Below, piece by piece: positions 1 through 47,578 of a DNA stretch of 47,578 nt. The position numbers were made by a program, and so were the translations under genes. Under the pieces are notes generated by a model. The model worked only from the letters and a program-made list of their open reading frames with translations, was not told the origin of the DNA and ran no database searches. The stretch's first letter is position 1, and every line of letters starts with the position of its first letter. The stretch lies in the IMG/VR virus record IMGVR_UViG_3300042868_005712, positions 1 to 47,578 of that record. One strand, 5' to 3'. Source of the DNA: a virus.

Positions 1-47
1 GGGTATTGAAATGGTTTGTACGTAATATTATGTTTTGTTAAACTCAT
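1..47 (-). CDS. nrdB: Ribonucleotide reductase small subunit, N-terminal fragment
   Basis: Only the first 15 codons lie in the window; the gene runs off the left edge. The peptide begins MSLTKHNITYKPFQY. The YKPF-Y element resembles the N-terminus of class I beta subunits, which usually continue into a YPWA-type segment. The start lies 3 nt after the stop of the large subunit gene, as expected for an nrdA-nrdB pair. The beta subunit would carry the metal cofactor and supply the radical for deoxynucleotide synthesis. The assignment rests on position and a short motif, so it is moderate. Confidence 0.55.
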   Translation of the reverse strand, partial: MSLTKHNITYKPFQY

Positions 48-50
48 TTA

Positions 51-1796
51 TCATCCATGACAGCTTAAACATTCATCAGCATCTTTCAATGCCACCCTTT
101 GCTTCTCTACACCTACTTTATCAGCTGTAACACCTGCTGAAGTTCGTAAATAGTATAAACCTTTTAATCCATCTTTATAAGATTTTAAATGAACAGAATT
201 CACATAATTCTTATCTACTCCAGCTGGGAAGAATAAATTTACAGACTGACCTTGACAAATATATTTTTGTCGTTTAGCAGAATGTTCTACAACCCAATGC
301 TGATCTAATTCAAAAGCTGTTTTAAATACTGCTTTGTTTTGTTCATCTAAGAAATCTAAATGCTGTACAGAGCCATCACTGTTAATAATAGTCTTCCATA
401 CTTCATCTGTATTCTTATCTAATGTTTGAAGGATTTTTTCCAAATACTTGTTCTTGACGAGATGCGCACCTGCACGAGTGCGGTGAGTAAAAGCATTAGA
501 CTTGGAAGGCTCAATACTAGGGCTACAGCCACAAATAATAGAACTGTTAGCGTTCGGAGCAATAGCAAACAAATGACTGTTACGCTTGCCTGTACCAACC
601 ATATCAGGTGCTTCACCTTTTTCTTTACCAAGTTCAAGTGTAGCTTCTTCAGCTTGTTTATACATTGATTTAAATATTTTATCATTAGCAATAGAAGCTG
701 TTACACTTTCCCAAGCAATATTGTGTTGTTGTAGATAGCCATGGAAACCCATAGCGCCAATACCAATAGCACGCTCTCTTTGAGCACTATACTTGGCTTT
801 GCTAATATCATCTGGTGCATGCTCAATAAAGTACTCTAGTACATTATCTAGCAATTTAACCATATCTTTAATCATAGATGAATCTTTCCATTCATCGTAA
901 GTCTCAAGGTTAACTGAACTTAAACAACAAACTGCTGTTCTTTCATTGTCTGTAACTAAATGGATTTCATTACACAAGTTACTACCTTTGATACTAAGAC
1001 CTAATTTCTTTTGTGATTCTGGAAGAGACTTATTTGCAGTATCAATATAATTAATATAAGGAGTACCTGTTCTAAATCTTGCCTCTAATAATCTTTGCCA
1101 GAGTTCTCTTGCTGGAATAGTTTCAACAACTTGTTTAGTATCAGGACACAATAAATTCCAAGGAAGACCCTTGTCTACTGCATTCATAAAATCGTCTGTG
1201 ATATTTACCGCATTAAATAGGTTAAAACACTTCCTATTTGCATCCCCACCAGTAGGAACCCGAATATTAATGAACTCCACAATAGCAGGATGAGAGATAT
1301 CAAGATAGGCTGCATAAGATCCTTTTCTAGTTTTACCTTGTTTATAGGCTGTCATTTGAGAATCAACAACTGTTAAGAAGGGGATAGGTCCCGGTGCTTT
1401 GTCTGAGGAGGCTCTTACTGTAGACCAATGTCCACCAACACCGCCACCCTTAACAGACAACCAAGAAACTTCTGAGTTATGCTCAATTAAAGATTCTAGT
1501 GTGTCATCTACATAAGTTAGGAAACAAGAGATAGGTAATCCTTTTGGTTTCTCGTTAGGTAGTGGTGCATTTGATAATACTGGACTAGAAAACATAAACC
1601 ATCGTTTACTTGCGTAATCATAAATTCTTTGTGCAAAAGCTAAATCACCGTAAGAATACGCAACGGATGCTCTCGCTAATGCCTCTTGTGGATCTTCATT
1701 TTTAAGACAATAGTAATCTTTTAATAAACTTAATGCTTGCTCGCTAAAACTTTTATTTCTTTCGTAATCAATTTTAATCCCTAAGTGTTTCTTCAT
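51..1796 (-). CDS. nrdA: Class I ribonucleoside-diphosphate reductase large subunit
   Basis: This subunit reduces ribonucleotides to deoxyribonucleotides for phage DNA synthesis. Visible signatures are an SCFL cysteine, the NLCNEI active-site cysteine motif (about residue 280), a CCLSSVNL cysteine, the IAPNANSSIICGCSPSIEP block, the YY radical-transfer tyrosine dyad followed by LRT, and a C-terminal CLSC redox pair. The usual N-terminal ATP-cone is absent and the protein is short (581 aa; many NrdA proteins exceed 700), so dATP feedback may be missing. I chose the ATG at 1796 because GGA precedes it by 5 nt. An in-frame ATG at 1820 would add eight residues but has a poor ribosome binding site. 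The start overlaps a small gene in another frame. Confidence 0.93.
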   Translation of the reverse strand: MKKHLGIKIDYERNKSFSEQALSLLKDYYCLKNEDPQEALARASVAYSYGDLAFAQRIYDYASKRWFMFSSPVLSNAPLPNEKPKGLPISCFLTYVDDTLESLIEHNSEVSWLSVKGGGVGGHWSTVRASSDKAPGPIPFLTVVDSQMTAYKQGKTRKGSYAAYLDISHPAIVEFINIRVPTGGDANRKCFNLFNAVNITDDFMNAVDKGLPWNLLCPDTKQVVETIPARELWQRLLEARFRTGTPYINYIDTANKSLPESQKKLGLSIKGSNLCNEIHLVTDNERTAVCCLSSVNLETYDEWKDSSMIKDMVKLLDNVLEYFIEHAPDDISKAKYSAQRERAIGIGAMGFHGYLQQHNIAWESVTASIANDKIFKSMYKQAEEATLELGKEKGEAPDMVGTGKRNSHLFAIAPNANSSIICGCSPSIEPSKSNAFTHRTRAGAHLVKNKYLEKILQTLDKNTDEVWKTIINSDGSVQHLDFLDEQNKAVFKTAFELDQHWVVEHSAKRQKYICQGQSVNLFFPAGVDKNYVNSVHLKSYKDGLKGLYYLRTSAGVTADKVGVEKQRVALKDADECLSCHG

Positions 1797-1941
1797 GCTT
1801 TTCCGTTTCTGTGAGTTCATCCAAGTGATTCATTTCGAATTCACTCTCCTCTTCGCTCATCTTATATTTTTTAGTTTTAACAATACTAGGTGGTGTTTTA
1901 TCGTACTCTTTAGTGTTATACCTATTTCTAGTTTTAGACAT
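1774..1941 (-). CDS. Small acidic hypothetical protein (55 aa)
   Basis: A 55-codon gene fills the gap between dCMP deaminase and nrdA. Its ATG overlaps the deaminase stop by 8 nt, and its end runs into the nrdA start in another frame. The N-terminal half is basic (MSKTRNRYNTKEY) and the C-terminal half is very acidic (MSEEESEFEM, then DELTETEKHEE). No membrane segment or known domain is seen. The tiling and overlaps support a real, translationally coupled gene. Its function is unknown; a regulatory role near the reductase is only a guess from position. Confidence 0.55.
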   Translation of the reverse strand: MSKTRNRYNTKEYDKTPPSIVKTKKYKMSEEESEFEMNHLDELTETEKHEETLRD

Positions 1942-2380
1942 CTAGTGAATCTTCCCAATAATAAGTTTCTACACCTACTTTTTCAAGAAATCCAACACCA
2001 TCAGAACCATCGTGTTTTTGTTTATACACTACTCTTTTAATACCTGCTTGATAAAGCAATTTTGCACAATTGATGCAAGGTGATAATGTAACATATGCTG
2101 TAGCATCTAAAGAGCTATGACCTGTTTTAGCTAGTTTAGCAATAGCATTGGTTTCAGCATGTAATACTTCTGGTTTAGTCTCTAAAAATTTCAATTCACC
2201 GTTTGCATATAATTCATTTTCACAGTTGTTATCCATCCCAGAGGGCATACCGTTATACCCAAAAGAAAGTATATTTCCTTCTTTAACTAGAACACAACCT
2301 ACTTGTGCTCGTCTAGCATGTGATAGTTTTGCTATTTCACTTGCAATAGTTAAAAACAGCTTATCAAATTTCAAATTCAT
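1934..2380 (-). CDS. dCMP (deoxycytidylate) deaminase
   Basis: This enzyme is predicted to deaminate dCMP to dUMP and so feed thymidylate synthesis. The zinc site of the cytidine/deoxycytidylate deaminase family is complete: HAETNAI with the zinc-binding His and catalytic Glu, then PCINCAKLLYQAG with the PCxxC pair. The length (148 aa) is typical of phage enzymes of this type. The ATG at 2380 is used; a TTG two codons upstream is less likely. The start overlaps the end of the primase-helicase gene, suggesting coupled translation in a replication and nucleotide-supply operon. Confidence 0.92.
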   Translation of the reverse strand: MNLKFDKLFLTIASEIAKLSHARRAQVGCVLVKEGNILSFGYNGMPSGMDNNCENELYANGELKFLETKPEVLHAETNAIAKLAKTGHSSLDATAYVTLSPCINCAKLLYQAGIKRVVYKQKHDGSDGVGFLEKVGVETYYWEDSLDV

Positions 2381-3995
2381 TTTCAAATTCCGAAAGGTTT
2401 AAGTTTTGTAATCTACCTGTTTTATGGTCATATTTAGCACCACCAACATTACCTGTTAAGCCAGTGTAACGACATTTTAGTACTCTCATTTTAATTGAGT
2501 TTCTTTTTGTTTCATCATCATTTAACATGTCTCTAGCAAAGGCTACGATATCCATTGAGATCTGTTTAATAGAGCCTGAGCCACGAATATCATCTAAAGA
2601 AGCTAATTTACCTTCTTCAAAAGATTTACCCTGACCGCTAGTTTTTCTCAAATGACTAATCAACCCAATCCAAACATTATGTTTCTTGACTAGGCGAAGT
2701 AAGTCATTCATTACTTTATCGGTAGCAGCATTACCTTCTAAACCATCTGCACCTTCAGAAACTAGAATTGTGATATGATCAATAAATAAATATTTACAAC
2801 CCATTAAACACATAAACTCTAATTGTTGTACAATAGAGCTATCATTAATAGAACCTTGATGATCTAAGACAACGACTCGACCATCCCCGAAGACCTTATC
2901 AAAACCAACTCTAAGTTCTTCAAGTGGGATCTCCTCTGCTGAAGGGTTTTTATTAAGAACCATCCCAGACAATTTTCTGGCAGTTTCAGCAGGAGATTCT
3001 TCAAGAGAAATAACTCCAATCTTGTCAGGAGTAGCGTCAAGAAGATGAACAAGTATCTCCCTAAGAATAGTACTTTTACCAGAGCCAGTACCAGAAGTCC
3101 AAAGAGTAATTTCACCTAATCTCATACCTTTCAATTTGCTATTTAAACCATCTATACAACCAGGATAGGGAATAGATTGAATTGTATTGTATTCTTCTAA
3201 TTGTTTCCAAATATCTTCAGGATTAAGAATACCAGCAGGAGACCATTGTTTAGCATCCCATACAGACCTTAATAACGTTTTATAACCATGTTTAATTAAT
3301 ACATCACAAGGATCTTTTTCAGGAAGATGAGCTATCTTTACCTTGTCAGCACCAACTACTCGAGCAGCTGCTTCTACTTCTTTCTTACCTACATCATCCA
3401 TATCAAACATAAGGATGACTTCATCAAAGCCTCTGATCCACTCTCGTTCTTCTAAAAGAAACTTATGTGAACCCGCACCGGCTGGGATAGATACTACAGG
3501 ATAAATATTTCCATAATGTTCTAAGAAAGCTTGTGCTACAGCCATAGCATCAAATTCACCCTCTGTAATTACTAATCTTTTACCACTACTAAAGTTAGTT
3601 TGACCAAACAAACCTTTTAGTTTACCAATACAACGAAATGCTTTTGGTAACTCTCTTACTTTATAACCTGCAGGATTGTCTTTATCTCCATACGGGTAAT
3701 AATAAGTGTCAATTTCACCACTAGTGTCATAGCTAACTTTTACGCCAAAGAATTCAGATACTCTCTTTGTGATACCTCTAGCTTTACAACCTCTTGATTC
3801 TAAGGTAGACATTACCTCATGAAGCTCATTCTTATTTGTTGTTTCCACAAAATTATCTTTCTCAATAACATCTGCTTTAAAAGGTGTTTGGCATGAGAAA
3901 CAGAAAGCAGATCCGTCTTCATAAATCTGCATAGCATCTGAACTTCCACAGCTGTTTGATCTACATGGTTGATTCTTTTTTACGATTTTTCCCAT
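2364..3995 (-). CDS. T7 gp4-like bifunctional DNA primase-helicase
   Basis: This protein primes lagging-strand synthesis and unwinds the fork as a hexamer. An N-terminal zinc-binding region has spaced cysteines (CRSNSCG, then FCFSC) at about residues 10-45. A Toprim primase block EGEFDAMAVA sits near residue 148, with a second acidic stretch LMFDMDD. The helicase domain has Walker A SGTGSGKST near residue 303 and Walker B KYLFIDH near residue 401. The 543-aa length is close to T7 gp4 (566 aa). The ATG start at 3995 is preferred over a TTG at 4010. The first codons overlap, in another frame, the end of a small membrane-protein gene. Confidence 0.95.
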   Translation of the reverse strand: MGKIVKKNQPCRSNSCGSSDAMQIYEDGSAFCFSCQTPFKADVIEKDNFVETTNKNELHEVMSTLESRGCKARGITKRVSEFFGVKVSYDTSGEIDTYYYPYGDKDNPAGYKVRELPKAFRCIGKLKGLFGQTNFSSGKRLVITEGEFDAMAVAQAFLEHYGNIYPVVSIPAGAGSHKFLLEEREWIRGFDEVILMFDMDDVGKKEVEAAARVVGADKVKIAHLPEKDPCDVLIKHGYKTLLRSVWDAKQWSPAGILNPEDIWKQLEEYNTIQSIPYPGCIDGLNSKLKGMRLGEITLWTSGTGSGKSTILREILVHLLDATPDKIGVISLEESPAETARKLSGMVLNKNPSAEEIPLEELRVGFDKVFGDGRVVVLDHQGSINDSSIVQQLEFMCLMGCKYLFIDHITILVSEGADGLEGNAATDKVMNDLLRLVKKHNVWIGLISHLRKTSGQGKSFEEGKLASLDDIRGSGSIKQISMDIVAFARDMLNDDETKRNSIKMRVLKCRYTGLTGNVGGAKYDHKTGRLQNLNLSEFENEFEI

Positions 3996-4140
3996 GAATG
4001 TATGTTCCAAATTGTGTTAATAGTACTGATATAAGCAATATATCACTTGAGTTTAATTGTTGTTGTTGAATGAATAACACATTAATGCCTTGACCAATCA
4101 TCAAAGCTAAACCTGCAATAATTAAAATAAATGATGTCAT
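3961..4140 (-). CDS. Small two-helix membrane protein overlapping the primase start
   Basis: This 59-aa gene starts within an ATGA overlap with the GIY-YIG gene stop. It ends 35 nt inside the primase-helicase gene in another frame. The protein has two hydrophobic segments, about residues 3-24 (FILIIAGLALMIG) and 34-48 (ILLISVLLTQFG), joined by a QQQQ turn, and a basic tail KNRKK. It fills exactly the gap between two well-supported genes, which argues that it is real. No family is recognised. It could be an inner-membrane effector, or its translation could tune primase initiation. Confidence 0.6.
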   Translation of the reverse strand: MTSFILIIAGLALMIGQGINVLFIQQQQLNSSDILLISVLLTQFGTYIHGKNRKKESTM

Positions 4141-4565
4141 TTATAGTACTCCTCTAATAAGTTACGTAGACGTTCTTTATGTCTATCTGTTATCGTTTCT
4201 GTAGATTTCCACGTCACCTTATCAATAAATCTATTATACCAAATGTGATTATTAGAGGGAACTTCTACTACTGTTTGACTCCATGTTTCTGCCCAACTTA
4301 CTCCACCTCTTGTGTAGTATTGTTCTAATACATGAAATTCGAATTTATCTTTACCTAGCTCTTTCATTCGAGCTTTTAGTTCATTAGAAGAACTTGCATA
4401 GCTCTTCCAATTAGACTCTTTTCCTTTATTAAGCTTTCCATTTCCACGGAAATACTTTTTACCGATATACATCATCCCTGATTCTTTATCTCTGATCACA
4501 TAAACAAAGCCACATGCTTTTTCATGGTCTAAGTCTTCAGGAAATAACCAATGACCATTATTCAT
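4137..4565 (-). CDS. GIY-YIG endonuclease, SegE-like
   Basis: This is a predicted single-domain DNA endonuclease. The N-terminus carries a GIY-YIG core (GFVYVIRDKESGMMYIGKK), followed by the spaced W..Y..SS..L and LGKDKFEFHVLE elements seen in the SegE-like branch of phage GIY-YIG proteins. A GGVSWAETWSQ segment follows. No separate DNA-binding domain is evident in 142 aa. It overlaps the exonuclease stop and the next small gene by a few bases, so it sits inside the replication operon. It may be a free-standing homing endonuclease, or may cut host or branched DNA; no T7 gp3-type junction resolvase is seen in this window. Confidence 0.78.
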   Translation of the reverse strand: MNNGHWLFPEDLDHEKACGFVYVIRDKESGMMYIGKKYFRGNGKLNKGKESNWKSYASSSNELKARMKELGKDKFEFHVLEQYYTRGGVSWAETWSQTVVEVPSNNHIWYNRFIDKVTWKSTETITDRHKERLRNLLEEYYK

Positions 4566-5328
4566 ATTTAGACCGATCTAAACTAAAGTAATCATTGATA
4601 TCTTTTTGTATATGAATCAACTTTCCATTTAGTAGTAAACGATCATACCACTCTTCTTTGAAATAATTCTTATAAGCTCCAACAACTGCAGCTTCTCTTT
4701 TTTCATTAGTATCACAATCTACAAGAATCTTTTCAGCTTTCTTGGGACCAATCCCAGGAATACCTTGAATATTATCTGTTGCATCACCTTGTAATACTTG
4801 TCTCCAATAAAAGAAATTACCCTGATCCTCAGAAACATCCACAAACTGTTGTTTATGAATTAGATAATGCTTTCCAGGAATACATAGTAAATCCTTGTCA
4901 ATAGAACAAATTACAAAGTTATCACCGTTTCTTCTACATTCTTCAGCCCAAATACGCACATAATCATCAGCTTCTCTGTTATGAGCAGGAACGGCAATAC
5001 CTGCTTCAATCGCCATTAATCTTACATCTGGTACTAGTTCTTTTCTTTTGTCTACAGAACCTGTATTACGATGAGCCTTATATTCAGGAAATATATCTTG
5101 TCTAAAATTACCTTGACCTTTTACAGAACAAAGATAATCATCAGCAAAACAAATCTCTACTAAACTGTCAATTAAAACCTTAAACTTTTCAAAAGCTTCT
5201 TCAGCATTTTTAACTGGAATATAGGTTTTATTTCCAAAGTCATCTTTTATAACTGTATCCGAACAAGCGTGATATGCGACTACGTCACCATCAATAATGG
5301 CATAGTTCTTTTTATTATTTTCTTCCAA
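4558..5328 (-). CDS. 5'-3' exonuclease / flap nuclease (T7 gp6 / FEN type)
   Basis: This nuclease is expected to remove RNA primers and degrade DNA during replication and recombination. Metal-binding acidic motifs of the FEN superfamily are present: AIIDGD at residues 10-15, READDY near 118, CSIDKDLL near 144 and GDATDNIQGI near 178. A helix-hairpin-helix element PGIGPKKAEKIL follows. The length is 256 aa. The start must be a TTG: an in-frame TAG lies four codons upstream and no ATG occurs before the first catalytic motif. AGGA sits 7 nt before the TTG. The 18-nt promoter-like motif ends about 20 nt upstream. Confidence 0.9.
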   Translation of the reverse strand: MEENNKKNYAIIDGDVVAYHACSDTVIKDDFGNKTYIPVKNAEEAFEKFKVLIDSLVEICFADDYLCSVKGQGNFRQDIFPEYKAHRNTGSVDKRKELVPDVRLMAIEAGIAVPAHNREADDYVRIWAEECRRNGDNFVICSIDKDLLCIPGKHYLIHKQQFVDVSEDQGNFFYWRQVLQGDATDNIQGIPGIGPKKAEKILVDCDTNEKREAAVVGAYKNYFKEEWYDRLLLNGKLIHIQKDINDYFSLDRSKYE

Positions 5329-5345
5329 CTTTACATCCTAATTGG

Positions 5346-5594
5346 TTAAGGGTTAATCTTCAGGGCAACCCTATTGGTTGGTATTAGACTTCCTAGCTTT
5401 TTAAGTCTACTCATATGTAATCGATAATTTTTCGATTTTGTATCATATGTAATCTTAGACACGGGCATAGGGCTGTTAAGTACAACTAGCTCAATTATAT
5501 TTGTATTATTATTAATTCGCCATAATGCAGAATTTGTATAATAGCTACGACTATTCGTGAATAAATTATAAATAGTATTGATTATTTTAAACAT
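5346..5594 (-). CDS. Hypothetical protein (82 aa)
   Basis: The function is not recognised. The gene begins with ATG one base into the previous stop codon (TAATG), and AAGGA lies 6 nt upstream. The protein is basic, Asn/Tyr/Ile-rich and without a clear membrane segment. It includes a stretch SKITYDTKSKNYRLHMSRLKKLG that could be beta-strand followed by a basic helix. The last codons and stop coincide with promoter-like copy P3, so this sequence serves both as coding end and as a probable control site for the downstream exonuclease gene. Confidence 0.6.
   Translation of the reverse strand: MFKIINTIYNLFTNSRSYYTNSALWRINNNTNIIELVVLNSPMPVSKITYDTKSKNYRLHMSRLKKLGSLIPTNRVALKINP
5349..5366 (-). promoter_or_regulatory. 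Putative phage RNA polymerase promoter, copy P3
   Basis: The minus strand reads GCCCTGAAGATTAACCCT. This differs by one base from two identical copies at 12502-12519 and 44826-44843. It lies just upstream of the exonuclease gene and overlaps the 3' end of the preceding 82-aa gene. The internal ATTAACCCT matches part of the phage T3 promoter. A start site just downstream would leave a very short leader containing AGGA. Confidence 0.6.
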
Positions 5595-5734
5595 TAATTT
5601 CCTTTTATTAAATATGAACCTAACGAGAACAATATAACAATTAGTAATATTGATAATATACTATATATTAATAAGTTAAATAAACCTGATAATAATAACC
5701 CTATTAAGGCAAAAATTATTATTTTACTCCACAT
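5594..5734 (-). CDS. Small hydrophobic membrane protein (46 aa)
   Basis: This 46-codon gene lies between two longer genes. Its ATG overlaps the end of the upstream 113-aa gene, and its TAA shares one base with the next ATG. Nearly the whole protein is hydrophobic, with one segment at about residues 4-24 (IIIFALIGLLLSG) and a second at about 26-42 (ILSILLIVILFSLG), ending in a short basic tail. It is probably an inner-membrane protein. A holin-like role is conceivable from the topology alone, but nothing supports it directly. Confidence 0.55.
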   Translation of the reverse strand: MWSKIIIFALIGLLLSGLFNLLIYSILSILLIVILFSLGSYLIKGN

Positions 5735-6065
5735 AAATAACTCTACCTTTTAATTCAGCAGAAGTAAATTCATAAATAGGTTCTAAACTATCTGCCTTTA
5801 CAAAACTATTAAATTTATAGGGATTATAAGTTACTCTTGTATTTAGATTAAATTGTTTATCGCTGATATCACCTAGGACTCCAGCGTGTACATTCTTTCT
5901 TTTTTCTTTTAACACTCTTTGCCTTCCAGCTTCTGAAACTTTAAATTTTCCATTAACTAATGTTACTGAGTCTCTGTGTGCAATAACACGACCTTTATTC
6001 GGTCCTTCCATAGCTTTAAGACTTAAACATTTTTTATGAAGATTATAATATACAAATACCTTCAT
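5724..6065 (-). CDS. Conserved-looking phage hypothetical protein (113 aa)
   Basis: No function can be assigned. The protein begins MKVFVYYNLHKKCLSLKAME and continues with a polar, basic region containing GRVIAHRDSV and EAGRQRVLKEKRKNVHAG. This suggests a compact mixed alpha/beta fold with a basic, possibly nucleic-acid-binding helix. I have the impression of similar sequences among phage hypotheticals near replication genes, but this is memory, not a search. The start ATG shares bases with the stop of the nucleotidyltransferase-like gene (TAATG), so the two are probably translationally coupled. Confidence 0.75.
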   Translation of the reverse strand: MKVFVYYNLHKKCLSLKAMEGPNKGRVIAHRDSVTLVNGKFKVSEAGRQRVLKEKRKNVHAGVLGDISDKQFNLNTRVTYNPYKFNSFVKADSLEPIYEFTSAELKGRVIYVE

Positions 6066-6622
6066 TATAGTCCGAAACCTTCTTCTTGGAATACAACTTT
6101 CATTCTTGGGTATTTAGCTACAATTTTATCGACATATTTCATATCAGCTTTGCCATCAACAAAAATACAATTAAATTTATCACCAACTCTAAACTCTTCT
6201 TTAGTATAAATTTGACCATCTGTATTCATGTAGATTTTAGAAATACTAACCATAAAATCATAAATCATAAGACGAGGATCTCTGCTACAATAAATAATTT
6301 GTGCAGGAACTACTGTGTTCTTTAGATTAAAAACACCACTAATTCCTCGATTATCTTCTAAATAATTAGTAGAAGTTGTTGTAACATCCTCTACTTGAAA
6401 GCCTAATTTTTGTAATCGTTCTACAATAGATGTTCGACATTCAAATTGCTTCCCAACAATAAAAATATCTAAATCTTTTGCTAATCGATTATAGTGCCAA
6501 TCTCTCGGTGCCCCACCTGCTACAATAGCATCAGGATCAATGATACTAATAGTGTCTAATAATTTCAAAGCATAAGCTTCTTGATCTGCTACTGTCATTA
6601 CATTTTTATTAATGAACATCAT
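6065..6622 (-). CDS. Nucleotidyltransferase-fold protein
   Basis: This is a probable minimal DNA polymerase beta-like nucleotidyltransferase. The signature GGAPRDW followed by KDLDIFIVG matches the GG...RD...DxD pattern of the CCA-adding / poly(A) polymerase head and related transferases, with the two Asp as metal ligands. No RNA-binding body domain is visible (about 185 aa). The start at 6622 is supported by GGAG 9 nt upstream; in-frame ATGs at 6652 and 6619 are alternatives. The gene overlaps the DNA polymerase 3' end. The substrate is unknown: it could be RNA ends, a nucleotide or a protein. Confidence 0.68.
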   Translation of the reverse strand: MMFINKNVMTVADQEAYALKLLDTISIIDPDAIVAGGAPRDWHYNRLAKDLDIFIVGKQFECRTSIVERLQKLGFQVEDVTTTSTNYLEDNRGISGVFNLKNTVVPAQIIYCSRDPRLMIYDFMVSISKIYMNTDGQIYTKEEFRVGDKFNCIFVDGKADMKYVDKIVAKYPRMKVVFQEEGFGL

Positions 6623-8462
6623 ACCAATTATCTCCAATTTTACCTTCACCATCTAAAATCATCATACCGAAGTCTTTACCTGCTTCTCTAAAGGCTTCAA
6701 CCATAATGTCTCGAACTTCTTCTACTTGTGATTCTGGACACTCTACTTCAAATTCATCATGATACCAAATCAATGGTGTAACATCTAAGTTTCTTTCTTT
6801 AAACTTTTCCATAGCATAAGCTACAGCAGCCTTACAAGAAATAGCTTCAAATGATTGTAATAAATAGTTTAGAGCTTTATGAGGTGAATCACAAAAGATT
6901 CTTCTACCATCCGCTGCAGGAATCCAAGCATTACCTTGAGCTTCTGTTTTATGATAGATCTCTTGAATCTTACGAGTCAACTCATACAATCCAGGAACCT
7001 TACGAATAAACTCATCTTTAGCTTTTTGACCAATCTTTCGATCTCTTTTGCCTGTCAGAATTAATCCTAATTTTTCTCCACCGCCACCAAATAAGAAAGC
7101 ATAAATAAATGGCTTCGCTGTTTTACGAGAAACTTCTTCACCAATAATCTCAGTTAATAATCTAGCATTTACTGAGTGTACATCTGTACCATCTTCATTA
7201 CGACCATTAAGAACAGTATTTGTATAATCATCATTCTTTAGATAATGACACAATGCTCTAAATTGATTACCTGAAGAATCGGCACCAACTACTTTATAAC
7301 CCGGTTTTGCTATGAATAGTTCTCTAATACCTTTACCCCAGGGTGCATCTGCTCCAGGAACGTTTACAATACCTGAATGTCGTGCTCTACCTGTAGGTGT
7401 AGATATAGTAAAGCAGCTACCGTGAAGTCTACCATTACTATCCAAGTTACTAATCCAACCTTCAAGAATTGAATGACGTGATCTAGTTGTATAATATTCA
7501 TCTAATAATAAACCATCCTCTCCTAATTTTTCTAAGCTAGAGGTAGTTAATTTTGGAGAACCTTTAATAAACTCTCTACCAATCTTTTTCCAATTCCAAT
7601 CATCAGGAACCCAGCCAATAGAATATAAATACTCTTTTACGGATTCCATTGAACCGATATCGGGTTCTAGTTGTTCAACTCTGCAATAAGAACCTAGGAT
7701 AGGTCGTGTAGTTTTACCTTCACTAGGATGAACACCAAACCAATCGCAAGTAGCTTTAGCATAATCACCTGACTTAATCCATTTACATTCCTTACCTGCA
7801 TCAAGACCTTCTTTAACATCGATACCCTTAAACTTTCTTCTTAACTTAGGATTCAATTTATCTTCAGCAATTTTCATTTGGGCTTCCATTTCAGCCTTGA
7901 TAATCTTTGCTTTTGGTAAGTCAAATTCCCACCCTGCTAATTCTGCATCAGCACAAAACTTAGCAGTTGCATGTTCATTTTGTAATGACTTTTGTAATAA
8001 GGGTTTTCTCGCCACTTGCTCTTTATACTCAGCCATTAGCCATTTATAAATCTTTACATTTACTAGTGTATCTTGTTTACAATATTCTAGCATTTCCTCT
8101 GAGAACTTTGAGAATTCACTAAATTCTCCTTTTGGACAACTTAAGAATTCACCCCAAGCTGCTAATGAATGTTTACCATTAAATCTCATATAGTTTAATA
8201 CTTGAGACATTAGCATTGTATCATGAATTTTTACAGTTGGTTCCCAACCAAATAATTTCTTTAGCGCAGGGAAATCAAATCCAAGACCATTGTGTGCAAT
8301 TAACACATTACCTTCTTGGTTTAAATCCTGTTGCCATGATAGATCGCCTTTTAGATAAACCTTCACTTCATCTGTTTGTACATCACGAGTGACCATACAC
8401 CACATTGTAGTTAAAGTATCTAATAGACCATCTGTTTCTATATCAACGATTAATTTGCTCAC
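6609..8462 (-). CDS. T7-like family A DNA polymerase with 3'-5' exonuclease
   Basis: This is the replicative polymerase. The proofreading domain has VDIETDG (residues 5-11), HNGLGFDFPAL (about 58) and a YCKQDTLVNVKIY block. The polymerase domain has motif A GADSSGNQFR (about 395), motif B RKTAKPFIYAFLFGGGGEKLG (about 447) and motif C WYHDEFEVE (about 570). The O-helix pattern R...K...Y keeps Tyr at the position that is Tyr526 in T7. It is 617 aa, shorter than T7 gp5 (704 aa). The start is GTG; the region upstream is occupied by a small gene whose 3' end overlaps it. Confidence 0.96.
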   Translation of the reverse strand: MSKLIVDIETDGLLDTLTTMWCMVTRDVQTDEVKVYLKGDLSWQQDLNQEGNVLIAHNGLGFDFPALKKLFGWEPTVKIHDTMLMSQVLNYMRFNGKHSLAAWGEFLSCPKGEFSEFSKFSEEMLEYCKQDTLVNVKIYKWLMAEYKEQVARKPLLQKSLQNEHATAKFCADAELAGWEFDLPKAKIIKAEMEAQMKIAEDKLNPKLRRKFKGIDVKEGLDAGKECKWIKSGDYAKATCDWFGVHPSEGKTTRPILGSYCRVEQLEPDIGSMESVKEYLYSIGWVPDDWNWKKIGREFIKGSPKLTTSSLEKLGEDGLLLDEYYTTRSRHSILEGWISNLDSNGRLHGSCFTISTPTGRARHSGIVNVPGADAPWGKGIRELFIAKPGYKVVGADSSGNQFRALCHYLKNDDYTNTVLNGRNEDGTDVHSVNARLLTEIIGEEVSRKTAKPFIYAFLFGGGGEKLGLILTGKRDRKIGQKAKDEFIRKVPGLYELTRKIQEIYHKTEAQGNAWIPAADGRRIFCDSPHKALNYLLQSFEAISCKAAVAYAMEKFKERNLDVTPLIWYHDEFEVECPESQVEEVRDIMVEAFREAGKDFGMMILDGEGKIGDNWYDVH

Positions 8463-8613
8463 GAGCTGTTTCTCTTTTCCGAAGTTCCAAATCTAAGTTA
8501 TAAATATGAATTTTATTATTTGTATATACAATTTCACAAAGATCTAAAGGATCCCACCCTGCTGACTCATATACGATAGTACCTAATTCGCTAGCTATAA
8601 TATTACTTGTCAT
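8443..8613 (-). CDS. Hypothetical protein (56 aa) ahead of DNA polymerase
   Basis: This small gene fills the gap between a 60-aa gene and the DNA polymerase. Its ATG overlaps the end of the former by 11 nt, and its last 20 nt overlap the polymerase start in another frame. The protein begins MTSNIIASELGTIVYES and ends in a charged helix LELRKRETAREQINR. No membrane segment or known domain is present. The tight tiling favours a real gene. Translation through its 3' end could help open the GTG start of the polymerase; that coupling is inferred. Confidence 0.55.
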   Translation of the reverse strand: MTSNIIASELGTIVYESAGWDPLDLCEIVYTNNKIHIYNLDLELRKRETAREQINR

Positions 8614-8785
8614 CGTAAAACTTTCTGTAGTTGTTAATTTCTGATGTTAAATCAATTAAGCTTAAACAAATAATTTTGTCTTCAACCCAATCATCATTAT
8701 CATCTCGACCGCTCGCTTTTAATACAAAGCCATTAGTACAGAATTCAACTGTAACGTCATTAACTTCTTTAGTAATTTTACTCAT
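8603..8785 (-). CDS. Small acidic hypothetical protein (60 aa)
   Basis: The function is unknown. The protein begins MSKITKEVNDVTVEF and is rich in Asp, Glu and Ile, with an alternating pattern (VTVEFCTNGFVLKA) suggesting a small beta-sheet, then a helical end. The start overlaps the upstream DUF3310-like gene stop (TAATG), and AAAGGAAG lies 6-10 nt before the ATG. It belongs to the run of small nucleotide-metabolism and accessory genes before the DNA polymerase. Confidence 0.65.
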   Translation of the reverse strand: MSKITKEVNDVTVEFCTNGFVLKASGRDDNDDWVEDKIICLSLIDLTSEINNYRKFYDDK

Positions 8786-9381
8786 TATTTTCTTCCTTTG
8801 TCTTTAAGATTAACTTCGCCTGTCTCATAGTACTTAACTAGTTCTTCTAGATACCATAATGCTTTCTTTGAATCTTGTAGTACAGGATCTTTCTTTTTCA
8901 ATCGCATTAGATACTTATATACTTGACCAAGTAAATGAGATTCAACACCATTAAAATCTTTTAGCATATACTGCATACATTCCATGTACTGCATTCCAGG
9001 AACTACATCTTGGTAATGAGCAGGATTAATAGCATCTGTTTCTTGTCCAAAGTCTTGTGTATTGCTGAGGCTCCATTTATCCGAATAATCATCCCAGAAA
9101 GTATTTTCTACTACTTTAACTCGATTATCGGCTGTTAACTCTCGATGTTCTTCGAAAGGATCCCACTGTTTCCAAGCGGTACCTACCTCTAAACCTCTAC
9201 GATAACCTTCTAAGTCTTCATCATTACTAATTTTACCTCTAATAATATCTGATTCAGCATCTTCTACAAGAATGTATTTATTCTCAGAATTGATTTCATA
9301 CCACTCTTTTTCAGCAGCTTCAAAGCGGAAATGGATATTATATCGTTTATCATTTACAAAGGTTGTGTATACATTATACAT
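8785..9381 (-). CDS. DUF3310-domain protein, related to T7 gp1.7 nucleotide kinase
   Basis: The C-terminal half has the DUF3310 pattern: INPAHYQDV, then ECMQYMLKDF, then a KYLMRLKKKD segment and a final KKALWYLEELVKYYE helix. This family includes T7 gp1.7, a nucleotide kinase that alters deoxynucleotide pools. The N-terminal half (about 110 aa, many acidic and aromatic residues) is not recognised. The gene lies in a run with a deoxyribosyltransferase-like gene, dCMP deaminase and ribonucleotide reductase, which agrees with a role in nucleotide supply. Kinase activity itself is inferred from the family. Confidence 0.75.
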   Translation of the reverse strand: MYNVYTTFVNDKRYNIHFRFEAAEKEWYEINSENKYILVEDAESDIIRGKISNDEDLEGYRRGLEVGTAWKQWDPFEEHRELTADNRVKVVENTFWDDYSDKWSLSNTQDFGQETDAINPAHYQDVVPGMQYMECMQYMLKDFNGVESHLLGQVYKYLMRLKKKDPVLQDSKKALWYLEELVKYYETGEVNLKDKGRK

Positions 9382-9653
9382 TAAACATCTCCATTTTCAA
9401 TAATCTTTTTATCTTCGTAAGGTGCAATGTGTCTTCGGTATAACTCTAACTTAGCACCCTCTAATGCGCCAATAGCATCATTATAATCTTGATAACGAGC
9501 AGAATAACCTGTTAAAGCACTCCCATTACGTTTAAGAAAATTATGTACAATTGTTGTTAATACAAAATTCAATTCACCCGCATCTTTTGGTTTGATTAAA
9601 CCTACAGGACTTTCAATTAAATAATTTCTAGATTTCTTTTCGATATACGGCAT
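9381..9653 (-). CDS. Hypothetical protein (90 aa)
   Basis: This is not recognised. The protein begins MPYIEKKSRNYLIESPVG and looks mainly helical after residue 25, with LNFVLTTIVHNFLKR and YNDAIGALEGAKLELYRR, and a short acidic end. Similar short helical proteins with a NDAIGALE-like helix occur in phages next to DUF3310 genes, but I cannot confirm homology here. The start shares a base with the previous stop (TAATG), and its own stop overlaps the next start, so it is part of the same coupled series. Confidence 0.7.
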   Translation of the reverse strand: MPYIEKKSRNYLIESPVGLIKPKDAGELNFVLTTIVHNFLKRNGSALTGYSARYQDYNDAIGALEGAKLELYRRHIAPYEDKKIIENGDV

Positions 9654-9820
9654 TAATCTTCAATCCTCTCTACTGATTCAATTTCGTAAGTGTGTGCATC
9701 TAACCAATCACAATCAGAGTCACCATCATCAACAATTTGAATAGCTTCTTTTTCTGTATCTGCTTCTACTATGTGTTCGTATACAACAGTATTAGTTGTA
9801 AGAATTCTATATTTAGGCAT
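9653..9820 (-). CDS. Hypothetical protein (55 aa)
   Basis: This small acidic protein begins MPKYRILTTNTVVYEHIVEA and has a beta-strand-like first half. It continues with an EKEAIQIV helix and a very acidic middle (DDGDSDCDW). The layout (strand, strand, helix with EAI, acidic turn, strand) resembles a small ferredoxin-like fold and is shared with the 51-aa protein encoded upstream. I chose the ATG at 9820 because GGAGGT precedes it closely; an in-frame ATG at 9871 would run deep into the upstream gene. The function is unknown. Confidence 0.65.
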   Translation of the reverse strand: MPKYRILTTNTVVYEHIVEADTEKEAIQIVDDGDSDCDWLDAHTYEIESVERIED

Positions 9821-9821
9821 A

Positions 9822-10466
9822 TCAACCTCCCCATCCGTTAGGTGTAAGCTCAGATAATCCTTGATCTTCAAAGAATTTTTCTTGAGAGAAATCAGTTAGC
9901 ATACTATTCCATTCCCATCGTTCATCTGAATCTTCGTTTTCAGGCTTAGGGCTGTCTTGTAGCTGTGTAAATTGTTCTTCGTATTCATCTCTAATTTCAC
10001 TCCAACTAAGACAATTATCATCACCGTCATCATACCAACCAATAAAGTCACAACCACCTTCATTATAAGTAGCTGTTACTAAGTAACCCTCTTCAACTAG
10101 TTTGTTGTAGAACTCAATTGGGGGACTCCAAGCTGAATCAAAGAAACATTCAAAACAATCAATATCAAAGGTGAAGTCATGTAAGTCAGGATCCCACTTA
10201 GTACCCCAATTAGCTACTTGCCAGTCATACCAATCCTTAGCACCATATTTCTCTAGGTTGCTTTCTTGTTTTAATTCTAATTGCTTTTGTTCCTCTGTAT
10301 CTCCAAAGAAACCTGCTGTGGTTTCCATAAGTTCTGGAGGACAAGGATAAAAGAAAGAAATCAATTTATTATCATTTTTGACATATTCTGAAAGTTCTTT
10401 TAACTTCTCTTTCTGCTCTTCAGTAGTAGCAGTAATTTGTAACCCGTTAGCGCACCAATTAGGCAT
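9822..10466 (-). CDS. Api92/YubB-like (DUF1281-type) protein
   Basis: The N-terminus MPNWCANGLQITA matches the characteristic MxNWCxNxLxxxG start of the Api92/YubB-like phage and plasmid family with ferredoxin-like domains. The rest is acidic and Trp-rich (YDWQVANWGTKWD, FDSAWSPP, then GGCDFIGWYDDGDDNC), also typical of that family. The biochemical role of the family is not established. The ATG at 10466 is preferred because GAGG lies 9 nt upstream; an ATG at 10472 has too short a spacing. The gene overlaps the previous small gene by 8 nt. Confidence 0.75.
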   Translation of the reverse strand: MPNWCANGLQITATTEEQKEKLKELSEYVKNDNKLISFFYPCPPELMETTAGFFGDTEEQKQLELKQESNLEKYGAKDWYDWQVANWGTKWDPDLHDFTFDIDCFECFFDSAWSPPIEFYNKLVEEGYLVTATYNEGGCDFIGWYDDGDDNCLSWSEIRDEYEEQFTQLQDSPKPENEDSDERWEWNSMLTDFSQEKFFEDQGLSELTPNGWGG

Positions 10467-10614
10467 CTTCATTTTCCTCTATTCTAATATATTCAGGTGT
10501 TTCAAAATGATCCCATGTTGATTCTTGATAAGCTTTACTAATAGCTTTATCTTCATCTTCAGCTTCTACAGTTATATAACCATAAGAGCAAAACACGACT
10601 GTATAACTAGCCAT
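10459..10614 (-). CDS. Small acidic hypothetical protein (51 aa)
   Basis: This gene fills the gap between the 110-aa gene and the Api92-like gene, overlapping both by 8 nt. The protein starts MASYTVVFCSYGYITVEAED and continues with a DKAISKAYQESTWDHF helix and an acidic end. Its outline (short strands, an AI/KA helix, acidic residues) is like the 55-aa product two genes downstream, so the two may be distant paralogues. No function is known. Its real status is supported by exact overlaps and the lack of alternative coding in the gap. Confidence 0.6.
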   Translation of the reverse strand: MASYTVVFCSYGYITVEAEDEDKAISKAYQESTWDHFETPEYIRIEENEDA

Positions 10615-10939
10615 TTAGACCTCCATAACCTTGATGGTCAACTCTAGTAATTGCTGTATATTCTACGATGTCTCCAGGAATACAGGCTTCAATAGCCATA
10701 AACTCTAGAGCAGCTCTTGTTAGGGCTGTAGGATAACCTTCATGTAATTTAACACCAAATTCATCTAATGAAGCTTGGAATTCTTCTTCTTCGAGAAAGA
10801 AATCTGAAGCTTTAATTTTATTTAACAATAGAAACATTTTTCTACTCTCTATATTCTCTTCATATCTAGAACAAAATTCTTCGATTGAAGTGCTTGTTAA
10901 AAATAAATACTGCAATACTCTCTTATTAAACTTATCCAT
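10607..10939 (-). CDS. Hypothetical protein (110 aa)
   Basis: No family is recognised. The sequence is largely helical and acidic: MDKFNKRVLQYLFL, then SIEEFCSRYEENIES, then a long EEEEFQASLDEFG stretch, a LTRAALEFMAIEACIPG helix and a short glycine-rich end (HQGYGGLNG). No membrane segment is seen. The start overlaps the end of the deoxyribosyltransferase-like gene by 8 nt. It may be a small partner protein of the nucleotide-metabolism genes around it, but only position suggests this. Confidence 0.7.
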   Translation of the reverse strand: MDKFNKRVLQYLFLTSTSIEEFCSRYEENIESRKMFLLLNKIKASDFFLEEEEFQASLDEFGVKLHEGYPTALTRAALEFMAIEACIPGDIVEYTAITRVDHQGYGGLNG

Positions 10940-11360
10940 AGTATGTTACTACTGCATCGATAGCATCTTCTAAATTGTGATGAATCTCTGTTGCATAATA
11001 TTCTATAAATGGATGCTTAAATTGAGTAGGGTCAGTAATGACTACAATGATTTTATTTTTAGTATGAGCGTGTGCAATCTCACATACTGTACCCCATTTA
11101 CGACCTGGGAGACTATCTCTCAAATCAGCAAGAACTACTGTACTATAAGCAATATCTTGCAAATCATGTTTAACTACTCTGTTAGCAGTATAATCATTTT
11201 TCTCTTGATCATGGTAAGATATTCGTCTTGTAGGATCTAGGGTGTCAATATCTCTTAGCCATAATTGCTCAGAGGCTTTCTTTCGCCAACCTGTCATTTG
11301 CTCATAGGTTAGTCCTTCCATCGGACCAGCCAAATATGTGTACTGTTTATGGTTGTACAT
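10932..11360 (-). CDS. Nucleoside 2-deoxyribosyltransferase-like protein
   Basis: The fold is predicted to be that of the nucleoside 2-deoxyribosyltransferase superfamily, whose members transfer or hydrolyse deoxyribose from nucleosides or nucleotides. Signatures are YLAGPMEG at residues 9-16, a DTLDPTRR segment, the VVLADLRDS strand and turn, and GTVCEIAHAH near residue 91, where the Glu is the expected nucleophile. The length (142 aa) is typical. Within an operon holding dCMP deaminase, DUF3310 and ribonucleotide reductase genes it probably helps remodel or salvage the nucleotide pool. Substrate and direction cannot be told. Confidence 0.8.
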   Translation of the reverse strand: MYNHKQYTYLAGPMEGLTYEQMTGWRKKASEQLWLRDIDTLDPTRRISYHDQEKNDYTANRVVKHDLQDIAYSTVVLADLRDSLPGRKWGTVCEIAHAHTKNKIIVVITDPTQFKHPFIEYYATEIHHNLEDAIDAVVTYYG

Positions 11361-11685
11361 TTTTAAATTCCTTAAAAAGTTTGTCGCCTAGTTCATAGGC
11401 TTCATCTTCGTTAATTTCTTCTTTATGAATCATTTGTTTTACATGTACCATTTCATGAAATAGCGTTGATAATACAGAATCAAAAGTTAAAGTTTTTCTA
11501 ATTTCAATTAAGTAATTATTATCATCTATCTCATTACAATAACCCCATTTATCTAATAAACATAAGTCAATATCGATAAATAAGTTTTTACGTCTTTTAG
11601 GTAACAGTCTTAATACGGCAAAACAAACAGCGTCTTCTAGACTTTTAACATTGGTCTTTCCCTTTATGTCTGTAATAACTAACAT
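11347..11685 (-). CDS. HExxH zinc-metalloprotease-like protein
   Basis: This 112-aa protein has a clear HEMVHVKQ motif near residue 77, in the helix context SVLSTLFHEMVHVKQMIHK, followed by an acidic DEAYELGDKLFKEF helix that could supply the third ligand. The pattern resembles small gluzincin, SprT-like or phage M78-like domains. An N-terminal strand region contains LFIDIDLC. It could be a protease acting on host or phage proteins, or only a zinc-binding fold. It lies between two small genes and overlaps the deoxyribosyltransferase-like gene by 14 nt. The substrate is unknown. Confidence 0.65.
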   Translation of the reverse strand: MLVITDIKGKTNVKSLEDAVCFAVLRLLPKRRKNLFIDIDLCLLDKWGYCNEIDDNNYLIEIRKTLTFDSVLSTLFHEMVHVKQMIHKEEINEDEAYELGDKLFKEFKNVQP

Positions 11686-11943
11686 CTAATCCTCAATAAT
11701 ATCGTCTAATTCATATTGTTTTATTTCTTCAATTAAACCGATATGCTCAGTATCCTCATGAAAGGTGTAACAAAGAAACTTTATAAGGTCTCTAATTGTT
11801 TCACCGTTCTGAGGTTCAGCATAAACAATATAATCTGTCTGAGCAACTTGGAATCCAAATGCGCCAGCCATTAATTTAAATTGTTCCATGTCTATTATAC
11901 TAAACTTATCTTTGAATACTACCTTAAATGTAGTTGTTTGCAT
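11686..11943 (-). CDS. Hypothetical protein (85 aa)
   Basis: The function is unknown. The protein begins MQTTTFKVVFKDKFSIIDME and has a pattern of strands and helices (FKLMAGAFGFQVAQTDYIVYAE, then RDLIKFLCYTF) ending in an acidic segment YELDDIIED. It has no membrane segment. The ATG overlaps the SSB gene by a single base, and its stop abuts the metalloprotease-like gene, so it is translated as part of the same mRNA. A role as SSB partner is possible only from adjacency. Confidence 0.7.
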   Translation of the reverse strand: MQTTTFKVVFKDKFSIIDMEQFKLMAGAFGFQVAQTDYIVYAEPQNGETIRDLIKFLCYTFHEDTEHIGLIEEIKQYELDDIIED

Positions 11944-12446
11944 TAGAATTCAGGATCTTCTACACCGTTGTCTTCAAATGAATCTGCTGTTTTCTCGACA
12001 ATTGTTTCTGTCATCTCAAAGTCATCTTCGCTAGGTTTAGGCTCATATACAACATGTTTTGTAAGTTGAATAGCCATTAGCATTGATGCAATTTTACTTT
12101 CTTCACCGTACTCATATTGAAAGATACGAACATTACCGATTGAACCATTACCAATAGTATTTGGATCAATAGCATCTAAAGCACCGTTAACTACTTTAAC
12201 AGGCTCTACAGGAGTACCATCTTTCTTCTTAGACTTCTTCTTTAAGTTAACACGATAAAACACTTTCTCATCAGCATCTGTATCTGTATTGACTTTTAAG
12301 TTTAAATCTTTCCACTCTTGTGCTTGTTTCTTATCACGAGTACGTAGTTGAACTTCCCATGTTGGTTGTTCTTTATTAAACTTTGTATTAGGTTTCTTTG
12401 GATCTAATTTAGTATACCAGATTTCTACGTTCTTCAAAATAGCCAT
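11943..12446 (-). CDS. Single-stranded DNA-binding protein, T7 gp2.5-like
   Basis: This protein probably coats single-stranded DNA and contacts the replisome. The N-terminal 120 residues look like an OB-fold rich in basic and aromatic residues (EIWYTKLDPKKPNTKF, WEVQLRTRDKKQAQEW, YRVNLKKKSKKKDG, VRIFQYEYGEESK). The C-terminus is very acidic and ends DNGVEDPEF with a terminal Phe, the hallmark of gp2.5-type tails that bind the polymerase and primase-helicase. At 167 aa it is shorter than T7 gp2.5 (232 aa). Promoter-like copy P2 lies about 55 nt before the start, so it is probably the first gene of a phage-polymerase transcript. Confidence 0.82.
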   Translation of the reverse strand: MAILKNVEIWYTKLDPKKPNTKFNKEQPTWEVQLRTRDKKQAQEWKDLNLKVNTDTDADEKVFYRVNLKKKSKKKDGTPVEPVKVVNGALDAIDPNTIGNGSIGNVRIFQYEYGEESKIASMLMAIQLTKHVVYEPKPSEDDFEMTETIVEKTADSFEDNGVEDPEF

Positions 12447-12501
12447 TGCTTTTAATTCCTTATAAATTTAATTAGTGTTAAATAATTCACCCAACACTCT
12501 T

Positions 12502-12519
12502 AGGGTTAATTTTCAGGGC
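12502..12519 (-). promoter_or_regulatory. Putative phage RNA polymerase promoter, copy P2
   Basis: The minus strand reads GCCCTGAAAATTAACCCT, identical to the copy at 44826-44843. It sits in the 84-nt gap between the phage RNA polymerase gene and the SSB gene, the largest non-coding gap in this replication block. The next bases (AAGAGTGTTGGGTG) differ from the other copies. The motif is inferred to be recognised by the polymerase encoded immediately upstream. Confidence 0.65.
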
Positions 12520-12530
12520 ATACTCTGCTT

Positions 12531-14759
12531 TTAAGCAAAAGCATACTCTGATTCTAATATTTCTTCTACATTAAGTGTGCCTAATTCTACATTAGAAACA
12601 TCACCGTTAATGTCTTCCATTAAGCTAGTTAGTGGATCTGCTTGATATAACTCAACAAATGTTTCTCTGATTAAACAGAATAATTCAGGCATATCTCCAA
12701 GTAAACAACCGAATGAATCATGAATAGTTGTTATTGGAAAGTCTGCTCTACAAGTTGCAATTGTTAAATGTGCAGCATCAAGACTATGAATAGCATTTGG
12801 AGAAGCAGCTTGTGATTGCTTTCCTTTTGCTGGTTTTGGTAACTCAGGGTAACATACAGATAATCTTAGACTATTATCATTTTCACCATTAGGTTTTGGA
12901 TTAATAATAGGACCATATTGTACCCAAGTTAATTTTACAGTACCTTCGGTATAATGCTGTACTACAGGGAAGTTAGTAATAGGTACTTTCCATCTTAAGA
13001 ACTCAACTTTAGCTTCAGCCTTACGACCAGCTTCTTCAAAGACACTTAAGAGTCTCATAGGTCTTCTCAAAGATTCTTTACAATCTTCAAATACTTCACG
13101 ACCAATATAAGAACCCCAAATATGTTCCATAGACATTAGCTGATCAATACCGTGTTTACGAGCATCATCAATTTGTTGTTGACCTAAGCCATAAGCAGTA
13201 CCGCCATAAGGTAAAGTCATTACATTTCTTTTAACAACTTTTCTTCTGTGTTTTTCGTCTGTAATACGAGACCAATACACGCAAGATGCTTTTCTGATAT
13301 CATCTTTATGAGTTAACTTGAACTTTTTAATTTCTTCAATTAATTCTTTTCGTCTATCAGACTTTAGAGGTGCTGCTTGTATAGATTGTTTTAAGTCAAT
13401 TAATGTATCTATAACATTATCATACTTAGCTTTTTCTCTACGAGATAGTTTAGCTGTTTGAGCATTGATTCGTAACCAAACATGATCAGCAACATATTTA
13501 TATAAATCACCAGGATAAACCAGTGGAACTAAATTAACATGTGGTGCTGTTTCTTCATCATGAGTTAAAGCTGATAAATGTTGTGAACCATTATTAGAAC
13601 CGTCAATAAAACATTCTAAACTACTTTCAAACTCATATGGATCGTTTCCTGCTTCTTCCCAATCAACTACTTTCTTGTACTCAAGGCAAGCAGCCAAGAA
13701 CTGCCAAGGTTTATCAGCATTCATCCATCCTTGGTTTACTTTGGGTTCATTAGCATAAGACAATATAATTTCTTTGTTATCAAGAACCCAATGTACTCGA
13801 TCATTTAAAGGGATTTTATCTGTCTTACGATCATTACCAGAATCACCAGCCCAATTAGATGCTATACTAATTAATAGCCAGAAGAAACCTTGTTCACCTA
13901 TTGCTTTCTTATCTTGCCTTAGCAATAGACCTTTTGCACCATCAGCCCCTTGTTCATGGAAATATGCTGTTGCAGGATATTTTCGACCTCTAAAATCATA
14001 ATAATACATATGATAGAAAGTTTTGTTTAACATCCTTTGTGCAATAGACTCTACTGTTTTTGCTTCTCTTAGTTTAGATGCTTTGGCTTCTGGGTTTTGT
14101 AGTTCCCAAATATCAGCAAAAGCTTCTGCTTTGTTTCTTAACGCCCAAGAGAATAAACTTAATACAGCTTCATTTACTTGCCAACCAGTTCTTTGTGATC
14201 GATTTAAGCATTCAAATAACATAGGTTGTTCCTGTGGATCTAGACTACTAATAACTTCTTTACTATTAGTCTTAACCATTAGTACACCTGTTTCATGTTT
14301 ACCCGATACCCAATCAGCATACGGAGTTAAAGATGGTAACTTTTCAGTTTTCTCTGCTTTAACTGTTGCCCATAATTTACTTAAATCTTCTTCATTTAAA
14401 ATTTCGACAATGTAAGTATTATGACCGTTAGAACCCTTCGCTAATTTAGTTTTTAATATATTATTTAATTCAAATGAATAAAGTAAGAAAGCACCTATTC
14501 TAGCGCTACTAGCGGTATCTCGTCTTAATTCATACTTATCTCTAATGGAATTACCTATAGCGGTAATCATCTCTACTAGCAGAGCAGGTTCATCATCTCT
14601 AGTATATAAATAAATTACTGAAACAGCAGAATCAATAATATCATTAAAATCTACTTCTTTAGCTTCTTTACCTTCATTTTTTAACCAGATTAAAGGGTTC
14701 TGCCTACTTACTTCATTGTTGAGTCTTTCTTTTATAGATTCAATCAATTTCTGTTTTAT
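12531..14759 (-). CDS. T7-like single-subunit DNA-dependent RNA polymerase
   Basis: This enzyme transcribes middle and late phage genes from its own promoters. T7 family signatures are in order: YYYDFRGRKYPATAYF (about residue 256), the catalytic Asp block DGSNNGSQHLSAL (about 391), KVVKRNVMTLPYGG with the conserved Arg, Lys and Tyr (about 514), and the catalytic HDSFG (about 680). The length is 742 aa against 883 in T7, so the N-terminal domain is reduced. The start is unusual. AGGAG lies 6 nt before an in-frame ATA at 14759, while the first standard start is a TTG at 14747, 18 nt from AGGAG. There is no in-frame ATG near either. Confidence 0.96.
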   Translation of the reverse strand: MKQKLIESIKERLNNEVSRQNPLIWLKNEGKEAKEVDFNDIIDSAVSVIYLYTRDDEPALLVEMITAIGNSIRDKYELRRDTASSARIGAFLLYSFELNNILKTKLAKGSNGHNTYIVEILNEEDLSKLWATVKAEKTEKLPSLTPYADWVSGKHETGVLMVKTNSKEVISSLDPQEQPMLFECLNRSQRTGWQVNEAVLSLFSWALRNKAEAFADIWELQNPEAKASKLREAKTVESIAQRMLNKTFYHMYYYDFRGRKYPATAYFHEQGADGAKGLLLRQDKKAIGEQGFFWLLISIASNWAGDSGNDRKTDKIPLNDRVHWVLDNKEIILSYANEPKVNQGWMNADKPWQFLAACLEYKKVVDWEEAGNDPYEFESSLECFIDGSNNGSQHLSALTHDEETAPHVNLVPLVYPGDLYKYVADHVWLRINAQTAKLSRREKAKYDNVIDTLIDLKQSIQAAPLKSDRRKELIEEIKKFKLTHKDDIRKASCVYWSRITDEKHRRKVVKRNVMTLPYGGTAYGLGQQQIDDARKHGIDQLMSMEHIWGSYIGREVFEDCKESLRRPMRLLSVFEEAGRKAEAKVEFLRWKVPITNFPVVQHYTEGTVKLTWVQYGPIINPKPNGENDNSLRLSVCYPELPKPAKGKQSQAASPNAIHSLDAAHLTIATCRADFPITTIHDSFGCLLGDMPELFCLIRETFVELYQADPLTSLMEDINGDVSNVELGTLNVEEILESEYAFA

Positions 14760-14848
14760 GGTTTTCTCCTGTTAATAGACTTCGGAAGGTTAACTACAAC
14801 TAATAAAAATATTGCTAGTAATAAAAAGAAACTAAACACACTAATCAC
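14756..14848 (-). CDS. Possible tiny membrane peptide (30 aa, GTG start)
   Basis: A GTG overlaps the stop of the upstream 51-aa gene (GTGA) and opens a 30-codon frame, ISVFSFFLLLAIFLLVVV followed by a basic NLPKSINRRKP tail. This would be a single membrane-spanning peptide with a positive end. It stops just as the RNA polymerase gene begins, so ribosomes finishing here could reinitiate at the unusual polymerase start. The short length and non-ATG start make it uncertain, but the hydrophobic-then-basic design is hard to explain as chance. Confidence 0.4.
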   Translation of the reverse strand: MISVFSFFLLLAIFLLVVVNLPKSINRRKP

Positions 14849-15000
14849 TGTGCTTGTTCTTTCATCTTGATATCACCTGTAAACACATAATAGCTAATAC
14901 CTGCGATAAGACTAAGCCATACTGGAAGTGGTGAAATAACCACTGAAAATAAAGTTAAAAGTGTTAATAATAAAAATGTATCTTTTTGCATTGTTGCCAT
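14845..15000 (-). CDS. Small membrane protein (51 aa)
   Basis: A 51-codon gene has a strong ribosome binding site (AAGGAG, 4 nt before the ATG). It starts MATMQKDTFLLLTLLTLFS and has two closely spaced hydrophobic segments (about 9-25 and 28-43), with a PLPVW turn between them and a charged tail. It is the first gene after the long hairpin at 15052-15097, and two tiny frames separate it from the polymerase gene. It could be an early inner-membrane effector; no family is recognised. Confidence 0.6.
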   Translation of the reverse strand: MATMQKDTFLLLTLLTLFSVVISPLPVWLSLIAGISYYVFTGDIKMKEQAQ

Positions 15001-15034
15001 AAATCTCCTTTATTATAATTATTTTGTGAGATTG

Positions 15035-15097
15035 AAAAAAAATAAGTAATTAGCCCCCACCTAATATAATCCTTTCGGAAAATATTAAATGAGGGCT
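15035..15097 (-). terminator. Long GAAA-tetraloop hairpin followed by T8
   Basis: On the minus strand, 15097-15052 folds into a stem of about 21 pairs with a few G-U pairs and one T-T mismatch pair of positions. The outer arms are AGCCCTCA and TGGGGGCT, and the loop is GAAA closed by C-G pairs. A run of eight T follows at 15042-15035, about nine bases after the stem. It may terminate or attenuate early transcription before the polymerase gene, or be an RNase III-type processing site as between T7 early genes. Confidence 0.55.
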
Positions 15098-15101
15098 TAA
15101 A

Positions 15102-15452
15102 CTACTCAGCACAACTTCTTTCGATTCTACTTAAAGCTTCAAAGTAAGCATGACTATAAGCCATTCTCCACTCCTTATACTTTTTTCGATATTCGATTTC
15201 TTTTTGTAAAGACTTCTTAATCATCAATCTAGAAACAAATTTAGGTACATCTTCTACACCTACCTTTGCTCTTTGGAAAGAAAGTAACTCCTTCTTATTT
15301 AAACTAGTCTGTTCTTCTGGACTTAATTCAAATGTTTCTAAAGTTACTTTTTCCTTTAATGGAACTAATTCCTGAGTAGCCTCTAAAGCAATTTTACTTG
15401 CTAATTCTGCCTTTTGAATTCGTTCTTTAAACAGCTTCAACAGTTTGAACAT
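15102..15452 (-). CDS. Hypothetical early protein, helical (116 aa)
   Basis: The function is unknown. The protein is highly charged and mostly helical, with likely coiled-coil stretches: LLKLFKERIQKAELASKIALEATQ at the N-terminus, then a KVGVEDVPKFVSRLMIKKSLQKE region and a basic/aromatic helix EYRKKYKEWRMAYSHAYFEA. It has no membrane segment. It starts inside the upstream 85-aa gene (26-nt overlap) and ends just before the long hairpin. Its place among the genes transcribed before the phage RNA polymerase suggests an early host-takeover function; the target cannot be guessed. Confidence 0.65.
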   Translation of the reverse strand: MFKLLKLFKERIQKAELASKIALEATQELVPLKEKVTLETFELSPEEQTSLNKKELLSFQRAKVGVEDVPKFVSRLMIKKSLQKEIEYRKKYKEWRMAYSHAYFEALSRIERSCAE

Positions 15453-15684
15453 TTTTCAATTCTTTCTTAGATATCTTGCGATAGGGAAAGGCTGTGTCTT
15501 TTAGTTTTGCACCAAAGACTTTTGTAGACTTTAGACCTTCTGATAAGTAGTAAGTTAATTCTCGGTAGAATTCTTTACTATCTTTCTCATAGTCATAAGC
15601 TATATCAGCAACCAACCAACTCATAGGATAATATTTGTTACCTTTACGATCTGTCAAAATAATGCTAGTATCGATTGTATCCAT
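15427..15684 (-). CDS. Hypothetical early protein (85 aa)
   Basis: No family is recognised. The protein begins MDTIDTSIILTDRKGNKYYP and contains a Tyr-rich helical middle (MSWLVADIAYDYEKDSKEFY) and a basic segment (FPYRKISKKELKN). It is soluble, with a likely mixed fold. It starts one base after the stop of the upstream membrane-protein gene, and its 3' end overlaps the next gene by 26 nt in another frame. It is one of the early-region genes between the twin promoters and the phage RNA polymerase. Confidence 0.65.
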   Translation of the reverse strand: MDTIDTSIILTDRKGNKYYPMSWLVADIAYDYEKDSKEFYRELTYYLSEGLKSTKVFGAKLKDTAFPYRKISKKELKNVQTVEAV

Positions 15685-15685
15685 A

Positions 15686-15964
15686 TTATTTAACCTCTGT
15701 AATTAGTTGATCATTTTTCATGAACATTCTTGTAATTGCAATTTTAGCACCAGCACCTGCAAATGCTGCAGTTGTTGCTAAACCTGCACCTACTACAGTA
15801 ACACCTAGTATTTTAGGGGCTATTGCAACTGTTGCTACACCAATACCAACCCAAGCTGCTTCTGAGAGTAATACAGCCATACCTGCTTTAAGGGTACGAG
15901 TGTCTGACACGTATTCAGCAACTGAGTTTCCTGCTTTTTTAAACTTCTCTGTAAATCTACTCAT
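15686..15964 (-). CDS. Ala/Gly-rich early membrane protein (92 aa)
   Basis: The N-terminus (MSRFTEKFKKAGNSVAEYVS) is basic and amphipathic. Two long small-residue hydrophobic segments follow (about residues 28-50, AGMAVLLSEAAWVGIGVATVA, and 52-72, ILGVTVVGAGLATTAAFAGAG). A short polar end follows. This suggests an inner-membrane protein with two helices packed through glycine and alanine. AAGGAA precedes the ATG at a good distance. It might insert in the host membrane early in infection; no homologue is recognised. Confidence 0.65.
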   Translation of the reverse strand: MSRFTEKFKKAGNSVAEYVSDTRTLKAGMAVLLSEAAWVGIGVATVAIAPKILGVTVVGAGLATTAAFAGAGAKIAITRMFMKNDQLITEVK

Positions 15965-15980
15965 GATTAATTTCCTTAAT

Positions 15981-16106
15981 TTAAATTGATTTAATTCTCT
16001 CGGGCATATAACCTTTGAGATGATAACGTCTTGTATTACCTTGATAAAATCTTTTCAATTCTATTGCTGGTAATTTACTACGTTTTCTTTTTGAAAAGAA
16101 TAACAT
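15981..16106 (-). CDS. Small basic early protein (41 aa)
   Basis: A 41-codon gene has a very good ribosome binding site (AAAAGGAG, 4 nt before ATG). The product is strongly basic: MLFFSKRKRSKLPAIELK, then RFYQGNTRRYHLKGYMPERIK. Many Arg/Lys and few acids suggest nucleic-acid or ribosome binding. The predicted H-type pseudoknot at 16119-16157 ends four bases before the Shine-Dalgarno core, so translation is probably controlled by RNA structure, perhaps by the protein itself. The function is unknown. Confidence 0.6.
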   Translation of the reverse strand: MLFFSKRKRSKLPAIELKRFYQGNTRRYHLKGYMPERIKSI

Positions 16107-16118
16107 AAAACTCCTTTT

Positions 16119-16157
16119 TGAGATGCTTCATCAGGCTGTTGGATCTCACCCAACAAC
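16119..16157 (-). promoter_or_regulatory. Predicted H-type RNA pseudoknot before a ribosome binding site
   Basis: On the minus strand, TGTTGG (16155-16150) pairs with CCAACA (16142-16137), with two more outer pairs possible. The loop sequence TGAGAT (16148-16143) pairs with ATCTCA (16124-16119). Loop 1 is one base, there is no base between the stems on the other side, and loop 3 is 12 bases (GCCTGATGAAGC). This geometry is standard for a compact pseudoknot. Four bases later comes GGAG for the 41-aa basic protein. Confidence 0.55.
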
Positions 16158-16172
16158 TAAGGGGAGACCTTT

Positions 16173-16457
16173 TCAGCTTACAAGGATAGCTTGCTTTACA
16201 ATTACTTTATTAAAGTTTTTAAAATAAATTTCTAAACCATTAATTTCTTTTAATTGTAAATTACCTCTTTTATTAATCATTCTAACCTTCGGGATTTCTC
16301 CTTCAACAATTAGACGAACAATAAAGCGTCCATATGTTTTGGCAGTAGATTTACTTGGACTTGTAAATAAACTTTTTAATTCTCCTTCAATAGCATCTTG
16401 AGTAATCTCATATGCTGCTGTCGGATCATTAGTACCGTGATATACTACCATACCCAT
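16173..16457 (-). CDS. Possible ADP-ribosyltransferase-fold early protein (94 aa)
   Basis: The start MGMVVYHGTNDPTAAYEI, the middle LFTSPSKSTAKTYGRF and the strand VRLIVEGEIPKV follow the order seen in small ADP-ribosyltransferase-like domains: a His-Gly-Thr strand, an 'S/T...A..YG' helix, then strands. Phage ADP-ribosyltransferases are known to modify host RNA polymerase or other proteins early in infection. No catalytic Glu of the usual QxE/ExE type can be placed with confidence in 94 aa, so this is a tentative fold call. AAGGA lies 9 nt before the ATG. Other small beta-rich folds are possible. Confidence 0.4.
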   Translation of the reverse strand: MGMVVYHGTNDPTAAYEITQDAIEGELKSLFTSPSKSTAKTYGRFIVRLIVEGEIPKVRMINKRGNLQLKEINGLEIYFKNFNKVIVKQAILVS

Positions 16458-16612
16458 TTAGGTGTTTCCTTTCTAGGTAATTGTTGTTGAATATAATTAA
16501 CTAATCTTATTACTAAAGCTGTACCGATAACTATAATAGTTACAAATACACCAATCATAACAAAATGAATTAATAATGACAACATCGCTGCTGCAAAAAT
16601 TAATCTAATCAT
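16445..16612 (-). CDS. Small membrane protein (55 aa)
   Basis: The protein starts MIRLIFAAAMLSLLIHFVMI and has one or two continuous hydrophobic segments (about residues 3-40), then a basic/polar end YIQQQLPRKETPKWVW. The start chosen shares one base with the stop of the upstream 37-aa gene (TAATG), which argues for coupling. A longer version of this frame (to 16711) would need a TTG start and is rejected. It is an early-region membrane protein of unknown role. Confidence 0.55.
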   Translation of the reverse strand: MIRLIFAAAMLSLLIHFVMIGVFVTIIVIGTALVIRLVNYIQQQLPRKETPKWVW

Positions 16613-16725
16613 TAGAACTGTACTCCAATACGAGTCAAGCCTTCTGTTGCGATTAACCATCCTGCAAATACAAATGATACAGCAAATAATAAGCCAATCG
16701 CTTTCATACAAATTGATTCAAACAT
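16612..16725 (-). CDS. Tiny membrane protein (37 aa)
   Basis: ATG at 16725 follows GAAAGGAAG with ideal spacing and opens a 37-codon frame, MFESICMKAIGLLFAVSFVF, then AGWLIATEGLTRIGVQF. It has a single hydrophobic helix (about residues 8-25). It is the first gene after the lower promoter-like repeat, and its stop overlaps the next ATG. The strong ribosome binding site and operon position support it despite the size. Its function is unknown. Confidence 0.55.
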   Translation of the reverse strand: MFESICMKAIGLLFAVSFVFAGWLIATEGLTRIGVQF

Positions 16726-16752
16726 TTTACTTCCTTTCATTGGTTGTTTGTA

Positions 16753-16783
16753 CTTCTATATAAGATACCCAAAAACCCGCAAA
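16753..16783 (-). promoter_or_regulatory. Early promoter-like direct repeat, copy B
   Basis: These 31 bases are identical to 16931-16961. On the minus strand they contain TTGCGG and TATAGA separated by 16 bases, a fair match to a host sigma-70 promoter, with TTATATAG just inside. The copy abuts the stop codon of the 41-aa gene and lies 28 nt before the next ATG. Together with copy A it probably drives the early genes up to the phage RNA polymerase. Confidence 0.6.
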
Positions 16784-16909
16784 TTAATTTAGTAAAAATT
16801 CAACTACTTTAAACCCATTTAATTTAGCCTTGTTAGCTTCATATAATAGGGTAGTAGTACCCGTGTACTTATTATTTAAATCATAAATACGATAGACAAC
16901 GTTGTTCAT
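16784..16909 (-). CDS. Small early protein (41 aa) between the two promoter repeats
   Basis: ATG at 16909 follows GAAAGGAAATCC and opens a 41-codon frame beginning MNNVVYRIYDLNNKYTGTTT and ending in a KLNGFKVVEFLLN segment. It is a soluble, mixed strand/helix micro-protein without a recognised family; the pattern of a short strand, a turn, a YEANKAK helix and a strand could be a minimal alpha/beta fold. It is the first gene transcribed from repeat copy A and so may be the earliest gene expressed in infection. Confidence 0.55.
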   Translation of the reverse strand: MNNVVYRIYDLNNKYTGTTTLLYEANKAKLNGFKVVEFLLN

Positions 16910-16930
16910 GGATTTCCTTTCTTTGTTTGC

Positions 16931-16961
16931 CTTCTATATAAGATACCCAAAAACCCGCAAA
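16931..16961 (-). promoter_or_regulatory. Early promoter-like direct repeat, copy A
   Basis: This is the upstream member of the 31-bp identical pair, with TTGCGG, a 16-base spacer and TATAGA on the minus strand. Its upstream edge coincides with the T-rich tail of the terminator at 16967-16994. The arrangement (late terminator, then promoter, then early genes) points to the start of the early transcription unit. Confidence 0.6.
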
Positions 16962-16994
16962 AATAAACCCCCAAAAACCGAAGTTTAAGGGGGT
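16959..16994 (-). terminator. Rho-independent terminator with C(UUCG)G loop
   Basis: On the minus strand, ACCCCC (16994-16989) pairs with GGGGGT (16972-16967), and AAAC pairs with GTTT across a TT/TT internal mismatch. The loop is TTCG closed by C-G, an extra-stable tetraloop. A T-rich tract TTTATTTTT follows. It lies eight bases after the stop of the oxygenase gene and closes the long structural operon. Confidence 0.85.
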
Positions 16995-17001
16995 ATTTTA
17001 A

Positions 17002-17553
17002 TTATCTAAAGCTAGGACCGTGTAACCATAAAGCAGCACTGTAACGTGTACCTTTAGTTATTGGAGTTGCTCTGTGTTGTAAGTAAGAAGGGAATACGAC
17101 AATAGAACCTTTTTGTAAAGGAACAAAGTCAACACCACTATTTTGTATTTCTAAATGACCACCTTCAAATTCAGAAGGATCATTTAATAAAATTATTGCT
17201 GTTAATTTTCTATCTGTAGGTGTATTTGAAAGAAAGAAAGTATCTATATGCCAATCATAAAAACCTTCTTGTTCATATTTAGCCATTTGAACTTGCTCAG
17301 GCTCTGTAGCTATAAAATTCCAACCAGCTTCTTTGTTTGCATAATTAATATTATTAAGCATAACAGCTTCTAGCCAATGATTCTTTTGTAGCCAAGCGAT
17401 ATTAGTTTTACGAAGGTTATTATTTTGATTCTGACCTTCAATACCAATAGTAGCTTCTTGTTGAACAAGTTGCTCTCTTTCTTTTAACAATAATTCACAT
17501 AGTTCACTTGGAACAGCATTATGTCTAATCCAAAAATGTGGTAAATAACTCAT
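17002..17553 (-). CDS. 2-oxoglutarate/Fe(II) oxygenase, prolyl-hydroxylase-like
   Basis: This enzyme is predicted to couple 2-oxoglutarate decarboxylation to hydroxylation of a protein or small molecule. The iron triad is present: WHID (His and Asp, about residue 100) and LQHRATP (His, about 160). The 2-oxoglutarate-binding Arg follows in TRYSAALWLHG. The segment FEGGHLEI is typical of the prolyl 4-hydroxylase/PKHD branch. At 183 aa it is a catalytic domain only. It is the last gene of the structural operon, next to two fibres with Gly-Pro-Thr repeats, so fibre proline hydroxylation is a reasonable but unproven role. Confidence 0.87.
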   Translation of the reverse strand: MSYLPHFWIRHNAVPSELCELLLKEREQLVQQEATIGIEGQNQNNNLRKTNIAWLQKNHWLEAVMLNNINYANKEAGWNFIATEPEQVQMAKYEQEGFYDWHIDTFFLSNTPTDRKLTAIILLNDPSEFEGGHLEIQNSGVDFVPLQKGSIVVFPSYLQHRATPITKGTRYSAALWLHGPSFR

Positions 17554-17563
17554 ATAATTTCCT

Positions 17564-18580
17564 TTATTTATTTTCTTTTAATTGTCTTAGTTCTTCTTTG
17601 AGAGCTAATACTTCTTCTGTTAATTTAATTACAGCTACTAAAGCAGCGTTACCATAAGCTAATGATAGTGTTCCATTAGAGTCTTCCATAACTGCTTCAG
17701 GAATAATCTTTTGAACATCTTGAGCAGAAGCACCCACTTGACGCTCACCACTATCAATACGAGTATAAGTACCGCATTTAACCTTAGCCAAGTCTTGTAG
17801 AAATGTTGGTGATAATGAAGACCAATCTTTCTTCAATCGTTCATCTGAGTAAGCTGTTACGTTGCTAACAGCTGTAAGATTACCACCAAAGGTTGCATCA
17901 TTATTCTCAAGATTTATTGTAAGGGGCCAGTTTCCGTTAAACGTTGCCCAAGTCAATGAGTTATTTCCATCACCACGTAATACATAAAAAGTACTACTAT
18001 TACAATGAATCATTGAGCTTCTGTTGTCAGAATCTCTTAAATAAATTGTTGGTGAACCGTTATTAATCTCAATATTGTTAGGTGTTACGTTAGGTCCAGC
18101 AGGTCCAGTAGGACCAGTTGCCCCTGTAGGTCCAATAGAACCAGTTGGTCCTGTGGGTCCTGTAGGTCCAGTCGGTCCTGCTACTGTAGATGCTGCCCCT
18201 GTGGGTCCTGTAGGTCCAGTCGGTCCTGGGGCACCAGTTAAACCAGTTGGTCCTGTAGGTCCAGTAGGTCCAGCAACAGTAGAAGCTGCCCCCGTTGGTC
18301 CTGTAGGTCCAGGGGGTCCAGCAACAGTAGAAGCAGCTCCTGTGGGTCCAGGTGCTCCTGTGGGACCTGTAGCCCCTGTTGGTCCTGTAGAACCTTGAGG
18401 TCCTGGGGGTCCAGCAACAGTAGAAGCTGCCCCCGTTGGTCCTGTGGGTCCAGTTAAGCCTTGTATTCCCTGAGGTCCAGTAGGTCCTGTCGGACCGGTT
18501 AAACCAGTAGGTCCTGTGGGACCCGTAGGTCCAGTAGCACCATTTAAAGCACTACTGATTAATGAACTTAAAGTTGTCAT
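17564..18580 (-). CDS. Collagen-like tail fibre with S74 self-cleaving chaperone
   Basis: A short head ([14 protein letters not shown]) leads into a Gly-X-Y rod of about 150 residues, mostly Gly-Pro-Thr. The rod is broken several times by the same four residues STVA (GAA-STVA-GP). A beta-rich tip domain follows (about 175-240). The C-terminus has the Peptidase_S74 intramolecular chaperone signature [10 protein letters not shown] near residue 245, with the catalytic Ser-Asp, and ends in a coiled coil [20 protein letters not shown]. The chaperone would trimerise the fibre and then cut itself off. It is probably a trimeric receptor-binding fibre. Confidence 0.88.
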
Positions 18581-18625
18581 TAGTAAATTCCTTTATTTAT
18601 TATTGTTTAAGTTATTAATCCACTA

Positions 18626-21600
18626 TTAAGGTGTACCAAAACCTGTTACATCATTTGCAGCAATAATTGCTCCAGTAGATGAAATAGAGAATACAGGTGT
18701 ACCGTTATAATTGAATTTTAAAACACTTCCAACTTGAGTAACTGTAAAGTTTGTTGTAACAATACCTTGAGGTCCAGTTGGTCCGGTAGGTCCAGTCGGT
18801 CCTGTTGGTCCTGTCGGACCGGTAGGTCCAGCAACAGTTGAAGCTGCACCAGTAGGTCCTGTCGGACCGGTAGGTCCAGTTAATCCCTGAGGTCCAGTTG
18901 GTCCGGTAGGTCCTGCTGCACCTTTAGCACCAACGTTAGCAATTACTTGCCAAGTAGACCCATCATAGATAACTTGTAATGTGGTTTGTCCTACATCAAC
19001 AACTAGATCTTCAGCTATACCTTCAATTGTTTTCCCATTTCTGGCAATAGTTAAATTATTAGTTGTCCAATTAGCACCGTCTGTAATTACAACAACACTA
19101 CCAAGTACAGGAGAAGCAGGTAAGGTAATTGTAAATGAACCAGCAGAAGTATCAGCAAGATATTGAGCATTAGAAACAGCAGTTGTATTGCCTGTAACTT
19201 TAACCCATGGAGCAGCAGCACCTTGCGGTCCAGTAGGTCCAATAGAGCCTGTTGGTCCTGTGGGTCCTGCAGGTCCAGTTAAACCAGTAGGTCCTGTTAA
19301 ACCTTGTATACCTTGAGGTCCAGTGTCGCCAGTAGCGCCAGTTAATCCTTGTAAACCTTGAGGTCCTGTTGGTCCAGTTAACCCTTGTATACCTTGAGGT
19401 CCTGTTGGTCCAGGTGATCCAGTGGGACCAGGAGCACCATCAGCGCCATCTTGACCATCAGCACCTGTATCACCTTGTGCTGCTACTACGCTCCAATATG
19501 TTACATTTGGTGGGACAACCCCAACAACGGCACCTGAATTAAAGCTGTTTCTACGATAAGTTGTACCAGTAGGTGCACTATCTGGTCCTCGTGTAACAAG
19601 ATCACCCTCTATGTAAGCAATACTACCATTATACGGACCCTTCCAATACCACATAGCATCAGCACCATCAACACCATCAGAGCCATCACTACCAGCAGGA
19701 CCATCAGATCCATCCATGCCTTGTAAACTAGCTAACCACGCTGTTTGACTTCCAACAAAGCCATTACTAACTGCTATCTCATATGCAGAAGCACCATCTA
19801 TACCATCCATGCCATTAGAACCAGCAGGACCATCAGCACCATCAGAACCATCAAGACCAATCTCGCCTTTAGCAGCTATTAAATCCCATATCACTACACC
19901 CAACCACAATGTACCTGGTGTAGTTCCACTCACTGATGGATTATCAAACTCTGGATAAAAATCATTTCTACGCCAAGTATTACCTGCGTAAGTAACAATA
20001 TCACCTGCGATATAAGAAGTACTAGAAGAGAATGCGCCTTTCCAATACCATATAGCATCAGCACCATTAGCACCAGGGGCACCATCCATGCCATTCAGAC
20101 CATTAATACCATCTATGCCATTCAGACCATTAATACCATCTATGCCATTAGCGCCTGCTGCACCGTCTGCTCCAGTTGGACCTGTTGCACCAACTGCGCC
20201 TTGTGCTGCAATTAATGTCCAAAATGTTCCTTCTGAAGGTGTATCACCAACGTTACCACCATTAGAATTAATACGATACCAAGTTTGTCCATCATAAGTT
20301 GCTACATCACCAACTGCGTATGGAGTACCTAAACCATAAGCACCAGTAAAATTCCATAAAGCATCTGTACCATCAATACCATTTAAACCATCAGCGCCAT
20401 TCATACCATCAGCGCCAGCAGGACCGGTTGGACCAACTAAAGCTGCATTAGCTACTGTTGATTTCTTTACTGTATTATCGGTTGCATCAAGAACCAATAC
20501 ATAATCGTTTGCACCATCTACTGTGGTAATTGTAGAATAGTTTTCAATACTATTTAGTTTATTATCTAATGCTGTTTGTAAACCAGTAATAGAACTAATA
20601 GGGTGTTGATCTGATAAAGACTTATCTGTTAAAGCATTATGGCTAGTAGCACTAAAAGATAGTGAGTTAGCTGCTTGAGCAGTTAATCTACGAACACCTG
20701 CAATTTGAACACCTGCCGCATTAGCATATGAACCTGTATGTAAAACAATTTGATACATAGGAACTAATTCAGGTAGAGGTAACCCGTAGTCTTCAAATGA
20801 TTCTGCGTATACATTATCAACGTTATTAGATATATAACGACCCATTACTAATTTAATAGGTTGATTCTTATCATTAGTTGCAATTAACCAATAAGACAGG
20901 TATTTATTATTACCTGCATCTGCTAAAGCACCAGAACCGTTTGTAATAGGATTATATCTAGCATGAGAAGTACCCGGAACCCAAGGGTCTGTAGCGGCTG
21001 TTCTTTCTACATAACCAGTACCGTTTAAATATAATACAGGTAAAGAAGCTATGCCTTCTAAAATTTGATTATAAGAACCATCGGGTGTAGCAGAATGTGT
21101 AATATCATGATTGATATCTTCATCTGCAATATTAACAGGTGCAGCTACAGCAATAGTAACAGTGTCGCTGTTTAGTGTATAACTTAAGGCACCACCCGAT
21201 CTCCAAATAGCACCGATGTCTCTATGTTGTGAATAATGCCACTGTGTATCTCTTTGTACTGAGTGACGTTCATCACCTACAATAATTGCTTTACTATTTG
21301 TTGCATCCCAATAAATATATGCTACTAATAAATCTTCTTTAATACTTGGATTGTCACCTACATCTTCTAGCTGTTCTGTTACAGGATCAAGAGCAATATA
21401 GTGACCACCACTAGAATTTGCAATTTGAATTGTCTTATTAGAACTAATCGCAATTGTTTTACCACGATAGTAGACATTAACTGTACCTGTAGGTGTTAAT
21501 GTAAGTGTTCTTGTTGAATTATTAAAACTAATAGCTGTATCAGTTCTAGACATGAAACCTGTCATATCAGCAGTTAATTCTCCAATGCCCAAATTTACAC

Positions 21601-21811
21601 GGGCATCAGATACGCTTGTTAAATCAGATAAATTATTACTTGCCTTTAACTTATCAGAACCTAATTCAAATACAGATTCTGTGCCATCATCTTTCTTTAA
21701 AAAGATTTTAGCGTCATGTGTGTTAACAGCTAATTCACCTAGATTAAGTTGGGTAGTAAGGGGTACTTTACCCCCTACTGCCGATTTCTTTATCTTAATA
21801 TTATTTGCCAT
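18626..21811 (-). CDS. Large tail fibre with collagen-like segments and Trp-rich binding modules
   Basis: The N-terminus [20 protein letters not shown] is a virion-attachment head like that of the next fibre upstream. Beta-rich domains fill residues 50-450. Three similar modules follow near residues 484, 585 and 719, beginning [18 protein letters not shown] and AMWYWKGPY with GD.V...G..Y/W patterns. They resemble small carbohydrate-binding modules and are separated by Gly-X-Y stretches rich in [10 protein letters not shown] and GPTGPQG. The protein ends abruptly at DVTGFGTP, the point where related fibres often continue into an S74 chaperone; here none is present. It is probably a long receptor-binding fibre. 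Confidence 0.87.
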
Positions 21812-21850
21812 GTGGCTTCCTTTCGTTGCTATAGAGCAGGAATTTAATTA

Positions 21851-23278
21851 TTAGTATTCGCCACCGTCAATAGTATTACCATCAAAAGTAGTTAAGTTTG
21901 TAATTGAACCACCAGAAATCGATACGTTATTTGAATTCTGAACAGCCATAGAACCTAAACCTAAATTGGATCTAGCAGTTGTTGCATCTGTTAAATCAGA
22001 TAAGTTATTAGCTGCTGTTAATTTAGTAGCAATTTGTGTTGTCACTGTTGTAACAAAACTAGGATCATCACCTAAAGCTGCTGCTAGTTCGTTTAATGTA
22101 TCTAACAAAACAGGAGCACCATCAACCAAAGCTGCAACTTCTGCTCTAACAAAAGCAGTAGTAGCTAATTGAGTTGTATTTGTTCCTTGAGTTGCTGTAG
22201 GTGCTGTAGGTGTACCTGAAAAAGCAGGACTTGCTAAACGAGCAATAGTGTTGTTTACATGCGTATGACCACTAGTTACATCGAAATCTTCTGAAGCAAA
22301 AGATGTAACACCTTTATTTGTAGTAGAAGCATCTTCACCAGAAACAGTAATTATATTACCGCTACCAGTTACATTCATACCCTCACCACCAAAAAGAGCA
22401 ACAGCATAACCATTTGGATATACGCTACCATCATCAACTACGAATTCTTTAGCAACAGTATCTTTTAATCTAGCAACACCAGTATTAACAGTAAAATCAT
22501 TTATGTAAAAAGATGCAACACCTTTGTTTTCTGATGTAGCTAATTCTGATGAAATTGTTACAGTATTATTAGTGATTGAGGTATCAATACCTTCACCGCC
22601 AGTAAACGTTAATGTGTCTACTAATAGTGCAACACTATCTGTACCAGCATCACCTGCAATTTGTAATGAACCAGCTACATCAACTTCACCAGCTTGAGTT
22701 ATACGACCTTTTTGATCAACTGCAATTGTAGGAATCTTTGTTGCTGAACCGTAGGTAGCAGCAGTTACTCCTGTATTAGATAAATCTAATTTTACATCTG
22801 CTGATTCTTGTCCTGAATTTGTTACTAATAGATTATTATTACCTACATCTGCAACGGTTGCTACATAATTACCTGTTGTGTCTGTACCAAGAGCTACTGA
22901 GTTAGCTTGAATTGTAGTTACAATATTTGCATTGCCACTACCATCAAACTCTACTGTACCTGCAACTTCACCAGAAAGGCTAATTGTTCTAGCAGTAGTT
23001 AGCTTATCTGCTGTACCTGCTGTACCTGAGATATCACCTTGAATTTCTTGTGTAAAGGTTTTAATACCAGTAACTGTTTGATTAGTTGTTTTATCAACAA
23101 AAGCACCTTTACCGGCAATGGCTTCTACTGTTGTAGCTGTGCCATTTGCACCACCTGAGCCTTTACCATAGTAAAGCGTTTCTTCAACTTCGTTAAATGC
23201 TAACTCTGCGTTCTCTAGAGACGTAGGTGCACCTGGAGAGCCTGAAGCTCTGCGTTTAATTCTTAATTTGTTTGACAT
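21851..23278 (-). CDS. Tail fibre protein (475 aa)
   Basis: This is a predicted trimeric tail fibre or baseplate-attached spike. The start MSNKLRIKRRASGSPGAPTS parallels the head of the 1061-aa fibre (LRIKRRA versus IKIKKSA, ELAFNEVEETLYYGKG versus [12 protein letters not shown]). The rest consists of repetitive beta-strand/turn segments typical of fibre shafts (GTADKLTTARTISLSGEVAG, and two related blocks around SENKGVASFYINDF and TNKGVTSFASEDF). The C-terminus includes LSDLTDATTARSNLGLGSMA, a motif frequent in phage tail fibres. It overlaps the previous gene by one base. Confidence 0.83.
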   Translation of the reverse strand: MSNKLRIKRRASGSPGAPTSLENAELAFNEVEETLYYGKGSGGANGTATTVEAIAGKGAFVDKTTNQTVTGIKTFTQEIQGDISGTAGTADKLTTARTISLSGEVAGTVEFDGSGNANIVTTIQANSVALGTDTTGNYVATVADVGNNNLLVTNSGQESADVKLDLSNTGVTAATYGSATKIPTIAVDQKGRITQAGEVDVAGSLQIAGDAGTDSVALLVDTLTFTGGEGIDTSITNNTVTISSELATSENKGVASFYINDFTVNTGVARLKDTVAKEFVVDDGSVYPNGYAVALFGGEGMNVTGSGNIITVSGEDASTTNKGVTSFASEDFDVTSGHTHVNNTIARLASPAFSGTPTAPTATQGTNTTQLATTAFVRAEVAALVDGAPVLLDTLNELAAALGDDPSFVTTVTTQIATKLTAANNLSDLTDATTARSNLGLGSMAVQNSNNVSISGGSITNLTTFDGNTIDGGEY

Positions 23279-23514
23279 TAGAAATTACCTCCGTCTGTTA
23301 AGTTTGTTCTTCTTGTATTTACCCATTGATTTCCTTCGATAGTGAGTACATCACCTTCTTCGACATTATTGAGTAATACTGCTAATCCACCAAGGATTGT
23401 GCCATTATTTGAAGCACCCTGACCACCTGTTCTAGATAAAGAAACTTTGTATTCTACTTTCTTTACCTCTACTCTATTCGTGTCAGCTTGCGAAATAACC
23501 TTGTATGTTGTCAT
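23278..23514 (-). CDS. Hypothetical structural-region protein (78 aa)
   Basis: This small, mostly beta protein begins MTTYKVISQADTNRVEVKKV and ends NQWVNTRRTNLTDGGNF. A run of alternating hydrophobics (VEYKVSLSRTGGQG) and an EEGDVLTIEGNQW strand suggest a small domain that could cap or connect a tail fibre. It shares one base with the downstream fibre gene and starts two bases after the previous stop, so it belongs to the tail-fibre transcription unit. No known family is identified. Confidence 0.68.
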   Translation of the reverse strand: MTTYKVISQADTNRVEVKKVEYKVSLSRTGGQGASNNGTILGGLAVLLNNVEEGDVLTIEGNQWVNTRRTNLTDGGNF

Positions 23515-23516
23515 AG

Positions 23517-23957
23517 TTAACTCGCTTCAGTTGGTGAATATCTAACTTCAACAAGACCCCTAAAAGGCTTCCAGATTTGCTGTTGATTACCAAGACCCGT
23601 ATCAGATACTTCTAATTCAATAAAACCATAAACAGGTTTATCAGGTGTAGGTTGAACAGACCAAGTAGCGCCTAATGTTTGAGGAATTACTAGTGTAATA
23701 ATATTATCTGTAATAAGTGGGTTTAACAACGGTAATGTTGTTACTACACCACTAGGTTGTACTAAAGTTGGTTTATTTCCTAAACCATCGTTTTTACCCT
23801 CTTGTACTTTTGCTTGAACTGCATATCCTTGTAAATTTGTTAACCAACTTAATGTTAACTCAAGATGAATTTGTTCACCTTGGATTACAGAGATAAGTAC
23901 TGCGCCATTATCATTAATCAAGTCTTTTGATGATGATGTTATCTTTGATCGTGCCAT
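23517..23957 (-). CDS. Hypothetical tail-region protein (146 aa)
   Basis: The protein is beta-rich, with MARSKITSSSKDLINDNG, then VISVIQGEQIHLELTL-like strands, LQGYAVQAKVQEG, and a final WKPFRGLVEVRY strand. It has no signal peptide or membrane segment. Proteins of this outline precede tail fibres in some phages and may be a fibre connector or a distal tail component, but I cannot name the family. AAGGAAAT precedes the ATG. The 64-nt gap upstream of it separates the fibre genes from the accessory cassette. Confidence 0.68.
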   Translation of the reverse strand: MARSKITSSSKDLINDNGAVLISVIQGEQIHLELTLSWLTNLQGYAVQAKVQEGKNDGLGNKPTLVQPSGVVTTLPLLNPLITDNIITLVIPQTLGATWSVQPTPDKPVYGFIELEVSDTGLGNQQQIWKPFRGLVEVRYSPTEAS

Positions 23958-24021
23958 GATTTCCTTTCTCGATCCTCAGATGGAGTAGTTTGGAAGTCTT
24001 TTATTTAGACGTTAGTATTTT

Positions 24022-24567
24022 CTAGAAATTTCTAATATATTTATAAGTTGTGATATTAGAACCACCATGACCTTTTAAATTGTCATAACCTAGTTCTAAA
24101 ATATCTTGTTTAGTAAGTCGATAAGAAATAGCGTACCTCATAGTGTTGCTATGATCCTTATCTACATTGTTAAAAGCATCTCTAGCTCTGAAAGATACTT
24201 TTGTTGTAATTGATTCTGTTAATGGGATAGCCACCCCAGCTTCTGCTGTATAATAGTAAATACCTTGTACTCTATCTACTTTCTTTTCACCTACAGATAC
24301 TCTAGCAAATAGCTGTTTATAAGTTGTGCTAAGTCCGGCTTCTGTTCTTAATGTCTTTACATTAGATACTAAACCAATATCATTACCATAACCAAAATCT
24401 GCGAATAAATTATCTGCAATTTTTGTTCTGATACCAATGGTGTTTTGTTTATTTTCTGAATGGTTAGCATCGATAACACGATGACCATAAGAAACCATTA
24501 AAGATGTCTGTGCAAATACAGACGATGTGAATAGTAGAAATGATACTAATAATAATTTAAACGGCAT
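24022..24567 (-). CDS. Exported outer-membrane beta-barrel-like protein
   Basis: The N-terminus MPFKLLLVSFLLFTSSVFAQ is a typical Sec signal peptide with a VFA-Q cleavage site. The mature part alternates polar and hydrophobic residues in strand-like stretches (LMVSYGHRVI, LFADFGYGND, LFARVSVGEK, YYYTAEAGVA, YAISYRLTK). It ends TTYKYIRNF, with the C-terminal aromatic residue expected of outer-membrane barrels. About eight strands fit 180 aa. The ATG at 24567 lies inside the end of the DUF2061-type gene. Phage proteins of this kind (Lom-like) can change the infected-cell surface, for example to block superinfection; that role is inferred. Confidence 0.72.
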   Translation of the reverse strand: MPFKLLLVSFLLFTSSVFAQTSLMVSYGHRVIDANHSENKQNTIGIRTKIADNLFADFGYGNDIGLVSNVKTLRTEAGLSTTYKQLFARVSVGEKKVDRVQGIYYYTAEAGVAIPLTESITTKVSFRARDAFNNVDKDHSNTMRYAISYRLTKQDILELGYDNLKGHGGSNITTYKYIRNF

Positions 24568-24982
24568 ATTTACCCCAACTTGTCTTGTTCCATAAACGTT
24601 CGTGAACATAATGAAAAACTAATAATAAAATATTTAATACAGCAGAATAAACTAAACTATCACCTGCTGATGTTTTTGATAAGAACCATGTTAGGAAAGC
24701 TAAAATCAAGAAAGAGTAAATTCTCCATGATGCTGTTTTAACGATTGATCTCAAAGGTTGCTCATAAGCACCTACCTTTTTAAATTGCAGCCTACCCCAA
24801 ATCACTTCATGAATATAGAATGTAACTGCACCAATAATAGAGATTTTCCAAACCATATTAAAGGCTGTCCAACTGTCTTGACCAAGCATAGTCAAAATTA
24901 AAAAGAACATAATCAAAGAACCACCAACTCTATAAGTTGCTGTTTTTGATAAGGCTCTTGCTTGTGTATCTTTATATTTCAT
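24557..24982 (-). CDS. Tandem DUF2061-type integral membrane protein
   Basis: Two copies of the same module are visible. The first is KTATYRVGGSLIMFFLILT with YIHEVIWGRLQF; the second is KTASWRIYSFLILAFLTW with YVHERLWNKTSW. Each has an R-rich entry, two hydrophobic helices and a HExxW exit, as in the DUF2061 family of small inner-membrane proteins of unknown function. About four helices are expected. ATG at 24982 follows AAGGA at 5 nt. It is tightly packed between the adenylate-forming ligase and the outer-membrane-type protein, overlapping the latter by 11 nt. Confidence 0.78.
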   Translation of the reverse strand: MKYKDTQARALSKTATYRVGGSLIMFFLILTMLGQDSWTAFNMVWKISIIGAVTFYIHEVIWGRLQFKKVGAYEQPLRSIVKTASWRIYSFLILAFLTWFLSKTSAGDSLVYSAVLNILLLVFHYVHERLWNKTSWGKYAV

Positions 24983-24989
24983 AAAATCC

Positions 24990-26288
24990 TTATATATCTG
25001 ATAAACCTCTTTGTGGTTTTCCACTAAAGGTTCTTTTTAAACTATCTACAAATTTAATCTTTTTAGGTATTAAATAGTAGGGTAAATTTTTCTTACAGAA
25101 ATCTCTTAAAGTTTCTTCTGTTGTTTTTTCGTTTTTAACTACAAGTAGTTTTACAAATGTTGCACCCATCTTTTTATATGGTAATGCAAATACATCTTTT
25201 ACAATACCTGATTTACTTATAATATCTTCTATCTCTGAGGGGTGAACTTTTCCATGAAATGTTATAATTAAGTCATCTGCTCTACCGAGATAATAAAGAT
25301 TGTCATCTATCAATTTAGCAAAGTCTCCTGTTACAAATGTTTTAAATGGAGAAGTAATATTTAATTTTCCATTAATAATATCTGCTTTATAACCAGGCAA
25401 TAGTTTACCTAAAGAGTTGTTAGGCGTAATCCCTTCTTTTGATGCTACAAACAAAAATAAAGAATCTGCAGTTCCCATAATATTTGTTAAATATTTATTA
25501 GAGCTATTTTTCCAATTGGCTCGAAGATCTTCATTTAGTATATCCCCACCGGAAACACAATATCTTAACGAATTACAAAGATTAGTAATATTATTTTTAG
25601 AAGCTTCTTTATAGAATAACGGAGAAGAAAAGAACAAAGTAACTTTATATTTATTGATTATTTCTAAGGTTTCTAATACAGATTTCTTACTAAGTAATAA
25701 AGTTGTAGCTCCTGAATAAAGTGAAGTAACTAAACCATAAGCTAAACCTAGACTAAAAGCTAAATTAGCAGTACCATAATAAACATCATTCGCAGTAGCT
25801 TCAAAACAATTAATTCCTGTTTGTGCTGCAAATATAGTAGACTCCTGTGTATGTGAAACTACAGTTGAATATTCTTTTGTAGTTCCAGAAGACAATGTAT
25901 ATAAACAAATATCTTTTTTGTTACAGTCAACAGTATCACAATGGCTCTCAAAATTATTTAACTCAGTTAATAACTGAGAAATATTATTAGAAGAAATAAT
26001 TATCTCAATATCAACCTGTTCTATAAAGTTATTAATTTGATTAAGAGTATGTAATTTAGATACTATAAGAGGTGCGCCACCGAGTTTTATGATAGCTAGC
26101 CATAGAATAGCCAATCCAAGAGTATTATCATCTTGTAATAAAATACTTTTACCTTTATAACCTTTAGATATCAAGTTATTAGCCATTTTATTAACTAGTA
26201 TTTCTAATTCTTTATAGGTTATTTCTTGATTGTCTGTTACTATAGCTATTTTATTTTTATTACTAAATATATTATTTATTATATTCAT
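24990..26288 (-). CDS. AMP-forming acyl/aryl-CoA ligase-like protein (ANL superfamily)
   Basis: The enzyme would activate a carboxylic acid as an acyl-adenylate and pass it to CoA or another acceptor. ANL motifs are in order: LSSGTTKEYSTVVSHT (P-loop, about residue 136, lacking the usual Gly-x-Pro-Lys), GTAD (about 272, Asp for the usual Glu), TGDFAKL (about 321), LGRADDLIITFHGKVHPSEIE (hinge, about 334) and FSGKPQR with the catalytic Lys (about 424). The layout is closest to aryl/benzoate-CoA ligases. At 432 aa it is short. It overlaps the alpha/beta hydrolase gene by 4 nt. Such a gene is unexpected in a phage. Confidence 0.83.
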   Translation of the reverse strand: MNIINNIFSNKNKIAIVTDNQEITYKELEILVNKMANNLISKGYKGKSILLQDDNTLGLAILWLAIIKLGGAPLIVSKLHTLNQINNFIEQVDIEIIISSNNISQLLTELNNFESHCDTVDCNKKDICLYTLSSGTTKEYSTVVSHTQESTIFAAQTGINCFEATANDVYYGTANLAFSLGLAYGLVTSLYSGATTLLLSKKSVLETLEIINKYKVTLFFSSPLFYKEASKNNITNLCNSLRYCVSGGDILNEDLRANWKNSSNKYLTNIMGTADSLFLFVASKEGITPNNSLGKLLPGYKADIINGKLNITSPFKTFVTGDFAKLIDDNLYYLGRADDLIITFHGKVHPSEIEDIISKSGIVKDVFALPYKKMGATFVKLLVVKNEKTTEETLRDFCKKNLPYYLIPKKIKFVDSLKRTFSGKPQRGLSDI

Positions 26289-26968
26289 TTTAATAACTCA
26301 ATCAGTAACTCTGGATTTCGTTTATGCACAGTATGCTTATTACCTGTTATTAAAATTAAATCTAATTGAGGAATTGCTTCTTCCATTAGTCTAGTTTGTA
26401 ATGGAGAAGAATATGGGTCTTTATTATATTTAACAAGAGTAACAGGGCAGGTAATCTGCTTTGCTACATTAAAAATAGATTCATCCTCAAAACTACTAGT
26501 AGTGCACCTTTTGTACCAAGGATAAAACATGCTATCTACATCTTTGTGTGCATTAGATAACTCTGGCATACCACCTGCCTCTAATCGTTCTCTTAATTTA
26601 TTTAAAGAATCTACCATAGACTGATCATACTTAAGATATCCTGCTGTTAGTAATAGTTTCTTCACAGGGTATTTAACAGCATAATGCATCGCTATTACTG
26701 ATCCACAACTATGACCAAAAATAATAGGTTTATTTATATTTAATTTATTTATTAAATCATGTAGTACTTCAACTTCGTTATCAAATGAAAATTCCTCTGT
26801 AGCAGGTGAAGAGTTACCATGACCATATCTAGAGTAAACTAATACGGAATAACCTGTTTCCTTAGATAACTTATCTGGAAAATTTTTCCATAAAGAAACA
26901 CAACCAATACCGTCATGGCTAAGTACAATAGTTTCTTTTCCATTTTTAATATATTCGTATTCTAGCAT
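26285..26968 (-). CDS. Alpha/beta hydrolase
   Basis: This is a predicted esterase, thioesterase or related serine hydrolase. The nucleophile elbow GHSCGS is near residue 88. The acid is probably Asp in YNKDPYS (about 180) and the base His in KHTVHK (about 215), a complete triad. SHDGIGC near the start would form the oxyanion hole, as in MhpC/MenH-like enzymes. ATG at 26968 is preferred; a TTG at 26980 overlaps the previous stop. The 4-nt overlap with the acid ligase gene suggests the two act together, for instance ligase and thioesterase, but the substrate is unknown. Confidence 0.85.
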   Translation of the reverse strand: MLEYEYIKNGKETIVLSHDGIGCVSLWKNFPDKLSKETGYSVLVYSRYGHGNSSPATEEFSFDNEVEVLHDLINKLNINKPIIFGHSCGSVIAMHYAVKYPVKKLLLTAGYLKYDQSMVDSLNKLRERLEAGGMPELSNAHKDVDSMFYPWYKRCTTSSFEDESIFNVAKQITCPVTLVKYNKDPYSSPLQTRLMEEAIPQLDLILITGNKHTVHKRNPELLIELLK

Positions 26969-26973
26969 AATAT

Positions 26974-27723
26974 TTACCAATCAGATGTGTCTATAGTTTC
27001 TGTCTCATATAAATATGTTTCATTACTTATACCTTCTTTTATTACAATAATTTTAGCTCTAATTTCATTAATTAAATTTTCTAATTCAGTATTATAATTT
27101 TCATTAATTTCTAATAAAGGTTGTTCATTGTATTCTACCATATAACCATATGGTCTAGTTCCGTGCCTAAAAACAAAGTTAAAAATTTCAGGATATTTAC
27201 TATAAACACTATTGTATTTTTCAGGTAATTCTTCACTTAAGTAAGTTTCGGATAATGGTAAGTCCGTAGCAATATCATATTTAATAGCTATTACTTTAGA
27301 ATTTTCTTGTACTAATTTATAGTAATATACCAGTTCTTTTGTTTGTAAATTATATGTAAAAGAATAGCGTTCATGCCCAAAAGGATATTTTTGATATACT
27401 TCATTAACAACACCATTACTAACTTTTATTAAGTTATGATTAGTACCATTGTCAAAAAAGAAACACCTAGCAATAATACTTTCAGATTCTAATTCAAAAT
27501 TTGTATGTTCTAAATTTGAAATACACTTAAATCCAAAAAAGTTTTCATAAAATAATTCTGCAATTTCTTTATCAGAATCCCATGGTTGATTGCTACTTGC
27601 TTTATATTCTTTTGGTTTTGTAGTTTCTGTTAGATACTTATCAAAAATATTTTTATATATTGTTTTTGCTTCTTCAATTGTTTCACAATCGATGTAACCG
27701 TCTTTACTAAGGCATTTATACAT
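26974..27723 (-). CDS. Unknown protein of the accessory cassette (249 aa)
   Basis: This is not recognised. The protein is rich in Asn, Glu, Lys, Tyr and Ile and very AT-rich at the DNA level. Its N-terminus MYKCLSKDGYIDCETIEEAK has a strand-turn and an EEAxxIYKxxFDKYL helix that parallels the 85-aa protein encoded upstream. The middle is beta-rich (ESIIARCFFFDNG, YSFTYNLQTKELVYYYKL) and the end acidic. GGAG lies just before ATG 27723, inside the end of the cupin gene. It might be an adaptor or enzyme of the same pathway; no catalytic motif is evident. Confidence 0.65.
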   Translation of the reverse strand: MYKCLSKDGYIDCETIEEAKTIYKNIFDKYLTETTKPKEYKASSNQPWDSDKEIAELFYENFFGFKCISNLEHTNFELESESIIARCFFFDNGTNHNLIKVSNGVVNEVYQKYPFGHERYSFTYNLQTKELVYYYKLVQENSKVIAIKYDIATDLPLSETYLSEELPEKYNSVYSKYPEIFNFVFRHGTRPYGYMVEYNEQPLLEINENYNTELENLINEIRAKIIVIKEGISNETYLYETETIDTSDW

Positions 27724-28294
27724 CTCCACTCTCCAATAATTTTTGTAAATAATCTTTAGGTTTTGTGATATCTGCATAACCCTCTAAAACTAAAGCATTA
27801 GGATTAAATCTTTTAATTAAAGCTTCATGTTTTGGACCAACCGTTTTACCCTTCCAAGCCGAAGAGATTGTACTTGGTTCTTTATCTTTCCAGTGTTGTA
27901 CTGCAAAAAGTGGAAAACCTTTAATTGCGGCTTCCATTACCATACCTTCTCCATGTGCCTGCCCATCTTTTAAAGGAGAAGCGGCAGTTATCCAATTATC
28001 TTGTATTTCTATTAAACCTGAAGAGTCTTGTACACTCTCTGTCATTCTCATTTTAATAACTTCAACCCCTGGGTGTTCATGTATAGGAACTTTTGGGGTA
28101 GGATGAATTAAATACAATTCAACTTGAAATTGACCACTTCTAAATAAACAGATAGAAGTAGCATCATCTGTACAAAAAACTTCAGCATTAACTGGTATAA
28201 ATAATGGTAGTTTATTTTCTACATACCAATCAGCAAAATCTTGTACATTATTCCATTGTTTAGTTTCTATACTAGGTGAATTATAAATTTTCAT
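27716..28294 (-). CDS. Cupin-fold protein (192 aa)
   Basis: A cupin-like beta barrel is suggested by VELYLIHPTPKVPIHEHPG followed by EVIKMRM. The HxH...E set near residue 70 is a probable metal site, and GQAHGEGMV may give a later ligand. The N-terminal MKIYNSPSIETKQWNNVQDF and C-terminal helix KDYLQKLLESGDV flank the barrel. It may bind a metal and a small molecule or sugar, or act as an oxygenase or isomerase. It overlaps its neighbours by 8 to 14 nt in a tightly coupled accessory unit. The cupin call is by motif only. Confidence 0.65.
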   Translation of the reverse strand: MKIYNSPSIETKQWNNVQDFADWYVENKLPLFIPVNAEVFCTDDATSICLFRSGQFQVELYLIHPTPKVPIHEHPGVEVIKMRMTESVQDSSGLIEIQDNWITAASPLKDGQAHGEGMVMEAAIKGFPLFAVQHWKDKEPSTISSAWKGKTVGPKHEALIKRFNPNALVLEGYADITKPKDYLQKLLESGDV

Positions 28295-28538
28295 TATTTA
28301 ATTTCTCTTTTAATTTTTCAATATAATGTTTTGGTAACTCTGTACCATAATCTTCCTTAGTAGTCCATTTTTCCCAACCATTTTCATCAATCTCTACCTT
28401 AGCATAAAAACATTTACCTATATAATTCATATACATCTCAAAAGCTTGTTTTGCATGAATTTCTTGTGCCTCTTCTAAATTATCAACATAAGTAAATTGT
28501 CCATTTCTAGGATCTAATATTGCTATTTTTGTTATCAT
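28281..28538 (-). CDS. Small unknown protein of the accessory cassette (85 aa)
   Basis: This begins at an ATGA overlap with the adhesin gene stop. The protein is MITKIAILDPRNGQFTYVDN, then an EEAQEIHAKQAFEMYMNYIG helix, a strand CFYAKVEIDENGWEKW and a charged C-terminal helix. The DP.NG turn followed by LEEA helix resembles the N-terminus of the 249-aa protein two genes on, so the two may share a domain. It has no acyl-carrier Ser motif, so it is not an obvious carrier protein for the ligase. The function is unknown. Confidence 0.65.
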   Translation of the reverse strand: MITKIAILDPRNGQFTYVDNLEEAQEIHAKQAFEMYMNYIGKCFYAKVEIDENGWEKWTTKEDYGTELPKHYIEKLKEKLNNENL

Positions 28539-29653
28539 CCTATACCACCATATCTTGTACCAGTTGCACTCCAAGTAACGGAATAACCGTTTGTTCTAAC
28601 ACAGTAACCACCTGCACCACCACTATGTAATGTATATGTAACAGGATAAATAGGAGTTCCATTTCTTCCTCCGAGGGCTGTTCCACCTGCAGCTCCCCAA
28701 CCACCCCCACCTGCTGGTTGATAATTATCAGCATTAGCAGCAATTGTTATAGTTGCACTTCCAGAAGAACCCCCACCTCCACCTATACTACTACTACCAG
28801 AACTAAAACATTGTGCTGTTCCACCAGCTTGACCACCTAAAGCAGGATTAGTAGGCGCTGTTCCATTTGTTAGAAGAGCCGCTTGAGTAATTGAACTTCC
28901 TGGCATAATACGACCACCTCCACCACCGCCAGTATAGTAATAGTTTGTTCCACTAACACCATAACTACCATTGGCACCTGCACCACCAAGACCACCACCT
29001 GCACCACCAACACCAACTGGGTTTGGAGTGGCAACAAAAGTAAATGAATTTCCACCAACACCACCACCTGCGCCACCACCACCAGGATATACTCCCCCGT
29101 ACGTATAGCTACCTGTTAAGAGAATTACACCACCACCTCCACCACCTCCACCGCCAATATAACTATTATTCTGTATAGTACAAGCAACACCTAATGCAAT
29201 AGCATCAGTACCAGCAGTGGGTAAGTCTCCTGCACTAGAACCTGTTGCATGAGTACCCTTACCACCCCTACCCATAATGTAACCATTATTAACTAAGGTT
29301 ACACCATTAGGAAATGAGCCATTAATGGTTAAAGCAGTTCCACCAGTAGAATAGATATAAATACCGCTAGCTATAGTAGCTACTACAGCAGATGATTGAT
29401 TCCACCCTGCATTTACTGCAAGAGTTCTTAAGTTAGCTTGGTCTTGATGGGATGAAATAGTAAAACTAAAAGTAGGGCTACTAAGTCTTTTACTATAAAA
29501 TTCATTCATAGCAAGAGCACCTGCAGAGAAAGTACCTGAACCACCAGCATCAGTATACCATACTGTTCCACGATAACTATTTAAATTATTACCTCTACCA
29601 AATTCAGCATTAATCTGGTTAATGGCAATAGCACCAGAAGCTTGTAATGTCAT
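28535..29653 (-). CDS. Glycine-rich tail adhesin-like protein
   Basis: The N-terminus MTLQASGAIAINQINAEFGR is a common attachment segment of phage distal tail proteins. The region after residue 160 is extremely glycine-rich, with long runs such as SYIGGGGGGGGGVILL and PGGGGAGGGVGG separated by short polar loops. This pattern is like the polyglycine-II sandwich of T4-type gp38 adhesins, where glycine helices hold variable receptor-binding loops. It therefore probably recognises a host surface receptor. It ends in the overlap with the first cassette gene. Confidence 0.75.
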   Translation of the reverse strand: MTLQASGAIAINQINAEFGRGNNLNSYRGTVWYTDAGGSGTFSAGALAMNEFYSKRLSSPTFSFTISSHQDQANLRTLAVNAGWNQSSAVVATIASGIYIYSTGGTALTINGSFPNGVTLVNNGYIMGRGGKGTHATGSSAGDLPTAGTDAIALGVACTIQNNSYIGGGGGGGGGVILLTGSYTYGGVYPGGGGAGGGVGGNSFTFVATPNPVGVGGAGGGLGGAGANGSYGVSGTNYYYTGGGGGGRIMPGSSITQAALLTNGTAPTNPALGGQAGGTAQCFSSGSSSIGGGGGSSGSATITIAANADNYQPAGGGGWGAAGGTALGGRNGTPIYPVTYTLHSGGAGGYCVRTNGYSVTWSATGTRYGGIG

Positions 29654-29668
29654 ATTGCCTCCTGATTA

Positions 29669-30298
29669 TTAGTTTAATTTAAATGGTTGAAATTGAGATT
29701 GTATTGCTGCAACGGGTAATTGAATTGTCCAATTTGCTCTTGGGTTATAACTATTAATTTCTTCTACTGTTGTAATTGCTTGGATAGCCGCTTTATGTTG
29801 CCATAATACTTTATAATTATTAGTTTTTCTTGTAGCAAGAGCTAAAGCTAAACCATTAATAAAAGCAGCATTAGCTGGTTGGTCTACGTTAGCTCTGTCT
29901 CTCCAAGTAAATCCCTCTGGAAGAGTAGCACCAACTGCTAACTGTGTTTGCCATAATAATAAATTAGCTTGTGCAGTTTCATCAGCATTGTAGGTATTAC
30001 CTTGATACTCGATATCAGCTACATCATTGACTTGACTAAAAGAACTTACAAGTATTAACAAGTCTCGTTTCTTTCTTTCGATGTCAGGCGACCATTGACC
30101 TGTTGTTTTATTAAAAACATAATCAAAAGAAGGTGATACAACAAACTCACCTGACTCAGAACGACCAACTGGTAGTCCTGGTACTTCAATTTCTTCTGGG
30201 ATTTCAACCCAAGGTTCAGGCATCACTGAGCCTACGAGATCGTTTATAGATTGGATCATTAAACCATTCTCGTTAAACATTCCATATTTCTTTGTCAT
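29669..30298 (-). CDS. DUF4376-type tail protein (209 aa)
   Basis: The N-terminus (MTKKYGMFNENGLMIQSIND) and Pro/Glu-rich part (PEPWVEIPEEIEVPGLPVGR) look like a tail-associated or fibre-assembly domain. The C-terminal half matches the DUF4376 outline: DIERKKRDLLILVSSF, then ADIEYQGNTYNADETAQ, LPEGFTWRD, and a final helix around VLWQHKAAIQAI. This domain is found in phage tail-fibre assembly or tail proteins of unknown mechanism. It precedes the glycine-rich adhesin gene, so it may help assemble it. Confidence 0.72.
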   Translation of the reverse strand: MTKKYGMFNENGLMIQSINDLVGSVMPEPWVEIPEEIEVPGLPVGRSESGEFVVSPSFDYVFNKTTGQWSPDIERKKRDLLILVSSFSQVNDVADIEYQGNTYNADETAQANLLLWQTQLAVGATLPEGFTWRDRANVDQPANAAFINGLALALATRKTNNYKVLWQHKAAIQAITTVEEINSYNPRANWTIQLPVAAIQSQFQPFKLN

Positions 30299-30311
30299 TT
30301 AAATTCCTTAA

Positions 30312-31136
30312 TTAAACTACGTATCCTACTTGTATTTTAGCATGTTGAAAACCTGCATCATCCCTTAATTGAAAAGTATAATAATTGTAAATAGCTCTTC
30401 TTGCGTATCTTGTTAAGAAACTAACATTTGAAGTGCTTACACTCATGATATTAAGACAAATAGGATAATAGTTATAAAAATTATTTCCTTCATGAAATAG
30501 AAAAACATCTCTTAAATAATTAGAACCTAAAATATAAGGTGTTTTGCCAGAAGGTATAGTTAGCGTTTTATTTACTACAGTACCGTTAGTAGGTGGAAAA
30601 GCAGCATCGGGTTCTCTTGCCCAATTAGTTCCATAACCCAAATCATTAACCGCATCCTTGTATATAAACAGCGGATTACCTGTTGACAATACTACTGTAT
30701 TAGCTGCATTTCTTACTTCTAATCCATAGCCACTAGTAGCAGCAATAGGGAAATCTAATATAACATAAGAAATAGATTGCCCCTGCCATGATTTAGGAAA
30801 TAGCAAACCTGGAACAATAGTTCCATTATTGTTACAAGAAACTGCGAAGGCACCATAAGTTAAGCTTGTTACTCCAGATAAACCATATGGTGCATTTGTT
30901 GTAGCATTACCAGAAAAAGAGAAAGCCCATTGTTTACCTAAACAACTAACTGGCATTTTTGCTAAAGAAAAGTTATTAGTATAAAAATTTGCAGGATAAC
31001 TACCTGTACCTATTACTGCGTTAACATCATTGGATACTAAGGTTATAGTTCCTGATTCTATCACTTGTAACAAAGGCGGTGTATCGCCAATAAGTATAGA
31101 ACCATCTGTGTTTATTACTTCTAAGCCGAATGCCAT
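30312..31136 (-). CDS. Accessory tail protein (274 aa)
   Basis: The N-terminus MAFGLEVINTDGSILIGDTP is clearly like that of the next gene upstream (MAYGIQVMGADGTVGLQIDA), so the two share a head domain and probably bind the same tail site. The rest is beta-rich with many Asn/Ser/Tyr, resembling a tail-tip or receptor-contact protein. It has no enzyme motif. It lies directly between the tail-tip gene and the adhesin, in the same operon. Confidence 0.7.
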   Translation of the reverse strand: MAFGLEVINTDGSILIGDTPPLLQVIESGTITLVSNDVNAVIGTGSYPANFYTNNFSLAKMPVSCLGKQWAFSFSGNATTNAPYGLSGVTSLTYGAFAVSCNNNGTIVPGLLFPKSWQGQSISYVILDFPIAATSGYGLEVRNAANTVVLSTGNPLFIYKDAVNDLGYGTNWAREPDAAFPPTNGTVVNKTLTIPSGKTPYILGSNYLRDVFLFHEGNNFYNYYPICLNIMSVSTSNVSFLTRYARRAIYNYYTFQLRDDAGFQHAKIQVGYVV

Positions 31137-31140
31137 ATAA

Positions 31141-31527
31141 TTACCACGCTACTAAATTAATATTGATATATTGGGCAGGAAAATAGTTACCATAGAAATT
31201 ACCATAGACATCATAATAACCCGGGTAACCTACTATATTTATAATAGCATACCATTGTCCTGCACTGTTAAGTTTAGATACTGAAAAGTGCCAACCTTTG
31301 ATATAATCGGGTTGTTGATCATAATAAGATACGTTTACACTTAATTCTTTTGTATCCGCAATAACAGTATCGATAGCTATAGCAGAATAATAAGCACCGC
31401 CTAAATAGGCTGCATTATTTGCACCACCTATATAAACATATGTTGCGGCTATAATTCTAGGCAACCTCGCATCAATTTGGAGACCAACAGTTCCGTCAGC
31501 CCCCATGACTTGAATTCCATAAGCCAT
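31141..31527 (-). CDS. Accessory tail protein, short paralogue (128 aa)
   Basis: This protein keeps the shared N-terminal head (MAYGIQVMGADGTVGLQIDA, then LPRIIAATYVYIGG) and a short Tyr-rich, beta-like body ending QYININLVAW. The following gene encodes a longer protein with a related head. Tandem duplication with divergence of the body is a common way to vary distal tail surfaces. There are only four bases between the two genes. The exact role is unknown. Confidence 0.7.
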   Translation of the reverse strand: MAYGIQVMGADGTVGLQIDARLPRIIAATYVYIGGANNAAYLGGAYYSAIAIDTVIADTKELSVNVSYYDQQPDYIKGWHFSVSKLNSAGQWYAIINIVGYPGYYDVYGNFYGNYFPAQYININLVAW

Positions 31528-31540
31528 TATTACTCCTTTA

Positions 31541-34500
31541 TTAAGCTAGATTACCAATCTTTACACGGACTACACCTGCAGTATCGTATACTCTAATGGT
31601 ACTATTTGTCATTTCTAAACGTTCACCTGTTGTTGCAGATTTTATATTTGTATTACCAGCACTATCAACTGTGAATTTATTATTAATATTAATACTACCG
31701 GCTGTGACAGCTCCTAAATTAGAAGATAAACTTGATAAGTTAGTTACAGTTACTTTATCTGCTGTGATTGTGCCGTTAACAAGTAGATTACCATCTAAGA
31801 AAGCGGCTTGTGCAATCCAAGAACCACTAGTATAGATCCAAGCCTTAACAGCTGGTGCTGTACCACTAATAATTAGGCGATCACCTTCAACTGCAGTTAA
31901 ACCAATACCCGCTAAAAATTTAGCAGAAATTTGAGCAGATGTGTAACCATCAAGGGTTGCTTGAGTAGCAGTCTCTGTTAATCTCCACCAACCAGCTCCT
32001 CTTGACCCTGCACTACCTGTAGCCCCATTAGTTCCCGCTAATGCTTTACTAATACTATATGCTCGATATAAAGTTACTCCATTATAAACAGCACTAAAAA
32101 TAGCATTACCATCTGAAGCACTCATACCTGTAATAGTGTAAACACCTGTCGTTGCATTAATAGCTGTTGTTAGACCTGTAGCCGAAACAAGAGCATAAGT
32201 AACACCTACACCTGTTTTTTCTACTTCACCATCATATACTGTAAATGTACCACCAGTACCTGCAAAACTTGATACAACACCAGCTGAAGTAGCTGATACT
32301 ACAGCAGTATCATTAGTCAAAAAGCCTGAAATTGCATTCTGACCATTAGTACCATTTGTTCCATTAGTACCTGGTTTTACACCATAAAGACTCAACACAT
32401 CTCTTGCTAAGATTGTACCGCTAGCACTATTTTCTCTAAGGTTTACAACAATAGTTTGAGGCATTGATGTAAAAGAACTTGGAGGTGTATAAGTAAGTGT
32501 ATTACTTGTTGTATTTTGTTGACTAATAGAGTCTAGCAAAAACTCATAATAAACAGTACCTGTAGTATTTGTAGAACTCGCAGTAATAACTGTTGATGTT
32601 GGGCTTGGTGTTGTACCTGAGCTATTATATGTGATAGCTTGATTAGCAGCAGTTAAATTAACTGTTCTTGATGCAGCTCCAGCAGGACCTGTGGGACCTG
32701 TTTCACCAACCTTACTTTTTGTTATTTTAAATGTCTTAGGTAAAGAGACTCCAGCATGTAAAGCATGTAATGTAAAAGTTTCAGCATCACTAGTCCAAGA
32801 ACTACCTGATAAACTATAAACACCAGTAGTTTCATTTATTGTTAGAGTTAAACCATTTTGGGTTTTAGTCCAAGTTGATCCACCATCTGTGCCATCAATA
32901 ATGCTAAATAGACTTGAAGTTGTTACTTCAGTAGTTCCTTCATAAATTTTAAAAGTACCAGTAGCAGTAGTCAATGAATAACCAGTACCGTTAGCAGCAG
33001 CAGGAACAATATGAACTTCGTTTGTTAGGAAACCAGAAATAGCATTAGCCCCAACTAAACCATCATAAAGTTTTACAACAGTTATCTCATCATAGTATTC
33101 ATCAGATACACATCGAACTCTTAAAGAGTCTCCATCAACCCATGTAAAAGTATTAGATGCTAAAGTGTATGTTTGATTGTCGTTAGTACCAACAAGCGCT
33201 GTCCATTGTGTACCATTCCAATATTGCCAATTATAAGTTGTTAAGCCACCAAACAAATCAGCACTAAATGTTAATGTTAAGGGATTTGGTATTGATGCAT
33301 TAGGTGCATATTTAAAAGTTTGTGGACCATTAATTACGACATATTTTGCTGATTGACCAATAGTACCGTCATTAACTTGTGATACTGCAATATATTTATT
33401 AATTGTAATTAGAGTAGCATCTTCTAACATCAAGGTGTTACTTGTATTATTATATTTTATTTCAAGAGGGATCACACTGTTTGGTGAAATATCATTTGTT
33501 GTAGTAAATGAAATTACAGCATCATCATTTGCATCTAATTGTACTACAAAAATATTATTATCAACACTACCTGTTTTATTGTAGATAGTCCATTCACCTG
33601 GTGCTAATGTGCCTGATACGTTTTTATAATTTAAACGAGTTAAGCCATAATAAAAACTTAAAGTAGAAGTATCAACTGTAGGTACATAAGTATTTGTTGC
33701 TGTTTTTCTTACTACAATATTATCCTTTGTTAATACCAAAGAAAAATTATTTGTAAGGTCAGCAGCTACTACTGTTGTTTGACCTGATGTTGCTGACCAA
33801 TCACTTAAACGACCAATTCTAGTTCTTGACCTAATACGATATACATAGGTTGAAACTAAATTTGGATTATGTAAAAATTCAGAAATACCTCTAGGCACAA
33901 TAGCAATAGAAGTATAATCAAATTGACCTGATACAGTATTAAGTGTACCTGCATCAATAATATAGTCTACCACTTGAATATCATCAGCATCTGTCCAAGA
34001 TACCTTAACGCTATTAATTAATGAAGAGCTATTATTGACTGTACTTACTGTAACATTTGTAGGTGGCTCAACTGTGAAATCCATAGGTGTTGCAAGTGGA
34101 TATGCACTACTCAAGGTTAAATCATAATTATAAATTCCAGGATAATACTGTTTAGCTTCTACTTCTAAAGAGAAGTCAGAATTCATAGTGATCCTATTGA
34201 TTCTTACATAATCATCAATATCATTACGTTCACTAAATAAACGAAGTACATCTCCGGGTTCATAAATGATGCCCTCGGGTTTAATTGTAAAAGTATAGTT
34301 AGGTACTCTAGACTCATTTAACAAAGCCTTACCGATGCAAGAAGCATGGTGCAGAGTAGTTACACCTTCCATTGAATATTCAGTAGACAAGCTTAAATTT
34401 AAATCATCTGCTTTATAAACTACATCTTCAAAAGAATAAGACTCTGAAGCAAAGTTTTTCTCTGAGTCAATATAATTTACTTTTACTTTATTTAATTTTT

Positions 34501-35530
34501 CGTTAGTATCTGCTTGAGCAAAACTAATATCTGATAATAATACATTATCATCGATAGTTCCAACAGATGCTTGTGTTACTGTTTTAGTAGGATCAGGTAA
34601 TGATAGTTTCATTTTACCTGTAGCAGAACGCAAAAGAATTGCACCTGGAACACTATCTAAAATCTTTTCAATATTTGAAATATGGTCTACGTCTGTATAA
34701 ACAACACCGTTAAACTCATGTCGTTTAATATCTAAGTTTGTTATACTTTGTGCACTATAAATCTTTCCTTTTACCTCAACATTACTTCTGATAACTTGTT
34801 CAGCAATTAGGTAGGCTTGATAGAAAGATGCAATATCAATATTTTCAATACCGATATCAGCACCACAAATATCATCTAATAAATAGTCTAGCAAGACAAG
34901 TACTGTATTGCTGCTATATATTTTATTATTTGTAATATAGTTACCATTGGAATCAAAGGTATTTACTTTTCTACCTTCAATATAAAAAGTGGTAACTGGT
35001 TTACTATTGAATTGAGGATCATTCCTATTCATTCGATAGATTTCAGTAGTATAAGCTAGATCATTGTAAATCCCTGCTGGTCTAATACTGTAGTATGGAT
35101 TACCACCATCTTTATTCATATTTAGCTGAATCCAGCTGTCATATTTACTTAGAGTACAAGCTTCACCATCAATATCTGCTGTAATAAACTTATTAATTGG
35201 TGCTAGTCCAATTACGCACTGTAATATAAGTGCTTCATTTTTAACTCCAGAAAAAGTACCTAAAGTACCAATTCTAGTTACATCTGATGGGGTTGTCACT
35301 GATGTAAAGTTGTTTTGAACTTCTGTAAATACGTTAATACCATCCATTCTGGTTCTACCATAAATAATTGGTATCGCTTGGTTTGATCCGCTTACTCGAA
35401 CCGTTTTTGTAGCTGCACGATCTTTGGCTTCTTCAGCCATTTTCGCTTGTAATTTCTTTTGTTTATCTCTTTGGTAAACAATAGATGCTACTGTTAATAC
35501 AATTTGAACAACCGCTAGTACTGAACCCAT
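31541..35530 (-). CDS. Tail tip / host-specificity protein, gpJ-like
   Basis: This is a 1329-aa central tail-tip protein. It begins with a hydrophobic helix (MGSVLAVVQIVLTVASIVYQ) and KKLQAKMAEEAKDRAATKTV, then IPIIYGRTRMDGINVFTEVQ, which is typical of gpJ-type proteins. A fibronectin type III-like domain lies about residues 495-590 (SVKVSWTDADDIQVVDYII). Several Ig-like repeats follow, each ending in SKxxxGxxG turns. The C-terminus has a GTITADKVTV segment, as in gpJ C-terminal domains. The ATG at 35530 follows GGGGAGG at 9 nt and overlaps the previous stop. Confidence 0.87.
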   Translation of the reverse strand: MGSVLAVVQIVLTVASIVYQRDKQKKLQAKMAEEAKDRAATKTVRVSGSNQAIPIIYGRTRMDGINVFTEVQNNFTSVTTPSDVTRIGTLGTFSGVKNEALILQCVIGLAPINKFITADIDGEACTLSKYDSWIQLNMNKDGGNPYYSIRPAGIYNDLAYTTEIYRMNRNDPQFNSKPVTTFYIEGRKVNTFDSNGNYITNNKIYSSNTVLVLLDYLLDDICGADIGIENIDIASFYQAYLIAEQVIRSNVEVKGKIYSAQSITNLDIKRHEFNGVVYTDVDHISNIEKILDSVPGAILLRSATGKMKLSLPDPTKTVTQASVGTIDDNVLLSDISFAQADTNEKLNKVKVNYIDSEKNFASESYSFEDVVYKADDLNLSLSTEYSMEGVTTLHHASCIGKALLNESRVPNYTFTIKPEGIIYEPGDVLRLFSERNDIDDYVRINRITMNSDFSLEVEAKQYYPGIYNYDLTLSSAYPLATPMDFTVEPPTNVTVSTVNNSSSLINSVKVSWTDADDIQVVDYIIDAGTLNTVSGQFDYTSIAIVPRGISEFLHNPNLVSTYVYRIRSRTRIGRLSDWSATSGQTTVVAADLTNNFSLVLTKDNIVVRKTATNTYVPTVDTSTLSFYYGLTRLNYKNVSGTLAPGEWTIYNKTGSVDNNIFVVQLDANDDAVISFTTTNDISPNSVIPLEIKYNNTSNTLMLEDATLITINKYIAVSQVNDGTIGQSAKYVVINGPQTFKYAPNASIPNPLTLTFSADLFGGLTTYNWQYWNGTQWTALVGTNDNQTYTLASNTFTWVDGDSLRVRCVSDEYYDEITVVKLYDGLVGANAISGFLTNEVHIVPAAANGTGYSLTTATGTFKIYEGTTEVTTSSLFSIIDGTDGGSTWTKTQNGLTLTINETTGVYSLSGSSWTSDAETFTLHALHAGVSLPKTFKITKSKVGETGPTGPAGAASRTVNLTAANQAITYNSSGTTPSPTSTVITASSTNTTGTVYYEFLLDSISQQNTTSNTLTYTPPSSFTSMPQTIVVNLRENSASGTILARDVLSLYGVKPGTNGTNGTNGQNAISGFLTNDTAVVSATSAGVVSSFAGTGGTFTVYDGEVEKTGVGVTYALVSATGLTTAINATTGVYTITGMSASDGNAIFSAVYNGVTLYRAYSISKALAGTNGATGSAGSRGAGWWRLTETATQATLDGYTSAQISAKFLAGIGLTAVEGDRLIISGTAPAVKAWIYTSGSWIAQAAFLDGNLLVNGTITADKVTVTNLSSLSSNLGAVTAGSININNKFTVDSAGNTNIKSATTGERLEMTNSTIRVYDTAGVVRVKIGNLA

Positions 35531-36102
35531 TAGGATGTTCCTCCCCATTTAAGTTGCTTATCATCTTGCGTATCGTAAGACAAGGCTAGAGAAGTATCTC
35601 CTGGATGATAAAGTTGCTGACTGTTGTCGTTAGTTGTTCGACTAACAATCTGCTGTAATTTTGTTAAAGGTCCTGATGCTTGAATATTAACTGTAGGTGT
35701 ATTATCTTCAACAGACCAAGATGTTTTATTTATTCTACCCCTATAAACATCAAGAAAATTACTATTAATAATTTCTGTTTCAGGGTCTACAAATCCTGCA
35801 GTTATGCTGATAGAAACACCAGTAGATTCTATTTTTAGAATTTCACGGTAAGTTGTATCAGGATCTAATAACTGAATGTCAAATAAGTCTCTAGAGATTT
35901 GACCCTCTGCCCTAAGTGGAGAAATAGATTTCAATCCACCATTAGGTAAATATGTATCACCGTTGTATACCACTTCTCGTGGTGCATCTGTAATAAATAC
36001 AGCTCCTCCAACAGCAGAGGAAAAATCAATTTTAATTAAAACAAAAGGAACAACCACTGAAGATTGAAGTAATGCTTTAAGATCATTATTTACTTGTAAC
36101 AT
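35530..36102 (-). CDS. Distal tail protein (DUF2163-like), tail-tip assembly
   Basis: The protein (190 aa) begins MLQVNNDLKALLQSSVVVPF and contains VYNGDTYLPNGGLKSISPLR, EGQISRDLFDIQLL and NFLDVYRGRINKTSW, then SGPLTKLQQIVSR. This is the outline of the DUF2163/BR0599-type phage tail proteins that sit between the distal tail protein and the tip in lambda-like siphoviruses. It overlaps both neighbours by a few bases, and its order (tape measure, distal proteins, this, gpJ-like tip) agrees. Confidence 0.75.
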   Translation of the reverse strand: MLQVNNDLKALLQSSVVVPFVLIKIDFSSAVGGAVFITDAPREVVYNGDTYLPNGGLKSISPLRAEGQISRDLFDIQLLDPDTTYREILKIESTGVSISITAGFVDPETEIINSNFLDVYRGRINKTSWSVEDNTPTVNIQASGPLTKLQQIVSRTTNDNSQQLYHPGDTSLALSYDTQDDKQLKWGGTS

Positions 36103-36365
36103 TTTGTATCCATCCTATAAATTGCGAGGCAGCCCTCTTTAGCCCAATATGCTCTTACAAATTTAAAACCTATTTGTTTAACAAATTTATTTAACTTTTT
36201 ATTTTTCAAAGGAATATTACAATATACAATTGGGTAATCTTCATTCTTTGCCTCTTCCTTTATATAAGCTATATACTCTCTTTTTATAGAAGGAGTCCAT
36301 CGAAAAATTCGTGAGTGACAATAGATGTCGTCACCCACGATTTCGTAATTAATTTCAAAATCCAT
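36090..36365 (-). CDS. Small GNAT-like hypothetical protein (91 aa)
   Basis: The product is MDFEINYEIVGDDIYCHSR with IKREYIAYIKEEAK and a C-terminal half NKKLNKFVKQIGFKFVRAYW followed by GCLAIYRM. The pattern of 'N..L.kf..k.GFk' then strands is common to the last part of GNAT acetyltransferases and to small phage proteins placed among tail genes. The acetyl-CoA-binding motif is not seen, so activity is doubtful. It shares one base with the upstream tail gene and overlaps the next by 13 nt. Confidence 0.6.
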   Translation of the reverse strand: MDFEINYEIVGDDIYCHSRIFRWTPSIKREYIAYIKEEAKNEDYPIVYCNIPLKNKKLNKFVKQIGFKFVRAYWAKEGCLAIYRMDTKCYK

Positions 36366-36964
36366 TATGAAAGATATTCTATAAACTTTAACGTAGCACT
36401 TTGCATGATACCACTTTCATAAGAAAAAGAAGAATTATCTGCTTCATTCAAAACTGCTGCATTAACATTTTTAACGTTAACAGTAGAATTAACAGGCACA
36501 TCTTTTACTAAAGAAGGAGATATTTGGAGTACTGTTGATGTTTGACTAACTATACTTGTTTTAACAACATAAACTTTACTGTGATTAGAAAAAGTAATCA
36601 TTCTTCCAGCAGGTATACTAAAAGGTGTAGCAGAAGTAATAGTAATACTACTTCCACCTGCACTATTATTAGCAACAACTACAATATTACTATTAGAAAC
36701 AGTTAGAGAATCTGTATACAAGGGTTGTGGAACTGCAATATTAAACGGCAATTCCATACCTTTGTTAAACCAATTTTGCATTAGATCAGCAGTGAGAGTG
36801 CTGTTGGCACCCTCTTGAACTGTAATAATAAACTCAAAACGTTGTGCATTCTTCTTTACTACTTGTCTACGTAAATTTAAAGAATCCGCTACAAAGCGTG
36901 ATTCATTAGATATTACGGACAAAGGAGTTGAGTATGGATACTTATTGAATAATAGATAAGCCAT
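36365..36964 (-). CDS. Distal tail-type protein (199 aa)
   Basis: This is the first gene after the tape measure, the usual position of a distal tail protein. It begins MAYLLFNKYPYSTPLSVISN, with QRFEFIITVQEG and a WFNKGMELPFNIAVPQP segment, then beta-rich SITITSATPFSIPAGRMITF and VNSTVNVKNVNAAVL. No sequence family is named with certainty. It overlaps the tape measure stop by one base. A role in closing the tail tube or attaching the tip is inferred from order. Confidence 0.65.
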   Translation of the reverse strand: MAYLLFNKYPYSTPLSVISNESRFVADSLNLRRQVVKKNAQRFEFIITVQEGANSTLTADLMQNWFNKGMELPFNIAVPQPLYTDSLTVSNSNIVVVANNSAGGSSITITSATPFSIPAGRMITFSNHSKVYVVKTSIVSQTSTVLQISPSLVKDVPVNSTVNVKNVNAAVLNEADNSSFSYESGIMQSATLKFIEYLS

Positions 36965-39900
36965 TATAACCTTCTCTTTTCTTGTAAATTAGTTTGAACA
37001 ATATCTGCGATCTTAGGACCCATTGATAGAATCTCTTTTCTAGTTTGTCTGGAAATATCTCCAGTAATATTAATATTAACAACTTGACTGTTACCAAAGC
37101 TAGAAGCATCTTGCTTATGAGTTGGTAAAATAGTTTCTCCAGCGTGAACCATGGCAAGCTGTGGTGAACCTATTGAACCAGGAACAACACCGCCACTGTC
37201 AAAGGTTAAACCTGACCACCAAGAGCTTACACTACTAAACATGCTTGATAATCCACCCCCACCTCCACCACTAAATAATCCACCTAAGGAGCTACCTAAA
37301 CCACCAAGAATACCTTCAAAGCCTTTTAAGAAGTCACTGTTTAATAAAGAATCAAAATTCTTTGTAAAACCACTAAAGACATCTTCTATGGCTCCTACTT
37401 CTAATGGTATACCTTCATCATCTACAGTTATGCCTGTTTGTTTTTGTAAAATATTACCAAAACCAGCTTGTAAATTAGGACTGAGGAAACCTAAGGCAGA
37501 ACCTATTCCACTTGTAATACTACTAGTTGAGAATTGATTCATAAGAGAATTACTAGCAGTTGCATCACCTAAATTTGTAATTTCTGCAAATAAAGGATTA
37601 GCTCTTGTAGAGCCAGGTTTGCTTAGTAAAGGTAAACCAAAGTCTATGCTATTTAAGAAACTATCAAGTATACTATCTAAGAAAGATAAAGCATAGTCAG
37701 AGAATTTTGTAATTAGTGTATCTACTATTCTTGTAGTAGCGGCATCTAATATTCCTACTAAAATACTCTTCATACTTCCACTTCCAGAAATAAGTTCTTT
37801 TAATCCTTTAGCAAAAGTATCTCTTATAGTTCTAGATTCAGTTGCTTGCTTTTGGAATTCAAGTGTTATTTTTCTGAGTGTTTCAAGTTGATTATTATAT
37901 TGTAAAGTTAATCCTGCTGCATTAGCTGCTTGCTCTGGGTCTTTACGCAATCTATCTAACTTTTCAACTTCTCTTACCTGAGCTTCAATAACCTTAAGCT
38001 GATCAGGTGTACCTAGAGCTAATTTCTCAGTTGGCACAGTAAATCCAAAACCACTTAGTTTCTGAGCTAATTGATCAAAAGTAAGAGCAGCAGTTCCTTT
38101 GAGAACATCTAATTCTTTCTTTAGTTCAATAACTTTCAAAGTTGCACCTTGATAAGCATCAATAGCTTCTTTACCAGAGGCAGCAGTAATATCACCTAAT
38201 GATTCAATGAAGTTATTTAAAGAATTAATATCATTACCATAGTTGATAATTTGATCTCTTGCTTCTTGTGGAAGCTTAAAGAATTCTTCACCTTGAATCC
38301 CAGCACCTGTTAATTTCTTTTGTAAAGCTACAACAGGGTTAGCTTCAGCTGCTAATCTTTGAGCAATCGTTGCATTAACATCTCTTAAACGTTTATTTAA
38401 TTGAATTGCTTTCTCAATGTCATTATCACCTAAAGCATTTAGTTGTTCTCTTAGACCTTTAGCTAAAACTAATTCATCACGAATAGCTCTAAAACCCTCT
38501 GGACTAACTCTAAACAACTCAGCTTCTTGTAATTGAGCACCTGCCTCTGAAATAAGACCGCTTAATCTTTCAGAAAAATTCTTATTCAAATCTTCTAGAC
38601 GTTTATTTAATCTCTCAACACCTTTTTCAGCAGTAGCTAATAATTTAGAAATACCTGCAACAGCAGCCTCTTGATCACCAGCAGCAGCTAGTTTGTCTCT
38701 TTGCTCTTTTAAAGTTGCAATATATTTAGCTTGTTCATCTATTTGCTTTTTAAGACCTGGACCTACAGAACCATACTGAGATTCTTTTATATTGATACCG
38801 GCAGATGCTGCTAAATCAAAACCAAATTTAAATTCATTCTTTGAAAGGCTTTCAACTAGCTTTTTCTGTAAAGCAATTTCTTCAGTTAAGCGTTTGTAAG
38901 CATCGACGTTATCTAAAGCAATAGATGCTCTTTCACGTTCTTTCTTTTCTAACTCTTTTTGAGCTTCTCTAAGCTGTGTTAGTTGAGTTATATTAATATC
39001 TTTTGGACTTAATGCAACACCTAATCTCTTAGCTAAACTTTCATAAAGCTTATCAATAGAAGAACCTGAAATAACACTCTCTACTGCTTGTTCAATTTGA
39101 CCTTTTACCTGCCCTGCTGTTCTAAGAATAATTGCTCTATTAGCCGGAGATGCTTTGTCAGCAACATCTAGTAAGTTTTCATACTCTTTAACTAAAAGTT
39201 CAATTTCATCAATTTGATCTTTAGAACCAAACCCTAAGTCAGTTGATTTTAATTTGATATCGAATTTTTCAAGATTACTTACTAAGTCATCAATGTCTTT
39301 CTTGAAGGCTTTACCAGCTAATTTGTCTTGTTGATATATAGCAATAGTCGCTGCTAATTGTTCATACTCAGTAGTTAATCTATCAAGTTGAGCAATTTCA
39401 CTATTAATCTGTTCACCACGACCAAATAATTTAGCCCATACAATTGCAAATGGTCCTAAATCATCTCTAACTTCAAGAATTTTATTTTGTAAATCAGTTA
39501 ACGCTTTTCTTTCAGTATCACTTGATTCAGCAATATTATCATAGATACCTGTTTCTACAACACTATTAATCCTGCTATTAATTGCAGATAAGGCATCTGG
39601 AAATTGTTTATTAATAAATTCAGATAAGTTCTTATTACCTGCATTGAATAAACTCTTCCATAATTTATTAAAACCTGCTTCATCTTCTTGAATACCAAAC
39701 CTAAAGTTTATAAAGGTTCTATCTTGGAATAACTCTTGTATTCTTTGTGCATTACTTGCGATGTCTTGAGGTCTAATACCTACTTTAGCTTCATCTAGTA
39801 ATTTATTTAAAAGTTCTTGCGCTTTAATTTGATCACGTTGTTGTTTAGCTGTTAGTTCACCGTTTTCAATTTGAGCACGTTTATTACGTTCTAGGATTTC

Positions 39901-42900
39901 TTGATAACGTTTAGCAGTTGCTTCAATACGAGCAAACTCTTTGCTAGACATACCTTCAAAATCTACACCTTGTAATAAACTATCAGTGTTTATCTTTTTA
40001 CCATCAATCTTAGTTTTATCAAAGATATTAGAAAGAACATTCTTTCTCTTCTCAGCTTCGGTATCAAGAATATTAAAGAACTCTAATACTCTGCGACCAG
40101 CATCACCTACACTAGCCCAGAAAGAATCACCTTCACCAAATAGCCATAAACCAATAACACCACCTATTACTGCAAATAAACCAACTGTTAATGCAGCTAA
40201 AGTTCCACCAACTAAAGTTACTAATCCTACTATAGCAGCTTTAAGAAGACCGAATAATTTAGCAAGACCTGCAGTACCTAAAAGAGCAGCTCCAATTAAA
40301 CCATACTCAGCCCACTTTTGACCTGTAGTCTGTTCGTTTAACTCATCCATTGACTGAGCAGCAGCATTAGCTACACCAGAAGTCAAAGCTAAGAAACCAG
40401 CTATTACGGCACCAAACGCTAACTTTCCAAATAAACCTCTACCAACAACACCTAAAGGACCAATTCTAGATTCCATTTTAGATACTGTAGAAGCAAAGAA
40501 AGTAGTAATTAAAGCACCAACAGAAGATAGCTGTGTAGCTACTGTTGATAACACTTTAGATTTACCAAATAAATCAGAAAGAATATCTTTACCGGTTGAA
40601 AATCCTGCGCTTACTTGTGTAATAATAGTATTTAATAGAGTCTTTATTGAAGCACCAAATATTGTACCAAAGTTCTTTAAACCCTCTGGTGTTCCGTTTT
40701 CTCCAAAGATAAAACGAGCTAGATCAATTTGACCACTTAAAAATGCTTTTCTATTCTCTTCATTTGTTACATTACGTAAAGCATTGAAAACAGTATTAAT
40801 ACCATTAACTGCTAAATCTTTAAATGCAACAATTGCAGTAGCAAACTTACCATCTGTTGTACCAAATAGTTTTGTGATAACGGTTTCAAATACTGGTGAC
40901 TTAGATAATTTAGAAAGACTATCTGTAATAATTTTAACAGACGAAACAGCAACGTTTCTAATTGTATCACCAATTAGTTTACCTGCTATATCTTTACCTA
41001 GGAAGGCATACATAAGTAAAGGTACACTACCTGTTAATCCAGTTAATGTATTTACATTACCTGTTAAGGTTGCAAATAATAAACCAACACCACCTGTTAA
41101 AGCTTTAAAGTCTACACCACCAATTAGTTGTCCTAAAAGACCAAAACCATTTCCACCAGTAACTGCTTTTATTAAAGGATCAATATAAGTGGTTAAGGAT
41201 TTTAAAAAGCCTTCTACTTTGTCTGTTTCACCAAATAATGCTGCAATACCTGTACCGAATAGTAAAGTAGTAATAATACCTTGATTACCGCCTGTAACAG
41301 CACCTAATACAGAGCTTATTACTTTTCCTATTACACCAAACTCTTGTAAAAATGCTTTACCAAATTCATTAGCAGCTGTATATAAGCCACCTACAATTTC
41401 AGGAATAGCTTTAATAAATTCGCTACCTAGGAAACCAGCAAAAGAACCTAAGCTAGATGCTAGTTTACCAATTAGAGAAGTATCGAATAATTCTCCAAAT
41501 GCTTTTTCGCCAGCCAAGAGTAATCCTTGAGCACCTGCAATAGCAATAGCTGCACTAACAGCTGCCTGGAAGGATCCCCCTACTAGAGCTGCAAGAATAC
41601 CAATTAGCAAACCACCACCAACAATAGAAGCTATCTTAGCAGCATCACCCTCATTAATAAGTTTTCCAATAGCAGTGCTATTAAACATATCCTTAAGGAG
41701 ATCGTTATCTGCTACTTTCTTAAATTGTTGTTTAACTGAATTTCCAAATTTAGCGATACTTGAACTTGCTTTACTAAAGCTTACATTATTAATCGAATCA
41801 ACAAGATCAGTCCAATAAGAGTTTCCAATAACTTTATCATAAATCACTCTAAAGGCTTCTATAACATTGTTAGAAAATTTTAATAGTGGACTACTAACCT
41901 TACTCCATAAGCTACTTGATGTATTGATAACAGATTCAATAGTATCTGTCCACCAAGAATGACCGATTACTTCATCCCAAATAATTTGGAAAATACGGAT
42001 TACACGCTTGCTAAATCTCTCGAGAGCATCAATAGATTCTCCTAGATTAGGCATAACGATGTCTGCTGAAAATCTTCTAAATATAGCAGCAGCTTCTTTT
42101 AATCCATTAGTAAATCTATCGATTCTAATATTAGAAATTTCAAGAAGCCTATCTCTGAGTAGTCCTATATAGATTAAACCATCTTTTATATCTAAAAAGA
42201 AAACTTTAATTGCAGACCTAACGTCACCAATGACAGTAGAAAATCTTGCAAAGTTTGGACTCTTAATAACTTCAGCAATTAAGTCTAGATTCTTTCTGAA
42301 TGATTCAACATCTCTTGAATTGAAAAGTTGAGTAAAGGCTCTTCTTAATCTTGTATCACTTACTGTATAACCTGTAATAAATTCTAAGCCACCAATAATA
42401 GGGTCTGTAATAGAAGCCCTAAATTGAGGTCCAAAATTATTAGTAATAAAACTTGTAAATTTCTTTAATTCATTTCTTACATCCAAAAATAAAGAACCAA
42501 CAGGTCCTCTAATATCTGGTAATGTTTTCCCAACTTCACTTGCTATTGCTTTAAATACATTAGCAACGCCTCTACCAATATAGAGTGTATCTTGTACAAC
42601 TCCAGATAAATAAGTAGAAACTAAAAATGTTTGTCTTTGGATATCTTTAGATAAGTTAGTTATTATTTTAGCAGTATTAAAAGCACTACCCGCAAAACCT
42701 TCTGAAATAGAAAAACCTTTACTAAATTCAGACGTAAATAATTGCGCAGCTTGACCAAGTTGTTGAGAAGCTTGACTGAATGTAGGAGCTAAAAGACTAA
42801 ACTCTTTATTTAAATTTTCTGATTGATTTAACAAGGCATTAAATACAACATCTGTTGTTAATTTGCCTGCTTCTGCTAAACCTCTTAATGCACCGATACC

Positions 42901-43464
42901 TACACCTAACTCATCAGCAATTGCTTGAGCTACACGAGGTGTTTGTTCTAATACTGATAATAATTCTTGACCACGTAACTGTCCAGAAGCTAAGCCTTGA
43001 CCTAACTGGATAATAGCTGCTTCAGCAGAGGCGGCACCTGCACCAGAAATTGTAACTGCCTTTTGAACAGCTTCTGTTGCCTTAACTAATTGTTGTGTTC
43101 CAACACCTGTACCTTGTAATGCTCTACCGAAACGATTGAATACTTCAACACTGCCTTGGATTGAACCTCTAGTTTTTACAGAAACATCTAACAATTGCTT
43201 TTGAACTTGTGCGAGTTCTTTTGTACGACCAGTTACAAGTGCGATTCTGTTTTCAATATTAACAAAAGCATCGCTTGCTCTGTTAATAGCACTAAAACCA
43301 CCGTATGCTGCAAATGCACCAGCAACAGAAGTAGCTAATCCAGCCAATGTCTTAGAGGCACTGGTTGTAGTCTTTTCTATTTTGCTAACAGATTGATTTA
43401 ATCTTTGTAGATCATTTTGCGCTTGGGAGGAATCCGAGGTGACACGTAGTTGAATGTCAGACAT
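36964..43464 (-). CDS. Tail tape measure protein (2166 aa)
   Basis: This protein sets tail length and helps DNA passage. The N-terminus is coiled coil (MSDIQLRVTSDSSQAQNDLQ, SVSKIEKTTTSASK). It is followed by the tape measure core signature: TRGSIQGSVEVFNRFGRALQ, KAVTISGAGAASAEAAIIQL and GQGLASGQLRGQELLSVLEQ. Long helical repeats follow, with Gly/Ala-rich hydrophobic clusters (GGGLLIGILAALVGG, VGLFAVIGGVIGLWLFG) that may enter the host membrane. It ends with GGVVPGSIGSPQLAMVHAGE, typical of these proteins. At about 0.15 nm per residue the tail would be near 320 nm. AAGGAG precedes ATG, directly after a terminator-like hairpin. Confidence 0.95.
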   Translation of the reverse strand: MSDIQLRVTSDSSQAQNDLQRLNQSVSKIEKTTTSASKTLAGLATSVAGAFAAYGGFSAINRASDAFVNIENRIALVTGRTKELAQVQKQLLDVSVKTRGSIQGSVEVFNRFGRALQGTGVGTQQLVKATEAVQKAVTISGAGAASAEAAIIQLGQGLASGQLRGQELLSVLEQTPRVAQAIADELGVGIGALRGLAEAGKLTTDVVFNALLNQSENLNKEFSLLAPTFSQASQQLGQAAQLFTSEFSKGFSISEGFAGSAFNTAKIITNLSKDIQRQTFLVSTYLSGVVQDTLYIGRGVANVFKAIASEVGKTLPDIRGPVGSLFLDVRNELKKFTSFITNNFGPQFRASITDPIIGGLEFITGYTVSDTRLRRAFTQLFNSRDVESFRKNLDLIAEVIKSPNFARFSTVIGDVRSAIKVFFLDIKDGLIYIGLLRDRLLEISNIRIDRFTNGLKEAAAIFRRFSADIVMPNLGESIDALERFSKRVIRIFQIIWDEVIGHSWWTDTIESVINTSSSLWSKVSSPLLKFSNNVIEAFRVIYDKVIGNSYWTDLVDSINNVSFSKASSSIAKFGNSVKQQFKKVADNDLLKDMFNSTAIGKLINEGDAAKIASIVGGGLLIGILAALVGGSFQAAVSAAIAIAGAQGLLLAGEKAFGELFDTSLIGKLASSLGSFAGFLGSEFIKAIPEIVGGLYTAANEFGKAFLQEFGVIGKVISSVLGAVTGGNQGIITTLLFGTGIAALFGETDKVEGFLKSLTTYIDPLIKAVTGGNGFGLLGQLIGGVDFKALTGGVGLLFATLTGNVNTLTGLTGSVPLLMYAFLGKDIAGKLIGDTIRNVAVSSVKIITDSLSKLSKSPVFETVITKLFGTTDGKFATAIVAFKDLAVNGINTVFNALRNVTNEENRKAFLSGQIDLARFIFGENGTPEGLKNFGTIFGASIKTLLNTIITQVSAGFSTGKDILSDLFGKSKVLSTVATQLSSVGALITTFFASTVSKMESRIGPLGVVGRGLFGKLAFGAVIAGFLALTSGVANAAAQSMDELNEQTTGQKWAEYGLIGAALLGTAGLAKLFGLLKAAIVGLVTLVGGTLAALTVGLFAVIGGVIGLWLFGEGDSFWASVGDAGRRVLEFFNILDTEAEKRKNVLSNIFDKTKIDGKKINTDSLLQGVDFEGMSSKEFARIEATAKRYQEILERNKRAQIENGELTAKQQRDQIKAQELLNKLLDEAKVGIRPQDIASNAQRIQELFQDRTFINFRFGIQEDEAGFNKLWKSLFNAGNKNLSEFINKQFPDALSAINSRINSVVETGIYDNIAESSDTERKALTDLQNKILEVRDDLGPFAIVWAKLFGRGEQINSEIAQLDRLTTEYEQLAATIAIYQQDKLAGKAFKKDIDDLVSNLEKFDIKLKSTDLGFGSKDQIDEIELLVKEYENLLDVADKASPANRAIILRTAGQVKGQIEQAVESVISGSSIDKLYESLAKRLGVALSPKDINITQLTQLREAQKELEKKERERASIALDNVDAYKRLTEEIALQKKLVESLSKNEFKFGFDLAASAGINIKESQYGSVGPGLKKQIDEQAKYIATLKEQRDKLAAAGDQEAAVAGISKLLATAEKGVERLNKRLEDLNKNFSERLSGLISEAGAQLQEAELFRVSPEGFRAIRDELVLAKGLREQLNALGDNDIEKAIQLNKRLRDVNATIAQRLAAEANPVVALQKKLTGAGIQGEEFFKLPQEARDQIINYGNDINSLNNFIESLGDITAASGKEAIDAYQGATLKVIELKKELDVLKGTAALTFDQLAQKLSGFGFTVPTEKLALGTPDQLKVIEAQVREVEKLDRLRKDPEQAANAAGLTLQYNNQLETLRKITLEFQKQATESRTIRDTFAKGLKELISGSGSMKSILVGILDAATTRIVDTLITKFSDYALSFLDSILDSFLNSIDFGLPLLSKPGSTRANPLFAEITNLGDATASNSLMNQFSTSSITSGIGSALGFLSPNLQAGFGNILQKQTGITVDDEGIPLEVGAIEDVFSGFTKNFDSLLNSDFLKGFEGILGGLGSSLGGLFSGGGGGGLSSMFSSVSSWWSGLTFDSGGVVPGSIGSPQLAMVHAGETILPTHKQDASSFGNSQVVNINITGDISRQTRKEILSMGPKIADIVQTNLQEKRRL

Positions 43465-43477
43465 GTTTTCTCCTTTT

Positions 43478-43528
43478 AAAAAATAACCCCTGACAATTGA
43501 CGACCCTCATATGGGTCACCATCAGGGG
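43478..43528 (-). terminator. Strong hairpin and T-run before the tape measure gene
   Basis: On the minus strand, CCCCTGA (43528-43522) pairs with TCAGGGG (43493-43487). An inner stem GGTGACCC/GGGTCGTC has a short ATATGA loop. Next comes TTATTTTTT (43486-43478), and the AAGGAG of the tape measure gene begins immediately. It looks like an intrinsic terminator or attenuator placed between the tail-tube/chaperone genes and the tape measure gene, which would lower tape measure expression. Confidence 0.72.
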
Positions 43529-43544
43529 CGAAGTATCAATACTG

Positions 43545-43913
43545 CTAACTCTTGCGAGTAACAATTGAGCCAGTTGGCTTAAAGCCTTGGTTTAATACTG
43601 TCTGCTCTATAAATCGAGCAGGGGCTTGGGTAGAAATACCCTCATTTAAATCACTTATGTAGTTAGCATCATTACTAATTACATACTCTTTGTCTTTGAA
43701 CGTAATAGTAGTTTTAACAAGACTCACTGATGTTTTAGATTTCTCTGCAGTCCATCGACTGGCAGCATAACCTGTATCTTTAGGTGTGGCTTCTTTTAAC
43801 TCGTACACTAACGTTTTAATTTTTTCATCTATCTTAGGTTCTACAAATTTATTAATAGCATTACTAATTTCTTGTGTTACCTTATCTAGATTTTTGATTT
43901 CTAATTTTAACAT
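43545..43913 (-). CDS. HK97 gp10-like / minor structural protein (122 aa)
   Basis: The protein begins MLKLEIKNLDKVTQEISNAI and has the HK97 gp10 outline: a helical first half with IDEKIKTLVYELKEATPKDTGYAASRW, then strands (VSLVKTTITFKDKEYVISND) and the ANYISDLNEGISTQAPARFI segment. In many siphoviruses this family sits at the head-tail interface. Here it lies after the chaperones and before the tape measure, so it may be a tail-completion or minor tail protein. One base overlaps the chaperone end. Confidence 0.72.
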   Translation of the reverse strand: MLKLEIKNLDKVTQEISNAINKFVEPKIDEKIKTLVYELKEATPKDTGYAASRWTAEKSKTSVSLVKTTITFKDKEYVISNDANYISDLNEGISTQAPARFIEQTVLNQGFKPTGSIVTRKS

Positions 43914-44541
43914 TAATCAACTTTCCAGTCTATATTGTTATTAACTGCAGCAGCTTGAAGTTTGGCAAGTAAGCCAGAAGACTTAAGCGTTTGAGCTGTT
44001 TTCTTATCATCATCAATATCTTTAATTGCACGTAGTGACGGGAAGATCCTCTCAGGTTTTTCTTTAACACCTTGAGCCTGCATTAGGAGAGCAGTTCTAT
44101 TATCATCTCTCCACTCAACAGGTCTTTTCTTGAAATATTCGAACCAACCTATTAACTCTTCATATGGCATTTCTTTTAATAATTTATAAACTGGCATATG
44201 AAGCCTGTAAGCTAATTCGAATAATTCTATAGATTCATCATCGAGAACTACTTCGGTTGTACGTTTCCCAATCCCGAGAAACTCAAGATTTCGTTAGATA
44301 ATTTTGACAATTCGTCTACAGGGAAAGATTGGAAGTCCTCAGATGATAACTCAGATGCACCTTCGACAGCACAACCGATCACATACTGCAATAACTCCAT
44401 ACCTGCATTTTCATCAGTACTAGCATCTTTGGATTTCGCTTGAATATCCATAACTTGAGCTACTGATAGCTTTTTAACAGTTACATCTTCACCAAGAAAT
44501 TTAACTTTCTTTGTCATTGACTTACCAACTAAATGTTTCAT
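43913..44541 (-). CDS. Tail assembly chaperone gpGT-like, -1 frameshift product (209 aa)
   Basis: The fusion is made by -1 slippage on G GGA AAC (44269-44263). The first 93 residues are those of the shorter chaperone, up to SFSGLGN. The ribosome then continues in the -1 frame through RTTEVVLDDESIELFELAYR to MPVYKLLKEMPYEELIGWFE and stops at 43913. The -1 frame is open well upstream of its first ATG, reads as normal protein, and has no independent ribosome binding site there. In lambda and many siphoviruses the gpGT form bridges tail tube and tape measure during tail assembly. Translated separately, the second part alone would be 94 aa from 44197. Confidence 0.82.
44248..44541 (-). CDS. Tail assembly chaperone, gpG-like (97 aa)
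   Basis: This is the unshifted chaperone form: MKHLVGKSMTKKVKFLGEDV, VKKLSVAQVMDIQAK and MELLQYVIGCAVEGAS, then FQSFPVDELSKLSNEILSFS. The helical pattern 'FxxLPxDELxxLxxEILxFSG' is common to gpG-type proteins. The frame ends six codons after the slippery heptamer. In tail assembly gpG coats the tape measure protein until the tube forms. An in-frame ATG at 44517 is an alternative start. Confidence 0.82.
   Translation of the reverse strand: MKHLVGKSMTKKVKFLGEDVTVKKLSVAQVMDIQAKSKDASTDENAGMELLQYVIGCAVEGASELSSEDFQSFPVDELSKLSNEILSFSGLGNVQPK
44263..44269 (-). promoter_or_regulatory. Slippery heptamer G GGA AAC, programmed -1 frameshift site
   Basis: The minus strand reads GGGAAAC in the frame G GGA AAC of the gpG-like gene, an X XXY YYZ heptamer like the GGGAAAG of lambda G-T. 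The -1 frame continues open for 116 codons after it, while the zero frame stops at 44248. No clear stimulatory hairpin or Shine-Dalgarno-like element is visible next to it. Confidence 0.85.
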
Positions 44542-44544
44542 AAT

Positions 44545-44778
44545 TTATTCTTTCTCTGTAAATAATTCTTTATTGTGGGATTGAAATTCATCAATCATAC
44601 CACGTAATGTATGTAGAACAGATAATGTTTCCATTACCTCTTTTCCTTTTGTACTATCATTATCGAAATCACTCATCCTTTCAAAGGTCTTACGAATTGA
44701 GATATCGATAGCTTTTCTAATATGTTTAGATGTTGTTCTTAACACATAAGATTTTGAAAATGGTTTATTATCTTCCAT
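44545..44778 (-). CDS. Small helical protein (77 aa) before the tail chaperones
   Basis: The product MEDNKPFSKSYVLRTTSKHI, then RKAIDISIRKTFERMSDFDN and VMETLSVLHTLRGMIDEFQS, is charged and helical with no known domain. It lies between the tail tube gene and the chaperone gene, three bases before the latter. GAGG is a few bases upstream of its ATG. Promoter-like copy P1 and a small hairpin are located upstream, so it may be the first gene of a separate late transcript. A chaperone or tail-length role is possible only by position. Confidence 0.7.
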   Translation of the reverse strand: MEDNKPFSKSYVLRTTSKHIRKAIDISIRKTFERMSDFDNDSTKGKEVMETLSVLHTLRGMIDEFQSHNKELFTEKE

Positions 44779-44825
44779 TATTACCTCTTATATAATACCC
44801 AATTACACCCCCACATAGAGGATAT

Positions 44826-44843
44826 AGGGTTAATTTTCAGGGC
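44826..44843 (-). promoter_or_regulatory. Putative phage RNA polymerase promoter, copy P1
   Basis: The minus strand reads GCCCTGAAAATTAACCCT, identical to the copy at 12502-12519. It is in a 111-nt gap, the only sizable one in the upstream part of the structural operon. It lies about 48 nt before the 77-aa gene. The following bases are ATATCCTCTATG. It would boost transcription of the tail chaperones, tape measure and beyond. Confidence 0.6.
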
Positions 44844-44848
44844 TAGAG

Positions 44849-44874
44849 ATGGAAGCCCCGTAAGGGACCTCCAT
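44849..44874 (-). other. Hairpin between tail tube gene and copy P1
   Basis: The minus strand forms an 11-pair stem (ATGGAGGTCCC with GGGGCTTCCAT, two G-U pairs) around the loop TTAC. It is not followed by a T-run, so it is not a classic intrinsic terminator. It may stop the phage polymerase, protect the 3' end of the abundant tail tube mRNA, or be cleaved by RNase III, before the promoter-like motif resumes transcription. Confidence 0.5.
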
Positions 44875-44889
44875 ATCAGCTAATTAAGC

Positions 44890-45435
44890 TTAAACTGCAG
44901 CTACAGTTGCTGGACCAAAGAAGTCACTTTGAACTGATAGAGTCAAAGTAGCTTGGTTTGCGTCTGTTAACTGTGGGCTTACTAACAAAGCCTCAACCTT
45001 ACCACGGAAGTAGAAGTTTGAGTTTGCAGTAACACCTAGACCAGAAGCTGTTGTTTCTAAGCTTGCAGGTTTAGTGTTCAACAATGAAAACTGGAATGCG
45101 TAAACGTTACCGTCACCAACCAAGTCACCTAGATCAGTACCAGTAGCCCATTCGCTAGGAACGTAGTTTACTGTGATTTCGATGTTAGGTGCATCAGCCT
45201 GACCTTGAATCTGGCTAGATGTCTTTTGACCGTAAACAGGAACGTTTACAATGTTTGCTGGTGTACCGATCTGCGGGAATTCACGAACATTCTTTACTTC
45301 TACGAAGTTTGTGTCGTCTGCAAACAAAGCAACTAATTCTGATAGTGTATCAGCCGTAGTTGTGTTAGTGATTGCGTTTGTGTTGATAGCTAGGGCTGAA
45401 AAGATGCCTGCGCCAATTGATGTAATATGAGCCAT
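44890..45435 (-). CDS. Major tail (tube) protein
   Basis: The protein (181 aa) begins MAHITSIGAGIFSALAINTN and shows a tail-tube profile: FVEVKNVREFPQIGTPANIV, VPVYGQKTSSQIQGQADAPN and ITVNYVPSEWATGTDLGDLV, then strands RGKVEALLVSP and ATLTLSVQSDFFGPA. These conserved GxPAxIVNVPVYG and ADAPNIEIxVNY segments are typical of siphovirus tail tubes. ATG at 45435 has GGAGG 8 nt upstream and abuts the tail terminator gene; a frame extension to 45477 lacks support. Many copies would form the tube around the tape measure. Confidence 0.87.
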   Translation of the reverse strand: MAHITSIGAGIFSALAINTNAITNTTTADTLSELVALFADDTNFVEVKNVREFPQIGTPANIVNVPVYGQKTSSQIQGQADAPNIEITVNYVPSEWATGTDLGDLVGDGNVYAFQFSLLNTKPASLETTASGLGVTANSNFYFRGKVEALLVSPQLTDANQATLTLSVQSDFFGPATVAAV

Positions 45436-45848
45436 TAAGTGCCTCCAAAATATGAAAAGTTTATAGTATAGGAACATTTGTAAAGCGAAGGGTTCTCCGC
45501 ATATATTCCTAATTGTACCAATGTACTTGGACTTGTTTGTATTCCATTGCCAGGGCTTCCTAGGACTTTATTTGCAAAATATTTGTCCAAAATATCTGCA
45601 ATTATAAATGCACGTCCTGTACCAGCCCCTGCTGGCGTAAATATATCGATTATGATTTGACCTGCTCCAGTATAAGCATTACTATATATAGGTAATGTTT
45701 TACCGATTAAGATAAATACTTTTAAATATTCTGTTGATCCAACCTCACCTTGGAAATTCTGAGGATAGGTTTGGATATTCTCTGCTTGATAAGCAGGTGA
45801 TGAAAAAACAGAATAAACCGCTTCTTGTATTGATGTATATTTTTCCAT
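45435..45848 (-). CDS. Tail terminator / head-tail joining protein (137 aa)
   Basis: The protein begins MEKYTSIQEAVYSVFSSPAY. It contains EYLKVFILIGKTLPIYSNAY and AGQIIIDIFTPAGAGTGRAF, then IADILDKYFANKV, with a final strand YKCSYTINFSYFGGT. This 'GQI.IDIF.P.G.G...' profile is common to gpU-like or DUF4128-type tail terminator proteins. It is located directly before the tail tube gene, which is the usual order. The start follows the overlap with the stopper gene by one base. Confidence 0.77.
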   Translation of the reverse strand: MEKYTSIQEAVYSVFSSPAYQAENIQTYPQNFQGEVGSTEYLKVFILIGKTLPIYSNAYTGAGQIIIDIFTPAGAGTGRAFIIADILDKYFANKVLGSPGNGIQTSPSTLVQLGIYAENPSLYKCSYTINFSYFGGT

Positions 45849-46198
45849 TATCTCTCCTTAGAAATCTTAGCAGTGATAACGTAGCCATCATCAGTATATT
45901 CGTAAACATACCATGTTTGACCATTAATTTCAAGTGAATCATATACAGAAGGATCGTCCAAATCTTCAGATTTAAGTAATAACTCACCCAATAGGGAAGT
46001 ATTATCTTTCTTATTTTTAGTAGTTTTAATTAATACACCTTTAATAACTTCTGTTTTTTCAACAGTTGTTTCAGTTGTATTAGTACCAAAATTAAAAGAA
46101 GTTGCTGAAACCTTTGTGAGGATAACATCAACACCTAAATCTTGAATTAATTTAAAAGCAAGTCTAACATTTGATTTGACTGTGCCTCGTAATGACAT
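45848..46198 (-). CDS. Head-tail stopper / closure protein (116 aa)
   Basis: The sequence MSLRGTVKSNVRLAFKLIQD, then VDVILTKVSATSFNFGTNTT, EVIKGVLIKTTKNKKDN and SLEINGQTWYVYEYTDDGYV has the beta-barrel profile of small siphovirus head-completion (stopper) proteins. These sit between connector and tail terminator. The operon order connector, this gene, terminator, tail tube supports the role. It shares single bases with both neighbours (TAATG type). Sequence-based family assignment would need a profile search. Confidence 0.72.
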   Translation of the reverse strand: MSLRGTVKSNVRLAFKLIQDLGVDVILTKVSATSFNFGTNTTETTVEKTEVIKGVLIKTTKNKKDNTSLLGELLLKSEDLDDPSVYDSLEINGQTWYVYEYTDDGYVITAKISKER

Positions 46199-46683
46199 TA
46201 GTTAGCACGGAACCAAGTCCGCCCTCCACCTGCCACTAACAAGGGTTTAATCATTCGTCTAACTAAGTTAGGAAGTTTGTTAGGTGCAATAACAGTATTT
46301 AATGTAATTGAACCTACTTGAAGATCCACAACTTGACCAGACTCATCTAATAAACCATCATTATTTAATAAATGATAAGCCAATTCATATGTAGCCTTTT
46401 TAAGTCTTTCTGGTACTTCTGTAGCAGTTGAACTTAATTGTACATTTAGCCCTAATCTGGGATCAAAATATTCACCAGATCGAGGAAATGCCAGCATTTG
46501 AGTTTCAGATGCAGCATAACCCGTCCAAGGTTGTTCTTCTAATAACATAGTTGCTGTTACAAGAGATTGTTCCTTGGACTCGTCATTAGCGTCTGTCCAA
46601 GCGGCAACATCTAGTCGATCCTCGAAGTAAGCTTCCGCTTGATCAAGGTCCACATAACTATTTGTTCCTTTGACGAGTGCCAT
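46198..46683 (-). CDS. Head-tail connector / adaptor (DnaT-like annotated) protein
   Basis: The product starts MALVKGTNSYVDLDQAEAYF and has DRLDVAAWTDANDESKEQSL, then TATMLLEEQPWTGYAASETQ and LAFPRSG, and a C-terminal segment PNLVRRMIKPLLVAGGGRTW. This matches the Y-x-D-x-x-A-x-x-Y...W profile of siphovirus adaptor proteins. In databases they are often named 'putative DnaT-like ssDNA-binding protein', but they function as head-tail adaptors. It lies between the capsid gene and the stopper gene, as expected. AAGGGG-type bases precede the ATG. Confidence 0.8.
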   Translation of the reverse strand: MALVKGTNSYVDLDQAEAYFEDRLDVAAWTDANDESKEQSLVTATMLLEEQPWTGYAASETQMLAFPRSGEYFDPRLGLNVQLSSTATEVPERLKKATYELAYHLLNNDGLLDESGQVVDLQVGSITLNTVIAPNKLPNLVRRMIKPLLVAGGGRTWFRAN

Positions 46684-46700
46684 TTCTGAAACCCCTTAAA

Positions 46701-47578
46701 TTAGCTGTGGAATACTGGGAGGATACCCAATGATAATGCTGAGTCAGCTTTACGTACCCATGAACCACGAGTTGCAGAATCTACATCAGCAGAAGGAGCA
46801 CCCATGTAAGCAGCGTTTGTAGCAAAAGCTGTTGTAGAACCATTCCAGTCGTAACCAGCTGGATGCATTACATAGCCCCAACGGTACCATACGTCAGTTG
46901 TACCACCACCTTGGTATGAGGCAGCATTACGATCAATTTCAACTGGAGTTTGGATAGCCAAGCTAGCAGCAGCTAATGCACCTGGTTTAACCAAGAATGA
47001 AGTCTTAGTACCAGCAACGTTAACACCTGCACCTGCGTTGATATAACCTAACTGAGCTGTGCTCAAGCTTTGTGAAGCACGAGTCATGATCAAACGGAAC
47101 TTACCACCAAAGATAGTTTGTAGTTCTACGTTACCATCCATAACTGGAGTTTGATCTACTAGGTTAGCAGAGCGTAGTGAAGAATAAACTTCTGGTGAAG
47201 TGATCAAATACATGAAGTCTGGCTCATAGTCTTTGAAACCTTTACCGACAGCTTCCAAGAAACCTTGTGCACGAGCTGCACCTTGAATTGTAGCAGTAGC
47301 ATCAATAACAGCCTTGCTTGAACCTAAGTCAACATAGAAACCATACTTTTCGTCTGTTGGATCGTTGTCAAAAGTCTGACCACCAAGACCAGTAGCGCCT
47401 GAACCTGTAGCTGCACCATTTAGCAACTCAGTTACTGCAACACCTTTAAGGATAGAAAGGATAGCATCATGTTCGTCTTGTGAACGAGTTTCACCGAAGT
47501 CACGAGCAATTTTAGCCAAGCCATCTTGTTGAGAAACAACAGATTGCAAGTTAATTTGACGAGCACCGTGTGTACGTA
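46701..47578 (-). CDS. Major capsid protein, C-terminal part (truncated at window edge)
   Basis: The frame runs off the right edge, so only the last 291 residues are present. Visible segments are RTHGARQINLQSVVSQQDGL, EHDAILSILKGVAVTELLNG and YGFYVDLGSSKAVIDATATI, then FMYLITSPEVYSSLRSANLV, GKFRLIMTRASQ and GYINAGAGVNVAG, with a terminal VRKADSALSLGILPVFHS. The first stretch is like a helix following an entry arm, and the rest is a mixed alpha/beta body typical of HK97-fold capsids of unusual families. Its strong codon-optimised composition and location at the head of the connector genes support the assignment. Internal TTG at 47549 is not a real start. Confidence 0.78.
   Translation of the reverse strand, partial: RTHGARQINLQSVVSQQDGLAKIARDFGETRSQDEHDAILSILKGVAVTELLNGAATGSGATGLGGQTFDNDPTDEKYGFYVDLGSSKAVIDATATIQGAARAQGFLEAVGKGFKDYEPDFMYLITSPEVYSSLRSANLVDQTPVMDGNVELQTIFGGKFRLIMTRASQSLSTAQLGYINAGAGVNVAGTKTSFLVKPGALAAASLAIQTPVEIDRNAASYQGGGTTDVWYRWGYVMHPAGYDWNGSTTAFATNAAYMGAPSADVDSATRGSWVRKADSALSLGILPVFHS

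Follow-up and report, generated by a model that had tools for sequence, protein, structure and literature searches.

The window analysed here comprises positions 1 to 47,578 of IMG/VR record IMGVR_UViG_3300042868_005712, and the feature under study lies at 24990-28538. Five tightly packed ORFs occupy this stretch, all on the minus strand: in order of transcription, an 85-aa gene (u85), a cupin, a 249-aa orphan, an alpha/beta hydrolase, and an ANL ligase. The original prediction had placed the same five genes here and had described the enzyme genes as nonstructural, co-oriented, and overlapping; the ORF map and Pfam searches agree on each point. In addition, the overlapping unit extends past the ligase into two genes that were absent from the original prediction. 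The genes of the locus are as follows:

28535-29653, minus strand: glycine-rich GP38-like tail adhesin, the anchor of the module (PF05268 GP38, phrog_2056)
28281-28538, minus strand: u85, 85-aa companion of the adhesin, with homologs in 13 other viral loci
27716-28294, minus strand: phage cupin with a putative three-histidine metal site (H72, H74, H114), supported by a fold model and 40 viral loci
26974-27723, minus strand: 249-aa orphan (267 aa if translation begins at the upstream ATG, 27777)
26285-26968 (ATG start) or 26285-26980 (TTG start), minus strand: alpha/beta hydrolase (Abhydrolase_1, Abhydrolase_6)
24990-26288, minus strand: compact, divergent ANL-superfamily adenylating ligase of 432 aa (AMP-binding and C-terminal domains)
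24557-24982, minus strand: DUF2061 membrane protein with two repeats (PF09834, 2e-7), 7 nt after the ligase stop
24022-24567, minus strand: signal-peptide protein, likely an outer-membrane beta-barrel, the last gene of the overlapping unit

Overlaps measure 4 nt between adhesin and u85, 14 nt between u85 and cupin, 8 nt between cupin and orphan, and 4 nt between hydrolase and ligase. The junction between orphan and hydrolase is a 5-nt gap if the hydrolase starts at its ATG and a 7-nt overlap if it starts at the TTG. The orphan's ATG at 27723 has a good GGAG ribosome site, and AAGGA precedes the ATG of the DUF2061 gene at 24982. The final product of the unit likely carries a signal peptide and has outer-membrane beta-barrel character, as predicted from its sequence; relatives of it were found in two (L026/G014 and L049/G034) of the 35 other viral records that carry a cupin. 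Seven proteins were compared with the PADLOC anti-phage defence models, none matched at E 0.01, and a defence reading was dropped.

The region had also been described as looking richer in AT than the structural genes around it. That impression held: GC content is 28.4% at 24990-28538 and 34.7% for the whole record, and no other nonoverlapping stretch of equal length falls below 31.8%, making this the most AT-rich stretch of the record. We considered whether such a composition reflects recent import and rejected the idea. Codon usage at 24990-28538 is not unusual, and u85 and the cupin are AT-richer than their own locus in 14 of 14 u85 loci. Since the module is AT-rich in every phage that carries it, its AT-richness is no evidence of recent acquisition.

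Comparison across phages reveals that the adhesin, u85, and the cupin form a conserved, overlapping core, and that the genes after the cupin differ from one phage to the next. The adhesin passes the GP38 profile (PF05268; 9.3e-8, 32.6 bits against a cut-off of 25), matches a tail fiber/host specificity family (phrog_2056), and is rich in glycine. Counting the window, the core was found in 14 u85 loci on different phage backbones, mostly with an adhesin relative immediately upstream of u85, and the cupin is the next gene after u85 in all 13 of the other loci. The same order, adhesin included, appears in podovirus-like and siphovirus backgrounds, and an adhesin-cupin pair occurs in a prophage. 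Even the junctions are retained, with the 4-nt adhesin/u85 overlap kept in nine relatives plus the window and the 14-nt u85/cupin overlap in seven relatives plus the window. The exchangeable slot holds a methyltransferase, a second cupin, a 2OG oxygenase, an Fe-S protein, ThyX, or a glycosyltransferase elsewhere, and holds the orphan, the hydrolase, and the ligase in the window alone.

This pattern does not support the proposal that the five genes make up a single cassette or pathway, given that u85 and the cupin recur in 13 other loci that lack both the ligase and the hydrolase. The full set was found together in no other locus, and the ligase and the hydrolase family were each absent (0 of 35) from the other cupin-bearing viral records. 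What stands of the proposed grouping is the overlapping, co-oriented unit; u85 and the cupin, however, group with the adhesin, apart from the orphan, hydrolase, and ligase. No second example of the ligase and hydrolase in the slot was found, and it is this single genome that would connect them with one another and with the cupin.

The small gene u85 is under purifying selection in its relatives, where omega ranges from 0.03 to 0.3 for u85, the cupins, the 2OG oxygenases, and the methyltransferase. It has no match in Pfam, PHROG, or NCBIfam. Its AF2 model (pLDDT 82.9) found no convincing match among solved structures in the PDB, and none over most of the model. A relationship with the small proteins that precede cupins in large phages was considered as well, and the comparison gave no support. 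Because u85 occupies the place of the tail-fiber chaperone gene in other phages, it may serve the adhesin as a small chaperone or as a partner in assembly. That role is weakened by the lack of similarity to known chaperones in either sequence or fold, and by the presence in the window of a separate fiber-assembly-like gene at 29669-30298.

The cupin falls below every Pfam cut-off, yet its double-stranded beta-helix fold is well supported (AF2 pLDDT 91.8), with Foldseek matches that are cupins at probabilities up to 1.0. The histidines that would bind metal (H72 and H74 as an HxH motif, followed by H114) are kept in 57 of 57 members, and the glutamate in 41 of 57. The family is nearly virus-specific, occurring at 40 viral loci, and in its tree the window's copy branches first within the u85-type clade (93/84). 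The cupin would be a three-histidine metal enzyme, probably using iron. The fold and histidine-rich metal site are shared with cupin thiol dioxygenases (CDO, PCO/ADO, and ergothioneine dioxygenase) and with phosphomannose isomerase-type cupins, but at only 8-16% identity and Z of 6-7.4, and no particular family is supported. The best structural match (Z 7.4 over 88 residues, 2.2 A) belongs to a set too general for assigning a specific fold relative, and the score against the PCO/ADO profile PF07847 (15.9 bits) does not pass its gathering cut-off of 27.

The cupin, a second cupin, a 2OG oxygenase, and a methyltransferase cluster in adhesin loci (L019, L023, and L024) and also in larger phages with no adhesin nearby (L029, L030, and L033), which ties the cupin to the enzymes and not only to the adhesin. 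Desaturases lie near the cupin in L014, L016, and L004, and a P450 in L014 and L030; the slot methyltransferase is closest, weakly, to BioC and to trans-aconitate and fatty-acid O-methyltransferases. From such similarities, the slot and the neighbors of the cupin appear to lean toward carboxylate and acyl chemistry.

One alternative is that u85 and the cupin assemble or modify the glycine-rich adhesin, while the slot enzymes hydroxylate, methylate, or acylate its side chains to tune binding. The conserved overlaps behind the adhesin would fit such a role, and 2OG oxygenases and methyltransferases are able to act on proteins. ANL ligases, however, seldom do, and the clustering of the cupin with 2OG oxygenase, methyltransferase, P450, and desaturases where no adhesin is near also runs against it. 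Although glycine-rich GP38-like fibers can need an adjacent dedicated chaperone, as with gp24/gp25 of Pam3 (PMC9608196), we regard fiber maturation as an improbable account of the locus.

Alternatively, the slot may be a permissive insertion point between fiber genes for metabolic morons unconnected to the adhesin, with a ligase and hydrolase that modulate host lipid or aromatic-acid metabolism during infection as ordinary AMGs. Slot contents vary widely and include the plainly metabolic ThyX in L022; on a T4-like viral contig (L082), an ANL ligase lies amid replication genes and not near the fibers; and phage desaturases have been interpreted as lipid-metabolism genes (PMC7678222). Yet most slots share a small, recurring set of enzymes beside the same cupin, including where there is no adhesin nearby, and this recurrence exceeds what would be expected of a random dump. 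Insertion of metabolic genes is a credible explanation, if a rather unlikely one.

The three genes that are peculiar to the window's slot differ in how far they can be assigned. The hydrolase identity that had been proposed is firm (PF00561 Abhydrolase_1, 2.5e-16 and 60.5 bits against a cut-off of 25.8; PF12697 Abhydrolase_6, 8.3e-12 and 46.7 bits against 26.3), with matches to alpha/beta hydrolases in the PDB down to 2.8e-11. Its sequence reads as a GHSCGS nucleophile elbow with candidate Asp and His residues of the triad. The suggestion that it might be a thioesterase found no support, with 16.4 bits against the PF00975 gathering cut-off of 26.4. The 249-aa orphan matched nothing in Pfam, PHROG, NCBIfam, the phage collection, or viral contigs, and hhalign gave a probability of 2% for a relationship with u85. 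Scanning viral contigs with the single sequence of the orphan, or with that of the tape measure, found nothing.

The ligase was correctly placed in the ANL superfamily, an assignment that rests on its two domain profiles (PF00501 AMP-binding, 9.8e-34 and 117 bits against 29.9; C-terminal PF13193, 1e-8 and 36.4 bits against 24.5) and not on its P-loop. There, SSGTTKEYSTV stands against the consensus TSGTTGxPKG, with SGTT retained and the following Gly and Lys substituted; activity is therefore not assured, although the catalytic lysine (Lys424, aligned with the invariant Lys), GRxDD, and TGD are all kept. It passes none of the curated equivalog or subfamily cut-offs (HbdA, 126 bits against 1000; benzoate-CoA ligase family, 116 against 375). 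The superfamily, the catalytic lysine, and the GRxDD hinge are shared with ANL ligases on viral contigs (L082-L088) and with aryl- and acyl-CoA ligases such as HbdA and benzoate-CoA ligase; in contrast to these, the window's enzyme is shorter, has an altered P-loop, and falls under all equivalog cut-offs. It aligns with L082-L088 at about 35% identity over the C-terminal domain only. A single-sequence scan of viral contigs with the ligase found nothing, and matches in the phage collection, mostly unverified or bacterial-looking records, were discarded as evidence (for example, L012, whose neighbors are an acyl-CoA dehydrogenase and MoeB). A bacterial origin was also considered, and no close donor emerged: among 398 Pseudomonadota genomes, from each of which few candidates were scored, there was nothing at the overly strict 1e-30, and at 1e-12 the closest match had only about 30% identity (83 bits).

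An ANL ligase with tailoring enzymes is a usual layout of a small biosynthetic cluster, and in large phages the cupin occurs alongside P450, radical SAM, and PP-loop-like genes. It is conceivable, then, that cupin, adenylating ligase, and hydrolase make a diffusible signal or a siderophore-like or toxic compound. We recognized neither a carrier protein nor a condensing enzyme, signal synthase, or exporter, however, and with a ligase beneath every functional equivalog cut-off we consider this route very unlikely.

Our preferred reading, held tentatively, is that the locus is a host-recognition module with an exchangeable enzyme slot, whose enzymes would alter the host surface or the fiber. The ligase would use ATP to activate a carboxylic acid as an acyl- or aryl-AMP, the activated acid would be transferred to CoA or, without a CoA step, to an amine or hydroxyl, and the hydrolase would trim or edit the product. 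The cupin would tailor a small molecule, lipid, or polymer together with whatever slot enzymes are present. The result could be a change to the surface of the infected cell, where the adhesin's receptor sits, or to the fiber itself, and the likely benefit would be to keep progeny and competing phages from binding infected cells or debris. An envelope target fits with the membrane and outer-membrane proteins that end the unit; counting against this reading, no acyltransferase or carrier protein was recognized.

A bolder version, which we put forward as doubtful, is that receptor recognition forms a mobile module: the adhesin would move together with a dedicated metal enzyme, the phage cupin, and with swappable tailoring enzymes that chemically change the adhesin's target, the window being a form that uses ATP-driven carboxylate activation. 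If true, each phage would carry lock-changing chemistry matched to its own key. More generally, a receptor-binding adhesin is linked, overlaps preserved, to a nearly virus-specific family of putative metalloenzymes across unrelated aquatic phages. If the enzymes alter the adhesin's receptor or the fiber, pairs of keys and lock-changing chemistries could be predicted from gene order, offering a direct route to testing phage control of re-adsorption and superinfection. The comparison also provides names and a comparative frame for genes that had gone unannotated, including u85, the phage cupin, and the slot methyltransferase.

By sequence comparison, the window phage is a Kolga-like siphovirus. 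On whole gene content, its nearest isolated relative found is Pelagibacter siphophage Kolga EXVC016S (MT375529), with identities of 37% for the polymerase, 50% for the RNR, and 30-56% for capsid and neck genes; Kolga has no relative of the window's adhesin, u85, cupin, ligase, or hydrolase. In cyanophage Pam3, the glycine-rich fiber gp24 is adjacent to a chaperone gene, gp25, which encodes a 162-aa TFA homolog (PMC9608196). Both phages thus have a glycine-rich, GP38-like receptor-binding fiber with a small partner gene directly after it, but unlike gp25, u85 shows no relationship to TFA that could be detected, and the gene after it encodes a cupin. As originally supposed, no phage system with this gene set was found described in the literature searched. 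Nevertheless, enzymes within host-recognition clusters are already known. Those of pelagimyophages and cyanomyophages combine tail-fiber genes with variable enzymes, notably glycosyltransferases, which have been proposed to modify the host surface and avoid coinfection (PMC7029224). These clusters are 34- to 45-kb islands lying between VrlC and gp14 in T4-like myophages (PMC7029224). The window resembles them in having variable enzyme genes within the tail-fiber region, in a slot whose contents vary among 14 u85 loci. It differs in belonging to a siphovirus, not lying between VrlC and gp14 of a T4-like phage, and in confining its enzymes to a 3.5- to 5-kb slot behind one adhesin-u85-cupin core, and it represents a variant in which that slot carries an ANL ligase and a hydrolase.

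Our analysis reveals a conserved core and an exchangeable slot in a region that the original prediction had read as a possible five-gene pathway. The core consists of the glycine-rich, GP38-like tail adhesin, an 85-aa protein (u85), and the cupin, and the slot is the position after the cupin. A homolog of u85 lies directly before a cupin in 13 loci besides the window, and the complete gene upstream of u85 is nearly always a glycine-rich adhesin (L032 is the exception; in L021 and L023, this gene is cut by the contig end). The window shares a 4-nt adhesin/u85 overlap, counted from the u85 ATG at 28538, with nine relatives and a 14-nt u85/cupin overlap with seven. Because order and overlaps are shared while the backbones differ (podovirus-like tail genes in L015, a siphovirus in the window, a prophage in L052), the core resembles a mobile unit exchanged among phages. 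The relatives are under purifying selection (omega, 0.03-0.3).

The slot holds a class I methyltransferase in nine other u85 loci. In L019, L023, L024, L025, and L027, it contains a second cupin and then a 2OG oxygenase; in L015, an Fe-S protein stands between these two genes. ThyX is found in L022, and a glycosyltransferase follows the methyltransferase in L021. Among u85 loci, only the window carries the 249-aa protein, hydrolase, and ligase as slot content. Searches of the 35 other viral records that bear the cupin, which are often fragments, detected AMP-binding in none and Abhydrolase_6 in none, with working controls. The lack of co-occurrence for ligase and hydrolase thus counts against the five-gene pathway.

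Other parts of the prediction held. All five open reading frames are present with small overlaps, and the ligase and hydrolase are clear members of their superfamilies (Pfam). The 249-aa protein had no match in Pfam, PHROG, NCBIfam, phages, or viral contigs. The overlapping unit extends past the ligase with two further genes:

24557-24982, minus strand, membrane protein with two DUF2061 repeats, starting 7 nt after the ligase
24022-24567, minus strand, barrel-like exported protein with a signal peptide, overlapping the DUF2061 gene by 11 nt

The former was not found in deposited phages or the 35 other cupin-bearing viral records. The latter has no relatives among deposited phages; its relatives are in two cupin-bearing viruses, L026 (12085-12636) and the record of L049. 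The predicted AT-richness was also borne out: GC is 28.4% in the five-gene stretch and 34.7% across the record, and no stretch of equal length is lower. Since u85 and the cupin fall below locus GC in 14/14 u85 loci, the dip is a property of the module. The window's genes show no unusual codon usage.

Although not recognized by Pfam at cutoff, the cupin yielded a confident AlphaFold2 model (pLDDT 91.8) with a cupin fold, and its best structural neighbors are cupins. Scans matched 40 viral loci and one bacterial genome, in a Quisquiliibacterium prophage behind a collagen-like fiber and a GP38-like adhesin; 398 other Burkholderiales genomes gave no match. Three metal-ligand histidines are kept in 57/57 copies examined. 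In the cupin tree, the window branches first within the u85-type clade (support, 93/84). A second cupin of 118 to 130 aa (Cupin_2 score just under cutoff) precedes the main cupin in fiber loci lacking u85, often behind a fiber-assembly-like gene (L035-L050).

The cupin is tied to enzymes, not to the adhesin alone. In L029, L030, and L033, a cupin pair accompanies 2OG oxygenases, an SDR-like protein, and the slot-type methyltransferase with no adhesin nearby; desaturase genes lie near the cupin in L014, L004, and L016, and these contigs also contain P450, radical SAM, and additional 2OG genes. For the slot methyltransferase, the closest families are the BioC, trans-aconitate, and fatty-acid methyltransferases, although these matches are weak and under all cutoffs. 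These associations favor a tailoring pathway over a purely structural role and hint that the pathway involves carboxylate or acyl chemistry. Separately, large viral contigs (L014:2800-10500, L016, L026, and L028-L033) carry clusters of cupins and 95- to 110-aa proteins with P450, desaturase, radical SAM, SDR-like, and PP-loop-like genes, an uncharacterized viral biosynthetic locus. A TctC-like periplasmic solute-binding receptor-like protein, assigned by eye, lies near PP-loop-like and cupin genes in L026 (5866-6723) and L028.

The ligase is compact and keeps catalytic Lys424, GRxDD, and TGD; the loop preceding TGD is incomplete, the P-loop is altered, and the protein exceeds no functional family cutoff. 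Its best cellular relatives are ~30% identical. Its activity is plausible. ANL ligases are also present in other phages: viral contigs L082-L088 match its C-terminal domain. In T4-like L082, the one whose neighbors were examined, a 484-aa ligase (8897-10351) lies near sliding-clamp, clamp-loader, and Hsp20-like genes, a case apart from that in the window.

The backbone of this 47,578-base IMG/VR record resembles Pelagibacter siphophage Kolga (30-56% matches to polymerase, RNR, neck, and capsid genes), and its replication genes are closer to three viral contigs, L006-L008 (polymerase, ~53%). Distal fiber genes at 17500-20500 reach 44-48% GC, well over the rest of the record, which suggests that the fiber ends differ in history. 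Adjoining the distal fiber gene is a 2OG-Fe(II) oxygenase (phrog_61; 17002-17553), an extra enzyme in the host-recognition region with relatives in L037 and L039.

We propose that u85 may act as a chaperone, that the cupin may be an Fe enzyme, that the ligase may be active, and that the target would be the envelope or fiber, with a potential benefit against re-adsorption. As the original prediction anticipated, no description of this gene set was found in the literature searched. Pelagimyophages carry hypervariable host recognition clusters with tail fibers, glycosyltransferases, and other enzymes, linked to surface change and avoidance of coinfection (PMC7029224), and Pam3 has a glycine-rich GP38-like fiber with an adjoining chaperone (PMC9608196). 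The window differs from both: its core is small, made up of adhesin, u85, and cupin, and the exchangeable slot behind it contains an adenylating ligase and a hydrolase.
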